DNA from: Chloroflexota bacterium
Lineage (GTDB): Bacteria > Chloroflexota > Anaerolineae > Promineifilales > Promineifilaceae
Direction of reading: 5' to 3'
Assembly: GCA_020628815.1 (NCBI GenBank)
Contig: JAHDEN010000007.1
Coordinates: 1-64,000, forward strand
DNA: 64,000 nt
Every line of letters starts with the position of its first letter. Position 1 is the stretch's first letter. The notes under the pieces are model-generated. The model did no database searches. It saw nothing but the letters and a program-made list of their open reading frames with translations, and had not been told where the DNA came from. Positions 1 through 64,000 of the stretch are shown here, piece by piece. The position numbers and the translations under genes were made by a program.

Positions 1-53
1 GCGCTTTCTTGTCCTTGGTTTGCATTAAGTGTGATATAGCTTGAATTTTTCAT
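1..53 (-). CDS. N-terminus of a truncated CDS (MKNSSYITLNANQGQES...), product unknown
   Basis: Reverse strand has AGGAG-N6-ATG at 53 followed by an open frame to the window edge; lies downstream of a MerR-type promoter. Confidence 0.5.
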   Translation of the reverse strand, partial: MKNSSYITLNANQGQES

Positions 54-96
54 TTTTAGTTCTCCTGCGGCCGGTCGGCCGTTTGTTTTATTTGAT

Positions 97-140
97 GGAC
101 AGAACTGTATTCCTTCGGGTAACCCGAAAGTCAAGGACCA
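97..140 (-). promoter_or_regulatory. MerR-type promoter: TTGACT-19 bp-TACAGT with dyad TTCGGGT-T-ACCCGAA in the spacer
   Basis: Reverse strand cTTGACTttcgggttacccgaaggaaTACAGT; -10 at 104-109, spacer 110-128 (19 bp), -35 at 129-134, dyad 114-128. Confidence 0.8.
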
Positions 141-271
141 AATTCAAAACAAACCAAAAATGATGCGGCCACCTCTGGAAAATCCCTCTAAATTGATTGA
201 AAACAAATCTGACAAATTAAAATTCATCCACGCACATCTGCTTGCATCCGCGGCTAAATTACCAGTGCCAC

Positions 272-1105
272 CTAAGAAGATGACTTGATTGGAAACTGAA
301 GCTCAACCAAGGCTCGATCTTTGTTTTCAGGGTCCGGCGGGGTGATGTACAGCTTACGGATCGGACCTGAAATTTGATAGTTATTGTCCTCCATCCATTT
401 GCCAACCCCCTCATACACATGGAACAAAATATGATGCTCTTCGTGCTGAATCACCGTCGCCATTTCATCCACTTCCGGCAATTCTCGCATGGCCAGTGTC
501 CCCACGTTTTCAATTTCAACTTTTTTATCGATCGGTTTTGCCATGACAAACCCGGCTTCCAGATCAACATCTTCGTCTTTGTAGTTATCGTGCGGGAAAA
601 TGGCTGTAAACTGCTTGATTTGTTTTGATTTAAACGCAGACCCCACTTTATTTGTGATCGCTCGAACCACGTCCGGCCCCTCATCTAAAAAGCGCATGCG
701 GCAGTTGGTTGACAGGTAGGGTTGAGTCGGAATGCTTTTGACCACGATGTCTAGCCCATCTGCATCTTTGCTTTCAAGCTGATTTAATCGGGCCTCAACA
801 CGATTCAAGCGTGATATTTCAGCCTGAATCATCTGCTCGATTTTAGATTTTTGATTGGTCAACAAAGAGCGCATTTCGGTCGGTGAAACATTGTCGGACA
901 TCATGGCGCTAATCTCATCTAAAGAAAGACCGAGGTCTTTCAAGGCCATGATCCGATTTAAATCAGCCAGCTGATGGGCGCTGTAGTAACGATAGCTGGT
1001 CCATTCATCTACGTGAGCCGGTTTTAGCAGGCCGATGTCGTCGTAATGGCGAAGTAAATGGCCTGACACCTGTGCAATTTGGGAGAACTCTCCGATTCTA
1101 AACAT
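272..1105 (-). CDS. MerR family regulator with C-terminal GyrI-like effector domain
   Basis: N-term MFRIGEFSQIAQVSGHLLRHYDDIGLLKPA is a MerR HTH; C-term resembles a GyrI-like/BmrR ligand domain. Confidence 0.85.
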   Translation of the reverse strand: MFRIGEFSQIAQVSGHLLRHYDDIGLLKPAHVDEWTSYRYYSAHQLADLNRIMALKDLGLSLDEISAMMSDNVSPTEMRSLLTNQKSKIEQMIQAEISRLNRVEARLNQLESKDADGLDIVVKSIPTQPYLSTNCRMRFLDEGPDVVRAITNKVGSAFKSKQIKQFTAIFPHDNYKDEDVDLEAGFVMAKPIDKKVEIENVGTLAMRELPEVDEMATVIQHEEHHILFHVYEGVGKWMEDNNYQISGPIRKLYITPPDPENKDRALVELQFPIKSSS

Positions 1106-1181
1106 ATTTCACTAGTCTAATTTTTGATGATGAATGACACCATAAGCGAGGATCATACTTTAGTCATTCCTCTACAAACAG

Positions 1182-2483
1182 TTAATCTTTTTGAGGTTTT
1201 TTTCGAGGCTTCCGAATCGGCAGGGCCTCTTTTGCATCCGGCCGTGGCGCCGTCTCAATCCCGTAAAATGTCACATTTTTTTGGTTAGATGGGGCTGTGC
1301 GGTCCGGCCGTAGATCGCGCTCATTCGTCTTTTTTGGCGTTTCTATCTGCTCACCCCGCCATTCATGGTTCCACCACCAGTTCCAGTCTGATACCCGCTT
1401 GCCATAGTCAAGCGCATCATCCAGCCAAATCAAGAACTTGTGGCTGGCAGGCACATTGATGGCAAACCAGAGCGCCAGCCGATGCTGAAACAATCCCTTT
1501 TTATTGAAGTGGCACACCTTCATACAGCGGCCGCAGCCGGACCCGGCCGGGTTGCTCACCCGATAGCGCGTACACGCCTCCACATCCGGCTTCCACATTT
1601 CGTACCCGTTAAACATCACCTTATCCCCAAACGAGATCGCCCCACACGGACATTCACGGGCGCATTTCAGGCAACTGTCGCAAAACTTCTGCAAATTAAA
1701 ATCGATCGGTTTGTCCACTGCCAATTCAAGATTGGTGGTCACCACCGAAGATTTGAATCGCGGCCCTAAAAACGGGTTAAGCACCACCTCACCAATCCGG
1801 CTGAGTTCACCCAATCCCGCCTGCAAAATGAGCGGCAGATGCAACACATCGCTATCGCTGTTGGTGTGGGACTGGGCTTCAATGCCCAGCTCGTTGAGAT
1901 AGCTGGCCACAACGGTTGCCACCTCGGAGCCACGCAGATAGGCCCGATAGCTTTGCGACGCGCTAATCCAATCATCCCCCGATGAACCGGCCATCGTTTC
2001 GTACCCCTGATCGATGAGCATAACGATGGCGTATTTATGGCGCGGCGGAATCTCGTTCCCATCTAGATCATGGGAGTACCACGCATAGTCTGGCACTTTG
2101 CAAATCCCCACAATGTCGGCGTCCATAAAGTGGGCCAGCGCTTTTAGATGGTTTGAACGTTCGGTAAGATCGGCCGGAAGTTCGGGCGATTGACCATTCG
2201 GCTCACCCCGTTGCAAAGGGGTGATGGCTCCCATCACTTTGCCAAAGGCGCGGTTGAGCGGCACTTTCCCCACAAATCGGCGTAGCTCTTTTTGCTGCTT
2301 GGCGCCTAAATCCCCCCGAGCCGAGCGCACAAAAAAGTTGGCCCGCTTGGGCATACGCGGCACGTCGTTGGTGATTTTAGTCGTTGGCTCATCTACCCGT
2401 TTTATCGCTTCCATCGGGTATTGGCCCAAATGCATCGGCCGGTTTTTGCGGTTGAAAAGTGAGCTAAAAAATGACATAGGCAA
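1182..2483 (-). CDS. Reductive-dehalogenase-like (RdhA/QueG-type) double 4Fe-4S protein without Tat signal
   Basis: CDSCLKCARECPCGAISFG and CTRYRVSNPAGSGCGRCMKVCHFNKKG; overall RdhA layout; no RR Tat motif at N-terminus. Confidence 0.7.
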   Translation of the reverse strand: MPMSFFSSLFNRKNRPMHLGQYPMEAIKRVDEPTTKITNDVPRMPKRANFFVRSARGDLGAKQQKELRRFVGKVPLNRAFGKVMGAITPLQRGEPNGQSPELPADLTERSNHLKALAHFMDADIVGICKVPDYAWYSHDLDGNEIPPRHKYAIVMLIDQGYETMAGSSGDDWISASQSYRAYLRGSEVATVVASYLNELGIEAQSHTNSDSDVLHLPLILQAGLGELSRIGEVVLNPFLGPRFKSSVVTTNLELAVDKPIDFNLQKFCDSCLKCARECPCGAISFGDKVMFNGYEMWKPDVEACTRYRVSNPAGSGCGRCMKVCHFNKKGLFQHRLALWFAINVPASHKFLIWLDDALDYGKRVSDWNWWWNHEWRGEQIETPKKTNERDLRPDRTAPSNQKNVTFYGIETAPRPDAKEALPIRKPRKKPQKD

Positions 2484-2613
2484 TTGTAGACGGGATCACT
2501 ATATTGGGAAAGAAACTTGACTTCACGCACAGAACATGTATTCTGTTTAAGGGGACGTGCGATTTAGCTTTCGACGTTGTCGTGTGTACAACCCGAAGAA
2601 AAGGAAAACAGAA

Positions 2614-2988
2614 ATGCCTAAAGAAAAAACCGACCCAAAAATTGTATTTGAAGCCTTAAAACCGATGTTGGCCAAACACGCAGGCAACTTAGCAGTTGTA
2701 ACTGATTCTGAAGACAACTACTATTTAGACACCAACCATATCCAGAAAAATAAAAAGCCACTTTACTTCGGCTCTGCCAAATTACGGGCGAAATACGTAA
2801 GCTTTTATCTGATGCCGGTTTATCTACAGCCGGAACTGCTTGCAGATATGAGTGAAGGGCTCAAGAAGCGGATGCAGGGCAAATCTTGCTTTAACTTCAA
2901 AGAAATCGACCAAGAATTGTTTGCTGAGCTTGAGGGGCTGGTGGATGCAGGCTACCAATCATACGCAGAACAAGGGTTTGTCCCTTAG
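2614..2988 (+). CDS. Conserved hypothetical protein
   Basis: ORF 2557-2988; likely start MPKEKTDPK at 2614 after AAGGAAAACAGAA. Confidence 0.6.
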   Translation: MPKEKTDPKIVFEALKPMLAKHAGNLAVVTDSEDNYYLDTNHIQKNKKPLYFGSAKLRAKYVSFYLMPVYLQPELLADMSEGLKKRMQGKSCFNFKEIDQELFAELEGLVDAGYQSYAEQGFVP

Positions 2989-3091
2989 ACCTGTGTGTGG
3001 GCCTCCAGTGGCAAGCCTGTCGCTAAATTCCTGCCCCTGTCTTCACAGGGATGATGACACATCGCCTACAAAAAACTGCCCCTTAAAGATG

Positions 3092-5599
3092 CTAGTCTTC
3101 TGATAACAGGATCTTTTCAGCCAGCTTAAATTTTAAGACAAAGCGAAACCCGATAAACCAAACAGCGAGCACACCGGCCAGAACACCCCACGCCCATTCT
3201 GGCGTCTCCACAATCCCAAATCGATCTTGAATCACGTTCAGTTCAAGAACAAGAACGTAGGTGATGATCAACCCGATCGCCATCAGCGCCGGCCGTTTGT
3301 CTGGCGTCACCGGCCGCCACACCGCAAAAAACTGGAACGGTGGATAGAGAAACAGAATCATCAGCATCGTTGCTAGCGACAAAAAGTTTGACAAATTGGT
3401 TTGACTGATAAACGTAATCACCACTTCTTCAAACTCAGCATCAACACCATAAACTAGCCCGGTCGTTTCCTCAAACCGCTCAACAAGCCGATCGGGCAAC
3501 CCATCAGAAATCTCGTCTGTAATTTCAAAATCGTAATAGACGTAAAATCCAACCGCAAACAGCATCGTAAAAACGGCAAACGGCAAAACGAAGGTCAACA
3601 CTGAATGGAGCAAAGACTCATCCCGATCTTTGGCCGGGGCAAACAGGGTGAGCAGAAAAGCTGGGATACCCACGCTAAACGCGGTCAAACCTAGCTGTGA
3701 TGGCTCAAATGGAAAGGTAAGGCCGATCATCATAACGGCGATGATCACCAGGGCGTAACACAGCCCTCGAGCGGCCAGCAGGTAGGTCGCATCCCGAATA
3801 CCGTTGACCATCTTCTTGCCCTGTGTTAAAGCGGGAATCAGGGCCGCATACGAATCATCTAGCAGAACCATATCAGCCACGTTCCGGGTTGCGTTGCTCC
3901 CGCTCTGCATGGCGATCCCCAAATTGGCCTTTTTAAGCGACAAAACATCGTTGACCCCGTCCCCGATCATCGCCACATAGTGATCTTTTTCAACGAGAGT
4001 TGAGACGACTAACTGTTTTTGCTCTGGATTCATCCGGCCGAAAATCGCTGTTTCTTCGATTGTTTCAGCTAACTCGTCTGGCTCCATGGCGGATAGTTGT
4101 GAGCCGGATATCGCCTTGGGGTTTTCAAAACCGGCCTGTTTGGCCAAAGCCGCCACCGTGTCTGGATTATCGCCTGACAAGATTTTTAGTTTGATCCCTA
4201 AGTCTGCAAATTCAGCCAGCGTTTCAGCCGCATGCGGCCGGAGTTCATTCTGTAAACTGATGAGGCCTAACGGGGTTAGCTTTGGCAATTTTCCCCCATC
4301 CTCCCCCTGACCCAAACTGGTCACCTCATCAAAACTAGCAAACAATAAAACCCGATACCCTTGCTTGACTAAACCGGTGGCCGTTTCACGTAGCTCATCG
4401 ATCAACGCATCTTGATCCGAGTCAAGGAAGGGCCATAAAGAGCCAACAGCACCCATCGCAAACGTCCCGCTCATGTCGGGTTGATCAAACGCCATCGCGC
4501 TCCAGCCTCGGCCGGATGAAAATGTTATTTCGCTGGTCGGCTGTAGCGGGATTCCCGTTGTGCCATCGATTATCGCTTTGTTGGTCGAATTACTTAATGA
4601 GGCACTGCGAGAGTATCGGCCGATTAGCGAAGCCACACGCTCCTGCGATTCTGGTCCGATTGGTATGATCACATCCAACAGCATCCGGTTGGCCGTTAGG
4701 GTTCCTGTTTTGTCCATGCACAACACATCGACATGGTGCAGCGACTCAACGGCGTTACTTTGCTGAACCAAGGCTCCCTGTTGGGCGATTTTTGCGCTGC
4801 CCAAGGCGTAGGTAACGGCCACCGTTAAAAACAGTCCGTACGGAACCAATCCCGTAATCACGGCCGTCGCTTTGATATTTTCCAGAAGGGTAAACCCCTG
4901 CACAAATCCGGCGATGTAGAAAATGGCACCCATGATCAAGGCGATCACCATAATCAACCGAACAATGTAATTCACCTGCTTTTGCAGCGGCGTCTGCATC
5001 GGCTCAAACGTACGTGCCGCAACTGTCAGCTGGTTGGCAAAACAGTCTTCACCCACTTTGTCTGCCCGATAGTAGCCATCCCCAGAAATACAAAAGCTCC
5101 CAGATAAAATCTCGTCCCCAACTACTTTATGGATGTGATCCGCCTCTCCAGTGATCAGCGTTTCATCCATTTCTAGCATATTTGAGTTCAGAAGCTTCCC
5201 ATCCACAACGGCCTGATCCCCTGCTTGGAGTCGAATCACGTCCCCTTCAACAAGCTCGGTCGTTGCGATTTCTTGTTCTTGCTGGTTGCGTAACACAACC
5301 ACGCGGGGCAGAGCAAAGATCGAAATTTTGTCTAACTGGTGCTTGGCTCGAATCTCTTGCAGGGTCCCAATCAGCGCATTAACAAGACCAACGCTGAACG
5401 TGATTTGAGCATCTTGCCACTGCCCCAAAATGATCAGGATGATGCAAATTGAAAAGAGGACAAGGCTAAAGAATGAGAACAGATTATGGTGAATAATGTC
5501 CCAGTAAGTCCGGCCGGATGCTTGCAGCTCCACATTCTTTTTTCCGGCCGCCTGTTGCGCTTTAACTTGCTGATCGGTTAATCCAACCAAAACACTCAT
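3092..5599 (-). CDS. Cation-translocating P-type ATPase (CtpE-like)
   Basis: CMDKTGTLT phosphorylation motif, LITGEAD, GDGVNDVLSLKKANLGIAM; likely start MSVLVGL after RBS. Confidence 0.9.
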   Translation of the reverse strand: MSVLVGLTDQQVKAQQAAGKKNVELQASGRTYWDIIHHNLFSFFSLVLFSICIILIILGQWQDAQITFSVGLVNALIGTLQEIRAKHQLDKISIFALPRVVVLRNQQEQEIATTELVEGDVIRLQAGDQAVVDGKLLNSNMLEMDETLITGEADHIHKVVGDEILSGSFCISGDGYYRADKVGEDCFANQLTVAARTFEPMQTPLQKQVNYIVRLIMVIALIMGAIFYIAGFVQGFTLLENIKATAVITGLVPYGLFLTVAVTYALGSAKIAQQGALVQQSNAVESLHHVDVLCMDKTGTLTANRMLLDVIIPIGPESQERVASLIGRYSRSASLSNSTNKAIIDGTTGIPLQPTSEITFSSGRGWSAMAFDQPDMSGTFAMGAVGSLWPFLDSDQDALIDELRETATGLVKQGYRVLLFASFDEVTSLGQGEDGGKLPKLTPLGLISLQNELRPHAAETLAEFADLGIKLKILSGDNPDTVAALAKQAGFENPKAISGSQLSAMEPDELAETIEETAIFGRMNPEQKQLVVSTLVEKDHYVAMIGDGVNDVLSLKKANLGIAMQSGSNATRNVADMVLLDDSYAALIPALTQGKKMVNGIRDATYLLAARGLCYALVIIAVMMIGLTFPFEPSQLGLTAFSVGIPAFLLTLFAPAKDRDESLLHSVLTFVLPFAVFTMLFAVGFYVYYDFEITDEISDGLPDRLVERFEETTGLVYGVDAEFEEVVITFISQTNLSNFLSLATMLMILFLYPPFQFFAVWRPVTPDKRPALMAIGLIITYVLVLELNVIQDRFGIVETPEWAWGVLAGVLAVWFIGFRFVLKFKLAEKILLSED

Positions 5600-5671
5600 A
5601 TCACTTTCCCTAAACCCGATGTTTGTTTTGATGAGTATAGGCGAATAACCCAATTATGGTTACTCATTTTG

Positions 5672-6583
5672 CTAAGTTTTACTTAAAAGATTTAAGTCCC
5701 AATAAGGTGGATGGCCAAAATGATTGGCAAAGTAATCGATGAAGGCCCGAACCTTTGGTGCCAGCAGCCTAGAACTTGGATATACGGCCCAAATCGCTGT
5801 ATCTGACGCAATCGGATAATCGGCTAAAACTTGTACCAGTTCCCCACGTTGTAATTGTTGATACACGCTCCAAGTTGAGTTAAGAGCAATGCCCAGCCCG
5901 GCCACACAGGCTTCTCGCACCGCTGTCCCGTTGTCGGTTCTGAACCGGCCGTCAATCTTTATCGAAGAGATCCCTTTTTCAGTTCTAAACGTCCAATTTT
6001 CAAGTCCGGTCAAAACAATGCATTGATGGTTTGCTAAATCTTGCGGTGCCTCAGGCTCCCCAAACGATGCCAAATAATCGGGAGACGCTGTCAGAATCCT
6101 GTTATCTGTTGCCAATTGACGGGCCACAAAGGTTGAGTCATTCAAGGCCGCATTCCGAATGGCGATATCAAAGCCACCTTCAACCAAATCGACAATCGAA
6201 TCTGTTAAACGCAGGTCTAGCGTTAGATCGGGATAACGGGTTAAAAACTCTTTAACGGCCGGCAGGATGTGCATCTGACCAAACGAGGCTGGTGCAGTCA
6301 CCCGCAGGGTGCCTGTAGGCAGATTGGTTCCTGCCCCGACAGAAGCCCGCGCCGCCTCGATGCTAGACAGCACTTCTTCGGCGTAAGGCAAAAAAGCAAT
6401 CCCTTCTTCAGTCAAAGACACTTTGCGCGTGGTCCGGTGCACCAGGCGCACCCCCAATCCGGCTTCCAGCTTGCTGATGTATGTGCTAGCCACGGCCGGA
6501 GATAGACCTAATTCTCGGCCGGCCAAACTAATATTTTGGGTTGCCCCCAATCTGACAAAAAGCTTTAAGTGATCAATGTTCAT
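5672..6583 (-). CDS. LysR family transcriptional regulator
   Basis: MNIDHLKLFVRLGATQNISLAGRELGLSPAVASTYISKLEAGLGVRLVHRTTR, LysR HTH; divergent to the next gene. Confidence 0.9.
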   Translation of the reverse strand: MNIDHLKLFVRLGATQNISLAGRELGLSPAVASTYISKLEAGLGVRLVHRTTRKVSLTEEGIAFLPYAEEVLSSIEAARASVGAGTNLPTGTLRVTAPASFGQMHILPAVKEFLTRYPDLTLDLRLTDSIVDLVEGGFDIAIRNAALNDSTFVARQLATDNRILTASPDYLASFGEPEAPQDLANHQCIVLTGLENWTFRTEKGISSIKIDGRFRTDNGTAVREACVAGLGIALNSTWSVYQQLQRGELVQVLADYPIASDTAIWAVYPSSRLLAPKVRAFIDYFANHFGHPPYWDLNLLSKT

Positions 6584-6669
6584 AATCTTATTTTCAACAA
6601 AAACTATAAACTGAGTTTTCGAATTGGGATATTATCATTTTTTACATTGATAATAAAATACTGCTAACT

Positions 6670-7638
6670 ATGGACACACAAACAGAAACTACAGGCTTCC
6701 AAACCATCAATTCAGGCTATAACGCTGTTTTTAAGTCAAACAAATTGACGATTGGTTTGGTTGTTCCCATCGAGGCTTATCCCAACAGCCCAATCCCCAC
6801 CATGGAAAGGCACGTTCAACGGGTTCAGCTAGCAGAAGAGCTTGGCTTTACTTCAGTCTGGCTACGCGATGTGCCGTTTAATGTCCCATCTTTTGGAGAT
6901 GCGGGGCAAACGTTTGACCCGTTTGTTTATTTGGGATTGCTAGCTGGGCAAACAAAATCGATTGCGCTGGGTGTGGCGAGCATCATCTTACCTTTACGCC
7001 ATCCGGCCCATGTGGCTAAGGCGGCCGCCAGTGCGGACGTGCTGTCAGGCGGCCGGGTCATTTTAGGCGTTGCATCGGGCGACCGGCCGCAAGAATATCC
7101 GGCGATGAACTTCCCATTTGAAGAACGAAGCTATCGGTTTCAGGACAGTTTTGAATACATGCGCCAATTGGACGGTGAATTCCCATCTTTTGAAAATAGC
7201 TTTGGTAGCCCATACGGCATTATGGACATGCTACCCAAAGCAACGGGTGGAAAATTGCCGTTGCTGGTCACGGGAAGCAGTCGGCAAGACCCCAACTGGA
7301 TCGCACAAAACAGCGACGGTTGGATTATTTACCCACGCAATGCGTCTGCTCAAGCGGGCATTATCCGCGATTTTCAGAAACGAGTTTCGGCCGCAAATCG
7401 GCCGCCACAGCCGGTCATGCAACCGCTTTATATCGATCTTGCAGAAGACGATGACGCACTGCCCCAACCGATCCATTTAGGATTTAGATCGGGCAAGAAT
7501 GCCTTGATCAGCTACCTGAAAGAACTTGAAGGTGCAGGGATCAATCATGTCGGGATCAACCTGCGTTTTAACCAAGAAAATACAGAAACAACAATGAAAC
7601 AGCTGGCGGAAAAAGTTTTGCCAGAGTTTATGAATTAG
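6670..7638 (+). CDS. LLM-class flavin-dependent oxidoreductase
   Basis: AEELGFTSVWLRDVPFN, SGGRVILGVASGDRP luciferase-like motifs. Confidence 0.85.
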   Translation: MDTQTETTGFQTINSGYNAVFKSNKLTIGLVVPIEAYPNSPIPTMERHVQRVQLAEELGFTSVWLRDVPFNVPSFGDAGQTFDPFVYLGLLAGQTKSIALGVASIILPLRHPAHVAKAAASADVLSGGRVILGVASGDRPQEYPAMNFPFEERSYRFQDSFEYMRQLDGEFPSFENSFGSPYGIMDMLPKATGGKLPLLVTGSSRQDPNWIAQNSDGWIIYPRNASAQAGIIRDFQKRVSAANRPPQPVMQPLYIDLAEDDDALPQPIHLGFRSGKNALISYLKELEGAGINHVGINLRFNQENTETTMKQLAEKVLPEFMN

Positions 7639-7648
7639 AGGAAAACAA

Positions 7649-8446
7649 ATGCAAAAAACGATTTTAATCACAGGAGCTACGGACGGAATCGGCCTAGAAA
7701 CCGCCAAAACGTTGGCAGCACAGGGGCATAATTTAATCGTCCACGGCCGGAATCCAAACAAACTTGAAACAGTTGTTAATCAACTTAGATCTACGCCTGA
7801 TGCGGGGCAGATCGAGAGTGCAGTGGCTGATCTGTCAGACTTAAACGCAGTCAAACGGCTGGCTGCTGAAATTATTGAAAAAAATAGTCATTTAGACGTA
7901 TTGATCAACAATGCAGGTGTGTTTAAATTGGCAAACCCATTCATGGCTGATGGGCAGGATCTACGGTTTGTTGTAAACACCGTCGCACCCTATTTGCTTA
8001 CTAAACTTTTGTTGCCCATCATGGATTCGGTGAGCCGGGTGGTAAATTTATCATCAGCTGCACAAGCTCCGGTCAACGTTGATGCTCTTTTAGGAAATGT
8101 GCAACTTGCCGATGATTTTGCCGCCTATGCCCAGAGCAAGTTGGCAATTACAATGTGGTCTCGTGCAATGAGCGAAAACCCAGACGGGCCGATTGTGATT
8201 GCAGTTAACCCCGGTTCGCTGCTCAAAACCAACATGGTTGCAGAGGCGTTCGGCCGGTTTAACAATGATGTGAGTGTGGGCGCTGACATTTTGATACAGG
8301 CATCTTTGTCAGATGGATTTGCAAACGCCTCGGGCAAGTATTTTGATAATGACGCCGGCCGCTTTGCAGACCCGCATCCTGATGGATTGAATAATCCAAA
8401 AATCAAAGAGATTGTACAAGCTATCGAAAGCCTTTTAGGCCAATAG
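7649..8446 (+). CDS. SDR family NAD(P)-dependent oxidoreductase
   Basis: TGATDGIG, NNAG and YAQSK motifs. Confidence 0.9.
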   Translation: MQKTILITGATDGIGLETAKTLAAQGHNLIVHGRNPNKLETVVNQLRSTPDAGQIESAVADLSDLNAVKRLAAEIIEKNSHLDVLINNAGVFKLANPFMADGQDLRFVVNTVAPYLLTKLLLPIMDSVSRVVNLSSAAQAPVNVDALLGNVQLADDFAAYAQSKLAITMWSRAMSENPDGPIVIAVNPGSLLKTNMVAEAFGRFNNDVSVGADILIQASLSDGFANASGKYFDNDAGRFADPHPDGLNNPKIKEIVQAIESLLGQ

Positions 8447-8700
8447 AAGAAGTAAAAAGTTCGGCCTAGTTAATATAAATTAGCAGGAGCTTTAAAATTG
8501 ACTTTAGCATGGGATTGTAGGTTATAACCTATTGCTAGATGATCTGACAGATTCGGGCAAAAGGCCCTGTTAATTTTAGAGCTCCCAGCTATTAGATAAA
8601 CTTGGTTTTGGGTAATTTGTTTTTATATAGCACCAGACTGTTCTATGCTGAGATGACATAGTTTTTAGATTAAAATCAATGAGCTTTTTTGGAGAACCTT

Positions 8701-9363
8701 ATGCAATCAATAGAAGATAATTCAACAGTACAAATTTCATCAGTCGTAAAGTCAACGTTATTTAACATCTTTGCCAAAGTCTTGTTTTCTTTTCCTTGGC
8801 TATGGCTGATCACGTTATTAACGTTTATTCTTGTTATTACCATTCAGCACGGCGAATTCCCCACATATGGCCAACCTGATCCAGCACAGGCTGGAGTAGT
8901 GAGCGATTTATTTTATTCGCCAACGATGTTACTTCTCATCTTGACCATGATATCGGCAGTTATAGCGGTTCCCCTTGCCGCCTATACATTTTGGTCAGCT
9001 TTCAAACAGGCAAACTTATCAAGTTCAGCGCTTTACTATCTGGTGAGCTTACTCAGCTTTTGCATCGTTACTTTTCTTACAGTAGCCTTCTTTACCGCTT
9101 TATACGATGAACTTGTGATGTGGGTCGATTCTAATTACACAATCCCAGCGCTCTTCTTTTTACATTCGCCACCAATGGCGCTCATTACATTGACAGTATC
9201 ATCGGCCATCATCGGGTCCCCATTAGCCATCCATAAATTTAGACCAGCTTTCAAACAATCACACCTGGCTATTTGGGCGAACCTTTATTTCGTCGCCATT
9301 TTTATCTTTTTTATCACGACTCTCTTTGACGCGGCCGGTATCATGGTTTGGCTATTAGACTAA
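8701..9363 (+). CDS. Hypothetical multi-pass membrane protein with two similar halves
   Basis: Several hydrophobic segments; ATG at 8701 preceded by GGAG; AVPLAAYTFWSAFKQANLS resembles GSPLAIHKFRPAFKQSHLA. Confidence 0.65.
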   Translation: MQSIEDNSTVQISSVVKSTLFNIFAKVLFSFPWLWLITLLTFILVITIQHGEFPTYGQPDPAQAGVVSDLFYSPTMLLLILTMISAVIAVPLAAYTFWSAFKQANLSSSALYYLVSLLSFCIVTFLTVAFFTALYDELVMWVDSNYTIPALFFLHSPPMALITLTVSSAIIGSPLAIHKFRPAFKQSHLAIWANLYFVAIFIFFITTLFDAAGIMVWLLD

Positions 9364-10946
9364 TCGGTTTCGGGAGTCTGCATTTTCCTGAGCTCCGCCT
9401 TGGCCGGTTTGCCCGTCGGTGTACGTGGCATTTCGTCTAAAATCTCCAGTTGCGTTGGCACCATGAACCGGCTCATGCGCGGCCGACAGTAAGCCTGCAA
9501 ACCTGACAACGTTAATTCTGACTCTGATTTAAGTGTCACAAACGCCTTCACCTCTTCCTCCCCACGGCCGTCCGGCACCCCAATCACAGCGCAATCTTCG
9601 ATAGCTGGATGGGTCAAAATCCCCTCTTCAATTTCATAGCCGGAAACCATCTCCCCTTTCACCCGAATCCGTTCAGAGATGCGGGACACCCAATGCAGAT
9701 CTCCATCTTCGTCCAAACGAGCTAAATCCCCCGAATGGAACCACAAATTGCGCCATGCCTTTAGGCTTCGGTCCGGCATGCCAATGTATTCAGATGCCAT
9801 GATCGCAGGCTCGTTCGGCCGGATGACAAGTTCACCTACGGCACCTTGCGGCAAAATATCGTCGTGCTCATCAACAATCGCCACCTCGTACCGATCCAAC
9901 ACTTTGCCCGCACCCGGTTTGTCCCACATCGGCAAAGCCACAGAGCCAGCATCTGTTGAGCCGTAGCCTCCTCCTCGTGCGACTTTTAGTTTAAAACGGG
10001 CCTCAAATGCATCGTAATCAACGGGCAATGGGGTTCCCCAGAAAAAACGCATGTTGTGGGCTGTCTCTTCTGGGCAAGGTTCTTGGGCCCACAACAGCGG
10101 CTGAACCGATCCGAGCGCCATAAACCATGTTGCCCCGTATTTGCAGACTTCGGGCCAGAAGTTCGACAGGCTAAAGCCATCCCGGATAATCGCTCGACCG
10201 CCAACCATCATGGCCGGTAACACATCGTATTGAGCTGCACCGACATGAAACAGTGGATAAGGCGAGTAAACACAATCATCTTCGGTCAGATCAAATGCTT
10301 CAATCATCGACTCGGCCGCACGGACCGAACTGCGATGCGGGATTGCGCACCCCTTTGAAACGCCCGTTGTGCCTGACGTAAACAGGATCACGGCCGTTTC
10401 GTCATCACGCACCGGCCGGGTCGCTTCGCTATTATCTTTACTCAAAATCGTATCAAACGATAAAACTGGAAGTTCCCCAAAAGTTGCTTGTGCGGCGCCC
10501 AATCCATCCACAACAATCAAACGCTCAAGGCTGGTTAAGTCTGGCAGGATGGTTTGGATCGGCTCGAAAAATTGCTCGGCCGTGATCAAGGTTTTGCACC
10601 CCGTCAGGTTTATCATGCGGGTCAATGGCAGGCCGCGCATCGTGTTATTGATCGACACTTCAACACAGCCAATCTTTTTCATCGCGTAAGAGGCCGCCAA
10701 AAATGGGATCCCATTGGCCAGCATAATGCCGACGTAGTCCCCCGGTTTAACCCCGATTGCAGTTAACCCATGGGCTATTTGATTGGTCAGTTGATTGAAT
10801 TCAGCATAGGTGAGTGTTTCACCCGTTTCAGCACGGGTAACAAATGGTCGGTTTGCATACTTTTCGGCCGCTTGTCGCAAAATCTCACCCAAGCTGACAC
10901 GCTGGGCTTCACGGCCGGTTAATCGAGTAATGAGTGGGGTCATCAT
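9360..10946 (-). CDS. AMP-dependent acyl-CoA synthetase/ligase
   Basis: ILFTSGTTGVSKGC, YGSTDAG, GDLARLDEDGDLHWVSR, PRTPTGKPAKAELRK; likely start MMTPLITRL. Confidence 0.9.
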   Translation of the reverse strand: MMTPLITRLTGREAQRVSLGEILRQAAEKYANRPFVTRAETGETLTYAEFNQLTNQIAHGLTAIGVKPGDYVGIMLANGIPFLAASYAMKKIGCVEVSINNTMRGLPLTRMINLTGCKTLITAEQFFEPIQTILPDLTSLERLIVVDGLGAAQATFGELPVLSFDTILSKDNSEATRPVRDDETAVILFTSGTTGVSKGCAIPHRSSVRAAESMIEAFDLTEDDCVYSPYPLFHVGAAQYDVLPAMMVGGRAIIRDGFSLSNFWPEVCKYGATWFMALGSVQPLLWAQEPCPEETAHNMRFFWGTPLPVDYDAFEARFKLKVARGGGYGSTDAGSVALPMWDKPGAGKVLDRYEVAIVDEHDDILPQGAVGELVIRPNEPAIMASEYIGMPDRSLKAWRNLWFHSGDLARLDEDGDLHWVSRISERIRVKGEMVSGYEIEEGILTHPAIEDCAVIGVPDGRGEEEVKAFVTLKSESELTLSGLQAYCRPRMSRFMVPTQLEILDEMPRTPTGKPAKAELRKMQTPETD

Positions 10947-11154
10947 CAAAAAATTCTCCGCTTTGCAAAGTTTGAAGAATTTTAACAAAATCAGGCCGAT
11001 ATGATTCGACTTTATGAAAAAAAAGACACAGAAAAAATTGTTAAAGCGTGGCATCAGTCTTCATCAATCACCCACCCTTTTTGAGCCAAATCATTTATGA
11101 AAGACAACGCTAAAGTTGTAGCTTAAGCCGGGGTAAGAGGCCCAGACAAAAAAA

Positions 11155-11181
11155 GCCGAGCGAATAAAAATCGCTCGGCTC
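11155..11181 (-). terminator. Rho-independent terminator
   Basis: AGCCGAGCGA...TCGCTCGGCT stem (10 bp) followed by a T run on the minus strand. Confidence 0.85.
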
Positions 11182-11211
11182 GAGTTTAAAGATAAATCTC
11201 AGTTCAAGTTT

Positions 11212-14200
11212 TTATCTGCTAATGAATGAGAAGTAGGATTTATTGCCAAAGATGTCTGCAAACGAGGGGGTTGATGGCAACATTTCGGCCGGAGCCATGA
11301 CGCCAAAATAACCCAGTCTGTCCATCTGGAAGGTTATTGTTCGATTCTCCGTATCAAGCGTTATATCATCAACAACAGTTGGGTCTGCATTTATCCGTGC
11401 ATCGGGGACCGATTGAATCATAATCACCAAATCTGCTGGATCCATCACATCTTCGATGTAGCTGGGGTAAGGAACTGTAACGGTCAATGTTTGGTCTATC
11501 GACTTCTCCCAATGAGCTGACATGTTTGAATCAAACGCCATCACTTGATACGTTAACGCAACCGGCTGTAAGTCTCCATTTAACACAAAGAAATTGCCAG
11601 TCTCTAAGCCAACATGTCTGACAGGTACATCATCCGCCAGCAATCCGGCCGGGGCAACTACAGCTGTCCCATCTGACAGCTGGACAGTCACAGGCTGATC
11701 ATCATCCATCTCGGCCGACTCTGGGGGCAAATAATATTCACCTTCATTTAGTATCAAATCGATCTGGGTAGGTCCATCCACATCAATAGAACCTCCCATA
11801 TGCCAATGTTCATCTTCAGTGTATGCGTAAACATCTATAAACCAGCTGCCATCAACAATATCAACCGAAAAATCGCCAACAGCGTTTTCCCCATCCGATG
11901 TCAAATTAACCCCAAAATATTTATAAGACCCACCGGCAAGGTTCAGGCTAACAAATGCTTCCACACTTTCAGTTAAACCAGGCGCATATACTGAGCCAGA
12001 CAAAGGGGTTTCGGCTGCTCTAAAATTGAGCTCTAGCCCAGCTAGCGCCTCTCCAGGCTCAAGTGTGATTACAATCGGATCTGGTGGGAACATGTCATCA
12101 TCTCCGAAGGAATCATACGCCGTTAAAAGATATGAGCCATAAGGAACATTGGCCGAGAAATTTCCTGCCATATCAGTGTCGATGGTCAGATAAAACTCAG
12201 TCAGCTCATCCAAACCCTGAAGAACAAGATGCCCATATGGAGCAAAATCATTTGGTGGGTAATTTAAACTTCCAGAAATCGAGGCATCTGCAAATAATAG
12301 AGGCAAATCTAGCGTGACCGTGCTATTTTCAGTCACAAACAGGCTATTGGACGTACTATTTATCGGGTAATAATCTGGGTTGTTCGGCAGGGGGATCCAC
12401 CAATCAATAAACCACTCACCCGCTACAACAGGGAGATCAAAGCTAGAATCATCGGCCGTAATCGAGGTTCCGATCCCGCTACTTATACTATTTGAATACG
12501 CTCGAACTTCTCCGGCTACATTAGGAATCGTTTCACCGGTCCTAAAATCAACAACTTGCCCCGTAATCAAAGCATTTGGTTCTAAAGCTTTGATCTCAAC
12601 ATTCAATGTTGAATCTGGCGCAACTGTTATCGATATATTAGCTGGAAACATATATGGGGAGTCATATACGCCTAAATACAGTTCGTAGTCACCGGGTAAC
12701 ACAGGAATTTCAAAACGGCCGCCGCTAATATGAGACTCGCCATAATATGATGGTTCAGACTCTTTAACTACGGTTGCATATCCGTTGATAGTACTGAGCA
12801 GATCACCAGCTTGATTGACTAAAGAAGCTGAAATTCTGCTATTCAGCTCTTGCAAAACAAAGTTAACGCCATCGGCCGATTCACCTTCAGCAACGGTCGC
12901 TTGAACAGGGCCATCGTTATAATAAAATTCCGGCAGATGATAAATTTCAGCGTAAACTGTCCAGTTCCCAGCAATTGCCCTTAATTCATAATTACCATCA
13001 GCATCGGTGGTGGCAAATCGGTCACGATCTAACCCATCATTGTTATAAGCGTAAATATGAACATTAGGCACAGGGTTTCCAGATGAGGTAGTCACCGTCC
13101 CTCTAATTGATGCGTTCGGCGCCTGCAGCAAAACTTCTCCCAGATCCAACAGTTCGCCAGATTTTAATATGATTGTTTTTCCAATCAATGGGGCTAAACC
13201 TTCAGCATCTGGGTAGATCTGATAGACGTATTCCCCGGCCGGGGCCGCCAATTCAAACGGGCTTCCTTGTGGAAAATATCCATTATTTTCAAAATATGTA
13301 CTGTTAGAAAAAATTGAAACATAATATCCACCCGTTGCAATAGCCGGATCAGTTGAAGCCACAGATCCTCTAACAGCTGCGTCAAACCGGGCAACTTCAA
13401 ATGATATCTGCTTTTCTTCAGATGTTTCGTCTAAGGCAAATGAAACAAGGGTATAGGGTTCAATATTATGCCAATCACGAACCTCATAATTTATTGGGTA
13501 AAGCTCAACAATCCAATCTCCACCAACTAAGCTGAGTTCATAGCGTCCATTTTCGTCAGTGGTTGTACTCCGGGATAGCCCTCTTGATTGATGAGAAGCA
13601 ACAAGACGGCCGTCTGTTACGGGAATTCCATTTTGATCAACAACGTGCCCAGATACAACTTTTAATCTGTCTGGCCACTGGTTGTACTTTAATTCAATAG
13701 GCAGCTCATCAGTTGGGATTGTGATCTGCAACGGGTTTGGAGGCAACAGATCTGAACCATCGTAGTCACGATAATTTGAGACGACGATTTCATATTGGCC
13801 GTCCCGCAAATTGCCTATCTGCCATCGCCCTTGACTGTCAGAATAGGCATAACCTGAAACATAAGGTAACCCATCAATCGAGTAGATTCCTACGTCAGAA
13901 TCAGGGTATGGGTTTCCATCCGCATCAAGCACTGTGCCATAAATGTCTGGCCCAGCATATTCTATCGAGTGGACTATGGTCTCACCCTCGTCTTCTATCG
14001 TTACAGCTATGGGATCCGATTCAAAATGTTCGTTTTGATCAGGGCTAGGATATGCGCTTAGCGAATAGTCTCCAGCAGGGATACCCTGCATAAAATATCG
14101 GCCGGATACGGTCCGTGTCGATGCAAGATATGATCCAGTCCTACTCTTTAAAAAGACATATCCTTCCACCAACGAATCGCTACCCGGGGCAATCACATCA

Positions 14201-14769
14201 CCCGCTACTTGGGCAACAGAAACCCTAATATCTCCTAAATCAACAGATGATTGAAACAGATCAACATAGGGTGGTGCCGCAGCCATCAGATAGCTACCTT
14301 CAGGGGGAAGTAAGTGCAATACATACACCCCAGAATAGATCGAATCAAAACTGAACTCTCCCGAATTTGTATCAACAATCGCAGTTACAACCGGGGGACC
14401 ATAAACATTTTCTTCAAGTGGAGGCAAAGGAGCCAATTCTGCTAGATTTGGGGCGCTCGGCCGTTCCAGGTCTGATCCCAACAATGGCACGGGGGGTGGT
14501 GGTGGAATCGATGGGGTTGGAGTAGGAATATATGGAGGAATAGGATTTTCACTTGGATGAGGAGGGGCTTCGTAATCGATGTGGAACAATCCAACTTTCA
14601 TTCCTGCGGGCATCGTTATCCCGTCAGGCAAAACGAGCTTCCCACTAACTGTACCTTGCTGGCTAGCTTCCTCAGCTTGCACAGAACTCACGAGGTTGTA
14701 CCCAAACAAGGCTATTCCAAGTAAAAGCAGACTAATAAATGCGACCGTAAACAGCTTCTCTTTTTTCAT
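11212..14769 (-). CDS. Large secreted protein with repeated carboxypeptidase-regulatory-like beta-sandwich domains
   Basis: MKKEKLFTVAFISLLLLGIALFGYN signal peptide, Pro-rich segment PIPPYIPTPTPSIPPPPPVP, many repeats of the type SGxVxDxxGxPVxxxxVxxxxxDGxYxLxxxxGxYxxxxxP. Confidence 0.75.
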   Translation of the reverse strand: MKKEKLFTVAFISLLLLGIALFGYNLVSSVQAEEASQQGTVSGKLVLPDGITMPAGMKVGLFHIDYEAPPHPSENPIPPYIPTPTPSIPPPPPVPLLGSDLERPSAPNLAELAPLPPLEENVYGPPVVTAIVDTNSGEFSFDSIYSGVYVLHLLPPEGSYLMAAAPPYVDLFQSSVDLGDIRVSVAQVAGDVIAPGSDSLVEGYVFLKSRTGSYLASTRTVSGRYFMQGIPAGDYSLSAYPSPDQNEHFESDPIAVTIEDEGETIVHSIEYAGPDIYGTVLDADGNPYPDSDVGIYSIDGLPYVSGYAYSDSQGRWQIGNLRDGQYEIVVSNYRDYDGSDLLPPNPLQITIPTDELPIELKYNQWPDRLKVVSGHVVDQNGIPVTDGRLVASHQSRGLSRSTTTDENGRYELSLVGGDWIVELYPINYEVRDWHNIEPYTLVSFALDETSEEKQISFEVARFDAAVRGSVASTDPAIATGGYYVSIFSNSTYFENNGYFPQGSPFELAAPAGEYVYQIYPDAEGLAPLIGKTIILKSGELLDLGEVLLQAPNASIRGTVTTSSGNPVPNVHIYAYNNDGLDRDRFATTDADGNYELRAIAGNWTVYAEIYHLPEFYYNDGPVQATVAEGESADGVNFVLQELNSRISASLVNQAGDLLSTINGYATVVKESEPSYYGESHISGGRFEIPVLPGDYELYLGVYDSPYMFPANISITVAPDSTLNVEIKALEPNALITGQVVDFRTGETIPNVAGEVRAYSNSISSGIGTSITADDSSFDLPVVAGEWFIDWWIPLPNNPDYYPINSTSNSLFVTENSTVTLDLPLLFADASISGSLNYPPNDFAPYGHLVLQGLDELTEFYLTIDTDMAGNFSANVPYGSYLLTAYDSFGDDDMFPPDPIVITLEPGEALAGLELNFRAAETPLSGSVYAPGLTESVEAFVSLNLAGGSYKYFGVNLTSDGENAVGDFSVDIVDGSWFIDVYAYTEDEHWHMGGSIDVDGPTQIDLILNEGEYYLPPESAEMDDDQPVTVQLSDGTAVVAPAGLLADDVPVRHVGLETGNFFVLNGDLQPVALTYQVMAFDSNMSAHWEKSIDQTLTVTVPYPSYIEDVMDPADLVIMIQSVPDARINADPTVVDDITLDTENRTITFQMDRLGYFGVMAPAEMLPSTPSFADIFGNKSYFSFISR

Positions 14770-14984
14770 TTTTATTTTCCCTTTTGTTGTAAAAGCCAAA
14801 TCAAAATATCTTCCTACCGGAAAACATATTTTATTATTTGGCAGCCACCTCAAATTTGCTTGTCTATTTCCCTACTGGTTCATATTTTTAAACATACGGA
14901 CCTGCTAATGAATAGAATAACGAGATCAAGCCGTAAATGGTTCCATATTGATATATTTTGGGCTAATTTGACAATCAGAGTCGG

Positions 14985-17900
14985 TTAAAGTGACTTTTGC
15001 AGCTCTTGTCCTGTCACACTTTCGGCAACTGCCATCACCTGCTTGGGAGGTCCCTGAGCAACAACATTCCCACCGGCCGCGCCACCCTCAGGTCCCATGT
15101 CGATAATCCAATCGGCCGTCTGCACAACGTCCAAATTATGCTCAATCACAATAATCGAATTGCCCGCATCCACCAGCCTATGCAGCACATCTAGCAGCAC
15201 CTGCACATCCGCAAAGTGCAGCCCCGTTGTCGGCTCATCAAGAATATAAATCGTCTGCCCCGTCGCTTTACGGCTCAGCTCCTTCGCCAGCTTAACCCGC
15301 TGCGCCTCCCCACCAGAAAGCGTGAGTGCGCTCTGCCCCAGCTTCAGATAATCAAGCCCCACGTCAAACAACATCTGCAACCCGTTTTTGATCTTTGGCT
15401 GAGCCTCAAAAAACGTCAACGCTTCAGCGATATCCATGTCGAGCACATCTGCAATATGTTTGTCTTTAAAGGTCACAGCCAGCGTGTCTCGATTGAACCG
15501 CTGCCCATTGCACTCACGACACGTTACCCACACATCTGCCAAAAAGTGCATTTCGACCCGTTTTTGCCCATGGCCCGAGCAGTTGGCACACCGGCCGTCG
15601 CTGTTGTTAAAGCTAAATCGGCCCGCTTTGTACCCACGCACCTTCGCCTCTGGCAAGCTCGCAAACAGCTTGCGAATCTCATCAAATAAACCGACATATG
15701 TTGCGGGATTAGAACGTGGGGTTCGGCCGATCGGATCTTGGGTGATGTTGATCGCCTTATCAAGTTGGTCCAACCCATCCAAGCTATGATGTGGCCCTGG
15801 GGCAGATTGGGCGTTCATCAGGTCACGGCCCAAAATCGGGGACAAGGTTTGCCCCACCAAACTGCTCTTACCACTCCCACTAACCCCGGTAATGCAGGTC
15901 AAAACCCCTAGGGGAAACTTGACTGTCAAATTTTTCAGGTTGTTCAAGCGCGCGTCTTTAAGGGTCAGCCAGCCGACAGGCTCTCGCAGTTTTTCGGCGT
16001 TAGACGTTTTGATTTTTAGATCACCGCGCAAATATCGGCCGGTTAAACTTTCAGGATGATGGGCCAGCGCCTCAGGCGGTCCGGCCGCAATCAGTTCACC
16101 CCCTAGCACACCGGCCCTTGGCCCCAAATCGATAATCCAATCTGACTTAGCCATCGTCTGCTGATCATGCTCCACAACAAGCACCGTATTCCCCATGTCG
16201 CGCAGTTCGGTTAGGGTTTCAATCAGCTTTGTATGATCCCGCACGTGCAGCCCGATAGATGGCTCATCGAGCACGTACAACACCCCAACCAGCCCACTGC
16301 TTAACTGACTGGCTAATCGAATCCGCTGTCCCTCCCCACCCGACAGCGTGGGGGCCGCACGATCTAAATTTAAATAGTGCAATCCAACGTTTAACATAAA
16401 ACGCAGCCGCTTCGACAGCTCAATCATGATCTCTTCAACAATCACGCTTTGCTCTTCGTCCAGCGTTTGTGGGATGGCTTGCACCCAATCGGCCGTCTCT
16501 CCCAGCGTCATCATATTGACTACAGGAAGTCTTTTGCCCGCGACCGTAACAAACCTCGCCTCAGGACACAGTCGCTCGCCATTGCAGCTGGTACACGGTA
16601 ATTGACTCATGAACTGAGCCAGCCAGCGTCGCCGCCCTTCCGATTTTGTTGTCCGAAACAACCGATTAATCTGTTTGATTAGCCCCTGTGCTGGTCGAGT
16701 CACTTCCCCCTGCATCCGATCTTCCGACCGACCCTCGCCCCAGATAAACTTAAAGGCCACATCTCCTGACCCATACACCAGCGCATGCCGAAAATCTTCG
16801 GGCAAATCTTCCCAAGGTTGTGAAATATCCGCCTTGTAATGCTCTGCAATCACCTTGATTTGGGTCAACGTCCACGATGATTTTTTCTTGCTCAACACCC
16901 CATAATACGAAGATGCCCCATCTAGCAGAGACAAATCCGGCCGATTAAAAATCAAGCCAGGATCTACCTGAAGCTGAGCACCCAACCCGTTGCAGTCTTG
17001 GCACATCCCACTGGGGGAGTTGGGGCTAAACAAGCGTGGCGAAAGCTCTTGAAAACTAAGCCCACACGAACCGCAGGCATGGTGCTGTGAAAATTTCTGC
17101 TCACTTCCGTCCTCCAGCAGCAGCGTCAGAGACCCGTTGCCTGCCAGCAGTGTGGTTTCAACACTGTCGGTTAAACGGGTGGCAAAAGATCGGTCTGTCG
17201 CCTCATCTGCTGGCAGGGTGAGCCGATCGATCACCAATTCGACATCATGCGCTTTTGTTTTTGCCAGCGGCTTTTGTTCTCCCAAGCGAACCATTTCCCC
17301 GTTGATTCTAGCCCGCACATATCCATCTTTTTGAGCTTTTTCCAGCAGGTTGGCATGGGTCCCTTTTCTAGCTTGGGCAACAGGGGCCAGCAGCTGAATC
17401 TTGCTCCCACCCGGCTGTTCCAAAATCTGGTCAACAATTTGGCTTGGTGACTGCGGCGTCACATCCCGGCCGCATTGCGGGCAGTGTGCGGTCCCCACGC
17501 GGGCAAACAGCAGGCGCAAATGGTCAGCCACTTCAGTGATGGTTCCCACCGTCGAGCGAGGATTTTTGCTCACCGTTTTTTGCTCAATCGCCACGGCCGG
17601 GCTCAAGCCGGAAATATGATCAACCTTCGGCTTTTCCATCTGCCCCAAAAAGCGGCGGGCGTAGCTCGACAACGACTCAACATAGCGCCGTTGCCCTTCA
17701 GCAAACAGCGTATCAAACGCCAAAGACGATTTTCCACTGCCGCTAACCCCGGTCACCACCACCAGCTTATTGCGCGGAATCGTCACATCTATATTTTTCA
17801 GATTGTGTTGTCTGGCTCCCACAATCTCAATATCTGCAGTTGCTTGGAATTGATTATTAAAAGTTGGTTGTTCTTTATTAATTATTTCAGAGCGGGAACT

Positions 17901-18860
17901 CTCCGTTGACACTTGATGATTGACCATTGTCAATTGACTATTAATCAGCTCATCTGGATCCCCAATTTCAACCTCTCCAAGCCCAAACGACGCCAAGCGA
18001 GTCTGTGTCACACGCGCATCAGGCAAGGTTTGGAACATCGCCTGAACCTCATCGAACCGGCTATCAACGGCCGTCGTCAGCTCCGCAATCTCGTCAAGCC
18101 GAGCATAATCGGCCGCTGTCATTTCTTTCTGCTTTTTCGTCCCCAACGGCCCCCAAATGTCCCACGGCAACAGCTCCACTTTGTTTAACGCCATCAAATC
18201 TGCAAGCAAATTACCCTTGATAAATGGCAAGCCGTTCAGGACGCGCGAAAAGCCAAACAAGCGAGAATCCATCTCCTTTGCCCGGCACAAGCGCCACGCT
18301 TCACCGGCCGTGTAAAAATCTGTCCCATGCACCATATCGTGGACGTCGTGGCTCATCTTCATCGCCAAGTATTGCTCATCGTCAATTTGCGGGTCAAGCA
18401 ATATCCAACGGTTTCCATTCCAATATTCGGCCACCCAATGATCATCGTTCCAATTTTGCTCCGGCCGAAAATAGGTCGCAAACCCAACGCGCAGGCGGGC
18501 CGGAATCCCTTTTTGGCGACAAAGAGCCACAAAAACAGTCGCGAAAGTTCGGCAGTTGCCCACCACACGGTCGGCCGGTTGGCGCGGCTCCAAAATCGAC
18601 CGATCATCTATAGAGCAGATCCGATCAAATACCCGTTCAACAGACCGCAGAGTCAAATAATCTTCCCGCTGAATTTTAGTTAGTTGGATGTCATATACGC
18701 TCCCGGTTGAGTTGTGTAACACCAACCCTTGGGTGACCTTGGCCAAGGTCACAGGATCTGCTGGGCACGTGTCAATTAAGTCTGCAAAATTTTTTGGATT
18801 TGTGATAGCCCCATGTTCAGTGTAGTAGGCCAAAACGCTTTGATCGGTCAACAGAAACAC
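14985..18860 (-). CDS. uvrA: Fusion: N-terminal transglutaminase-like domain + UvrA excinuclease ATPase
   Basis: N-term [27 protein letters not shown]...[22 protein letters not shown] (C-H-D triad); C-term [67 protein letters not shown] with UvrA zinc motifs and two ABC modules. Confidence 0.9.
17845..17939 (-). repeat. Heptad repeat island inside the CDS (linker of the transglutaminase-UvrA fusion)
   Basis: Minus strand: AGTCAAT TGACAAT GGTCAAT CATCAAG TGTCAAC ... AATAATT AATAAAG AACAACC AACTTTT AATAATC AATTCCA. Confidence 0.75.
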
Positions 18861-19094
18861 TCCTTTTCAGCTTGAGCTTCGATCTCATAATGGTATCGGG
18901 AATAGAAGGATTGATGCAACCATCCTCCCATGCAAAACTCCAAATTTGACTTTTTCAAATCAATCCCCATAATAAAAAGCAACTACCAACAGGAAAGTGT
19001 TATGACAGATTGTTAGCAAATAATTGATCACCCCGCCTTCGCCCGAAGGCCCATCAACTTATCGGTTTTCCTCATCCCTATTTGGAGGATCGCC

Positions 19095-20723
19095 ATGCTA
19101 ACGGCACATAATCTATCAAAATCCTACGGTATTTCCCCCGTATTCAACAACATCACATTTTCTATCAATCCCGGCGACCGCGCAGGGCTTATCGGTCCTA
19201 ACGGAGTCGGTAAATCTACACTGATTCGTATTCTCGTTGGAGAAGAGTCGCCCGATTCTGGCACCGTTATTTGCAACAGTCAGATCGGCTATCTTTCTCA
19301 GGGATTTGAACCAGACCCCGATCTTTCGCTTGGTCATTTGATCGGCGGGCCGCAATCCAACGAGGTTTCTCTGGAGGAGCAGCTTATTTCGCTGAGCGAA
19401 GAGCTGGCAAACCGGCCGGATGATCCACAACTGCAACAGGCTTATGATGCGGTCCTGAACAAGATGATGCAGCCAGTGACTGCTGACAGTGGATCGGTTT
19501 TAGCGGCACTTGGGTTAGACACACTACCGGCCGATATGCCGGTCAAACACCTGTCCGGTGGTCAAAAGATGAGGCTGTCACTGGCTCTGCTGCTCCTAAA
19601 ACAGCCAGAAATCTTACTGCTCGACGAGCCAACCAATCATTTAGACATTGAAATGCTCGAGTGGCTCGAAAATTGGCTGGCTAGTTATACAGGCGGCGTT
19701 TTTATCGTTTCGCATGACAGAACATTTATTGACCGGGTATGCAATCGAATTCTTGATTTAGACCCGCACACCCAAACGATCCGAGAGTATGCGGGCAACT
19801 ACACAGACTACCTCGAACAAAAACAAAAAGAGCTTGAAAAACACACCGAGGCTTGGAAAGAGCAAGAGTATCAGATTCGGCGGATGAAGCAGGATATCCG
19901 CCGCACAAAAGAGCAGGCAAAAGGGGTCGAATTATCGACAAAGCCGAACCAACCAACCATTCGGCGTTACGCAAAAAAGGTGGCCAAGAAAGGAAAATCG
20001 CGCGAGAAAAAGCTTGACAGGTACTTGGATTCAGAAGATCGCGTTGAAAAACCGAAATCTTCATGGCAAGTCAAAATCGAGTTTGAAGAACAGCATTTGG
20101 GCAAGCAGGTTTTAGAGATGGCTGACCTTGCGGTTGGATATGCGGCCGATCAGCCTCTAATCTCCGATATCACCCAAGAGGTTCAGTTGGGGGAGCGGAT
20201 TGTTTTAACCGGACCCAACGGGACTGGCAAAACCACCCTGCTAAAAACGATTGCGGGGGAGCTTGAGCCGCTAAGCGGCCGGCTTAAGCTGGGAAGCAGT
20301 ATCAAGCTCGGCTACATGTCTCAAGAACAAGAGCTGTTAGATCCAAACCGATCGCCGCTAGAGCATATTCAGGCATTAACCCCCATGAGTCAAACAGACG
20401 CCCGATCTTATCTTCATTTTTACCTGTTTAAGGATGATGATTCGCTCCGGCCGATCAAAGATCTAAGCTTTGGCGAACGAGCCCGGCTCACATTGGCAGG
20501 ATTAGTCGTTCAAGGGTGCAATTTTTTACTGCTTGATGAACCGATTAATCATTTAGACATCCCATCCAGAACCCTGTTTGAAAGTGCGCTCAAAAGCTAC
20601 TCCGGCACAATTCTTGCCATTGTGCATGACCGCTACTTTGTGCAAAGTTTCGCAACTGAAGTCTGGTGGGTTCGGCCGGGAGAGGCTGATGTCCCGGCCC
20701 GCATTGAAAGAGAAATCAGATAA
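19095..20723 (+). CDS. ABC-F family ATP-binding cassette protein
   Basis: Two ABC domains (GPNGVGKST, LSGGQKMRLSLALLLL; GPNGTGKTT, LSFGERARLTLAGL), no TM segments, charged inter-domain linker. Confidence 0.92.
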   Translation: MLTAHNLSKSYGISPVFNNITFSINPGDRAGLIGPNGVGKSTLIRILVGEESPDSGTVICNSQIGYLSQGFEPDPDLSLGHLIGGPQSNEVSLEEQLISLSEELANRPDDPQLQQAYDAVLNKMMQPVTADSGSVLAALGLDTLPADMPVKHLSGGQKMRLSLALLLLKQPEILLLDEPTNHLDIEMLEWLENWLASYTGGVFIVSHDRTFIDRVCNRILDLDPHTQTIREYAGNYTDYLEQKQKELEKHTEAWKEQEYQIRRMKQDIRRTKEQAKGVELSTKPNQPTIRRYAKKVAKKGKSREKKLDRYLDSEDRVEKPKSSWQVKIEFEEQHLGKQVLEMADLAVGYAADQPLISDITQEVQLGERIVLTGPNGTGKTTLLKTIAGELEPLSGRLKLGSSIKLGYMSQEQELLDPNRSPLEHIQALTPMSQTDARSYLHFYLFKDDDSLRPIKDLSFGERARLTLAGLVVQGCNFLLLDEPINHLDIPSRTLFESALKSYSGTILAIVHDRYFVQSFATEVWWVRPGEADVPARIEREIR

Positions 20724-20756
20724 GGTTCCGCACCAACAACACGTATAATGGTTGTA

Positions 20757-21566
20757 CTAGTCCAATAGGTTGTTCAACTGCTTCGCCCAAGACAGCTGGT
20801 TGAGCCATTCAAATGAATCTGACTGCAAAGTGGCTGTACCGCTTTCGGCCAACGACCCGTACGCAATCCGAGCCATCGCCCCACCAATGCTAATGCGCCG
20901 CACCCCGATAGCTGCCAGATCGGCCGCAGTCACTGTGCGATCAGCCATTGTGCTTATCAGCACGTTTACCGGCTTACTCACAGAATTCAGAACCAGTTTT
21001 ACATCGTCTATCGTTTTTAGCCCCGGAGCATAAAGCATATCGGCTCCGGCCGCTTCAAACGCTTGTAAACGGCGAATAGTGTCGTTAATGTCCGGTACAT
21101 TGCGCAACAGGTTTTCTGCTCGGGCAACCAGCCCAAATGGAAAATCGAGTGAGTTCGCCGCTTCAACGGCCGCTTGAACCCGCTCAACCGCATGATTAAA
21201 ATCGTATATTTTCTCCCCATCGTAATCCTCTATCGAGCCACCCACGATGCCGGTGCGAGCGGCAAGCTTTAAATTCTCTGCGGCCGTTTGTGGATCATGA
21301 GCAAAGAGGTTTTCTAAATCTGCACTGATCGGTAGCGACGTTGACGAGGCCAGCATTGCACAGTGGGCCAACTTTTCATCAAACGAGACTTGCCCATCTA
21401 ATCTGCCCAAAGTCAGGGCAAAGCCGGAACTGGTTGTAGCCAACGCTTTAAACCCCATGCGCTCCATCATTTTGGCAGAGCCAATGTCCCAAGGATTAGG
21501 GATCACAAATGACCCTTTGGCATGGTATGCCTGTAATTGCTGCGCCTTTTCAAGTTGTGATTTCAC
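20757..21566 (-). CDS. Isocitrate lyase/PEP mutase family protein
   Basis: NPWDIGSAKMMERMGFKALATTSSGFA; GSIEDYDGEKIYDF; RRISIGGAMARIAYG. Confidence 0.88.
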   Translation of the reverse strand: MKSQLEKAQQLQAYHAKGSFVIPNPWDIGSAKMMERMGFKALATTSSGFALTLGRLDGQVSFDEKLAHCAMLASSTSLPISADLENLFAHDPQTAAENLKLAARTGIVGGSIEDYDGEKIYDFNHAVERVQAAVEAANSLDFPFGLVARAENLLRNVPDINDTIRRLQAFEAAGADMLYAPGLKTIDDVKLVLNSVSKPVNVLISTMADRTVTAADLAAIGVRRISIGGAMARIAYGSLAESGTATLQSDSFEWLNQLSWAKQLNNLLD

Positions 21567-21652
21567 AGTTACCTCCTAATTTGCTCAAGAATAGATCACT
21601 GAATCATCTATTAAGCGAACAATCAAATTGAACCAAGCATAACAAAATAAAA

Positions 21653-21680
21653 AAGCGGTGCTGAGTTAACAACACCGCTT
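21653..21680 (-). terminator. Rho-independent terminator
   Basis: Minus strand AAGCGGTGTTGTTAACTCAGCACCGCTTTTTTATTTTG. Confidence 0.85.
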
Positions 21681-21717
21681 CTAATCTAAGGGTTAGGGCC
21701 GATTAGCCTTGCGCACT

Positions 21718-24309
21718 TTATGGTTGATACTGTTTATCAAACACACATGCTAAGGCCAAGTTGCCGTCGTCGTCTGAGTGAACCATACGGAAGAACTCTT
21801 CAGGGTAGATTGAACCACCATCTAAAGCTTCGTTAGGTGTTAGGAATTGGAATTGAACAAGTGAGAATAGTTCTCCATCAATTTCAAGACCTTCCCCTTT
21901 GCCGTAATCGACGCGGAATGTCTCTTCGTTATTTACGATAGCAACGGTTGAGCTTCCGTAGTTAAACGAAATTGATTCAAGGTCATTTAACGTGATCACC
22001 TTCATATCAACAATCGGCTGGCTGATACCAGAATTACATGCAGCATGTTCTGCAGAAAGTCCAGTCCAATCGATAACCTCTTGGCTACCAGCTGGTACAG
22101 CAGCCATAGCGTCCGCACTGTCGGCCGCATCTTCCGCTTGCTCAATCACAATAAAGTCACGCTCGTTCATCGCTTGAACAGGTCGGAAGTTATTGTTGTA
22201 AATAGCGGTGAACTGAGCGATTTGGTCTGCTGATAGTTCAACTGTTTCGCTCATGAGATGCCATTTCACACCTTCTGAACATGGTGGAGTCGTCAATGAG
22301 CCATCAAAGCGGTAGTAAGTTTGCACTGCTGGCAACATATCGGCCGCATTAATCGTGACGCCATCAACAAGCATCGCGTCGGATTTCATGAATGGCATGT
22401 TGTCTAAAAACGCAGCGTATGCTTCGTTCTCAGCACCTTCTTCAAGCATGACACCGATTACGGCCAAACCACCGTCAGCATTTGCATGAACAAAGTGGAT
22501 TTCAACCGGTGTTTGTACACCGTCGAAAGTATTTTCACTGGCTGCATGCAAGTGGAATTGAAGCAAGTCGTACACTTCACCATCAATGATGACGCTGCTA
22601 CCAGCATCATAGTTGGCTTGGATCGTGTGACCGTTGTTCAAAATGTTCAGCGCCGACTCGCCATAAGTGATCTCAAGCGTTGCCGCATTTGGTACGGTTC
22701 CGGCCGGAATGTTAATCGGTGACTGCTCGATACCTGCGCTACAAGCGGCATATTTAGCATCTAAAATACCCCAATTTGCAGGAGCACCTTCACCTTCATA
22801 ACCCCAAGCTGCTTTTTCTGCTTCGCCGCCGTCTTGGGCAGCGGCATCATCGCCAAGAACGATAAAGTCGCGTTCGTTCATAGCCTGTACAGGTCGGAAG
22901 TTGTTGTTGTAAATAGCGGTGAACTGAGCGATTTGATCGGCTGATAGTTCAACAGTCTCACTCATCAAATGCCATTTCACACCTTCTGAACAAGGTGGTG
23001 TCGTTAGTGACCCATCAAAGCGATAGTAAGTTTGCTCTGCGGGCAACATATCGAGCGCGTTAATCATCATCCCTTCAACCGTCATCACATCAGATTTTTC
23101 GGCCGGCATGTTGTTTAAGAACGCCGCATATGCTTCATTTTCAGCACCTTCTTCCAGCATGACACCGATTACGGCCAAGCCGCCATCAGTATTTGCATGA
23201 ACAAAGTGGATTTCAAGTGGCGTCTGAATACCTTCAAACGTATTCTCGCTGGCTGCATGTAAGTGGAACTGAAGCAAGTCATAAACTTGGCCATCAATTA
23301 ACACGCTGCTGCCTGCATCATAATTAGCCTGAATGGTGTGGCCGTTATTAAATATGTTGAGGGCCGATTCGTTGTAATCAAACATCAAGTTTGCAGGATT
23401 GGTTGGTGCGCCGGCCGGAATGTTAATCGGAGATTGCTCCATGCCTGCACTACATGCCGCATATTTATTAGACAATGTACCCCAGTTCACAGCGGCAGTT
23501 TCACCTTCATACCCCCACTCAACTTTTTCTTCGCTGGCAGCCATTTCTTGAACCGCAATAAAATCACGCGCGTTCATCGCTTGAATCGGCCGGAAGTTGT
23601 TGTTGTAAATGGTTGTAAATTGACCGATCTGCTCAGCCGACATTTCAATCGTATTGTTCAAAACATGCCATTTCACACCTTCAGAACATGGTGGAGTTGT
23701 CAACGATCCATCAAAGCGATGATACGTTTTTTCACTAGGCATCAGATCCATCGCATTCAATACGATACGATCAAATTCCCAGCTTGCACCCGCATCTTCT
23801 GGCATATTGTCAAAGATCTCAGCATATGCTTCGTTCGCACTTCCTTCCTCGACCATAACACCGATAACGGCTAGGCCGCCAGATTCATTTGCATGGACAA
23901 AGTGAACTTCTAGTGGGGTCTGTACGCCAGCAAGTGTGTTTTCACTCGCCGCATGGAAATGAAATTGAAGCAAGTTATATGCTTCCCCATCGATCATCAC
24001 ACTGCTTCCTTCGTCATAATTGACTTGGATCGTGTGACCATTATTTTGAATATCAAGAATTGATTCGCCGTAGGCAAACTCTAGATTTGCATCATTTACA
24101 AAGGCATCTGCAGGAATGTTGATTGGTGATTGCTCTAGACCTGCACTACAAGCTAGATAAGCATCATCAAGGCTGCCCCAATTAACAGCTGCAGTCTCAC
24201 CTTCATACCCCCATTCAGTCCCCTTTTCGTCTTGGGCACTATTGGAATTGCAAGCGGCTAAGAACAACAATAGCGTCATTGCTGTCAAAAAATAAAGAAA
24301 TTTTTTCAC
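21718..24309 (-). CDS. Lipoprotein with three tandem alpha-carbonic anhydrase domains and a fourth degenerate one
   Basis: Lipobox LLLFLAAC; three copies of NWG...QSPINIP...LLQFHFHAASEN...EVHFVHAN/EIHFVHAN...RFDGSLTTPPCSEGVKW; fourth copy lacks the His ligands. Confidence 0.93.
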   Translation of the reverse strand: MKKFLYFLTAMTLLLFLAACNSNSAQDEKGTEWGYEGETAAVNWGSLDDAYLACSAGLEQSPINIPADAFVNDANLEFAYGESILDIQNNGHTIQVNYDEGSSVMIDGEAYNLLQFHFHAASENTLAGVQTPLEVHFVHANESGGLAVIGVMVEEGSANEAYAEIFDNMPEDAGASWEFDRIVLNAMDLMPSEKTYHRFDGSLTTPPCSEGVKWHVLNNTIEMSAEQIGQFTTIYNNNFRPIQAMNARDFIAVQEMAASEEKVEWGYEGETAAVNWGTLSNKYAACSAGMEQSPINIPAGAPTNPANLMFDYNESALNIFNNGHTIQANYDAGSSVLIDGQVYDLLQFHLHAASENTFEGIQTPLEIHFVHANTDGGLAVIGVMLEEGAENEAYAAFLNNMPAEKSDVMTVEGMMINALDMLPAEQTYYRFDGSLTTPPCSEGVKWHLMSETVELSADQIAQFTAIYNNNFRPVQAMNERDFIVLGDDAAAQDGGEAEKAAWGYEGEGAPANWGILDAKYAACSAGIEQSPINIPAGTVPNAATLEITYGESALNILNNGHTIQANYDAGSSVIIDGEVYDLLQFHLHAASENTFDGVQTPVEIHFVHANADGGLAVIGVMLEEGAENEAYAAFLDNMPFMKSDAMLVDGVTINAADMLPAVQTYYRFDGSLTTPPCSEGVKWHLMSETVELSADQIAQFTAIYNNNFRPVQAMNERDFIVIEQAEDAADSADAMAAVPAGSQEVIDWTGLSAEHAACNSGISQPIVDMKVITLNDLESISFNYGSSTVAIVNNEETFRVDYGKGEGLEIDGELFSLVQFQFLTPNEALDGGSIYPEEFFRMVHSDDDGNLALACVFDKQYQP

Positions 24310-24762
24310 ACTATCTCTCCGTTTCTAATATTAATAAATTTGTCAATATGCATAGGGTAACTAGCCCGGCCAAAATCTATTGGCAGACATACAAAGTTAG
24401 CCCAAGCTGATTGCTGTACTCAACTTGAAAATTAGCTGAAAGCAAAAATGGATAAAGTAGACTTTGAACTCAGTTTTTAATCCTAAAATGCAGGCAATAA
24501 GACCGCAGTTCGAGGGTGAAATAAAATCAAGAAATTTTTTTTTACTCTAATTAATGTTCAAAATTGTACTGTAGTACTAGAAAATTTTTCTTGCATTCTA
24601 ACTCTTTGCAAATATTGGACACTTGAGCCAATACCAGAGGTGGCTATCAAATTTTTAAGGCTTCCCTCAGTTCAAAGTGTCAAAAAAGCAGGTAATATGG
24701 ACAAAACATATACAGAATGACTGCGCAGACTATTGAGAATCAAATGAAATTAGGTTGAGAAG

Positions 24763-25803
24763 CTAGCCCTGAAGCTCTACAAAGTGGCTTGGGTTAAGGT
24801 ATATCGGAATAACCTGACCGGCCTCAAATGTCCGGCCCATTAGCCCGTTTTCTGCATAGGGGTCAAGAGAGAATTCTAAAATGTGCTCCCCAACTTGGCA
24901 GACAAGAAGGGCAAATCGGCCGCGAAATGAGTAGCTAAGCACAGTCACATCAATCGGCCTCAGCCCATCCTGTTTATTTATAGCTCCAGCATAGGGTGGG
25001 ATAAGAACGGCAAACCCAGATTTCAGCTCAGCTTGTAACAGCTGGCTTAACCCATCGCTTGCTTCCAGCCACAAGCCACTCGCAATCACATTACTCAATC
25101 CTAAAAAGTTGGCCACAAAGCGATTGATCGGCCGGATATAAATTTCCTGCGGTGAATTAATTTGCTCTATTTTGCCCAGATTCATCACCGCAACACGGTC
25201 CGCAATCCCAAACGCCTCAGACTGATCGTGCGTTACGTACAGCGCGGTGACACCTACCTTTTTGAGGATGGCTCGCAACTCGTCTAACAGCCGCTCCCGG
25301 AGCAAACGATCCAGTGAGCCGAGCGGCTCGTCAAGCAGCAGAACACCCGGCCGGGTCGCTAACGATCTGGCCAAGGCCACACGCTGCTGCTGCCCGCCTG
25401 AAAGCTGATCAATTTTCCGATCTTTTAGCCCGACCATATCGACCAGCTCAAGCATTTCAGCCACACGCTCGGTGATCAAAGGGGCTGGCTCTTTCGCCAT
25501 ACGCAATCCATAGCTCACATTTTGAGCCACTGTCATATGGGGGAAAAGCGCATAGCTCTGAAACATCATGCCGATACCGCGCTGGTACGTGGGCACATCG
25601 ACTAGGTCTTGCCCATCGAGCAAAATCTGCCCGCCGTCGGCCGATTCAAGCCCTGCAACCAGACGCAAAAGTGTCGTTTTGCCACAGCCAGATGGACCCA
25701 GTAAGCAGACGATTTCACCACGCTCCAGTGACAGTGAAACCCCATCCACCGCAATGGTTGAGCCAAATGATTTTTGAATGTTACTGATTGCTAAATACGA
25801 CAT
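24763..25803 (-). CDS. ABC transporter ATP-binding protein, ThiQ-like
   Basis: GPSGCGKTT, LSGGQQQRVALARSL, LLLDEPLGSLD; downstream of ThiB/ThiP-like genes and a TPP riboswitch. Confidence 0.88.
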   Translation of the reverse strand: MSYLAISNIQKSFGSTIAVDGVSLSLERGEIVCLLGPSGCGKTTLLRLVAGLESADGGQILLDGQDLVDVPTYQRGIGMMFQSYALFPHMTVAQNVSYGLRMAKEPAPLITERVAEMLELVDMVGLKDRKIDQLSGGQQQRVALARSLATRPGVLLLDEPLGSLDRLLRERLLDELRAILKKVGVTALYVTHDQSEAFGIADRVAVMNLGKIEQINSPQEIYIRPINRFVANFLGLSNVIASGLWLEASDGLSQLLQAELKSGFAVLIPPYAGAINKQDGLRPIDVTVLSYSFRGRFALLVCQVGEHILEFSLDPYAENGLMGRTFEAGQVIPIYLNPSHFVELQG

Positions 25804-25812
25804 ACTTGTTCC

Positions 25813-25847
25813 GTGGTGCGTGGCGCGTGGCGCGTGGCGCGTAAGAT
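25813..25847. repeat. Heptad repeat island (GTGGTGC GTGGCGC GTGGCGC GTGGCGC GTAAGAT)
   Basis: Direct reading of five consecutive 7-nt units between thiP-like and thiQ-like genes. Confidence 0.85.
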
Positions 25848-25870
25848 ATTTTCATACATCACGATTTACG

Positions 25871-27526
25871 TCAAAACTCACCTTGATCTAAATTATTATC
25901 ACCGATGCGTAATCGCTCAATTAGGACAAAACCGACTGAGCAAACGAGCATCAACAGCGTGCTCATCGCTAAAGCTTGGCCAAAATTAACCGCTCCCGGC
26001 CGGCCTAAAAAGCGGAAAATCGCCGTTGGCATCGTCGGGTTATCCGGCCGGGCTATAAAAACAGTTGCGCCAAACTCACCCATGCTGATGGTAAATGCAA
26101 AAACGGCGGCAACAAGCAACACCCGGCTGAGCAGGGGCCAATCGATTGTGAGCCACACCCGCTGCGGATCAGCCCCCAGCGTACCGGCCGCCTCGCGCAC
26201 GGCCGGGTCAATCGCCCTTAGCGCGGGTAAAACGGTACGAATCACAAATGGGATGGCAACCAATGAGTGGGCCAGCGGAATCAAAATCAGGGATTGGCGT
26301 AAATTTAATGGGGGTTCATCCAAAGCGATGATATAGCCGAATCCCAAGGTAACGGCCGAAGTCGCCAGCGGCAACATAAAAATCGGGTCGAGCCAGCGGT
26401 TGCGGTCCGCCACGAGATAGGCGCAGATCAGCCCGATCACCAACGAAAAGACGATGGCCATCCCCGCAAACATAAGCGAGTTGCCAACCGCCTGGATTGG
26501 TGGCACAAAAAAGGCTGACCCACGTTCGTTGACAAACAAGCGTCCATAATAGGTAAACGGATTGCCACCAGTCCACGACAATGAGCGCAACACAAGGGCC
26601 AGCAAGGGGGTTGCCAGCAAGACAAACATGACGGTCAAATTTCCACCCACCAGCCAACGGTCCAAGGGTGTCGTAACCGGCCGGGCCGCAGCCGTTCGGC
26701 TTGATGGCTGGGTCGCAATCCTTGACTGGGTGCGGGTATAAACGGCCATCAGTGCAAAGGTAAAAACAATCTGAAACAGAGACAGTGCAGCCGCCACAGG
26801 CAGATCAAAAATATTGACCGCCTGACGATAAATTTCAACTTCGAGCGTGGCAAATCGTGGGCCCCCCAACAGTAAAACAACCCCAAAACTGGTAAAGGTA
26901 AAAATAAAGACAAGGACAGCCGCAGCCATAATCGCTGGGCGCAAAAGAGGCAGTGTTATCGTCCAAAAGCGCTGCTGGCGCGATGCCCCCAAGGTCTCGG
27001 CCGCCTGCGATAAATCTTGATTGATCCGCTCCCAATAGGCGCTCACAATGCGCAAAGCCACGCTGTAGTTGTAAAAAACATGGGCGAGCAAAATCATCCA
27101 AATCGTTTGGTGCAAATCAATCGGTGGCTCTTCTAATCTAAAAACAGTTTGCAAGATGCCGTTGAGCAATCCGCGCGGCCCGATCAAAGCCGAGAAGGCG
27201 TTGGCAACCACAACGGTTGGTAGCACGAATGGCAAGGTGCTGATTGTGCGCAATGTCTGCTTGTAGCGAAAGTCGTACGTTGCAAACACATAGGCGGCCG
27301 GGAGCGCAAGTAGCAGGGTCAAAACGGTGCTGACAATCGCTTGCCACAGGGTAAACCAGAGTGTAGACAGGTAGTAGCGATCCCGAAAAATCTCTGTAAC
27401 GGCATCTAGCTCAAAGCGCCCTTCTGGTGCAAAGCTTAGTTGGAGTATGCTGGCAAGGGGGTAGAAGTAAAATAGGCCAAAGAAAATGAGGGGGATTAAG
27501 GGGAGTAGGCGGGCGTATTTTCGCAA
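25871..27526 (-). CDS. ABC transporter permease with two permease halves, ThiP-like
   Basis: Two inner-membrane permease modules (EAAGTLGADPQRVWLTIDWPLL; AAETLGASRQQRFWTITLPLLRPA). Confidence 0.85.
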   Translation of the reverse strand: MRKYARLLPLIPLIFFGLFYFYPLASILQLSFAPEGRFELDAVTEIFRDRYYLSTLWFTLWQAIVSTVLTLLLALPAAYVFATYDFRYKQTLRTISTLPFVLPTVVVANAFSALIGPRGLLNGILQTVFRLEEPPIDLHQTIWMILLAHVFYNYSVALRIVSAYWERINQDLSQAAETLGASRQQRFWTITLPLLRPAIMAAAVLVFIFTFTSFGVVLLLGGPRFATLEVEIYRQAVNIFDLPVAAALSLFQIVFTFALMAVYTRTQSRIATQPSSRTAAARPVTTPLDRWLVGGNLTVMFVLLATPLLALVLRSLSWTGGNPFTYYGRLFVNERGSAFFVPPIQAVGNSLMFAGMAIVFSLVIGLICAYLVADRNRWLDPIFMLPLATSAVTLGFGYIIALDEPPLNLRQSLILIPLAHSLVAIPFVIRTVLPALRAIDPAVREAAGTLGADPQRVWLTIDWPLLSRVLLVAAVFAFTISMGEFGATVFIARPDNPTMPTAIFRFLGRPGAVNFGQALAMSTLLMLVCSVGFVLIERLRIGDNNLDQGEF

Positions 27527-27543
27527 TTAGAAACTTCAAACGA

Positions 27544-27583
27544 GTTGCGTATTGCGTATGAGATCTCACACGCAATACGCAAC
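27544..27583. repeat. Heptad hairpin island: GTTGCGTATTGCGT - 12 nt - ACGCAATACGCAAC
   Basis: Perfect 14-bp inverted repeat made of two 7-nt units per arm. Confidence 0.9.
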
Positions 27584-27592
27584 ACGGAGAGA

Positions 27593-28639
27593 CTATCTCA
27601 AAACAACATCAGTCCAATCACTGATCCACGTTTCACGGTTGGCCGCAATTGTTTCTGGATTAAGCGTTGCTGGTGAGTCTGGGACGGTTGCATATGCCAC
27701 AAATGACTCAGGCAGCTCGGCCGTGGTGTTGCTCGGGAAGACAAACATGTTCAATGGAATATCTTCTTGGAACGTTTTGCCCAACATGAAGTCGATCAGC
27801 TGTTGCGCCGCTGCTTCATGCTCGGTTCCAGCCAAAATACCGACAAATTCAATTTGGCGGAAGCAGCTGGATGGGGCTGTCACACTGGCTGTCACTGCGC
27901 CGTCTACAGGTGGATCAGCAAACAAAACTTCGGCCGGTGGACTGCTGGCGTAGCTTACCACAATCGGCCGGTCCCCACCGTAGCGGGTGAACGCCTCGTA
28001 ATACGCTTCACTCCATCCGTTTTCAACACGTACGTCGTTGTCTACAAGCTGTGCCCAGTAGTCAAGATATCCCTCTTCGCCATAAGCATCAACCGTAGCC
28101 ATTAAAAAGGCCAGGCCGGGGCTGCTGGTAGATGGGTTTTCAACTACCGTCAAGCCCGCATAATCCGGGTCAGCTAAGTCGGCCAAACCGCTGGGTGCGT
28201 CTAAATCACTCGCCGCAAACCACTCCAGATCATAGTTCAGACAAACGTCTCCAAAATCTACCGGCAATGCACGATTTTCAGGATCAAGCTTGAGCGAGTC
28301 ATCGATATCGGCTAAGGCAGGTGAATCGTACGCCACCAAAATGTCATTCTCAAGCGCCCGGCTCAAAAAGGTGTTGTCGATTCCAAATACAACATCACCT
28401 AACGGATTGTTTTTCGACAAAATGTTTTGGTTCAACATTTCACCCGCATCACCCAATGGGACAAGTTCAACCGTGTGCCCGGTTTGTTCTGTAAACGCCT
28501 CAAGGGTCCCTTCGCTCACAAAAAAGCTGTCGTGTGATACAAGCTTGAGTGTGACCGGCTCGATCTCACCAGAGCCACATGCGGTAAGTGCAATCAAGGC
28601 TCCGAGTCCTAAAGTAATTGTGGTTAAAATTTTCTTCAT
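27593..28639 (-). CDS. thiB: Thiamine ABC transporter substrate-binding lipoprotein, ThiB-like
   Basis: Lipobox LIALTACGSG; VVFGIDNTFLSRAL, LTVVENPSTSSPGLAFLMATV; located behind a TPP riboswitch. Confidence 0.88.
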   Translation of the reverse strand: MKKILTTITLGLGALIALTACGSGEIEPVTLKLVSHDSFFVSEGTLEAFTEQTGHTVELVPLGDAGEMLNQNILSKNNPLGDVVFGIDNTFLSRALENDILVAYDSPALADIDDSLKLDPENRALPVDFGDVCLNYDLEWFAASDLDAPSGLADLADPDYAGLTVVENPSTSSPGLAFLMATVDAYGEEGYLDYWAQLVDNDVRVENGWSEAYYEAFTRYGGDRPIVVSYASSPPAEVLFADPPVDGAVTASVTAPSSCFRQIEFVGILAGTEHEAAAQQLIDFMLGKTFQEDIPLNMFVFPSNTTAELPESFVAYATVPDSPATLNPETIAANRETWISDWTDVVLR

Positions 28640-28694
28640 TTGGTTTCCTCCAAATTTCGGGAGTCGGCTTGTTAGCCTAGCCCATAAAACAAAA

Positions 28695-28717
28695 AACCCG
28701 TTCCAGAGGAAACGGGT
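28695..28717 (-). terminator. Rho-independent terminator of the TPP riboswitch expression platform
   Basis: AACCCGTTCC-agag-GAAACGGGTT stem with T run on the minus strand. Confidence 0.8.
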
Positions 28718-28774
28718 TTTTTTAAGGTCAATTTGAGGATAGATGATTATCTATTCTCAAATTGACACGTCCAT

Positions 28775-28860
28775 ATTTCCTACGCTGGCATTATCCAGAT
28801 CAGGTCATTAGGGTCGATGGTCTACCATCCTCTCAGTTTCTTTCGGAACTCCCCTAATGG
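28775..28860 (-). promoter_or_regulatory. TPP (THI-box) riboswitch aptamer
   Basis: Minus strand: TTAGGGGAGTTCCGAAAGAAACTGAGAGGATGG...ACCCTAATGACCTGATCTGGATAATGCCAGCGTAGGAA, matching the CUGAGA and ACCUGAUCUGGAUAAUGCCAGCGUAGGRA THI elements. Confidence 0.95.
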
Positions 28861-29350
28861 AGTACAAGTATTTTGTTTTGAAACTACACGGCCGATTATA
28901 CCAACTTTTTCAGAATCAGCTTTTTTTTGATGCAAATGTAATCTTAGTCAGATTTGTGTGTGTGCGTGTGTGTAAAAAAGTATTTATGGGGGCATCATTT
29001 CTTCTAGGCATCTGTTCCAACTATTGTAGTCATGCAACAGAAAACCGAATAAAAAGGCTGGAATTATTGTCATTCCGGGGCAAGACATTCCCAGTAAATT
29101 TTGAGCAATTCACCACTTACCATGGGAACGCATGGCCCCTAAGGCAATACCGAGCTGAAGGGGCTAGGCGATTTGATGGCAAATCTGCCAGAATGGATAA
29201 TGTTTCACAAATTGTCTCGCCCCCGGAATGGAAATAATGACATAAAAAAGCACAAAATTTTATTGCAGTGATGCATTATGCATTAGTTGTAACAAATTCA
29301 CCTCTGGACCCCCAAGGTGACAACAGGGGTTTCAAGTCATACAATTTCAA

Positions 29351-29371
29351 AAAAGGGACCTATGTCCTTTT
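29351..29371. promoter_or_regulatory. Dyad AAAAGGGACctatGTCCTTTT, possible Crp/Fnr-type operator
   Basis: GGAC-CTAT-GTCC core with A/T-rich flanks 60 bp upstream of an operon that encodes a Crp/Fnr regulator. Confidence 0.4.
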
Positions 29372-29429
29372 CCGGCCGCGATCATCTCGCTAAGATTTTC
29401 AACAACTTACCCAACAAACGAGGCAAGAC

Positions 29430-30482
29430 ATGAAAAACCGATCAGTCAAAGCATTTATACAATCTATGCCCAAGGTGGAACTGCACGTTCATCTAAAAGG
29501 GGCCACCCGGCCGGAAACCATCTTAAAACTGGCTAAAAAGAACAACGTTGAGTTACCGGCCAAGACGTTGCCAGAAATGGCAAAATGGTTTGAGTTCAAA
29601 AGCTTTAACCATTTCATCGATATTTACAGTCTAAACGCAAGCTGCTTTGCAGAGCCGGAAGACGTTGAATTTGCGGCTCGGGAATTCTTGGCCGAGCAGG
29701 CTAGACAAAACATTGTTTATACAGAAGTGACCTACACAATTAATCAGCGGAAAATGCCGTTCAAACCACAGCTTGAAGCACTAAATCGGGCCAAAGCTTG
29801 GGCACAAGAAGAGTTTGGCATCAGCATGAACTATGTCATCGACATTCCACGCAATTTTGAGAACATGGATCCATCGGCTTTTTCAACTTTGTTTGCAACC
29901 CATGCTGTCCAGGGAATGGGGAATGGGGTTATCGCTTTGGGATTGGCGGGCAAAGAAAGCACCCATGCGGTCGCTGATTTTTCAGATGGCTTTGATATCG
30001 CCAAAGAAGCTGGCTTACCGATCATTCCGCATGCGGGCGAGGCGATGGGTGCTCAAAGTATGTTTGATGCGATTGAACACTGTGATCCACCCCGAATCGG
30101 CCACGGGGTACGCTGTGTCGAAGACAAAAACTTGATGGCGTTGCTCAAAGAGCGGCAGATTCACCTTGAGATTTCCCCGACAAGCAACATTTGCCTGGGC
30201 ATTTTTGACTCGATGGCGGATCACAGTTTTGCCGAAATTGCAGCGGCCGGGATTCCCTACTCAATCAACAGCGATGACCCGCCATACTTCAACACAACCC
30301 TGACCGATGAGCTAATTATCGTGGCTGAACGGCTCAACTGGACGATCGAAGATGTGCAGGCGCACATGCTTAAAACGGCCGAAGCGACTTTATTGCCAGA
30401 TGCGGAAAAAGCGGCTCTAATCAGCAAAATCAGCCAGCCATTTAAGATTGACGATTTTCGATTGGATTCCATGACAACATAG
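29430..30482 (+). CDS. add: Adenosine deaminase family protein (adenosine/MTA deaminase)
   Basis: PKVELHVHLKGATRPETIL, HAGEA, RIGHGVR, SINSDDPPYF. Confidence 0.9.
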   Translation: MKNRSVKAFIQSMPKVELHVHLKGATRPETILKLAKKNNVELPAKTLPEMAKWFEFKSFNHFIDIYSLNASCFAEPEDVEFAAREFLAEQARQNIVYTEVTYTINQRKMPFKPQLEALNRAKAWAQEEFGISMNYVIDIPRNFENMDPSAFSTLFATHAVQGMGNGVIALGLAGKESTHAVADFSDGFDIAKEAGLPIIPHAGEAMGAQSMFDAIEHCDPPRIGHGVRCVEDKNLMALLKERQIHLEISPTSNICLGIFDSMADHSFAEIAAAGIPYSINSDDPPYFNTTLTDELIIVAERLNWTIEDVQAHMLKTAEATLLPDAEKAALISKISQPFKIDDFRLDSMTT

Positions 30483-30534
30483 GTTGGATTGAAACTCTAA
30501 TCGTCAATCCAAAATCGTAAACCAAAAATCCCCA
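30446..30534. repeat. Heptad repeat island; left arm inside the end of the deaminase CDS
   Basis: GATTGAC GATTTTC GATTGGA / ATCGTCA ATCCAAA ATCGTAA ACCAAAA ATCCCCA; ends 1 nt before ATG 30536. Confidence 0.75.
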
Positions 30535-30535
30535 C

Positions 30536-31588
30536 ATGTTTCAAATTTCTGACATCGACCACCTGCTCCCCTTTATCCTCAAGCCAGACAACATTGCTCG
30601 GTTTGAGGTTGCTAACGGCCGGCCGCAAGTTGTAATCGGCAACCGAAGTAAATACCCGCTGGAGCAAAGTTTTGTAACCTGTGACAGCGTTGAAGCGGTT
30701 GCCCAAGCGATTGAGCAGATGGTGACGCAGGGGGCGGGTCCGTGGCAAGCGGCCGTTTGCGCCCTTGCGCTGGCGGGGCATGAAACCAGCCATCTTGCCA
30801 AAAATGAAGCGTGGCCCCATTTACAAAAAGCCCAAGCCAGATTGGTTGCCACCCGGCCGACCAACACCGCTTTGGCCCGCCGACTTGAATTAGCGATGGG
30901 TGCGGCCGAACAAGCCCTAAAAACCGACAGACCGCTTGATCAAGCCATCACCCAATGGCTGGCTGAAACCCGCCGCCAAATTTATGCAGATTACGCCAAG
31001 CGCGGCCGATTAGGGGCCGACTTAATCGAAGATGGGGATGGGATTTTGACGATGTGTTTTGCTGAAACATCGTTTATTTTGACTCTGGCGATGGCTTGGG
31101 CAGATGGGAAACAGATACACGTTTACGTGCCTGAAACCCGACCGTTTTTGCAAGGTGCCAAACTCACCGCCCCCTCAATCCATGAATTGGGAATTCCGGT
31201 GACGCTCATGGGGGACAACATGGCGTCAGGGCTAATGGCCGATGGTAAAATCCAAAAATACTTTACAGCGGCCGACCTTATCACAGTTGACGGCCATGTG
31301 GTCAACAAAGTTGGTACGTATCAGCATGCCATTGCTGCGCGGTATCACAACATTCCGTTCTACGCATTTGCTTGGGGATTGGATCGAACACGGCCGGACC
31401 GAGCTTCGATTGAGATCGAAATGCGCAATCCTGAAGAGATTAAAACGTTTAAAAACACACCAACCACTCACCCAGATATCAACGCCATCTACCCCGCTTT
31501 TGACATCACCCCACCCGACCTAGTGACCGGGATTGTGACGAAGAACGGGGTTTATCGGCCAGAAGAGTTTGGGGAGAGTTTTCAGTGA
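30536..31588 (+). CDS. Divergent MtnA/eIF-2B alpha-type sugar-phosphate isomerase
   Basis: RPTNTALARRLELAM, GDGILTMCFAETSF, ITVDGHVVNKVGTYQHAIAARYHNIPFY follow the MtnA order but deviate from canonical motifs. Confidence 0.75.
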   Translation: MFQISDIDHLLPFILKPDNIARFEVANGRPQVVIGNRSKYPLEQSFVTCDSVEAVAQAIEQMVTQGAGPWQAAVCALALAGHETSHLAKNEAWPHLQKAQARLVATRPTNTALARRLELAMGAAEQALKTDRPLDQAITQWLAETRRQIYADYAKRGRLGADLIEDGDGILTMCFAETSFILTLAMAWADGKQIHVYVPETRPFLQGAKLTAPSIHELGIPVTLMGDNMASGLMADGKIQKYFTAADLITVDGHVVNKVGTYQHAIAARYHNIPFYAFAWGLDRTRPDRASIEIEMRNPEEIKTFKNTPTTHPDINAIYPAFDITPPDLVTGIVTKNGVYRPEEFGESFQ

Positions 31589-31653
31589 TCAGTTGTCAGT
31601 TCAATCTCGCGGAGCCTAACTGATAACTAACAACTCAAAACTGACAACTTACA
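31583..31653. repeat. Heptad repeat island with inverted arms
   Basis: CAGTGAT CAGTTGT CAGTTCA / ACTGATA ACTAACA ACTCAAA ACTGACA ACTTACA. Confidence 0.9.
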
Positions 31654-31654
31654 T

Positions 31655-32419
31655 ATGCCATCTGCAATCATCGGTGGGACCGGGCTGTACAAGCTCCCAG
31701 GTCTCGATCTAAAAGAAGAAATTGTTCAAACTGAATACGGGGAAGCCAAACTATTTGTTGGTCAGGGAGATGACAGCGACATAGTTTTTTTGACCCGTCA
31801 CGGTGTTTCACACTCCATTCCGCCCCATCGAGTAAATTACCGCGCCAACATTCAAGCGCTACACCAGCTGGGTGTTAGGCGGGTGATCGGTAACTATGCG
31901 GTTGGCGGCATCAATCCCCAAATTCCACCACTTGGGATCGCCGTTTTAAACGACTTTTTAGACTTTACCAAAGGGCGTGACTCAACCTTTTTTGACTCTG
32001 AATCGGCCGATGCAAAGGTGAGCCATGTGGAAATGAGCGCCCCTTTTTGTCAATTGATGGGATCCGCACTGGTTCAGTCATTTCAGAGCCAAAATGTCCC
32101 TGTTTTTGAAAAAGGTGTCTACGCCGCAGCCCAAGGGCCACGTTTTGAAACCCCGGCCGAAATTCGGATGATGGGGATGTTGGGCGGAGACGTTGTGGGG
32201 ATGACCGGTGTGCCGGAAGTGGTGCTAGCTCGGGAAAAAGGGATGTGTTTTGCGGGTGTGGCCCTATCGATTAACTGGGCAGCCGGGATCAAACCCAACA
32301 TCGAGATTGTGGCTGACTACAGCAAATTGGAAGAGGTGCGATTGATGATTTTGCGCACCTGTGTTGGAGTTTTACGCGCCACTCGTGACGAAGACTGCGT
32401 TCCGGCCGAGCTGCTCTAA
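31655..32419 (+). CDS. Methylthioadenosine/methylthioinosine phosphorylase family
   Basis: AIIGGTGLYKLPGL, TRHGVSHSIPPHRVNYRANIQAL, NYAVGGI, YAAAQGPRFETPAEIRM, VGMTGVPEVVLARE. Confidence 0.9.
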   Translation: MPSAIIGGTGLYKLPGLDLKEEIVQTEYGEAKLFVGQGDDSDIVFLTRHGVSHSIPPHRVNYRANIQALHQLGVRRVIGNYAVGGINPQIPPLGIAVLNDFLDFTKGRDSTFFDSESADAKVSHVEMSAPFCQLMGSALVQSFQSQNVPVFEKGVYAAAQGPRFETPAEIRMMGMLGGDVVGMTGVPEVVLAREKGMCFAGVALSINWAAGIKPNIEIVADYSKLEEVRLMILRTCVGVLRATRDEDCVPAELL

Positions 32420-32427
32420 TCTAATAA

Positions 32428-33108
32428 ATGAAGCGGCTGTTTGATAACGACAAAAAGGCGGAAGCGATTAACCGTTTTGCCCTTGCTCAATCCATCCCCC
32501 ATGAGTTGCTCGCTTTGTTTGAGCTTTGGGAATATGAGAAAGGAGCATACCTGTGCCGCGAAGGGGAAAAATCTGAAACTTTTTTTCTTTTAGTTGAAGG
32601 TAAGTTGCAAATTGGCTATCTGCACCCCAATGGTCATCAAGTGATTTTTGCGTTTGAATCTCCGCTTTCAGTCATCGGGGAGTTTGAACTGTTTAAAGAG
32701 TCTGATCGCGCTAACAATGTCAATGTTAAAGCGGTTGAGCCGGTTTTGGTGCTGGCGACTCCGGCCGAAAATGCCCTCAGATTAGGATCAAATGACCCGG
32801 CGTTCCTCCGCTTTTTGCTCCGGTATTTGGCGCGAAAAATCGACTTTTCATCAACGATGCTGTCTCAAGTATCGTTATCAGCCGAGGCCCGGGTGGCGCG
32901 ATATTTAATCGGCCGGATGGGATCAGAAGGGTCGATGTTTGAGCTTGAAAGGCGAGAAGCTTTGGCCGGCCTTCTAGGCATATCGATGCGCCATTTAAAT
33001 CGCACATTGTCAAAGATGGCCCTCCAAAATCTGATCTTTGTTAAAAACAAGCGGGTTCAAATCATCAACCAAAAAGGGCTGTCAGCCTTAACAGACATGC
33101 CTTTTTAA
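32428..33108 (+). CDS. Crp/Fnr family transcriptional regulator
   Basis: Cyclic-nucleotide-binding fold (LCREGEKSETFFLLVEGKLQIGYLHPNGHQVIFAF) plus C-terminal HTH (REALAGLLGISMRHLNRTLSKM). Confidence 0.9.
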   Translation: MKRLFDNDKKAEAINRFALAQSIPHELLALFELWEYEKGAYLCREGEKSETFFLLVEGKLQIGYLHPNGHQVIFAFESPLSVIGEFELFKESDRANNVNVKAVEPVLVLATPAENALRLGSNDPAFLRFLLRYLARKIDFSSTMLSQVSLSAEARVARYLIGRMGSEGSMFELERREALAGLLGISMRHLNRTLSKMALQNLIFVKNKRVQIINQKGLSALTDMPF

Positions 33109-33220
33109 CAATCTTCTTTCCCGCCAGCTTCTATCGCTTTGAGTTGATCCTCTCCTCGTAATAAAAAAGATTTTACTATATCAATTGCAATGCCTATTTC
33201 TCAAATATATACTCACTCGT

Positions 33221-34351
33221 ATGCCAAAAACCGTCTATTCGATTGATGAAGCTCGAGACGTTGCCCAGCAACGATTGCCCAAAATTATCTTTGACTTCAT
33301 CGACGGTGCGGCCGGAAATGAGTCTACCAAAGCGCGTAATCGGGAAGCCCTAGAACAAATCTATCTCCAGCCCAGAGTATTAATAAACGTAGATCAACGC
33401 AGCCTAAAAACCAGCTTTTTGGGGCGTGAATGGGGGCTGCCTTTTGGCATTGCGCCGATGGGGCTGTGCAATTTGGCCTGGCCTCAAACGGACCAACTGT
33501 TTGCTCAAGCGGCCGTCAAATACAATATCCCGGCCGCACTTTCTACCGCAGGGTCTACTTCAATCGAAGATTTCGGATCGATTGCCAAACAAAACGGCTG
33601 GTTTCAGCTATATGTGGGTGGTGCGGAAGAACAGGCGATGGGTTTGGTGACACGTGCGGAAGAGGCCGGGTACGACACCTTGATTTTTACAGTTGATGTA
33701 CCACAAGTGGCTCCCCGTCGACGCGACATGCGCAACCAGTTTGGCATGCCGTTTAAAATCGGCCCCAAGCAATTCTGGGACTTTGCGACCCATCCTCGTT
33801 GGTCGTTTGCATCTCTGTTTGCAGGTGCGCCTCGCTTGGCCAATTTCCCAAATTCAAACTCTAAGCAAGATGGCTGGGATCGGAACAGCGGCCGGGGCAA
33901 AATCGATTTTGATTTTCTCGATCGCCTCAGAGCCAAGTGGCCCCATAAACTGATCGTCAAAGGGGTAACGTTTGGGGAAGATGCCCAGCGGATTCAAGCG
34001 GCCGGAGCTGACGCAATTTGGGTCTCTAACCATGGGGGGCGCCAATTAGCGAGCGCCCCTCCGGCAATCAGCTTTTTGCCAAAAGTACGTTCAGCCGTTG
34101 GGCCTGACTATCCGCTCATGTTCGACAGCGGCGTACGCAATGGGGACAGCGTGGTAAAAGCTTTGGCGCTGGGAGCTGATTTTGTAATGCTCGGCCGGCC
34201 GTTTTTGTGGGGGACTGCGGCCGGAGGCGAAGCGGGGCTAAATAATGTCATTGACTTGCTCGCCAACGAGATTAGCGTGACAATGGCACAGGTGGGGCGG
34301 GTTTGCATACATGAAATTGATCAAGATGTTTTAGTAAACAGTAGTCAGTAA
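33221..34351 (+). CDS. FMN-dependent alpha-hydroxy-acid oxidizing protein (lactate dehydrogenase/oxidase-like)
   Basis: FDFIDGAAGNE, GIAPMGLCNLAWP, VSNHGGRQL; likely start MPKTVYSIDEARDVA. Confidence 0.9.
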   Translation: MPKTVYSIDEARDVAQQRLPKIIFDFIDGAAGNESTKARNREALEQIYLQPRVLINVDQRSLKTSFLGREWGLPFGIAPMGLCNLAWPQTDQLFAQAAVKYNIPAALSTAGSTSIEDFGSIAKQNGWFQLYVGGAEEQAMGLVTRAEEAGYDTLIFTVDVPQVAPRRRDMRNQFGMPFKIGPKQFWDFATHPRWSFASLFAGAPRLANFPNSNSKQDGWDRNSGRGKIDFDFLDRLRAKWPHKLIVKGVTFGEDAQRIQAAGADAIWVSNHGGRQLASAPPAISFLPKVRSAVGPDYPLMFDSGVRNGDSVVKALALGADFVMLGRPFLWGTAAGGEAGLNNVIDLLANEISVTMAQVGRVCIHEIDQDVLVNSSQ

Positions 34352-34409
34352 ACAGTAGTCAGTTTCCAGTAAATCACCTTCTGATCACTGGCTACCGATC
34401 ACTGTTTAC
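34333..34409. repeat. Heptad repeat island with inverted arms
   Basis: AGTAAAC AGTAGTC AGTAAAC AGTAGTC AGTTTCC AGTAAAT caccttc TGATCAC TGGCTAC CGATCAC TGTTTAC. Confidence 0.92.
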
Positions 34410-34430
34410 TGAAAAAAACGGAGTTTCGCC

Positions 34431-36152
34431 ATGAAGATACGCGGTGGTGCACTGCTCGCACGAGCATTTCAGGAAAAGGGAGTAGACCAGGTTTTTACAT
34501 TGAGCGGTGGGTTTTGCAATCCGGCATTGGAAGGGTTTATGCAGTGCGAAATTCCGGTCATCAACTCACCCCATGAGCAAGTTGCAGGCCATTTGGCTGA
34601 CGGGTTCACCCGGATCAATCGCAAACCGGCCGTCTGCCTCGTTGGCCCTGAAGGGTTTGCTAACGCCATCCCAGCGATGATGGAAGCATGGGGCGAACGC
34701 TCACCAGTGATATTTGTAACCGGCTCGAGCACGCTTAAGCGCCAAGGGGCGGGCGGTTTTAAAGAGATAGACGATGTTGCAATTGCGGCCCCGCTCACAA
34801 AATATAGTGTGCAAATTACCCATGGGGAACGCATCCCCGAATTTGTAGATCGAGCGTGGAAAATCGCAACCAGCGGCTATCCCGGCCCGGTCCATTTAAG
34901 CCTGCCGGTTGACCTGATGTTTAGCTCGTTTGAGGCGGACAGCGGTCATGATGAACGGCCGTTTGATCGAGCCAGCCGACACATTCCACGCGCATGGCCC
35001 AATCCGGCCGATTTAAACGTGGTGCTCGATGCGTTAGGCAAGGCGCAACGGCCGATTATCATCGGCGGTCACGGGGTTTGGTGGGCGCACGCTGAGAAAA
35101 AGCTGGAAGAAGTTGGCCGGAAATTAGGCATCCCGATTTTTAACGTGCCTTATCATCAAAAGTTGTTGGGGGAAGAGAACGAAGCGTACATGGGATTGGC
35201 CGATTTCCATCAATATCACCCATCAAAAGATGCGATTCATGAGAGCGACGTGGCGGTACTAATCGGCGGCCGTTTAGACAATCAGCTTCAGTTTGGCAAC
35301 CCACACTTTTTCCCCAGCACAACCAAGCTCATTTGCGTCAATGGATCACACGAAGAGCTGCAATTTAATCGCTCGGCCGATTTTGGCTTGCTAAGCGATC
35401 CGACCCCGTTTTTAGACGCGCTGCTGAACCTGCACGCCTCTGGCAATTGGCACCTTGCGCGAGATTGGTTTGATCTGCAGCGGGAACGGCGCGGCGCCTG
35501 GGTTGAAAAGATGGTTAATGACATTCCAAGCCGAGAAGAAACAGGTGGCAGGCTCCATCCTTTAGAGTTGGCCCTTGGGGTGCAAGAGGCGATGGGAGAT
35601 GATGATTGGCTGGTGATTGACGGGGGAAACACCCATTTCTGGTCGGAAATCGCCATCAACATCGCCGGTTACAAAGGGCAAAAATTGGCAAACATTTTGC
35701 ACCCCGGCACCTTTAGCATGTTGGGGGTCGGGGTTTCGTTTGGCACCGCCGCCAAGTTATCAAACCCCAACAGCAACGTCGTGGTGGTTAGCGGGGATGG
35801 GGCATTTCTGTCAGGTGGCTTGAGCATTGAAGCGGCCTTCCAAGAAAAACTGCCGATTACGGTTGTGATCGACAATAACGGCGGGCTAGACTGCATCTCG
35901 CAACAGCAAGAGCGGATGTTTGCCAACGGCACCCATTTTGCCACCGACTTTCGCGACATTCCGTTCCACGGCATGTTTGAAGGATTGGGCGGTTACGGGG
36001 AGCTGGTAGAAGATCCGGCCGACCTGATTCCGGCCGTCAAACGAGCGATGGCGAGCGGCAAAACCGCCTGTGTGAATGTCAAAACCAAGGGGTATATCAG
36101 CCCAATTGTTTTGGCAACAACGAGCAAACGTGACAAAGCATCAATAGAATAA
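34431..36152 (+). CDS. Thiamine-diphosphate-dependent enzyme (acetolactate synthase-like)
   Basis: TLSGGFCNPALEGF, EQVAGHLADGFTRI, SGDGAFLSGGLSIEAAFQEKLPITVVIDNN (ThDP motif). Confidence 0.9.
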   Translation: MKIRGGALLARAFQEKGVDQVFTLSGGFCNPALEGFMQCEIPVINSPHEQVAGHLADGFTRINRKPAVCLVGPEGFANAIPAMMEAWGERSPVIFVTGSSTLKRQGAGGFKEIDDVAIAAPLTKYSVQITHGERIPEFVDRAWKIATSGYPGPVHLSLPVDLMFSSFEADSGHDERPFDRASRHIPRAWPNPADLNVVLDALGKAQRPIIIGGHGVWWAHAEKKLEEVGRKLGIPIFNVPYHQKLLGEENEAYMGLADFHQYHPSKDAIHESDVAVLIGGRLDNQLQFGNPHFFPSTTKLICVNGSHEELQFNRSADFGLLSDPTPFLDALLNLHASGNWHLARDWFDLQRERRGAWVEKMVNDIPSREETGGRLHPLELALGVQEAMGDDDWLVIDGGNTHFWSEIAINIAGYKGQKLANILHPGTFSMLGVGVSFGTAAKLSNPNSNVVVVSGDGAFLSGGLSIEAAFQEKLPITVVIDNNGGLDCISQQQERMFANGTHFATDFRDIPFHGMFEGLGGYGELVEDPADLIPAVKRAMASGKTACVNVKTKGYISPIVLATTSKRDKASIE

Positions 36153-36203
36153 TTAATAAGGAATAATTAATAAGGAATATTTAATTTTGAATGGTTAATG
36201 GCC
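36148..36203. repeat. Left heptad array of the four-helix-bundle gene element
   Basis: AATAATT AATAAGG AATAATT AATAAGG AATATTT AATTTTG AATGGTT AATGGCC. Confidence 0.92.
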
Positions 36204-36235
36204 CGTGGACCATTTATCGTTTTTAAAGGGAAGAC

Positions 36236-36610
36236 ATGGCAAAAGGGGATGATATTGAGGAGCGGCTGGTAGATTTTGCTGTACGTATCATTAATGTGTG
36301 TGATGCGCTACCTACCGAGAAGATCAGCGCGAAACACATTCAGCGTCAATTGGTTAGAAGCGGGACGTCACCTGCACCTAATTATGGTGAGGCACGTAGT
36401 GCTGAAAGCGGTAAAGACTTCGTACATAAGCTAAAAATCGCACTTAAGGAGTTGAATGAAACTCGAATATGGTTAAAAATCATCATACGGTCAAGATTGA
36501 TCAAAGAATCAATTTTGCTTGACCTGCTTGATGAGTGCGACCAACTTTGCCGAATTTTAGGCGCTAGTATCCGCACTTCACAAACTAAGTCTGCGGAGGA
36601 CAAAAATTAA
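36236..36610 (+). CDS. Four helix bundle protein (S23/IVS-encoded protein family)
   Basis: DFAVRIINVCDALP...ISAKHIQRQLVRSGTSPAPNYGEARSAESGKDFVHKLKIALKELNETRIWLKII, typical of the TIGR02436 family. Confidence 0.9.
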   Translation: MAKGDDIEERLVDFAVRIINVCDALPTEKISAKHIQRQLVRSGTSPAPNYGEARSAESGKDFVHKLKIALKELNETRIWLKIIIRSRLIKESILLDLLDECDQLCRILGASIRTSQTKSAEDKN

Positions 36611-36643
36611 CCATTCCGTATTTATTATTCCTTATTAATTATT
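36602..36643. repeat. Right (inverted) heptad array of the four-helix-bundle gene element
   Basis: Reverse strand: AATAATT AATAAGG AATAATA AATACGG AATGGTT AATTTTT. Confidence 0.92.
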
Positions 36644-36653
36644 ATCGGATCTC

Positions 36654-37790
36654 ATGCAAAACTTTATTCTCAAAAATATCAATCGCTTTATCAATAGTGC
36701 CGACGCTCAAGCGGCCGCTCAAACAGTTGAAAGCCTGAAAAACGATTTTCCAGATGCAACGGCTGATGAGATTGTCGATATGCTTATTCGACGCAAATGT
36801 CAGCAAACAGGCGCGGTTGGCATGGTGACCTCAGGCGCGTCATTGATTCCGGGAATCGGAACGGTCGTGTCGATGACGTTCGGGGTTGCGGCCGACATCG
36901 GGATGACGTTTAAGTTGCAAGCAGAGCTGGTTTTGGAAATTGCGGCCGCCTACAACTACCCACTCAAAGAAGCGGACAAACAAAAGATTATTTTAGCCAT
37001 CACCGGCTTAAGTGCTGGAACCGAAGCAGCTCTGCAAAAAACGGGGCAAATTGTGGCAACCAAAGCCTCGGCTCAGTTGGCTGAAAAAGCGGCGGCCAAA
37101 GCGATCCCTTATTTGGGTGTCGCGGCTTCGGCCGGTACAAACTCAGTCTCAACTTATGTGATCGGCCGACGAGCGCAAGCCTATTTCAGCCTTGGACCCG
37201 ATCACATGGAAACGTGGAAAGACAGCCTGCGCGCCGTCACCGGCATCGACGAGCAAGAAATTGCGCAGTGGCTTAGCACTTCAACCGAATCGTCATGGAA
37301 CATGCTCAAGCAAGGCAGCAAAAACACGGCCGATTCAGTCATTGTTGCCGGTAAAACGACCGGAACCGCCATAGTTGTCTACACGCAAAAAGCTTCTGGG
37401 GCCATCACCCGTTCAAGTTCAAAAGTGATGGGAGCCATCGCAAGTGGCGTTTCCCGCATCAACCCGTTCAGCCGAGACGAAAAAGAAGAAGGCGACGACG
37501 AAACTAGACCAGACGAGCAAATGGTTATCGGCTATGTGGGCGCAGGTGATTCGATCAGTGACGCAGAAAGCTCTGATCCAAGCTACTTTCAAACGGTAAA
37601 AGGGGCTCTGGCTTGGCGGCCGGAAAGCTGGAAGAAAGAAGCAGATGAGCCGGAGCCAAACATTCTTGATTTGTCTGATTTATCATCTGATTTGGTTGTG
37701 ATGGCTGGTGAGAACTTAGCGGATGAGCAGGCTGAGCAAGCAAGATTTTTCGGCCGATTGCGCGAGCGTTTCGGCCGAAATAAAAAATAG
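36654..37790 (+). CDS. EcsC-like conserved protein
   Basis: GMVTSGASLIPGIGTVVSMTFGVAADIGMTFKLQAELVLEIAAAY, EcsC-like glycine-rich helices. Confidence 0.65.
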   Translation: MQNFILKNINRFINSADAQAAAQTVESLKNDFPDATADEIVDMLIRRKCQQTGAVGMVTSGASLIPGIGTVVSMTFGVAADIGMTFKLQAELVLEIAAAYNYPLKEADKQKIILAITGLSAGTEAALQKTGQIVATKASAQLAEKAAAKAIPYLGVAASAGTNSVSTYVIGRRAQAYFSLGPDHMETWKDSLRAVTGIDEQEIAQWLSTSTESSWNMLKQGSKNTADSVIVAGKTTGTAIVVYTQKASGAITRSSSKVMGAIASGVSRINPFSRDEKEEGDDETRPDEQMVIGYVGAGDSISDAESSDPSYFQTVKGALAWRPESWKKEADEPEPNILDLSDLSSDLVVMAGENLADEQAEQARFFGRLRERFGRNKK

Positions 37791-37805
37791 GCTCCCCCGC
37801 CTATT

Positions 37806-38033
37806 TTAATTTGCAAACTTAATTCTAAAAACCAATTCTGGTTGTGACGCTTTCCATTCGATCTTCAATCGAGGCAAGCGCCATCTTCTGTTTAATTTCG
37901 GCGTTCTGCTTTGCCATCTAGCCTGTTCAAGTGCTTCGCGGTGATGGTCGTAGGCCAACTGTCGTAACTGGTCTGGGTGTCGATCATACATGAGGTTTAG
38001 TTTCAATTTCTGATTGATCGCTTTAAAAGTCAA
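37806..38033 (-). CDS. Small hypothetical protein
   Basis: 75-aa ORF in an otherwise empty gap, same strand as the next gene. Confidence 0.3.
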   Translation of the reverse strand: MTFKAINQKLKLNLMYDRHPDQLRQLAYDHHREALEQARWQSRTPKLNRRWRLPRLKIEWKASQPELVFRIKFAN

Positions 38034-38055
38034 TGCAAATCTGAAATCGTTAATC

Positions 38056-39213
38056 CTATCTTTCTAGTGCTTTTAGCAGCGTTGTGGCGTCTTCGACGCT
38101 AATGTCACCCGCCTCGAGCATTTCTAAAATCTTGAGCTGCTGGGCTCCTTGATCCGGAGTAGGTGATTTGGGTGGCTTGGGCGCTTTAGGCGGCTTCGGT
38201 GGGGTTGGTGCAAATGGGTGATGGATGCGTACTCGCTTACGCTCAGCCTTTTCTATTTTGGAGGTGGCTTTGTTGATCGCCTTATCAATTTTGCCCGAGA
38301 TCTCGTCTGAAAACTCTGGGCCAAATTTGGTACTCAAACGATCCCCAATTGATTCAAACATTTTGCCGATCTTCTCGCCTAGCTGACCCAATTCGCCCAA
38401 ATCAAAGTCAACATCAACCTCAAAATTGTCCCCATCAAAATAATAGTGATGGTCATCTTCAACTGAACGGAGAGCTACGTCACCTTTGGCATCAATAATC
38501 ACAATCGGCCCGTCTTCACCAATTGACGCGACCCAATCGCCGTCATCACCTTGCAGGATGGTGGCGTCTAAGCGATCTTTTGAGCGATTACGAACTTCGC
38601 CCGGGGTGTCAATCATGATTGTGACTGGGGCATCGGCCGGAAGATACAGGTCAATATCACCACTAGCGTTTAGATGATGCTTGCCACCCACGGCCGCAAT
38701 TGGCCCAACAACTTTAACGTCACCCATGACAGATTTAACGTTTAAAACCCCTTCGATATTGCGTAATTCAACTTCGCCCATCACGTCGTCTAATGTTACA
38801 GAGCCGTTCGCAGAAGATATCGACACGTCACCTTTCACTTCATTAGCCGTGACATCGCCGTCTAATTTCCGGCCGGTTAAGTTTCCATAGACGGCCGCAA
38901 CGCTAAAGCCACTACTTTGGCGGATTTTCAAATCTCCCATCACATCTTTGATACGAATCTCACCTTCAATCGCTTTAAGCTGGCAGTCTCCTGCATTGTG
39001 TTCAATCTCAACACTCGCAAATCTAGGAGCAGAAACCTTTGCGTCATCGATAGATTCAAGCTGAACAACGTTTTCTTTTTCAATAAACATAACGCCATCA
39101 CCCTTAATCGAAACTTCGGAGCTGTCTCCCCCTTTAATTGCTAGGTCACCAGAACAATTGGTGACCGTTATAATCACACCTTCCCCCACCTTGAACGTTT
39201 CTTTGTTACTCAT
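38056..39213 (-). CDS. DUF4097-like beta-helical repeat protein with C-terminal SHOCT-like tail
   Basis: Repeated xxDVMGDxxxxxxxGxxxxxxVxGDV pattern; C-term QLKILEMLEAGDISVEDATTLLKALE. Confidence 0.75.
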   Translation of the reverse strand: MSNKETFKVGEGVIITVTNCSGDLAIKGGDSSEVSIKGDGVMFIEKENVVQLESIDDAKVSAPRFASVEIEHNAGDCQLKAIEGEIRIKDVMGDLKIRQSSGFSVAAVYGNLTGRKLDGDVTANEVKGDVSISSANGSVTLDDVMGEVELRNIEGVLNVKSVMGDVKVVGPIAAVGGKHHLNASGDIDLYLPADAPVTIMIDTPGEVRNRSKDRLDATILQGDDGDWVASIGEDGPIVIIDAKGDVALRSVEDDHHYYFDGDNFEVDVDFDLGELGQLGEKIGKMFESIGDRLSTKFGPEFSDEISGKIDKAINKATSKIEKAERKRVRIHHPFAPTPPKPPKAPKPPKSPTPDQGAQQLKILEMLEAGDISVEDATTLLKALER

Positions 39214-39336
39214 TGTTTCCTCGTTGGGCCAACGGCCCATTTATGCTACCCACACAGTCAGGTGGCAACATCAAGCAAGCATTCGATTCGTTCTATCGAT
39301 GCTGCAAACTATTTTTAAATTGTTGGCTATTTGAAA

Positions 39337-39717
39337 TTACAAGTTGCGAATAATTTTCGCGGCTTCTTTGGCTGTAAGCTCTCCACTAGCGACGCGGCTT
39401 AACACTTCGCTTCGATTCATATCTACCAGTGTGTCGTCTTCATCGTCACCGTCTAGGTCGTATCCCATCGCCAGCACAATGGCGCTCAGTCGGGCACGCA
39501 CGGCCGGGTATGACAAACCGATCTCTTGTTCCACCCGTTTGATCTTCCCCTCACAGCGGATAAATGTCTCTACAAATTCAAGCTGTTCTGGGGTAAGATG
39601 ATGCAGACGGCCGAGGGAAAAGTGGCCGTTGATCGAAGTTTCGCAGCTTCCACAATGAAGCTGAGTCACTTGTAGCTGGTCTTGGCAAATTGGGCACTGT
39701 CCGATTACTGGGTTCAT
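39337..39717 (-). CDS. DUF2089 domain protein
   Basis: CPICQDQLQVTQLHCGSCETSINGHFSLGRLHHLTPEQLEFVETFIRCEGKIKRVEQEIGLSYPAVRARL. Confidence 0.9.
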   Translation of the reverse strand: MNPVIGQCPICQDQLQVTQLHCGSCETSINGHFSLGRLHHLTPEQLEFVETFIRCEGKIKRVEQEIGLSYPAVRARLSAIVLAMGYDLDGDDEDDTLVDMNRSEVLSRVASGELTAKEAAKIIRNL

Positions 39718-40058
39718 AAGTTGCTTTCTGAAAGATCAAATATTTTTTCAACCAAATTGTTTGATCCAACAAATATAATTAATACTGCTGTTAATTTTTT
39801 TAACACAAAGCGAATAATAATTAACATTCAGCCGGCTGTCAACCCCTAAATATGAATTTAATTGATATTTTTTGAACAAATTGTCAGTTTTCAGCCTAAA
39901 AATCCAAATTTTATCAATATCAACCTTAATTTTATTGAATCCTTGTCAAAATTGAGCCCAATCACAACCTCTGAAAATTCCTAAAAACTCAATATTCTAA
40001 AGATTTCTGCCATTTCTTCGATGTGGGGTGGTTGAACGAAGCGGAGTAAAATAGTGAA

Positions 40059-40448
40059 ATGGAAAAGAACGACGTTGAACGTTTTGTAGCAGAGATCGAA
40101 CTAGTCTCCCCTTTTAAAGCCCAAATCATCAATAAGATTCGGTCGTATGTCAGCGATATAAACAGCAAATCGGCCGATGCTGATGCTGAAATTGAAGAGC
40201 GTATCATCTACGGTGGTGTTGGATTTTTTATGAAAGGGAAACATTTTGGTGGAGCATATCCAAACAAAAAGCACGTCAATTTAGCATTTAGCCGCGGAGT
40301 GGAATTAGCAGATCCCAAATCGTTGCTGCAAGGAAAAGGGAAATTTAGAAGACACCTGCAGCTTTTTCATCCTGATGAGCTAGATGAAAAAGACGCTCAA
40401 TTATTTGTAAAAGCGGCTGTAGAGCTTGAAGCAGCGGGTTCAAAATAG
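40059..40448 (+). CDS. DUF5655/DUF1801-like protein
   Basis: FVAEIELVSPFKAQIINKIRSYV...ERIIYGGVGFFMKGKHFGGAYPNKKHVNLAFSRGVEL. Confidence 0.65.
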   Translation: MEKNDVERFVAEIELVSPFKAQIINKIRSYVSDINSKSADADAEIEERIIYGGVGFFMKGKHFGGAYPNKKHVNLAFSRGVELADPKSLLQGKGKFRRHLQLFHPDELDEKDAQLFVKAAVELEAAGSK

Positions 40449-40456
40449 GCAACCGC

Positions 40457-40498
40457 CAATTATTAGCCATTTTTTATTGGTTATTACTTATTAATTAT
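40457..40498. repeat. Heptad repeat array, single arm
   Basis: CAATTAT TAGCCAT TTTTTAT TGGTTAT TACTTAT TAATTAT. Confidence 0.85.
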
Positions 40499-40510
40499 TT
40501 TTTTGAATTT

Positions 40511-40861
40511 ATGGCCACTATTTCTTCCCACGTACTTGACTCCATTATTGGGGACCATGCCAAGCAGATTAGGATCGAATTGATCCAAATTTCGGCCGAC
40601 GGCGGCCGGACCCGACTTTTCAACGTCATCGCCAATGACGAGGGGCGCATAAAAGAAGAGGTGCTAGTAAACGAGCTTGATGCAAAACATGAACTGGTTT
40701 TCCATAGTTCAGAATATTTCCAAAACCAACCGGCCACACCCCCATCAGAGCAGATTATGCCTGAAATCGTTGTTCGTTTTCTGATCCCAACCCCTGATTC
40801 AAAGATACACATCCCGCTTATGCTCGCCCCCCATCAATATTCAACATGGTGGAGCAGCTGA
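40511..40861 (+). CDS. Hypothetical protein
   Basis: 116-aa ORF in series with neighbours. Confidence 0.6.
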   Translation: MATISSHVLDSIIGDHAKQIRIELIQISADGGRTRLFNVIANDEGRIKEEVLVNELDAKHELVFHSSEYFQNQPATPPSEQIMPEIVVRFLIPTPDSKIHIPLMLAPHQYSTWWSS

Positions 40862-40863
40862 TG

Positions 40864-41076
40864 AGTATGAAGTCAAAAGTATAAAGTGAGAAGTTTTAAT
40901 ACCATTAGGTCTTACGCAACAAGGTTTGGTAAACGCTGGCTGAGCTTGTCGAAGCCGAAGTTTGCCAAGCCGTTGCCCTTCGACAAGCTCAGGGCGCGTA
41001 AGTCCTAACCATCAAAACAAACTTCACTTTACACCCCGCACTTCATACTTAACACTTCTCACTTTATACTTTAATC
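40864..41076. repeat. Composite heptad island carrying a MITE/REP-like palindrome
   Basis: Left arm AGTATGA AGTCAAA AGTATAA AGTGAGA AGTTTTA (40864-40898); right arm 41021-41076 ACTTCAC TTTACAC CCCGCAC TTCATAC TTAACAC TTCTCAC TTTATAC TTTAATC. Confidence 0.9.
40905..41008. mobile_element. MITE-like element: TIR TTAGGTCTTACGC ... GCGTAAGTCCTAA with internal CTGAGCTTGTCGAAG/CTTCGACAAGCTCAG
   Basis: 12/13 matching terminal inverted repeats flanking an internal inverted repeat. Confidence 0.65.
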
Positions 41077-42189
41077 ATGTCCACACTCACCGTCTCCCGC
41101 CGCCAACGCGGCACCCCGTACATTCCCCGAATCGAAGAACTTGGCGTTAGTGCCTATTCAATTGTCAACCGGATGATCCTGCCCAAAGGGTTTCGTAATA
41201 CAGTCGAGGAAGATTATTGGCACCTGCGCGAACACGTTCAGCTTTGGGACGTCAGCACCCAGCGTCAAATCGAAATCCGAGGCAAAGATGCGGCCAAGCT
41301 GACCCAGCTGATGACCCCGCGCGACCTGCGCAAAGCCAAAGTGGGGATGGGCTTTTATGCCCCGATAATTGATGGGAATGCGGGGATGATTAATGATCCC
41401 ATCATTCAAAAGCTGGCTGAAGACCGCTTTTGGCTCTCGATTGCTGATTCAGACGTGGAGCTGTGGGCCAAAGGGTTGGCGCAAGGGTATGGGCTAGACG
41501 TAGACATTTTTGAAGCTAATGTGTGGCCGATGGCGGTTCAAGGGCCAAAATCCGATGATTTAATGGCTAAGGTTTTTGGAGAGTCGGTGCGAGACATCCG
41601 CTTCTTCCGCTTCAAGGTACTCGACTTTCAAGGGCATCCTTTGGTGGTTGCCCGTAGCGGCTACAGCAAGCAGGGCGGGTTTGAAATTTATTGTGATGAT
41701 TGGGATCTGGGTCTACCACTTTGGGATGCTTTATGGGAAGCTGGGGAGGAATTTAATGTGTCTCCCGGCTGTCCAAACTTGATCGAGCGGGTTGAAGGTG
41801 GCTTGCTCTCGCTCGGGAACGAAATGACGCGAGAAAACAACCCGCTCGAATGCGGCATGGAGCGGTACTGTACGCTCGACGGGTCGCTCGACTTTGTCGG
41901 GAAACATGCGCTGATCGCCATCCACAAAGCCGGGCCCAAACAAATGATACGCGGGGTTTTGTTTGGTGGTGGCAAATGCCCGGCCGCATCGCAACCTTGG
42001 CCCGTGATGCTTGACGGCCAGCAGATTGGCTACGTCACCACCTGTATTTGGTCCCCACGTTTTGAGCAAAACGTATCGCTAGGAATGATCATACAGGGCT
42101 ATTGGGATGCAGGTACAGAAGTTATGGTGCACAGCCAGGATGGGGAAATCCGGCCGGGCAAAATTATGAATCTCCCTTTCCCGAGTTAA
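41077..42189 (+). CDS. Aminomethyltransferase (GcvT) family protein, DMSP demethylase (DmdA)-like
   Basis: EEDYWHLREHVQLWDVSTQRQIEIRG, ARSGYSKQGGFEIYCDD, FNVSPGCPNLIERVEGGLLSLGNEMT resemble DmdA segments. Confidence 0.75.
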   Translation: MSTLTVSRRQRGTPYIPRIEELGVSAYSIVNRMILPKGFRNTVEEDYWHLREHVQLWDVSTQRQIEIRGKDAAKLTQLMTPRDLRKAKVGMGFYAPIIDGNAGMINDPIIQKLAEDRFWLSIADSDVELWAKGLAQGYGLDVDIFEANVWPMAVQGPKSDDLMAKVFGESVRDIRFFRFKVLDFQGHPLVVARSGYSKQGGFEIYCDDWDLGLPLWDALWEAGEEFNVSPGCPNLIERVEGGLLSLGNEMTRENNPLECGMERYCTLDGSLDFVGKHALIAIHKAGPKQMIRGVLFGGGKCPAASQPWPVMLDGQQIGYVTTCIWSPRFEQNVSLGMIIQGYWDAGTEVMVHSQDGEIRPGKIMNLPFPS

Positions 42190-42199
42190 TGCTTACCCG

Positions 42200-43114
42200 A
42201 TGACACTGACAGCCGCCATCCTCATCATCACCTCTGCATTTTTTCATGCGGGGTGGAACCTCGTCAGCAAGCGGTCCAATCCCTCGCTGGCTTTTTTTGC
42301 GCTGGCGGCCGCCTCTGGTTCAGCCGTCATGCTGCCGGTCATGCTTTTTCATCGGCAAGCTTTGCCCCATTTCCCCAGCGCTTTGTGGGGATGGGTTGCA
42401 CTCACCGGTATCGCTCAAGCCGTTTATCTAACCGGCCTTGCCGGAGCATACCGCCGTGGTGATATTTCATTCGCATACCCCTTGGCTCGGGCTTTGCCGG
42501 TTCTTTTTGTAGCCGGTATCACAATTTTATTGGGCAACGGTGGTGACATCACCGGCATTGGGTATTTGGGGATGGGGCTGATCGTCATCGGCTGTATTGT
42601 GCTCCCGCTGACTTCATTTCAAGACTTTAAGCTGAAAGAATATTTCAGCCCTGTCTACGCCTTTGCGCTACTCGCGGCTATCGGCACAACGGGTTACACG
42701 ATGATCGATGATCAAGCGATGCGGCTGATGCGAGAAACGGCCGAGGTGGCTCTAGAAAATCGGGCAATCACCTTGCTCTATATTTCGTTCCAAACAGCCA
42801 GCACGGCCGCAGTTGCCTGGTTGATCACGCTTTTATACCGGCCGGAACGGCAGATGTTGCAAGAGATTGTGCGAGACAGCCCTCTCCTGCGGAAAGCTTT
42901 GATCACCGGTGTTGTTATCATGGCGACCTATGGGCTAGCGTTGGCGGCGATGGCGTTTGTGACGAACGTGAGCTATGTGGCTGCGTTTCGCCAGTTGAGC
43001 ATTCCGATTGGGGCGATTTTGGGGCTAACACTGCAGGGTGAACCGAGGTATCGGCCGAAACTGATCGGCATTGGTGTCATTTCGTTGGGGCTGATATTTG
43101 TAGGCTTGGGTTAA
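42200..43114 (+). CDS. EamA/DMT family transporter
   Basis: About ten hydrophobic helices; FSFAYPLARALPVL-type EamA motif. Confidence 0.85.
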   Translation: MTLTAAILIITSAFFHAGWNLVSKRSNPSLAFFALAAASGSAVMLPVMLFHRQALPHFPSALWGWVALTGIAQAVYLTGLAGAYRRGDISFAYPLARALPVLFVAGITILLGNGGDITGIGYLGMGLIVIGCIVLPLTSFQDFKLKEYFSPVYAFALLAAIGTTGYTMIDDQAMRLMRETAEVALENRAITLLYISFQTASTAAVAWLITLLYRPERQMLQEIVRDSPLLRKALITGVVIMATYGLALAAMAFVTNVSYVAAFRQLSIPIGAILGLTLQGEPRYRPKLIGIGVISLGLIFVGLG

Positions 43115-43142
43115 CCCATCACTCCAAACGGGCAAAACGAGT

Positions 43143-44447
43143 TTAGCGATTTGCAGAGCTCTCCTCGTCTGAAACAACATCTTGCAGCTCAATCGGGAAA
43201 CAGATTTGGAAGTTGCTCCCTATATTCAACTCGCTTTCTACGTGCACAAAACCGCCCAGCCGCTCAGCGATCATCTTTACCAAACTTAATCCAAGGCCAG
43301 ACCCATTTTCAGGGCTTTGTGAATCGATGCGCGTAAATGGATCAAATATATTGTTCAGCCGATTGGGAGGAATACCAATCCCTGTATCTTGGACCGAAAC
43401 AATAAAAAACTCGTCGGCAATGGTGGTGGTTAATGTAACTGAACCTCTAGCAGGCGTATATTTAACCGCATTCATCACAAGGTTCAGAATAGCTTCTTGT
43501 ATCAAAAGCTGATCCCCCATAACAATCGGTTCTAAATCACTCAAAACTAAGGAGATTTCTTGCTCTTTAGCGTTAGCCATTTCTTGCAGGCTCGTCAGTA
43601 CGATTTTCGCAATCTCGTTTAACTGAACCGGAACTCGTTCGATATCCACGTTTGTACTCAGCTTTTCGTATTTGATAATCCCATCAATTAACTCCCCCAT
43701 CCGGGCCTGAGACCTTTTAATAATTTCAACCCGGCGAGTTTGCTCAGGAGTGAAGGGTGCCATTTCCTCAGACATGATGTTACAAAAGCCATTGATCAAA
43801 CTGAGGGGTTGAACGAGGTCATGAACGGCCAAGCGCATCATGCCAGCCTTGAAGTCATGGAGCTCTTGAAGCGTTTTGACAAATTGTGCATTCTTTACGG
43901 CCACAGCAACCATAGACGCCAATCGCTCTAAAACTGAAATTTCTGATTCATCAAATTCGTATTTGGTTCTCGAAAGTGCATACAAAATCCCCAGTACTCG
44001 ACCCTCATTGATGATCGGCACACCTGCGTACGCTTTTATGCCGTTCTCTGCGATCATTTTATTGGGTGTAAAGGGATCAAATGTGACGTCAGGGACAACG
44101 AGTGTCATTTTACGGTCTACGATCCAACGAGATGCTCCCTTTTTTTTCCGAACACGCTTTGGCACCCTGCTCTCAACGGAGGTTGAAGATTGCCCCATGC
44201 TAAAACGTTTTGTATTTGAATCCCACAACAGAATGCTGCCATCATCAAACCCGAGTACATTTCGAATAAATTGCACCACATCATCAAGTATCACCGAGAG
44301 CTCACGCCTGTTATTGATCGCTAAACTAATATCGAGCAAGGCTTCATTGACGAGAACTTTATCCATAGACTGACTCGGAAGCTTGTTTGTTTGACTTTCT
44401 TCAAGCAAAGGGGGCGGGCATTGATAGGCTATGTCTTGAGGTTTCAT
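43143..44447 (-). CDS. GAF-domain sensor histidine kinase
   Basis: GAF (YAGVPIINEGRVLGILYAL), H box MMRLAVHDLVQPL, N box NAVKYTPARG, G boxes DTGIGIPPNRLNNIFDPF, GSGLGLSLVKMIAE. Confidence 0.9.
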   Translation of the reverse strand: MKPQDIAYQCPPPLLEESQTNKLPSQSMDKVLVNEALLDISLAINNRRELSVILDDVVQFIRNVLGFDDGSILLWDSNTKRFSMGQSSTSVESRVPKRVRKKKGASRWIVDRKMTLVVPDVTFDPFTPNKMIAENGIKAYAGVPIINEGRVLGILYALSRTKYEFDESEISVLERLASMVAVAVKNAQFVKTLQELHDFKAGMMRLAVHDLVQPLSLINGFCNIMSEEMAPFTPEQTRRVEIIKRSQARMGELIDGIIKYEKLSTNVDIERVPVQLNEIAKIVLTSLQEMANAKEQEISLVLSDLEPIVMGDQLLIQEAILNLVMNAVKYTPARGSVTLTTTIADEFFIVSVQDTGIGIPPNRLNNIFDPFTRIDSQSPENGSGLGLSLVKMIAERLGGFVHVESELNIGSNFQICFPIELQDVVSDEESSANR

Positions 44448-44666
44448 TTGATTGTGATTATTGGTGCTAAATTGAGCCTAACTTCCAGAGGGGAAAGAGC
44501 CTGTCCACTAAAATGGAGAACACAAGGTTGCAAAAAATGCACCAAGTATGATGCCGACGGCCCGCCATCTATTCATCTATCATAGAATCACACTTACATC
44601 ATTATTTCACCGAGACTCTATTGCGCAATCACCTAATTGTTAATGGGAAAATTGTACTAAGAACCG

Positions 44667-45635
44667 CTAACTCATCTTAAAGTTTGGAAGGGACTTAGAC
44701 GGCCAGCTTTTACCAAAATACCAAAGCCATAGCTGTTTACCGATTTTGATAACCAACAAAACGGTCATCACGATGAGCACAATGGTCAACGCCAAGTGGA
44801 GAACTTGGTTAAACAAAGTCACTGTCACAATTTGTGGCACCGCGTTGATTCGATAGATAACAAATATGCCAAATGCAGATTGTCCGATATCTAGCCAGCG
44901 TAAAAGCGTCGTCCAGCGGCCGCGCCAAGCGACCAATCCGCTTACGACGCCGTCAGCAATCACTGATGCGACAAACAGAGGCAGCAACGGCCGAAATGCA
45001 TCTGTAATCACCCAGCCTAAAATACCTTTAGGGGCCAAAAAGATAAGGGCCGCACCTACAAACAGAATCGAGAAAACAACCCCGGTTATCACTTCCCACC
45101 GATTGATGCGGTCTGGATCATCGGCCGGTTGAATCATAGTGGGCTTCCATGCTTCAGTTTCGATTTCAGGAGCAAAATCACTCCCATAATAACGTTCGAG
45201 CAATCCGAAAATCAGCGTGATGATGGCAAAAGAGATTCCAATCGCCTGTAGATATGCCTCAACAAGGCCTCGGCCGGGCGAAAACAAATTAACCGCCCCA
45301 ATCCCCCAATAAGAGACAGCAAAAGCTACTAGATGCACAGCAGTCAAAACGAAAAAGACAATCGTAGCAACCATTTGGAACAAGGGGAACCAGCGGGGTC
45401 CAATCAGATATTTTTCACCACGATATTGAACCGCCATCTCTTCCGGGCTGCCAAACTCAATCAGAACGTCACTCACCAAAGAGACAGAGACATCTCGATC
45501 GCTGGCTTCAGCACGTGTCTCAACTTCATCTTGAATCAAAGATCGCAATTCTCGTTGAATATCTTCGCGCCCTTTTTTAGGCAATAAAGACCCCACCTCA
45601 ACAATATAACCGTCTATCATTTCTTCCGGGTTCAT
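44667..45635 (-). CDS. HAAS/DUF1700-type membrane protein paired with a PadR regulator
   Basis: LLPKKGREDIQRELRSLIQDEVETRA...EFGSPEEMAVQYRGEKYLIGPRWFP then TM helices. Confidence 0.8.
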   Translation of the reverse strand: MNPEEMIDGYIVEVGSLLPKKGREDIQRELRSLIQDEVETRAEASDRDVSVSLVSDVLIEFGSPEEMAVQYRGEKYLIGPRWFPLFQMVATIVFFVLTAVHLVAFAVSYWGIGAVNLFSPGRGLVEAYLQAIGISFAIITLIFGLLERYYGSDFAPEIETEAWKPTMIQPADDPDRINRWEVITGVVFSILFVGAALIFLAPKGILGWVITDAFRPLLPLFVASVIADGVVSGLVAWRGRWTTLLRWLDIGQSAFGIFVIYRINAVPQIVTVTLFNQVLHLALTIVLIVMTVLLVIKIGKQLWLWYFGKSWPSKSLPNFKMS

Positions 45636-45654
45636 GATTTTCTCCTTTTATGTG

Positions 45655-45996
45655 TTATAAAAGTTTGTCCATTGTTCCAATCAAAAATTGCCAATCTTGT
45701 TTCAGATGCTCAAGAATTTCAGCCCCCGCGTCGCTGATGATGTAATAGCGCCGCGGCCGTTTTGCATCGACCACCCGCCAATCACTCTTTAGCAGCCCTT
45801 GTTTTTCCAAGCGCCGCAGTAATGGATAGAGCGTCCCTTCGTTTATTTCTAGCCCTTTTTCAGCTAAAGCTTGCTTTAAAGAATACCCATACTGCTCAGT
45901 TTTAAGCTGAGCCAGCACGGCTAAAACCAAGGCCCCTCGTCGTAGTTCGCCGCTTAAATTTTCATACAGGCTCTTTGAATCAGACTTTTTTGCCAT
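45655..45996 (-). CDS. PadR family transcriptional regulator
   Basis: LRRGALVLAVLAQLKTEQYGYSLKQALAEKGLEINEGTLYPLLRRLEKQGLL. Confidence 0.93.
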   Translation of the reverse strand: MAKKSDSKSLYENLSGELRRGALVLAVLAQLKTEQYGYSLKQALAEKGLEINEGTLYPLLRRLEKQGLLKSDWRVVDAKRPRRYYIISDAGAEILEHLKQDWQFLIGTMDKLL

Positions 45997-46103
45997 GCAG
46001 GAGAGGTTACTGTATATCGCACAGTATTGTCAAGTCACAGTATTAATTGCATTAGGTTGTTCGTAGGTAAGCCCGTATCAACTCGAGCGTTTTTCCAACC
46101 AAA

Positions 46104-46247
46104 TCCCCTCCCCCCTGCTTCGCAGGGACCCTCTCCCAGTGGGAAAAGGAAATTAACTGGTTTGTTATGGACAAATTTTGCCCTGCTGAACAATTTCGCT
46201 CCCTTCTCCCGAGGGGAGAAGGTGCCCCGCCAGGGGCGGATGAGGGG
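46104..46247. repeat. REP-like palindrome cluster (CCCTCTCCC...GAGGGGAGAAGG type)
   Basis: CCCTGCttcGCAGGG (46113-46127), CCTTCTCCCgaGGGGAGAAGG (46202-46222), GCCCCgccaGGGGC. Confidence 0.7.
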
Positions 46248-46385
46248 TTCATAAGGCAATTCTTCGCTTAAGGTGGACCCAATGGGTCGTTCAGGCACGT
46301 GCCTTTAGCCCAGCGTGTTCTCAATCGAAATAGTCGGGTAAAATCTTGGTCGAAATAATTTCTAAAGTTACTGGAGAGACACCCC

Positions 46386-47567
46386 ATGAAAGAAGCAGTT
46401 ATCGTATCCACCGCTCGTACACCCATCGGCCGAGCGTATAAAGGGGCATTAAACGCCACACACGCCCCTACACTGGCAGGACAAACTATCGCAGAAGCGG
46501 TCAAACGGGCGGGCATCGACCCGGCCGAAGTTGACGATGTGATCATGGGATGCGCCATGGGGCAAGGGACAACGGGCTACAACATCGGCCGCTTAGCAGC
46601 CTTAGCGGGCGGACTCCCCGTCACCGTGAGCGGCATGACGATCGATCGCCAATGTTCATCTGGGATGATGGCGATCGCTACGGCCGCCAAACAAATCATC
46701 CACGATGGAATGCAGGTCGCCATCGGCGGTGGGGTTGAGTCGATCAGCCTCGTCCAAAATGACCACATGAACCGCTTTCAGGGGCAAGATCCTAAACTGA
46801 TGGCGGTACACAAAGACGTGTACATGCCGATGCTACAGACGGCCGAAACAGTGGCGGCTCGTTACGGCATCAGCCGCGAAGCGCAGGACGAATACGGCTA
46901 TCAGAGCCAAATGCGGACTGCGGCCGGGCAAGAAGCTGGAGCATTTGATGATGAGATCATCCCGATCAAAACAACCAAAGCGGTTTTTGATAAAGAAACA
47001 AAAGAGATGAGCTTTCATGATGTAGAACTTACCAAAGATGAGGGGAACCGGCCGGGCACGACGCTCGAAGGATTGGCCAATGTTCGTTTGGTCAACGAAG
47101 GTGGCACCATCACGGCCGGGAATGCCAGCCAAATGTCAGACGGCGCATCTGCCTGTGTGTTGATGGACGGCAAGCTAGCCGAACAGCGTGGGTTACAACC
47201 GCTCGGCATTTATCGTGGGATTGCGGTCGCCGGGTGTGAGCCGGACGAAATGGGGATCGGCCCGATTTATGCGATTCCAAAATTGCTCAAGCAACATGGT
47301 TTAAGCATCGACGATATCGACTTGTGGGAACTCAATGAAGCGTTTGCGGTTCAAGTCATCTACTGCCGTGATCATCTGGGGATTGATAACGACAAGCTCA
47401 ACGTGAACGGTGGCTCAATCTCAATTGGGCATCCTTATGGGATGAGCGGCAGCCGGATGGTGGCGCACGCCCTGATCGAAGGCAAACGTCGTGGCGCAAA
47501 ATATGTGGTTAGCACCATGTGTGTAGGCGGTGGCATGGGTGCGGCCGGGCTGTTCGAAGTGGCCTAA
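46386..47567 (+). CDS. Acetyl-CoA C-acyltransferase (thiolase)
   Basis: [60 protein letters not shown]. Confidence 0.95.
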
Positions 47568-47579
47568 TTAAACACAATG

Positions 47580-47610
47580 GATCGGTCAGATTCTCATGAT
47601 CTGACCGATC
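47580..47610. terminator. Strong hairpin after the thiolase gene, possible terminator lacking a U-tract
   Basis: GATCGGTCAGAT-tctcatg-ATCTGACCGATC. Confidence 0.5.
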
Positions 47611-47703
47611 TACTCTCAACAAGTTTGGGATCACCTACTGTTCAATCCAGCTTATTTTGAATGAAAATCAGTTAATTAAAGGCCTATCTCAGCAAACTCT
47701 TTT

Positions 47704-47713
47704 TTGTATACAA
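47704..47713. promoter_or_regulatory. GntR/FadR-type operator TTGTATACAA (copy 1)
   Basis: Perfect 10-bp palindrome upstream of a GntR gene. Confidence 0.7.
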
Positions 47714-47797
47714 TCCAAAAGTTCATCGCCAAAGCCGACTCACAATCTAACTTGACGACTCGTTTTTATTAGCCTAGAATCTCGTCGCGTCGCTGTT

Positions 47798-47807
47798 TTG
47801 TATACAA
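47798..47807. promoter_or_regulatory. GntR/FadR-type operator TTGTATACAA (copy 2)
   Basis: Second identical palindrome, 94 bp from the first. Confidence 0.7.
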
Positions 47808-47863
47808 TTTATTGACAAACGGGACATTGAACCAACTAGGGTCAACCATTTAAAAAGGGATCG

Positions 47864-48574
47864 GTGATGTTTAAATCTAGCCAAGAAACAAAAGCAGATC
47901 CGCCATCTGAAGCATTTGGTCCCAACACCACCTTGCGTGCGCAGGTTCAAAACACACTGCGCAATGCGATTCTAAACGGCCGGTTTAAGGCGGGGCAAAA
48001 ACTAATTGAACGGGAGCTGTGCGAATTGACCGGAGCCAGCCGCTCGATCCTACGCGAAGCCCTTATCAACTTAGAAGCCAACGGCCTCATTGAAAGGCAG
48101 TCTTACCGAGGGTTTAGAGTTACACAGATCGGACCACGCAAAGTTAAAGAGATTTTTGAACTCAGAGCAACGCTAGAGACACTAGCGGCCGAGCTTTTCA
48201 CCGAACGGGCAAGCGACCAAGAGATTCAAGCGGTTGCTGATGTATTTATCGAGCTGGAAGAATGTGTGCGTGATTTTGATTTAGAACGGATGCGAGCGGT
48301 AAAAGTTCGCTACTACGACATCCTATTTACCGGCTGCCGCAACGTAGAAATTCGGCGCGCGCTAGAAAATGTGATTGATCGCATTCACTATTTGCGCAGT
48401 CAGCTCATTGCGGACCCCGACCGGCGAAAAACATCGCTCATTGAGATGCGCCGCCTGACAACGGCCCTGGTTAATCGGGATCAGCTAGCGGCGCGGGCGG
48501 CCTGCTTGGCCCACGTGGTGGCGGCTCGCGATGCGGTGTTAAAACAAATGGCAGACGCAACCGAAACCCCCTAA
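47864..48574 (+). CDS. GntR family regulator, FCD (FadR) subgroup
   Basis: LRNAILNGRFKAGQKLIERELCELTGASRSILREALINLEANGLIERQSYRGFRV plus FCD C-terminal domain. Confidence 0.93.
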   Translation: MMFKSSQETKADPPSEAFGPNTTLRAQVQNTLRNAILNGRFKAGQKLIERELCELTGASRSILREALINLEANGLIERQSYRGFRVTQIGPRKVKEIFELRATLETLAAELFTERASDQEIQAVADVFIELEECVRDFDLERMRAVKVRYYDILFTGCRNVEIRRALENVIDRIHYLRSQLIADPDRRKTSLIEMRRLTTALVNRDQLAARAACLAHVVAARDAVLKQMADATETP

Positions 48575-48600
48575 ACAAACTTTAAAAGCGAGGAAAAGAA

Positions 48601-49398
48601 GTGGCAGATCAAGACAACAATGGAACTGTTTATGAGTTAAGCGGTCCTGAGGATGCACCGGTCATCGCCCTAGTGCACGGCCTTGGGCTAAACCGGCAAA
48701 CATGGCGCGATCATGAGCCCAAGTTGGCCAAACGGTATCGGGTTCTAAACTACGACCTGTATGGACATGGGGAAAGCGCTCCACCACCTTTAAAGCCAAC
48801 CCTTACGCTCTTTGCCGAGCAGCTGCGAGACTTGCTTGATTATCTCAACATCAACAGCTGTGCCGTCGTCGGCTTCTCATTAGGTGGGATGATTAATCGC
48901 CGCTTCGCCCTTGATTTCCCCGGCCGTGCAACCGCCCTCGCCATCCTCAATTCTCCCCATGAAAGGGGTGATGAAGCCCAAAAAGCGGTTGAAGAACGAG
49001 CCGCAAAATCGGCCGCCGGTGGCCCAGGAGCCACGCTCGACACCACGCTAAAACGGTGGCTTACGCCCGATTTCTTAGCCAATGAACCGGCCAGAATAGA
49101 AGAGATCAAAAAATGGGTGCTGGCCAACGATCACGAGATCTATGCGCAGTGCCGTTGGGTATTGGCTAACGGAGTGATCGAAATCATCCGGCCGGAGCCG
49201 CCCCTAACCGTGCCAACCTTGGTGATGACGTGTGAAAACGACACAGGCAGCACCCCAGCCATGAGCCACACCATCGCCTCCGAAATCGCCGGATCACAAA
49301 CCATCATCGTGCCAAAATTGCAGCATTTAGGGCTGCTTGAACAGCCGGATCTGTTTACAACACCGGTATTAAAATTTTTAGACGAGCTGTTTTTCTAA
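48601..49398 (+). CDS. Alpha/beta hydrolase (enol-lactonase-like)
   Basis: LVHGLGLNRQTWRDH, VVGFSLGGMINRRFA nucleophile elbow; GTG start at 48601. Confidence 0.88.
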   Translation: MADQDNNGTVYELSGPEDAPVIALVHGLGLNRQTWRDHEPKLAKRYRVLNYDLYGHGESAPPPLKPTLTLFAEQLRDLLDYLNINSCAVVGFSLGGMINRRFALDFPGRATALAILNSPHERGDEAQKAVEERAAKSAAGGPGATLDTTLKRWLTPDFLANEPARIEEIKKWVLANDHEIYAQCRWVLANGVIEIIRPEPPLTVPTLVMTCENDTGSTPAMSHTIASEIAGSQTIIVPKLQHLGLLEQPDLFTTPVLKFLDELFF

Positions 49399-49439
49399 AT
49401 CAGCACAACTCAAAAACCCCACATAAAAGAAGGACAACT

Positions 49440-51125
49440 ATGAAACATTTATCAGGTGGCCAAGCGGCCGTAGAGGCACTCAAAGTAGAAGAAGTGGGCC
49501 ATGTGTTTGGCCTGATCGGCTCTGCCACAATCGAAATGTTTGACGCTTTTTACGGCTCAACAGACATTAAGTTAATCGGCGTACGTGATGAACGGACCGG
49601 AACCCATATGGCCGACGGGTATGCCCGAGCAACCGGCGGACCGGGTGTGATCTTGGCAGGCCAAAACGGACCTGGCACAACCAATCTTGTAACTGGCTTG
49701 TCACAAGCGGCGGCCGCATTCTCCCCTGTCGTCGCTCTGGCTGGTTCTTTAGCAACCGGCCATGTCTATCGGGATGCGTTTCAAGAGGTTGACCAAGAGG
49801 CGCTGTTTAAACCGATCACCAAAAAGACGTGGACCGTTCCATCCACCGACCGGGTACCAGAAATGATGCGGGAAGCATTCCGTGTGGCACTCTCACCCCG
49901 GCAAGGACCGGTTCAGCTGAACTTACCCCGCGACATTCTAGCAGCCACGGCCGACTACCCTGATTTTCAATCACCTAAACAGTATCGGTCGCACAGCTTA
50001 CCGGCCGCACCAGAAGCGGCCATTCAAGATTCGGCCGAGCTGTTGCGCCATGCGAAAAAGCCGGTCATCGTCGCCGGTGGTGGCATCAAGAACACCGTGG
50101 CCCATGAAGCCTGCATCGAACTGGCCGAAACATTAAACGCCCCGATTGTGACCTCACCGGGCCATGGGGATGCGATCCCGTTTGGCCACCGCCTAAATGC
50201 TGGGCAGATGGGGCCGCGCGGTAACGTAGTGGCTTCAAGATTGGTGAAAGAGGCTGACGTAATTTTGGCCCTCGGCACCCGATTGGGCTTCAACTCAACC
50301 TTTTACACCTACGACAACATTAATGAACAGGCGAAAATCATCCAGGTTGAAATTGAGCCAACCGCCATCGGCCGGTTTTTCCCGGTCACCATCGGCATTT
50401 TTGCAGATGCCCCTACGGTGGCTAAGCAGCTAACAAAAGCGCTTGGCACGCTTGAGGCCATAGCAGAGGTTGATGCTTGGACCCAACAGTATATTCAAGA
50501 GCGAAAAGCGTATTTAGCCAAACGGGATGCGGACGCAGATGTTGAGGCGTTCCCCATCGTTCCGTCTGGGCTGTTTAAGGGATTGCGTGATGCGTTACCA
50601 AAAGATGCGACCATCACCCTAGATGCTGGAACCATGTGCCTGCAGGTAACCGACGCACTGAATTACCATCGGCCGCAAAGCTTGTTTACCCCGCTTGATT
50701 TTGGCCTTGTCGGCTTTTCGTTTGCAGCTGGATTAGGGGCAAAAGCGGCCCGGCCGGACTCACCCGTGATTAGTTTCTGCGGGGATGGTGGCTTCGGCAT
50801 GACGATTTCTGAGCTCAGTACGGCAGTTGAATACGACCTCAACACTGTCACCATTGTGATGAACAATCAGTGCTGGGGTGCTGAAAAGGCGTATCAACGA
50901 GACTTTTTTGACGAACGGTATATTGCGGCCGACATTAAAAGCCCGCCGTTTGACAAAGTCGCAGAACTCTATGGCGCGGCCGGATATCGGGTCGAGCGGG
51001 TGTCAGAGCTGGGCGATGCGGTGCAAGCTGCGCTCAACTGTGGCAAACCGGCCGTCATCGATGTGGCCGTTGATCCCAACGCCCTTTACAGCTTCCGACG
51101 TGATTCGTTTAAACATCGGGAGTAA
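49440..51125 (+). CDS. Thiamine-diphosphate-dependent enzyme (acetolactate synthase/benzoylformate decarboxylase-like)
   Basis: VFGLIGSATIEMFDAFY, DERTGTHMADGYARATG, CGDGGFGMTISELSTAVEYDLNTVTIVMNN. Confidence 0.92.
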   Translation: MKHLSGGQAAVEALKVEEVGHVFGLIGSATIEMFDAFYGSTDIKLIGVRDERTGTHMADGYARATGGPGVILAGQNGPGTTNLVTGLSQAAAAFSPVVALAGSLATGHVYRDAFQEVDQEALFKPITKKTWTVPSTDRVPEMMREAFRVALSPRQGPVQLNLPRDILAATADYPDFQSPKQYRSHSLPAAPEAAIQDSAELLRHAKKPVIVAGGGIKNTVAHEACIELAETLNAPIVTSPGHGDAIPFGHRLNAGQMGPRGNVVASRLVKEADVILALGTRLGFNSTFYTYDNINEQAKIIQVEIEPTAIGRFFPVTIGIFADAPTVAKQLTKALGTLEAIAEVDAWTQQYIQERKAYLAKRDADADVEAFPIVPSGLFKGLRDALPKDATITLDAGTMCLQVTDALNYHRPQSLFTPLDFGLVGFSFAAGLGAKAARPDSPVISFCGDGGFGMTISELSTAVEYDLNTVTIVMNNQCWGAEKAYQRDFFDERYIAADIKSPPFDKVAELYGAAGYRVERVSELGDAVQAALNCGKPAVIDVAVDPNALYSFRRDSFKHRE

Positions 51126-51204
51126 TCAGCTATCAGTATTCAGTTTTCAGTTAGGCTGCTAAAAGTCAAGCTGAAAGCTGACGGCTAATAGCTAAAAGCC
51201 AAAA
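51126..51204. repeat. Heptad repeat island with inverted arms
   Basis: TCAGCTA TCAGTAT TCAGTTT TCAGTTA ... AAGTCAA GCTGAAA GCTGACG GCTAATA GCTAAAA GCCAAAA, ending at ATG 51205. Confidence 0.9.
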
Positions 51205-51585
51205 ATGACTCAAGAAGAAAAAATATATCCAAACACAATTGCCCATCAAGAAAAAGGAGACTGGAACCCGATCTGGGGACAGCTCCAAGAAATTGACCCA
51301 GATTATCTAGAAGCGTACCTCACTTTTCGGTCGATTCCTCGCCGTGAAGGCCCCCTGCCGGAAAAGTACAAAGAGCTGATTATGATTGCGATCAACGCGG
51401 CTACTACCCATCTTTATGCACCCGGCACCCGCAGACATATGCAAAACGCCTTAAAAGCTGGGGCCACCAAAGAGGAAATTTTTGAAGCGATTCAGCTCAC
51501 CACGGTGATGGGAATCCACGCCATGAATTTGGGATTGCCGATGCTTAATGAAGAGGTTAAGAAGTTCAACGCGGCCCAGTCATAG
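51205..51585 (+). CDS. Carboxymuconolactone decarboxylase/AhpD-like protein
   Basis: LPEKYKELIMIAINAATTHLYAPGTRRHMQNALKAGATKEEIFEAIQLTTVMG. Confidence 0.88.
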   Translation: MTQEEKIYPNTIAHQEKGDWNPIWGQLQEIDPDYLEAYLTFRSIPRREGPLPEKYKELIMIAINAATTHLYAPGTRRHMQNALKAGATKEEIFEAIQLTTVMGIHAMNLGLPMLNEEVKKFNAAQS

Positions 51586-51607
51586 CCAGCACCACAGGAA
51601 AAACAAC

Positions 51608-53083
51608 ATGAAACATTATCAAATGTACATCGATGGAAAATGGTGCGACGCTGAAGATGGCGCAACCCTCCAATCGATTAACCCGGCCACAGGGCAAGTT
51701 TGGGCCACGGTTGCAGTTGCGGGTGAGGCTGAGGTCAATCGAGCCGTAGCGGCGGCCGACCGTGCTCTAAAATCTGGCCCATGGGCAGAGATGAACGCGA
51801 CCCAACGGGGGAAACTACTGCGCAAATTGGGTGACTTGATCAGCACGCGGGTTAAACATCTGGGTGATATCGAGACGATTGACAGCGGCAAATTGGCCAA
51901 AGAAACGCACGGTCAAACCGGCTATGTCTCTGACTACTATTATTACTACGCTGGTTTAGCCGACAAAATTCAGGGGGCAACGCTCCCCATCGACAAACCG
52001 AACATGCACGTGTACACCAAGCGTGTTCCGATTGGGGTGGTAGCGGCCGTTGTGCCGTGGAACGCGCAGATGTTTTTGACGGCGACCAAGCTGGGTCCTG
52101 CTTTGGCGGCCGGGAACACGGTGGTATTGAAAGCGTCTGAACATGCTCCAGCCCCGCTATTTGAGTTTGCCAAAATTATTGAAGAGGCCGGTTTCCCACC
52201 CGGCGTTGTGAACGTCATCACCGGCTTTGGTGAGCCATGCGGCCGGTTGCTCACCAGCCATCCTGACGTAGCCCGGGTCGCTTTTACCGGCGGACCAGAA
52301 ACTGCGCGCCATGTGGTGCGCAACACGGCCGAAAATTTCGCCGTTGTCTCGCTTGAGCTGGGTGGCAAATCACCCATCATTGTGTTTGAAGATGCGGATA
52401 TTGAAAACGCCCTGAATGCTGTTATCGCCGGAAACTTTGGGGCCACGGGGCAGAGCTGTGTGGCAGGCTCACGTGTCTTTGTCCAGTCGAGCATCCGCAA
52501 AAAGTTTTTAGAGCAGCTGGTTGAGCGGGCCAAACTAATCAAGATCGGCGATCCCTTGGCCGAAGAGACGCAAATTGGGCCGCTGGCAACCAAAGCGCAG
52601 CTCGAACATATCACAGAATCTGTGAACGATGCGGTTGCTCAAGGAGCTACGCTGTTGCACGGTGGAGCATCTCCCAAAGGCTTTGAAAACGGCTGGTATT
52701 ACGAGCCAACTATTCTTGATTGCCCCAATCAACAGGTACGCACGGTTCAAGAAGAGATGTTTGGCCCTGTGCTTTCAACCCTTAGCTTTGAGACGGAAGA
52801 AGAGGCGATTGCGCTGGCAAACGATACACAGTTTGGTCTAGCGGCCGGTGTGTTTACTAAAGATGTCGGCCGGGCAATTCGTGTCTCAGACGCGATTCTT
52901 TCCGGCATTGTATGGGTCAACACCTATCGGGTGATCTCACCCATCGCCCCGTTTGGTGGCTTTAAGCACAGCGGCCCCGGCCGTGAAAGCGGTGTCGATG
53001 CGATTCACGAATACACCCGCACAAAAACCGTTTGGATCAATACGTCCCAAGAGCCAATGGCAAATCCATTTGGCATTCGATAA
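51608..53083 (+). CDS. Aldehyde dehydrogenase
   Basis: VPWNAQMFLTATKLGPALAAGNTVVLKASE, LELGGKSPIIVFEDAD, FGATGQSCVAGSRVFV; start MKHYQMYIDGKW. Confidence 0.95.
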   Translation: MKHYQMYIDGKWCDAEDGATLQSINPATGQVWATVAVAGEAEVNRAVAAADRALKSGPWAEMNATQRGKLLRKLGDLISTRVKHLGDIETIDSGKLAKETHGQTGYVSDYYYYYAGLADKIQGATLPIDKPNMHVYTKRVPIGVVAAVVPWNAQMFLTATKLGPALAAGNTVVLKASEHAPAPLFEFAKIIEEAGFPPGVVNVITGFGEPCGRLLTSHPDVARVAFTGGPETARHVVRNTAENFAVVSLELGGKSPIIVFEDADIENALNAVIAGNFGATGQSCVAGSRVFVQSSIRKKFLEQLVERAKLIKIGDPLAEETQIGPLATKAQLEHITESVNDAVAQGATLLHGGASPKGFENGWYYEPTILDCPNQQVRTVQEEMFGPVLSTLSFETEEEAIALANDTQFGLAAGVFTKDVGRAIRVSDAILSGIVWVNTYRVISPIAPFGGFKHSGPGRESGVDAIHEYTRTKTVWINTSQEPMANPFGIR

Positions 53084-53123
53084 CTAAAACCCAAAATAAC
53101 CCACAATCCCAGGAGACAACCTA

Positions 53124-54164
53124 ATGAAATTTCAACTTGCAGTAAATATGGAGCGAATGGGTCCCGGAGAGCACGACATGGTGGATGTTGAAAGGCATAC
53201 GCTTAAAATGGTGCAGATGGCTGACGAAGGGGGCTTTAACATCGCATGGGCGGCCGAGCATCATGCCTTAGAAATGACAATTGCCCCCAATCCATTCCAG
53301 ATTTTGACCTGGTGGGCGGCCCACACCAACACTATTCGGCTTGGCCCGGCCGTGGCGGTCGCCGCTTATTGGAACCCGATCAATCTTGCTGGCGAGGCGG
53401 CTTTGCTTGACCTGTACAGCGGGGGACGGCTTGAGTTCGGCATCGGTTCTGGCGCGTATCAGCGTGAGTTTGACCGGATGCACCCCGGGCTGTCGCAGAA
53501 AGATGCGTGGCGCTACATGCAAGAGATGCTCCCGGCCGTAAGGGCGTTATGGGAGGGAGATTACGAGCATAACGGTGAATTTTGGCAGTTTCCCACAGCA
53601 ACCTCCGTTCCCAAACCGCTGCAAAAAAGCCCTCCTGTTTGGGTGGCGGCTCGCGCACCAATTACATTCGATTATGCTGTGGAGAACAATTGCCATGTCA
53701 TGTCGTGGCCTTTTACTCAGCCAATGGATGAAGTGACCGTATATAAAAACAGGCTTGAGGATTCAATAGCCAAAAACGGTGGCTCACATCGGCCGATTTT
53801 TGCCGTCATGCGCCATGCGGCCGTTTATGACAATAAAAAAGATTGGGAGATTCCGGTTCGGGCGGCTCAGCGTCAGCTGGGTCAGTTTGGCAATTTGATG
53901 AAAGGAACAGGCAAAGTGATTAATGGGTTCCCTGAAACCCCGGACATGGAAGAGCTGGTCCAAAACCCGATGCTAAATGGTGACATGCTGCACGAAAACA
54001 TGCTGTTTGGAACCCCTGATGAAGTCATCAAAAAGCTCAAAGTTTACGAAGAACTCGGAGCTGACGAGTTTATTTACTATGCCAGCTTGGGGTTACCACA
54101 CAAAGAGCAAATACGGTCTTTAGAGTTATTCTGCAAAGAAGTGATGCCTGAGTTCGCAGAATAA
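53124..54164 (+). CDS. LLM-class flavin-dependent oxidoreductase
   Basis: ADEGGFNIAWAAEHHALEMTIAPNP, LDLYSGGRLEFGIGSGAYQREFDR. Confidence 0.92.
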   Translation: MKFQLAVNMERMGPGEHDMVDVERHTLKMVQMADEGGFNIAWAAEHHALEMTIAPNPFQILTWWAAHTNTIRLGPAVAVAAYWNPINLAGEAALLDLYSGGRLEFGIGSGAYQREFDRMHPGLSQKDAWRYMQEMLPAVRALWEGDYEHNGEFWQFPTATSVPKPLQKSPPVWVAARAPITFDYAVENNCHVMSWPFTQPMDEVTVYKNRLEDSIAKNGGSHRPIFAVMRHAAVYDNKKDWEIPVRAAQRQLGQFGNLMKGTGKVINGFPETPDMEELVQNPMLNGDMLHENMLFGTPDEVIKKLKVYEELGADEFIYYASLGLPHKEQIRSLELFCKEVMPEFAE

Positions 54165-54195
54165 ACCATCAAGCGATTCATGTCTCCCCCAATCT

Positions 54196-54305
54196 CGCAG
54201 GATCAATCCTGCGGTTAAGATAGGAAGCCCGATAAGTCGGGCTCTCGCGGCTGTTTTAACCTGATTGATCAGGTTTCTTCTCTTAAACGAGGGCTTCAGC
54301 CCTCG
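54196..54305. repeat. Four evenly spaced 18-bp hairpins of unrelated sequence
   Basis: CGCAGGATcaATCCTGCG (54196-54213), AGCCCGAtaagTCGGGCT (54226-54243), AACCTGATtgATCAGGTT (54258-54275), CGAGGGCttcaGCCCTCG (54288-54305). Confidence 0.9.
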
Positions 54306-54431
54306 GAAAAATGGGCCAAATTAATACCAAATGCCCGATGGTGTCCGCCCCTATGTAGTTTTGACGTTTGCACGTTTTTCGCAGGCCGCGTTTCAGGATG
54401 GAAGCGAAAGTAAAAATTGGCGAAGGTCTTC

Positions 54432-55325
54432 TCAAGAAAATAGCCGTTTTTGCAATACTTCTATATGTTCAACGCCTAATCCACAACAAGTGCCAATCAA
54501 GTTCACACCCCGGCCGAGCCAACGTTCGGCCGCATCCGCATAATCCTCAGGATGAATGATGCCGTCGTAAATCCAAGCCTGCCCGTCGACATATTCACCC
54601 GAATGGGCATACACACCGATCAGCCCGTTCCATTGCTTTTGCATCACATCTAAACAAGCATCGATTTGTGGCGTTTTTGTGTGCATGATGCTAATCAGCG
54701 GGATGTCGTACCCATCAAGGGCTTTAATCCCTTCTTCCAGCGATCCGCCATAAAGCAATTGGGGAACCCCGTCATCGTCGAGATCACAGCTAAATCCAAC
54801 CCAAACGGGCAACCCGGTTCGCTGTGATTCTTCGATCTGAATCTTCATTTTTTCGATGTCAGACATCATTTCTAGCATGATCAGCTCGGCCCCAGCCTCG
54901 TGCATGATGATCGCTTGGTCGCGGGTGTTTGTGCGTAGCACATCAAGAGATGGCTCCGATTTCCAATACCAGTGGGATATGCCTGCGGCGACAACCACAT
55001 CATCGGCCGATAGCGCCTCACGCGCTTCAACTGCTAGCTCAACCCCACGCCGATTAAGCAGGTCAAACTCAGCTTCCCAAACGGCATCTTCTAAAATTGC
55101 CCGGCCGGTAGCAAACGTGTTCGAAATAATAATTTCTGCCCCAAGTTTGATGTAATCGGTATGGATTTGTCGCATGATCTCAGGATGGGTTTTGGCTCCA
55201 CCTGCGTTCCATGCGTGTTCAACGGCCGGGACACCCCGCCGTTTGACCTCTGTGCCAGTCGCTCCGTCAATTAAAATTTTCTCTCCGGCCGAAAGCCGAT
55301 CCAAAAGCTTGGTATACGCGTTCAT
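54432..55325 (-). CDS. Homocysteine S-methyltransferase family protein
   Basis: ILIDGATGTEVKRRGVPAVEHAWN, ISNTFATGRAIL, LIGTCCGLGVEHIEVL (Zn-binding GGCC-like). Confidence 0.9.
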   Translation of the reverse strand: MNAYTKLLDRLSAGEKILIDGATGTEVKRRGVPAVEHAWNAGGAKTHPEIMRQIHTDYIKLGAEIIISNTFATGRAILEDAVWEAEFDLLNRRGVELAVEAREALSADDVVVAAGISHWYWKSEPSLDVLRTNTRDQAIIMHEAGAELIMLEMMSDIEKMKIQIEESQRTGLPVWVGFSCDLDDDGVPQLLYGGSLEEGIKALDGYDIPLISIMHTKTPQIDACLDVMQKQWNGLIGVYAHSGEYVDGQAWIYDGIIHPEDYADAAERWLGRGVNLIGTCCGLGVEHIEVLQKRLFS

Positions 55326-55417
55326 ACATTCACCTTTCATTTCAACTGAAAAGGCAAATTTTACACCGATTTTCGGCCGAGGCCAGAGAGAAAAAGTCGG
55401 TATTTAGCCGAAGATTA

Positions 55418-56047
55418 TTACGCTGTTTTTTGATTGTTAATGGCTAAATATGTCTCGTAGAACTCGGTTAGCTTCAAAAAGGTCTCGGCCCACAGCTCTT
55501 CAGCTTTCTTTTCGGAAACACCGGTTTCCAAGTGGGTGTCGTTGTGCATCCATACCGCATCTGCCCGCAGCTTACCAAGGTGGTACGCTTGCTCATATGG
55601 AATGTCTGACAAGCCAGCCACAATAGAGGCATCATGATGGGTGTATTTTTCATATTCGCGGCGATGATGGGCTACCCAACGCTCGAAGTCATGCTCCGCT
55701 ATTTTGGCCCCATCCACATTAACCCCCAACTTATCAACTAGCAGGGTGTAATGCTCTTTCAGCCCATTGCGAACTTTCTCCCAATACATTTCAGATTCTG
55801 AGATCATTCCCCCATCTTCGGCCGTTTCGGCTACATCGTGCCACCAAACCGCACTAATCCAAGGCTCCAAAATTTCAAACGCTTCATCTTTCGATATCGG
55901 GTATATCTCGGTATAAAGGTTTGCCATAGCGGTCATCAGCCTATGAGGGAGCTTTTTATCGTGCAGCTTCCAAGTATTTAATTCTAGCTTAGTAAGGTTC
56001 AATGCTTCAGGGCTAACATGGGTTGACTCTAAATAATTCAAATTCAT
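55418..56047 (-). CDS. Hypothetical helical protein
   Basis: 209-aa ORF with start and good coding character; no recognised domain. Confidence 0.65.
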   Translation of the reverse strand: MNLNYLESTHVSPEALNLTKLELNTWKLHDKKLPHRLMTAMANLYTEIYPISKDEAFEILEPWISAVWWHDVAETAEDGGMISESEMYWEKVRNGLKEHYTLLVDKLGVNVDGAKIAEHDFERWVAHHRREYEKYTHHDASIVAGLSDIPYEQAYHLGKLRADAVWMHNDTHLETGVSEKKAEELWAETFLKLTEFYETYLAINNQKTA

Positions 56048-56541
56048 AAATACACATCCTCGTTTGTTTGTCTCTTCAAAAAAAACTTAAATTGGCACAT
56101 AAAAGTTAAAACAGGCAGCAAAGAAAATCTGATGGCATTCTCTATTCTTCTTTATTTTTGTAGTTGGGGCTTGATAGGTTAGCCGTGCAGCGCCGCAAAA
56201 TCGTTAACAAGACTAGGGAAGATCAAAATGCATTTAATGTTTCCACCAGCTGATTTTGGATTATCTTCTATATTTCATCAGCATGTACTTGATTAGTTAT
56301 TTCAAGCAGCCTCATGCTGAAAAGATTTCCTCTCATTCCAAATCACAATTCAAAACGAATAAAATAATTCTCGCCTCGAACATTTTATAAGACCCACCCT
56401 GAATACTCCCACCGTTTTAATCTGCTAATACCACTAGGGTCCTAGCCGGTTAGTACTATTTTTGACCGATTTTTGTTGGCTTCACGAAACTTGAAGCGAA
56501 ATGATAGGTGTAAAAATACGCTGAATAAACAAATGTTTGGC

Positions 56542-57549
56542 TTAATCTCGACGAGATCCTGAATAAAGTCGAGCCCGAATCTGATCGCGTAAGGTCACAA
56601 GCTCTGGATAATCGTAAAAGAATCGGACCTTTTGATCAGCAATCGAATTACCCGCAGGCTTCTCGTTCAACACAAAATGTGTCCAAGATTCGGCAATATC
56701 TTCCCCTGGATTAGTGGCGGCGTAATCGGTGACAAAGCGGTCTTGATACTGTTCGTAGAAGCTGTAAAGCTCGTCTGGGTCCTGATCCAAGGGGAGTTCT
56801 GCATAAATATCTTGCCAAAATGCATTATAAAAATCATTGATGTATGAGTTTGAATTAGCGCACCCTTCACCGGTGAAAAAACGGTTGCAAGCTTCGGCCG
56901 CCTCTTCATAAGCGAGATCATCTGCATTGGCTTTTGTATCAAATGGGACTTGATTGTTGTTTAAAGTGAGCACATGCCCAAATTCATGAATCAGAGTGTA
57001 CCGCTGCTCTTTTTTATTCTCAGCATCAACCGCATCCATCACAATTTTCCACTGGGTCTCATTTCCTGGGATCGGTTCAACATAGGCCATCGTGTTGTCT
57101 ACACCATCGGTAAAAATGCCGTATTCTGCGATTTGTCGTCTATTTTCGGCTGGAATAATGGTTGCAAACTCTTGCCACATCGCCTCATGGGCAACTGTGT
57201 CGGCGATAATATCTTCTTCTTCAACGGTTAACGGTTCACCTTCGATAGGATCAACCGGCCGGTCATTTTGCAGAGTGTAGGTCACGAGCACATTCACATC
57301 TTCAGGCACACCAAACACAATATTGCCTAAATCGGCTAAGAAGTCGCCAAAAAATCCCAACAGCCCCGGGTCCTCTGCACAGGTTCCATCTAACTCACAA
57401 GTGAGATAACAATATTGATCTTCTTCAACAAACGTCTCATCTTCGTAACAGTCATCAGCCGTTAAAACAAACGCCTCAGGCGCACATCCGGCCAAAAGCA
57501 TTCCAAAAGCAACTTGCAGTATAAATCCGATTCTCAAATATTGTTTCAT
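56542..57549 (-). CDS. Putative lipoprotein zinc metallopeptidase
   Basis: Lipobox FGMLLAGCAPE; LIHEFGHVLTLN HExxH motif. Confidence 0.65.
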   Translation of the reverse strand: MKQYLRIGFILQVAFGMLLAGCAPEAFVLTADDCYEDETFVEEDQYCYLTCELDGTCAEDPGLLGFFGDFLADLGNIVFGVPEDVNVLVTYTLQNDRPVDPIEGEPLTVEEEDIIADTVAHEAMWQEFATIIPAENRRQIAEYGIFTDGVDNTMAYVEPIPGNETQWKIVMDAVDAENKKEQRYTLIHEFGHVLTLNNNQVPFDTKANADDLAYEEAAEACNRFFTGEGCANSNSYINDFYNAFWQDIYAELPLDQDPDELYSFYEQYQDRFVTDYAATNPGEDIAESWTHFVLNEKPAGNSIADQKVRFFYDYPELVTLRDQIRARLYSGSRRD

Positions 57550-57644
57550 AATCTCTCCAGTTGATAGACAGAGTTTAATCACAATTCAGCAAATTATCAC
57601 CAGCTATACAGTCCTATTATTTTCGCTATTGCTAAAAAATAGCT

Positions 57645-58217
57645 CTAGCTTTCAAACGGATCAATTTTTAAAAGATGCTTGATTTGTGACCATGCATGAG
57701 CCTCGTTTTCACCAACCTGGTAAGGCTTAAACCCCATCCCTAAATAAAGATTTAAAGCTGGAACACGACGGGTGTTGGTTGATAAAAACGCGGCCGAATG
57801 ACCCAGCTCAGTAAGCAGTTGACACGTTTTTGCCAACATCGGCTTTGCCAGTCCCATCCCCTGCGATTCCGGCCGGATAGCAACCCAGTGAACCTGACCC
57901 AGCGATTCCCCCGTTAATTTACTAGACTCCCATGCGGTAATCGACCCGATATCTCGGCCGGAAGGGTCCACCAAAAACATGACCCGCTCAGCCAAGTAGT
58001 CGGCCGGACCTGACAAGGAATTCTTAAATGTATCAGCGGTTGCGGTAAAAAACTCATCGGCCGAGTTTTGGACATCAACCCATGTCGCAACATCACCCTC
58101 ACAGTAAAATCGCATGCTGTACCCCTCCGGCAGAGGCATTTGAGCCACACGGCTTAAATCTTCGTGCATCATCCAGACATCTACATCGGGCAAGTCGTCT
58201 TGGTCAAGATGATTCAT
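57645..58217 (-). CDS. GNAT family N-acetyltransferase
   Basis: QVHWVAIRPESQGMGLAKPMLAKTCQLLTELGHSAAFLSTNTRRVPALNLYLGMGFKPY. Confidence 0.9.
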   Translation of the reverse strand: MNHLDQDDLPDVDVWMMHEDLSRVAQMPLPEGYSMRFYCEGDVATWVDVQNSADEFFTATADTFKNSLSGPADYLAERVMFLVDPSGRDIGSITAWESSKLTGESLGQVHWVAIRPESQGMGLAKPMLAKTCQLLTELGHSAAFLSTNTRRVPALNLYLGMGFKPYQVGENEAHAWSQIKHLLKIDPFES

Positions 58218-59336
58218 TTAACTTTTCAACGTATTGGGGGCTTCATAATCGGCCGAATGGATGAACTTGTGATTGGCTAAATAACGGCCCATCGTTTCCC
58301 GCTGCAGGTCGCTCAAAATCCACCTCTTTTTGTCTGAGTCCTGCGCCAAAACGGTGCCCGCCTGAGAATCTTTGTCTAAAACAGCCACCACGTCCGTCAT
58401 GTCAGCCGGCCGACAGTTGCAATAGGCCAACATCGCTTCGGCCGTTTTCTGCGGCTCTTGTTTCCAATCACGATACCGAATGGCAAGCATCTCCATCCCC
58501 ATGTCACAATACTGAGCATGCCGCTCCATATAATTTAGCCATTCAAGCGTCATCAGCTCGGCAAACGTCCGGTGAGGTTCAGGGGGGAGCTGCCCAATCG
58601 CTGGAATCAAGACTTCTTTATATCCTCGATATCCGATTTCATGCCCCCTCAGCTCGTCGGCCGACATTTCGCCCCCGCCAAAATACGCGGTTAAGCAAGA
58701 TTGCATCCAAGTTTCAGCATTGCGATATAAAAACAGATGCTTCGCCTCTGGAAAAAGCTCATGCAGCCAACCGGTTAACTCAAGCGCGTAGCTATGTTCT
58801 TTTATCACCCATGCCCGATCAGCAGCCGTTTTACACAGCAACAACACCGTTGCCTTCAACAAAGCCATTTGCTCAGCTTTTTTGGCAGGATGTGAATTCT
58901 TCTCGATCACCAGTTGAGGGAGCACAAAAGGCTCTGACAAATTTATGACGCCGGGCACCTGCGCAAAGAGCTGGCTGGCCAATGTTGAGCCACAGCGGCC
59001 GGTTGAATGGATAAAAACAAGTCGATCTTGATCGATACTCACCCGCTCTGCCATCTGCACTAACGTATTAAAAGACACCGTCATTACCCGCAATGCTTCG
59101 TCATATTGGGTGATAAACATAAACGGAACCTGAGACAAATCAGTCTCGGCCGGAGTTTCAACAAATACGGCGGTTTCTGTATCAAAATCCAGGCTGTACA
59201 GGGTCACCGAATCATTCCCCAAGATCGCATCAATGCCGGTTCTACTTGTCTCTTCCAGCCCGAAGTCTGACAGATGTGGGATCGCAAACATTGAGTCCCG
59301 TAACTTTTCTACAATTTTATAAATGATTACTTCCAT
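58218..59336 (-). CDS. Sulfotransferase-like protein
   Basis: VFIHSTGRCGSTLASQLFAQVPGVINLSEPFV PAPS-binding-like loop. Confidence 0.7.
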   Translation of the reverse strand: MEVIIYKIVEKLRDSMFAIPHLSDFGLEETSRTGIDAILGNDSVTLYSLDFDTETAVFVETPAETDLSQVPFMFITQYDEALRVMTVSFNTLVQMAERVSIDQDRLVFIHSTGRCGSTLASQLFAQVPGVINLSEPFVLPQLVIEKNSHPAKKAEQMALLKATVLLLCKTAADRAWVIKEHSYALELTGWLHELFPEAKHLFLYRNAETWMQSCLTAYFGGGEMSADELRGHEIGYRGYKEVLIPAIGQLPPEPHRTFAELMTLEWLNYMERHAQYCDMGMEMLAIRYRDWKQEPQKTAEAMLAYCNCRPADMTDVVAVLDKDSQAGTVLAQDSDKKRWILSDLQRETMGRYLANHKFIHSADYEAPNTLKS

Positions 59337-59347
59337 TAAATCCCACC

Positions 59348-61012
59348 CTATTGTTTAATCCGGCCGATAATCGTTTCAAAATCGGTGTGAGGTGACAAAG
59401 CGCCAAACGCACCGCTCCGATTTGGACCCAAACGCGATTCACAAAACGCATCAGCCACGGCTTGGTTCCCATGGCGCACCAGCAACGACCCTTGCAGGGT
59501 CAAAGCCAACTTTTCGGTGATGGCTCTAGCCCGTAGCTGAATGTGATCTTCATCTGCAAGATCATTTTTTAGCGATTCAATCGCTCCGTCCAACAATCCA
59601 TTTGCCCCTTTTGCTTGCTCTAATTCTTGCAAGACCGCTGGAACCGCCTCCGGCTCACGCCCCATCGCACGCAACACGTCTAAACACATCACATTCCCTG
59701 ACCCTTCCCAAATGCTGTTCAGGGGCGCTTCACGGTATAAGCGAGGGATAATCGATTCTTCGATGTAGCCGGAACCACCCAAACATTCAAGCGCCTCTCC
59801 AATCTGCATCGGAGCTCGCTTGCATACCCAATATTTAGCAATGGCGGTCCCGATCCTGGCAAACGCTTTGGCAGTTGGATCATTTTCAGACTCATCCATC
59901 GCCCGGCCGAGACGCATCGTTAGCACCAGCGCCGCTTCACTTTCAATCGCCAAGTCTGCCAACACATTGCGCATCAGCGGCTGATCGATTAGCTTTTTGC
60001 CAAAGGCAGACCGATGTGCCACATGATGATGAGCCCGCACCAGCGCTTGTCGCATCAGTCCGGCCGAACTTGCCGCACAGTAATAACGATTCCCCGTTAC
60101 CATCTGCATGATCGTCTGCAATCCTCGGCCGTCTGGCCCCAGCATCACCCCATAGGTATCCTGCAATTCAATCTCTGAAGATGCGTTTGAGCGATTGCCC
60201 AACTTATCTTTTAAGCGCTGGATATACAGCGTGTTCCGCACATTATCCGGCCGCCAACGAGGCACTAAAAAGCATGACAGTCCAGTCTCTGTATAGGCCA
60301 ACGTCAAAAACGCATCACACATCGGAGCCGAGCAGAAAAACTTGTGACCAGTCAGCAAATACTCAGCCCCATCCCCAGTTTTTCCATTTAACGGAACCGC
60401 CTGAGTCGAATTGGCCCGCACATCAGATCCCCCCTGCTTTTCAGTCATAAACATTCCGAGTACCGCCCCCGCCTTTTCACAAACCGGAATGTCTCGCTTG
60501 TCATATCGGGTAGAGAGCACACGAGGAATCCACTCTTCGGCAAGGGCCGGGCTAACCCTTAATGATGGAATTACCGAATAGGCCATCGCCATAGGGCACA
60601 TCACCCCACCTTCAACCTGGTTAAACATGTAAACCAAAGCCGCATACCCAACCTGAGCTCCCGCTTGTGGATGATTCCACGGAAAACTATGCACTTCGTT
60701 TTCAATCGCGTGTGCCATCAGGTCATGATAGGTGGGATGGTATTCAACGCTGTTGAGCCGATTTCCGTATCGATCATAAGCCTTCAATTCTGGATGATTA
60801 CGGTTGGCCATATCAGCTTTATGAAACATCTCGGCCGTACCTGTGTTTTGGCCAAAACCGGCTAGCTTTTCAGCTGCCCATCCTGCCCCTTCACGCTCAA
60901 CCGTTTCGCGCAGGGCGACATCATCTTGCCACAAATTTTGATCACCCAAGTGGGGCGGCATGTTTAGTACTTCGTGTGTAGGCAGGTTGGAGATAGGGTT
61001 TAAAGGGTTCAT
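59348..61012 (-). CDS. aidB: AidB-like acyl-CoA dehydrogenase
   Basis: VEREGAGW, GMFMTEKQGGSDVRANST, LKDKLGNRSNASSEIE, PRLYREAPLNSIWEGSGNVMCLDVLRAM match AidB blocks. Confidence 0.9.
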   Translation of the reverse strand: MNPLNPISNLPTHEVLNMPPHLGDQNLWQDDVALRETVEREGAGWAAEKLAGFGQNTGTAEMFHKADMANRNHPELKAYDRYGNRLNSVEYHPTYHDLMAHAIENEVHSFPWNHPQAGAQVGYAALVYMFNQVEGGVMCPMAMAYSVIPSLRVSPALAEEWIPRVLSTRYDKRDIPVCEKAGAVLGMFMTEKQGGSDVRANSTQAVPLNGKTGDGAEYLLTGHKFFCSAPMCDAFLTLAYTETGLSCFLVPRWRPDNVRNTLYIQRLKDKLGNRSNASSEIELQDTYGVMLGPDGRGLQTIMQMVTGNRYYCAASSAGLMRQALVRAHHHVAHRSAFGKKLIDQPLMRNVLADLAIESEAALVLTMRLGRAMDESENDPTAKAFARIGTAIAKYWVCKRAPMQIGEALECLGGSGYIEESIIPRLYREAPLNSIWEGSGNVMCLDVLRAMGREPEAVPAVLQELEQAKGANGLLDGAIESLKNDLADEDHIQLRARAITEKLALTLQGSLLVRHGNQAVADAFCESRLGPNRSGAFGALSPHTDFETIIGRIKQ

Positions 61013-61078
61013 TTTTTAAAAGCTCGATTTAGCTATTCAACGGCAATAATTAACTTGCCTTGCGCACTTTCCCGACAA

Positions 61079-61144
61079 AGACCAGTCAGGTTTATACGAA
61101 CAACTTGGCCAAACACCAGTGAGAAACGGAAACCTGACTGGTCT
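61079..61144. repeat. Inverted repeat AGACCAGTCAGGTTT ... AAACCTGACTGGTCT
   Basis: Perfect 15-bp arms separated by 36 nt between two same-strand genes. Confidence 0.85.
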
Positions 61145-61164
61145 CTAGCGCGTAACATCAATAA

Positions 61165-62400
61165 TCAATTTTCAGGCAAAGACCATACGGCCCGTGGGAT
61201 CTGTTTTTCTTTGTCAACAAACGGCAGCGCATCAACCAGCGCCTCATGCATTGTTCCGGCTTCATCTTGCAACATCACCGTTTGACCCAGCCAATCGCCA
61301 CCGGCCAAAGGTTTATCAAAACGAACGTAGCCAATACCGGTATCTAAAGTTGGGGACCATGTGCCAATGGTTAAATGGCCTACCGGCCGATCGTCATGAA
61401 AAACGGTTAGGCCTGTTGCGGGGGTTGTTCCTGCGCAGGTCAATCCAAACAAAAGCTGGGTACGGTCGGCCGTTTCTAACGCTGCCCGGCCGATAAACCG
61501 ATCCTTTTTAAAGTTTACAAACTGACCCAAACCTGCGCCAAACGGGGTTAAGTCCGGTTCAATATCGCTCCCATTGTCCAAAATGCCCGATTCAATACGG
61601 CGAATGCCCATCGACGAGGCACTGCTGAACGCCATGCCAAACGGCTCGCCGCAAGCAAAAAGATGGCTCCAAAGTGCATCATGATCCGTTGGCTCACGGC
61701 CACTGTTACAATAAATTTCGATCCCAACTTCGCCCGTCCAGCCGGTCCGTGATACCCACAGCTTTTGCCCACCAATCACAAACCATCCCGCCTGAAAATA
61801 TTTAAAATCGGCCGACAACCCGCCTCCTATCGCCGCGTTCAGAACGTCTAGCGATTTTGGCCCCTGAATTTGAATTACGCGGGAAATAGGATCACGCACT
61901 TCGACATCAAGGCCGATGGCGTGTGCCTTGAGCCAGCTCATAAACTCTCCGTTAGCCTTCACATACCAAAAGCGATCTTCACCCAAACGCATCAAGACGC
62001 CATCCATCAAAACGGTGCCGTCGTCATTGCATGCGATTCCATAACGGCAGCGGCCGACGTTCATCGGTGCCACGCGACAAGTCAACACTTTATCAAGCAG
62101 CACGGCCGCATCTGGTCCTATAATTTCTAGCGGTTTTTCTGGCACATCGTACAGCAAAACATCCCGTCTTAGTTTCCAATATTGCGGGATGGGATCTTCG
62201 CTATCGTCAGTTTTAAGCGGGTAGAAACGGTTGCAATACATGCCAAAAACCGTTTGATCAGTTACATAGTGTTTGGCAAATGGGGAATGCCCGTAACGAT
62301 AGGCACTGAGCTGAATGGTTTTAAAAGATTCGATATAAAAGTGCTTTCTGGTGGTCATATTTTCTCTCTTTAGCAAATAAGCTCTCGTCAAATCCGTCAC
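61165..62400 (-). CDS. Aminomethyltransferase (GcvT) family protein
   Basis: YWKLRRDVLLYDVPEKPLEIIGPDAAVLLDKVLT, VSRTGWTGEVGIEIYC, GIRRIESGI. Confidence 0.85.
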   Translation of the reverse strand: MTDLTRAYLLKRENMTTRKHFYIESFKTIQLSAYRYGHSPFAKHYVTDQTVFGMYCNRFYPLKTDDSEDPIPQYWKLRRDVLLYDVPEKPLEIIGPDAAVLLDKVLTCRVAPMNVGRCRYGIACNDDGTVLMDGVLMRLGEDRFWYVKANGEFMSWLKAHAIGLDVEVRDPISRVIQIQGPKSLDVLNAAIGGGLSADFKYFQAGWFVIGGQKLWVSRTGWTGEVGIEIYCNSGREPTDHDALWSHLFACGEPFGMAFSSASSMGIRRIESGILDNGSDIEPDLTPFGAGLGQFVNFKKDRFIGRAALETADRTQLLFGLTCAGTTPATGLTVFHDDRPVGHLTIGTWSPTLDTGIGYVRFDKPLAGGDWLGQTVMLQDEAGTMHEALVDALPFVDKEKQIPRAVWSLPEN

Positions 62401-62522
62401 ATAACAAAATCACCTGCTGGATAAATGCATCTAGATTGTGCACTTGATCTGGCAGGTGTTTTTTTGTTTGTATTCATCAAAGCTGATTTTAAATCAATCA
62501 GCCGATTCGACCACCATAGTTT

Positions 62523-63560
62523 TTAGCCAACCTGTTCAGCTCGTGCTTTGATAATTCCAAGAATGTAGTCCTGCAAATTGTGCATCAAATAATCTGTCCA
62601 ACGTGCACCATATCGATTAAATCGTGTTTGCAGATAATGTTCGGAAGAAAAATGGAGCAATACGGTGCCATCTTCTAAAGGCTCTATCTCATACATGCCT
62701 GCGACAACATCAAACACCTCCCCATCAATCACATCCAACGGGGCTGGAAGCAGTGTGTCTGATGCTTCGGTGATTTTGAATCGCATCAAGACATTTTCTT
62801 CAATCTCGGTGATTTCTTCCTCAAATTTGAGTCCATTCTCAAAATAACCAACTCGCATCCCGCCTACAACCGGGTCACTCAAAATTGCTTTGACCGGCCG
62901 TGGAATACCTACCCAATGTGTCCAGTTAAAGCGATGCTCGTCTTCAGTAATTAGCTCTACTCGGCCGATTTCGTTCCAAACCGTCTCTGCATTTGCATTG
63001 ATATGGATCGAGGTAAGAGTGTGTACCGTCTGCCGCTCTTTTTCAAATTCAGCCTCAACCGGGCTCAATCCAAATGGAGCAAAGAGCGCGCAGGCGATCA
63101 AAATCGCTACACATTTTTTGTGCTTTTGAATAAGCCAAACGCTTAGCCCCCCAAATGATGCGGCCGGAAATACGATAGGAATCGAGATCACAAAACATAG
63201 CAAAAAGCCTAATGTCAAAACCAAAGCGGCTAATGAGACAGCAAAAACACCCAACCACGGCACAAATATCGCCTCTAAAAATGTTATCTTTCGATAATCA
63301 GCCACATCATTTTTCATCCAGCGCTTTGTGAAGTAATTACTGGATACAGAGGCAATACCGATAGCGTACGGGACGAGGAAAACAAACGTCCACGAAAAAG
63401 TCTCAAGATCAAATTCGCCCAGCGCCCCATTGTTAAAAACAACGACGCAAGCATAACCGTACGCAAGCGCAAACAGGATGGTTATTGCATAGGCCCTAAA
63501 TGGAGTAAAAAATTTAAATAGGCGTTCGGAAAATGAGACAGACTTATATTTATTGATCAT
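62523..63560 (-). CDS. Membrane protein with C-terminal SRPBCC-like (polyketide cyclase-like) domain
   Basis: N-terminal TM helices; SIHINANAETVWNEIGRVELI... SRPBCC-like segment. Confidence 0.65.
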   Translation of the reverse strand: MINKYKSVSFSERLFKFFTPFRAYAITILFALAYGYACVVVFNNGALGEFDLETFSWTFVFLVPYAIGIASVSSNYFTKRWMKNDVADYRKITFLEAIFVPWLGVFAVSLAALVLTLGFLLCFVISIPIVFPAASFGGLSVWLIQKHKKCVAILIACALFAPFGLSPVEAEFEKERQTVHTLTSIHINANAETVWNEIGRVELITEDEHRFNWTHWVGIPRPVKAILSDPVVGGMRVGYFENGLKFEEEITEIEENVLMRFKITEASDTLLPAPLDVIDGEVFDVVAGMYEIEPLEDGTVLLHFSSEHYLQTRFNRYGARWTDYLMHNLQDYILGIIKARAEQVG

Positions 63561-63762
63561 ATGCTAAATCCTTTAAAAAATTAGACCCAGCGGTTTGTCA
63601 ATTGTCCCTTGATGGAAACTTCAATGGGGCAAACCACTTTAGGCTAAGTCAACGGATTTCATCAATTCATCCTTGACGTAGCACTAGCATACAAATCAAC
63701 CTACATCATTCCTAAGTGCCAAAAGTAACTCGACAACGGGTCATTGGTAACGCTTCAACACC

Positions 63763-64000
63763 CTATTCAGACTCTTCTAGATTCTCTATTGCGTTAAAGG
63801 TCAAGGCCTTGCTTGAACTACGTCCCCAGAACGTTTCGTCATACATGGCCACCGCTTCTGTTGGCATCGCAGTCACAGTTCCGGACCCTGTCACACGGGC
63901 TAAATAGGTGATCGTGCGGGTTCCTGTGGGCAGATCGGTTACAAAGAAACTAATCTTATTGCCACGGATTTCTTTCCGGTTGTAGCCAAATTCGCGCCAG
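63763..64000 (-). CDS. C-terminus of an alpha-2-macroglobulin family protein (truncated at window edge)
   Basis: Reverse-strand translation WREFGYNRKEIRGNKISFFVTDLPTGTRTITYLARVTGSGTVTAMPTEAVAMYDETFWGRSSSKALTFN*, bacterial A2M C-terminal pattern. Confidence 0.7.
   Translation of the reverse strand, partial: WREFGYNRKEIRGNKISFFVTDLPTGTRTITYLARVTGSGTVTAMPTEAVAMYDETFWGRSSSKALTFNAIENLEESE

What the first reader, a model, noticed from the sequence alone, without database searches (positions are those of the whole stretch)
36148..36643. Four-helix-bundle (S23/IVS-type) gene boxed by inverted 7-nt-repeat arrays: candidate mobile unit
SEEN: the gene at 36236-36610 is enclosed by eight consecutive heptads on the left (AATAATT AATAAGG AATAATT AATAAGG AATATTT AATTTTG AATGGTT AATGGCC) and six inverted heptads on the right (AATAATT AATAAGG AATAATA AATACGG AATGGTT AATTTTT). 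The outer 20 nt of the two ends are identical. The 496-bp unit fills the gap between a ThDP enzyme, whose stop codon lies inside the first heptad, and an EcsC-like gene. ESTABLISHED: S23/TIGR02436 four-helix-bundle proteins are encoded in 23S rRNA intervening sequences and elsewhere, with no firmly assigned function. INFERENCE: this looks like a small mobile or self-spreading unit. Empty heptad hairpins elsewhere in the window would be its cargo-less versions, with the four-helix protein possibly recognising or spreading heptad hairpins.
Basis: partly seen in the sequence, partly recalled or inferred. Interest (0 to 1): 0.82.

Follow-up and report, generated by a model that had tools for sequence, protein, structure and literature searches.

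The report
S23 gene boxed by inverted 7-mer arrays
A small gene of unknown function (the S23 four-helix-bundle family) sits here, and across many bacterial phyla, inside two mirror-image arrays of 7- or 8-base repeats whose unit length follows the type of the protein, which suggests a new kind of tiny self-spreading genetic element and would give this 'function unknown' protein family its first testable role.

Summary
It is not a local curiosity. Of 58 S23 genes from related genomes, 64% have complementary flanks at score >=18, against 2% of 763 other genes. In 78 S23 genes from many phyla it is 68% against 4%; PemK control genes give 0 of 30. The unit length, 7 or 8 nt, follows the S23 protein's phylogeny even within single genomes (1 of 1000 shuffles as good). 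Array sequence differs between loci. Orthologous junctions in same-genus genomes lack S23, and most hold an empty hairpin of 7-nt units. Array density away from S23 loci is 15.2 against 1.0 per 100 kb in genomes with and without S23; S23 copy number is the only significant predictor in a joint regression. Best reading: a minimal mobile unit whose S23 protein recognises, and probably helps to spread, hairpins defined by unit length rather than by sequence. The 23S rRNA IVS is probably the same element elsewhere. The chemistry of movement is not shown.

The parts
36148..36203 (+). left array: eight 7-nt units (core AATnnnn); holds the stop codon of the upstream ThDP gene
36204..36235 (+). leader between the left array and the S23 start codon, with a purine-rich ribosome-binding-like stretch (aaagggaag)
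   Evidence: by eye
36236..36610 (+). S23 / TIGR02436 / PF05635 four-helix-bundle gene, 124 aa; AlphaFold2 pLDDT 93, closest solved folds 2RLD and 2GSC, then Avd (4DWL)
36602..36643 (-). right array: six inverted 7-nt units, complementary to the outer part of the left array; overlaps the S23 stop codon
36148..36643 (+). whole unit; as RNA the arms pair into a long stem with the S23 gene in the loop (z -5.3 against shuffles for 36140-36660)
34329..34415 (.). empty hairpin of 7-nt units (AGTnnnn) between the FMN-dehydrogenase and ThDP genes; at the same junction G002 (L136) has a hairpin with different units
31577..31649 (.). empty hairpin of 7-nt units (CAGTTnT)
51128..51193 (.). empty, imperfect hairpin of 7-nt units
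40864..41073 (.). inverted heptad arms (40864-40899 and 41025-41073) around about 125 nt without an S23 gene

Best explanation
The 496-bp stretch is one copy of a minimal mobile unit. A single S23 four-helix-bundle gene lies in the loop of a long stem built from tandem 7-nt (in other lineages 8-nt) units. The S23 protein, a nucleic-acid-binding ring by analogy with its solved and Avd relatives, recognises the unit-spaced array (as a hairpin of single-stranded DNA or of RNA) and helps new hairpins to be laid down or copied at the ends of genes, right at stop codons, where insertion does little harm. Cutting and synthesis would be done by host enzymes. Hairpins without the gene are non-autonomous derivatives. 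Replication slippage and quasi-palindrome correction then change the units locus by locus while keeping the two arms complementary. SHOWN: the box architecture in many phyla, locus-specific arms, unit length following the S23 lineage, empty orthologous sites, association of array density with S23. INFERRED: binding, direction of movement, the role of S23 in spreading, and the intermediate (RNA or single-stranded DNA).
For: Enrichment: 64% vs 2%, 68% vs 4%; 175 S23 boxes pooled 62% at >=18; PemK 0/30. Unit length 7 vs 8 follows the protein tree: 13 changes vs 24.3 expected in all (0/500), within-phylum shuffle 1/500; Chloroflexota-type relatives 7 vs 12.0 (0/1000), within-genome shuffle 1/1000, eight genomes hold both types. 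Background arrays near 7-type S23 are 27:4 period 7:8, near 8-type 7:20. Random contigs: 55 arrays in 362 kb of S23 genomes vs 4 in 417 kb of S23-less genomes; Spearman 0.78; S23 the only significant predictor in a joint regression with RT, Y1 transposase, GxxExxY and genome size. Empty or S23-less orthologous junctions. Arms mirror each other in register, 0.825 vs 0.739 shifted. Non-syntenic S23 pairs of 70-80% identity share arm sequence in 47% of cases vs 1-2% for pairs below 55% identity. Left arm starts at the upstream stop codon, median 0 nt. The Coxiella 23S rRNA IVS carries GACAGAT heptamers just upstream of its S23 ORF, in an element closed by a 28-bp stem (PMC4990558).
Against: No transposition was observed, and presence/absence does not tell insertion from loss. 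S23 has no known catalytic domain. About a quarter of S23 genes show no clear box at the thresholds used. The S23-less sample is small and, apart from four genomes of the same family, comes from more distant and mostly smaller genomes. At several orthologous junctions the units differ entirely between genomes (L086 vs L142-L144), so hairpins may also be rebuilt in place without S23 movement. G032 has a hairpin but no detected S23 (83% complete).
Confidence: 0.57

Rival explanations
1. Passenger model: hairpins of short units are made by the host (slippage plus fold-back template switching) and S23 units merely insert into, or survive in, hairpin loops; the protein plays no part in the arrays.
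For: Hairpins at the same junction can differ completely between sister genomes (L086 vs L142-L144); 23S rRNA IVSs replace tetraloops of existing rRNA helices (PMC4990558); heptamer repeats are known from genomes where S23 was not discussed (PMC4679880).
Against: Unit length follows the S23 lineage within single genomes and background arrays match it; S23-less relatives nearly lack arrays; the effect is specific to S23 copy number in the joint regression.
Confidence: 0.2
2. Regulatory model: the arrays are RNA-binding sites of S23; a hairpin at a gene junction controls decay or translation of the flanking mRNA, and the S23 gene is boxed because it controls itself. Empty hairpins are the regulon.
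For: Arrays sit at stop and start codons (median 0 and 14 nt), mostly co-directional with both neighbours (47/58 and 49/58); the G-rich arm is 5' and the C-rich arm 3' of S23 (purine 0.645 vs 0.382); the fold is related to Avd.
Against: Fast turnover of units and of S23 presence at orthologous junctions; S23 in unrelated neighbourhoods throughout. Does not exclude that a mobile unit also regulates.
Confidence: 0.15
3. Another engine spreads the hairpins (a reverse transcriptase, or a RAYT/Y1 transposase) and S23 is cargo.
For: RT and Y1 transposase counts correlate with array density on their own (0.55 and 0.42).
Against: G027 (3 contigs, 99% complete) has no RVT_1 match but four S23 genes and about 25 period-7 arrays per 100 kb; Y1 transposases occur in array-poor genomes such as G043 and G048; neither is significant beside S23.
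Confidence: 0.05
4. Chance or assembly artefact.
For: Most genomes are metagenome-assembled.
Against: Isolates show the same boxes (Sporomusa L196/L205, Chthoniobacter L251, Sphingobacterium L235, Empedobacter L229); controls at 2-9%.
Confidence: 0.01

Closest known systems
23S rRNA intervening sequences (IVS) with an S23 ORF (Coxiella, Leptospira, Brucella; PMC4990558)
   Same: S23 ORF in the loop of a terminal inverted-repeat stem; heptamer repeats just upstream of the ORF reported in Coxiella; sporadic, called selfish
   Different: IVSs lie in rRNA helices and are excised by RNase III; these units lie between protein genes. The arrays as the general rule, the 7/8 unit length and its link to the protein lineage were not found described
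REPIN / RAYT
   Same: short dispersed hairpins between genes, abundance tied to a small trans-acting gene; empty copies outnumber gene-bearing ones
   Different: RAYT is an HUH (Y1) transposase and REP sequences are conserved; here no catalytic domain and no conserved sequence, only a conserved unit length
Avd proteins of diversity-generating retroelements (4DWL, 8UB7)
   Same: fold (TM 0.65-0.73)
   Different: no reverse transcriptase, template or variable repeat beside the unit
Heptamer repeats of cyanobacteria (STRR) and TAACTGA repeats of Beggiatoaceae (PMC4679880)
   Same: intergenic tandem 7-nt units
   Different: described mainly as direct repeats of set sequences with a proposed regulatory role; no link to S23 genes was found there

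Membership tests
TIGR02436 / S23 four-helix-bundle family | profile match above the curated cut-off and four-helix fold | tested here: met
   91.6 bits against cut-off 24; fold nearest 2RLD and 2GSC
23S rRNA IVS | lies inside an rRNA gene | tested here: not met
   lies between a ThDP enzyme gene and an EcsC/DUF697-like gene
23S rRNA IVS | S23 ORF within a terminal inverted-repeat stem | tested here: met
23S rRNA IVS | excision of the stem-loop by RNase III | not testable with these tools
   needs RNA from the organism
REPIN/RAYT | HUH/Y1 transposase as partner | tested here: not met
   the boxed protein is S23; Y1_Tnp also occurs in array-poor genomes and is not significant beside S23
REPIN/RAYT | one conserved palindromic sequence dispersed in the genome | tested here: not met
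   cross-locus arm similarity within a genome reaches >=18 in 5%, own-locus in 58%
Insertion sequence / MITE | transposase and conserved terminal inverted repeats | tested here: not met
   no transposase domain; arms differ between loci
Insertion sequence / MITE | target-site duplication | tested here: inconclusive
   empty and filled sites differ in their units, so junctions cannot be aligned base by base; the L045 copy is flanked by two direct copies of a whole hairpin
Diversity-generating retroelement | reverse transcriptase beside Avd with template and variable repeats | tested here: not met
   the own genome's RVT_1 matches are on contigs C162 and C327, not on the window's contig C319
Heptamer tandem repeats (STRR-like) | tandem units of 7 nt in intergenic DNA | tested here: met
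   autocorrelation 0.54, 0.50, 0.47 at lags 7, 14, 21 in matched arms

The most novel reading that the evidence does not exclude
S23 proteins are the trans-acting machinery of a bacteria-wide class of self-spreading elements whose ends are defined by a measured repeat unit (7 or 8 nt, set by the protein) and not by any sequence; the rRNA intervening sequences known for decades are the same element in another site. GxxExxY nucleases may run a parallel system with 9-11-nt units.
Probability: 0.45. Interest if true: 0.95.

Novelty: categorically new. Interest (0 to 1): 0.86.

Why it matters
S23/TIGR02436 is a widespread family with crystal structures but no function, often annotated only as 'four helix bundle protein'. 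A strict, protein-lineage-specific 7- or 8-nt array around its genes gives the first handle on what it binds, offers one explanation for three puzzles (S23 proteins, rRNA intervening sequences, heptamer hairpins scattered through bacterial genomes) and makes a direct binding test possible: 7-type against 8-type protein on 7- against 8-nt arrays. If S23 spreads the arrays, it is a mobile element whose ends are recognised by spacing instead of sequence, which no known family that I am aware of does.

Tried and rejected
A first density estimate near S23 genes was biased towards S23 surroundings and was redone on random contigs. A slow version of the cross-locus test timed out and was rerun. Rejected: arms as conserved termini (cross-locus similarity low); reverse transcriptase as a necessary partner; Y1 transposase as the engine; chance (and controls). 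Apparent non-S23 genes in boxes proved to be ordinary genes between two neighbouring hairpins, except GxxExxY. Paper searches found no report of S23 genes inside heptamer arrays apart from the heptamers in the Coxiella IVS; subscription journals and preprints were not covered.

Full report
WHAT IS THERE. The window holds, exactly at the stated place, eight 7-nt units, an S23 gene and six inverted units. The S23 call is secure by profile, by predicted fold (pLDDT 93) and by structure search (2RLD, 2GSC, then Avd 4DWL). The upstream array begins inside the stop codon region of a ThDP enzyme gene and the right array ends 10 nt before the next gene. Period 7 (with 14) is the only clearly enriched repeat period in the window, and several hairpins of such units stand between genes without any S23 gene. 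Folded as RNA the unit forms a long stem with the gene in the loop, z -5.3.

IS IT GENERAL? I took 58 S23 genes from related genomes, with up to 9 kb on either side, and scored local complementarity between the 150 nt before and after each gene. 64% of S23 genes reach 18, against 2% of 763 other open frames in the same loci; 74% against 5% reach 14. Matched arms repeat at lags 7, 14 and 21 (0.54, 0.50, 0.47 identity). The second S23 gene of the window's own genome is also boxed, there by two direct copies of a whole hairpin. Eighty further loci from named genomes of many phyla give 68% against 4%, including isolates. A small, mobile control family, PemK, gives 0 of 30. Thresholds were chosen after seeing the first loci, but the same thresholds were applied to every control, and the other-phyla set was fetched afterwards.

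WHAT THE ARRAYS ARE LIKE. Their sequence is locus-specific: within one genome, the left arm of one box matches the right arm of another box at >=18 in 5% of cases, its own right arm in 58%. Variation between units is mirrored in the other arm (0.825 identity in register, 0.739 shifted by one unit). The arm 5' of S23 is G-rich and the 3' arm C-rich (purines 0.645 and 0.382). Arms begin at the upstream stop codon (median 0 nt) and end about 14 nt before the next start codon. Inverted pairs are either tight (79 with at most 120 nt between arms) or 301-600 nt apart, and 42 of the 47 wide pairs hold an S23 gene; these loci were mostly chosen for their S23 gene.

UNIT LENGTH FOLLOWS THE PROTEIN. Most boxes have 7-nt units, about a quarter have 8. 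On a tree of the S23 proteins the label changes 13 times, against 24.3 for shuffled labels (0 of 500 as low) and 17.8 when shuffled within phyla (1 of 500). With 40 more loci from the related genomes the number is 7 against 12.0 (0 of 1000); shuffled only within each genome it is 7 against 10.96 (1 of 1000), and eight genomes hold both types. Arrays elsewhere in the GTDB loci agree with the local S23 type (27:4 and 7:20), although one locus (L211) supplies many of the 8-nt cases. This is the strongest evidence that the protein and the array belong together. The tree is a quick one on 125 columns.

MOBILITY. In the genus of the window, G002 has the same ThDP-EcsC junction without S23 and with a short heptad run that shares the innermost units of the window's left arm. 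At other junctions sister genomes carry an empty hairpin where one genome has S23: L045 against L139 (same units), L072 against L141 (same units), L086 against L142, L143 and L144 (three different sets of units), L087 against L145; L052 against L147 (hairpin) and L149 (none). Presence and absence are thus shown, not direction. Non-syntenic S23 pairs with 70-80% protein identity share arm sequence in 47% of cases, while pairs below 55% identity do so in 1-2%, so the arms seem to travel with the gene and then change.

DEPENDENCE ON S23. On random contigs, genomes with S23 have 55 period-7 arrays in 362 kb and S23-less genomes 4 in 417 kb. S23 copy number correlates with array density at 0.78 over 29 genomes, and at 0.76 within the family alone. 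Beside RT, Y1 transposase, GxxExxY and genome size in a joint rank regression, only S23 is significant (t 3.9). A near-complete genome with arrays and no RVT_1 match (G027) argues against a reverse transcriptase as a necessary partner. These genomes are mostly metagenome assemblies, and the S23-less sample is small.

READING. The simplest account is a minimal mobile unit: a stem of measured units with one gene, whose product acts on stems of matching unit length, plus gene-less derivatives. It works like REPIN/RAYT in outline, but it is not a member: there is no HUH transposase and no conserved palindrome. It shares its gene and its stem with the 23S rRNA IVS, and the Coxiella IVS paper reports GACAGAT heptamers immediately upstream of the S23 ORF (PMC4990558), so the IVS is probably the same element in an rRNA helix; but this unit is not in an rRNA gene. 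From memory, Elhai and colleagues (2008) described small repeats embedded in heptamer arrays of cyanobacteria; I did not read that paper here. How the units are measured and copied is unknown; host slippage and fold-back template switching would explain the mirrored drift.

NOVELTY. I rate it categorically new because the unit fails a defining feature of every known kind tested (IVS, REPIN/RAYT, IS/MITE, DGR) and because spacing-defined, sequence-free ends tied to a protein lineage were not found described. A more cautious reader could file it as a new, intergenic variant of the S23-type intervening sequence; which is right depends on the binding and movement experiments listed.

LIMITS. No experiment shows binding or movement. 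About a quarter of S23 genes have no clear box at score 14. The search of other phyla started from a canonical S23 protein. Open-frame starts are mechanical.

Noticed in passing
L064:5104-5487, L080:2610-2999, L105-L134: GxxExxY (TIGR04256) genes are also boxed by inverted arrays: 80% of 30 reach score 14 and 63% reach 18, but with units of about 9-11 nt of the CACAGAGA/GCGGAGA type. A second small-gene family with its own kind of array.
   Followed up: partly
L110:699-1091, L108:362-727, L045:8914-9273: Some boxed genes are flanked by two direct copies of a whole hairpin instead of one arm on each side.
   Followed up: no
L358, L365, L341, L344, L346: Some small GIY-YIG genes are flanked by other dispersed repeats (GTCATTCCCGCGAAGGCGGGAATCC; GTCATTGCGAG...GCAATC).
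   Followed up: no
window 40901-41024: The inverted heptad arms hold a palindromic CTGAGCTTGTCGAAGCC...CTTCGACAAGCTCAG insert instead of S23.
   Followed up: no
window 25807-25842: Near-perfect CGTGGCG heptad array without an inverted partner found.
   Followed up: no
L046-L052 (G003), upstream of S23: Several S23 leaders in one genome share a CGTTTATTA-like stretch between the left array and the start codon, possibly a promoter that travels with the gene (by eye).
   Followed up: no
window 34329-34415 and L136: At the FMN-dehydrogenase/ThDP junction two same-genus genomes have hairpins with different units that share an AGT core and begin at the gene's last codons, as if units were copied from the local gene end.
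   Followed up: no
window 36236-36610, alignment A1: The window's S23 belongs to a branch with SGTSPAPNYGEA in place of the usual SVPSNIAEG motif; both branches are boxed.
   Followed up: partly
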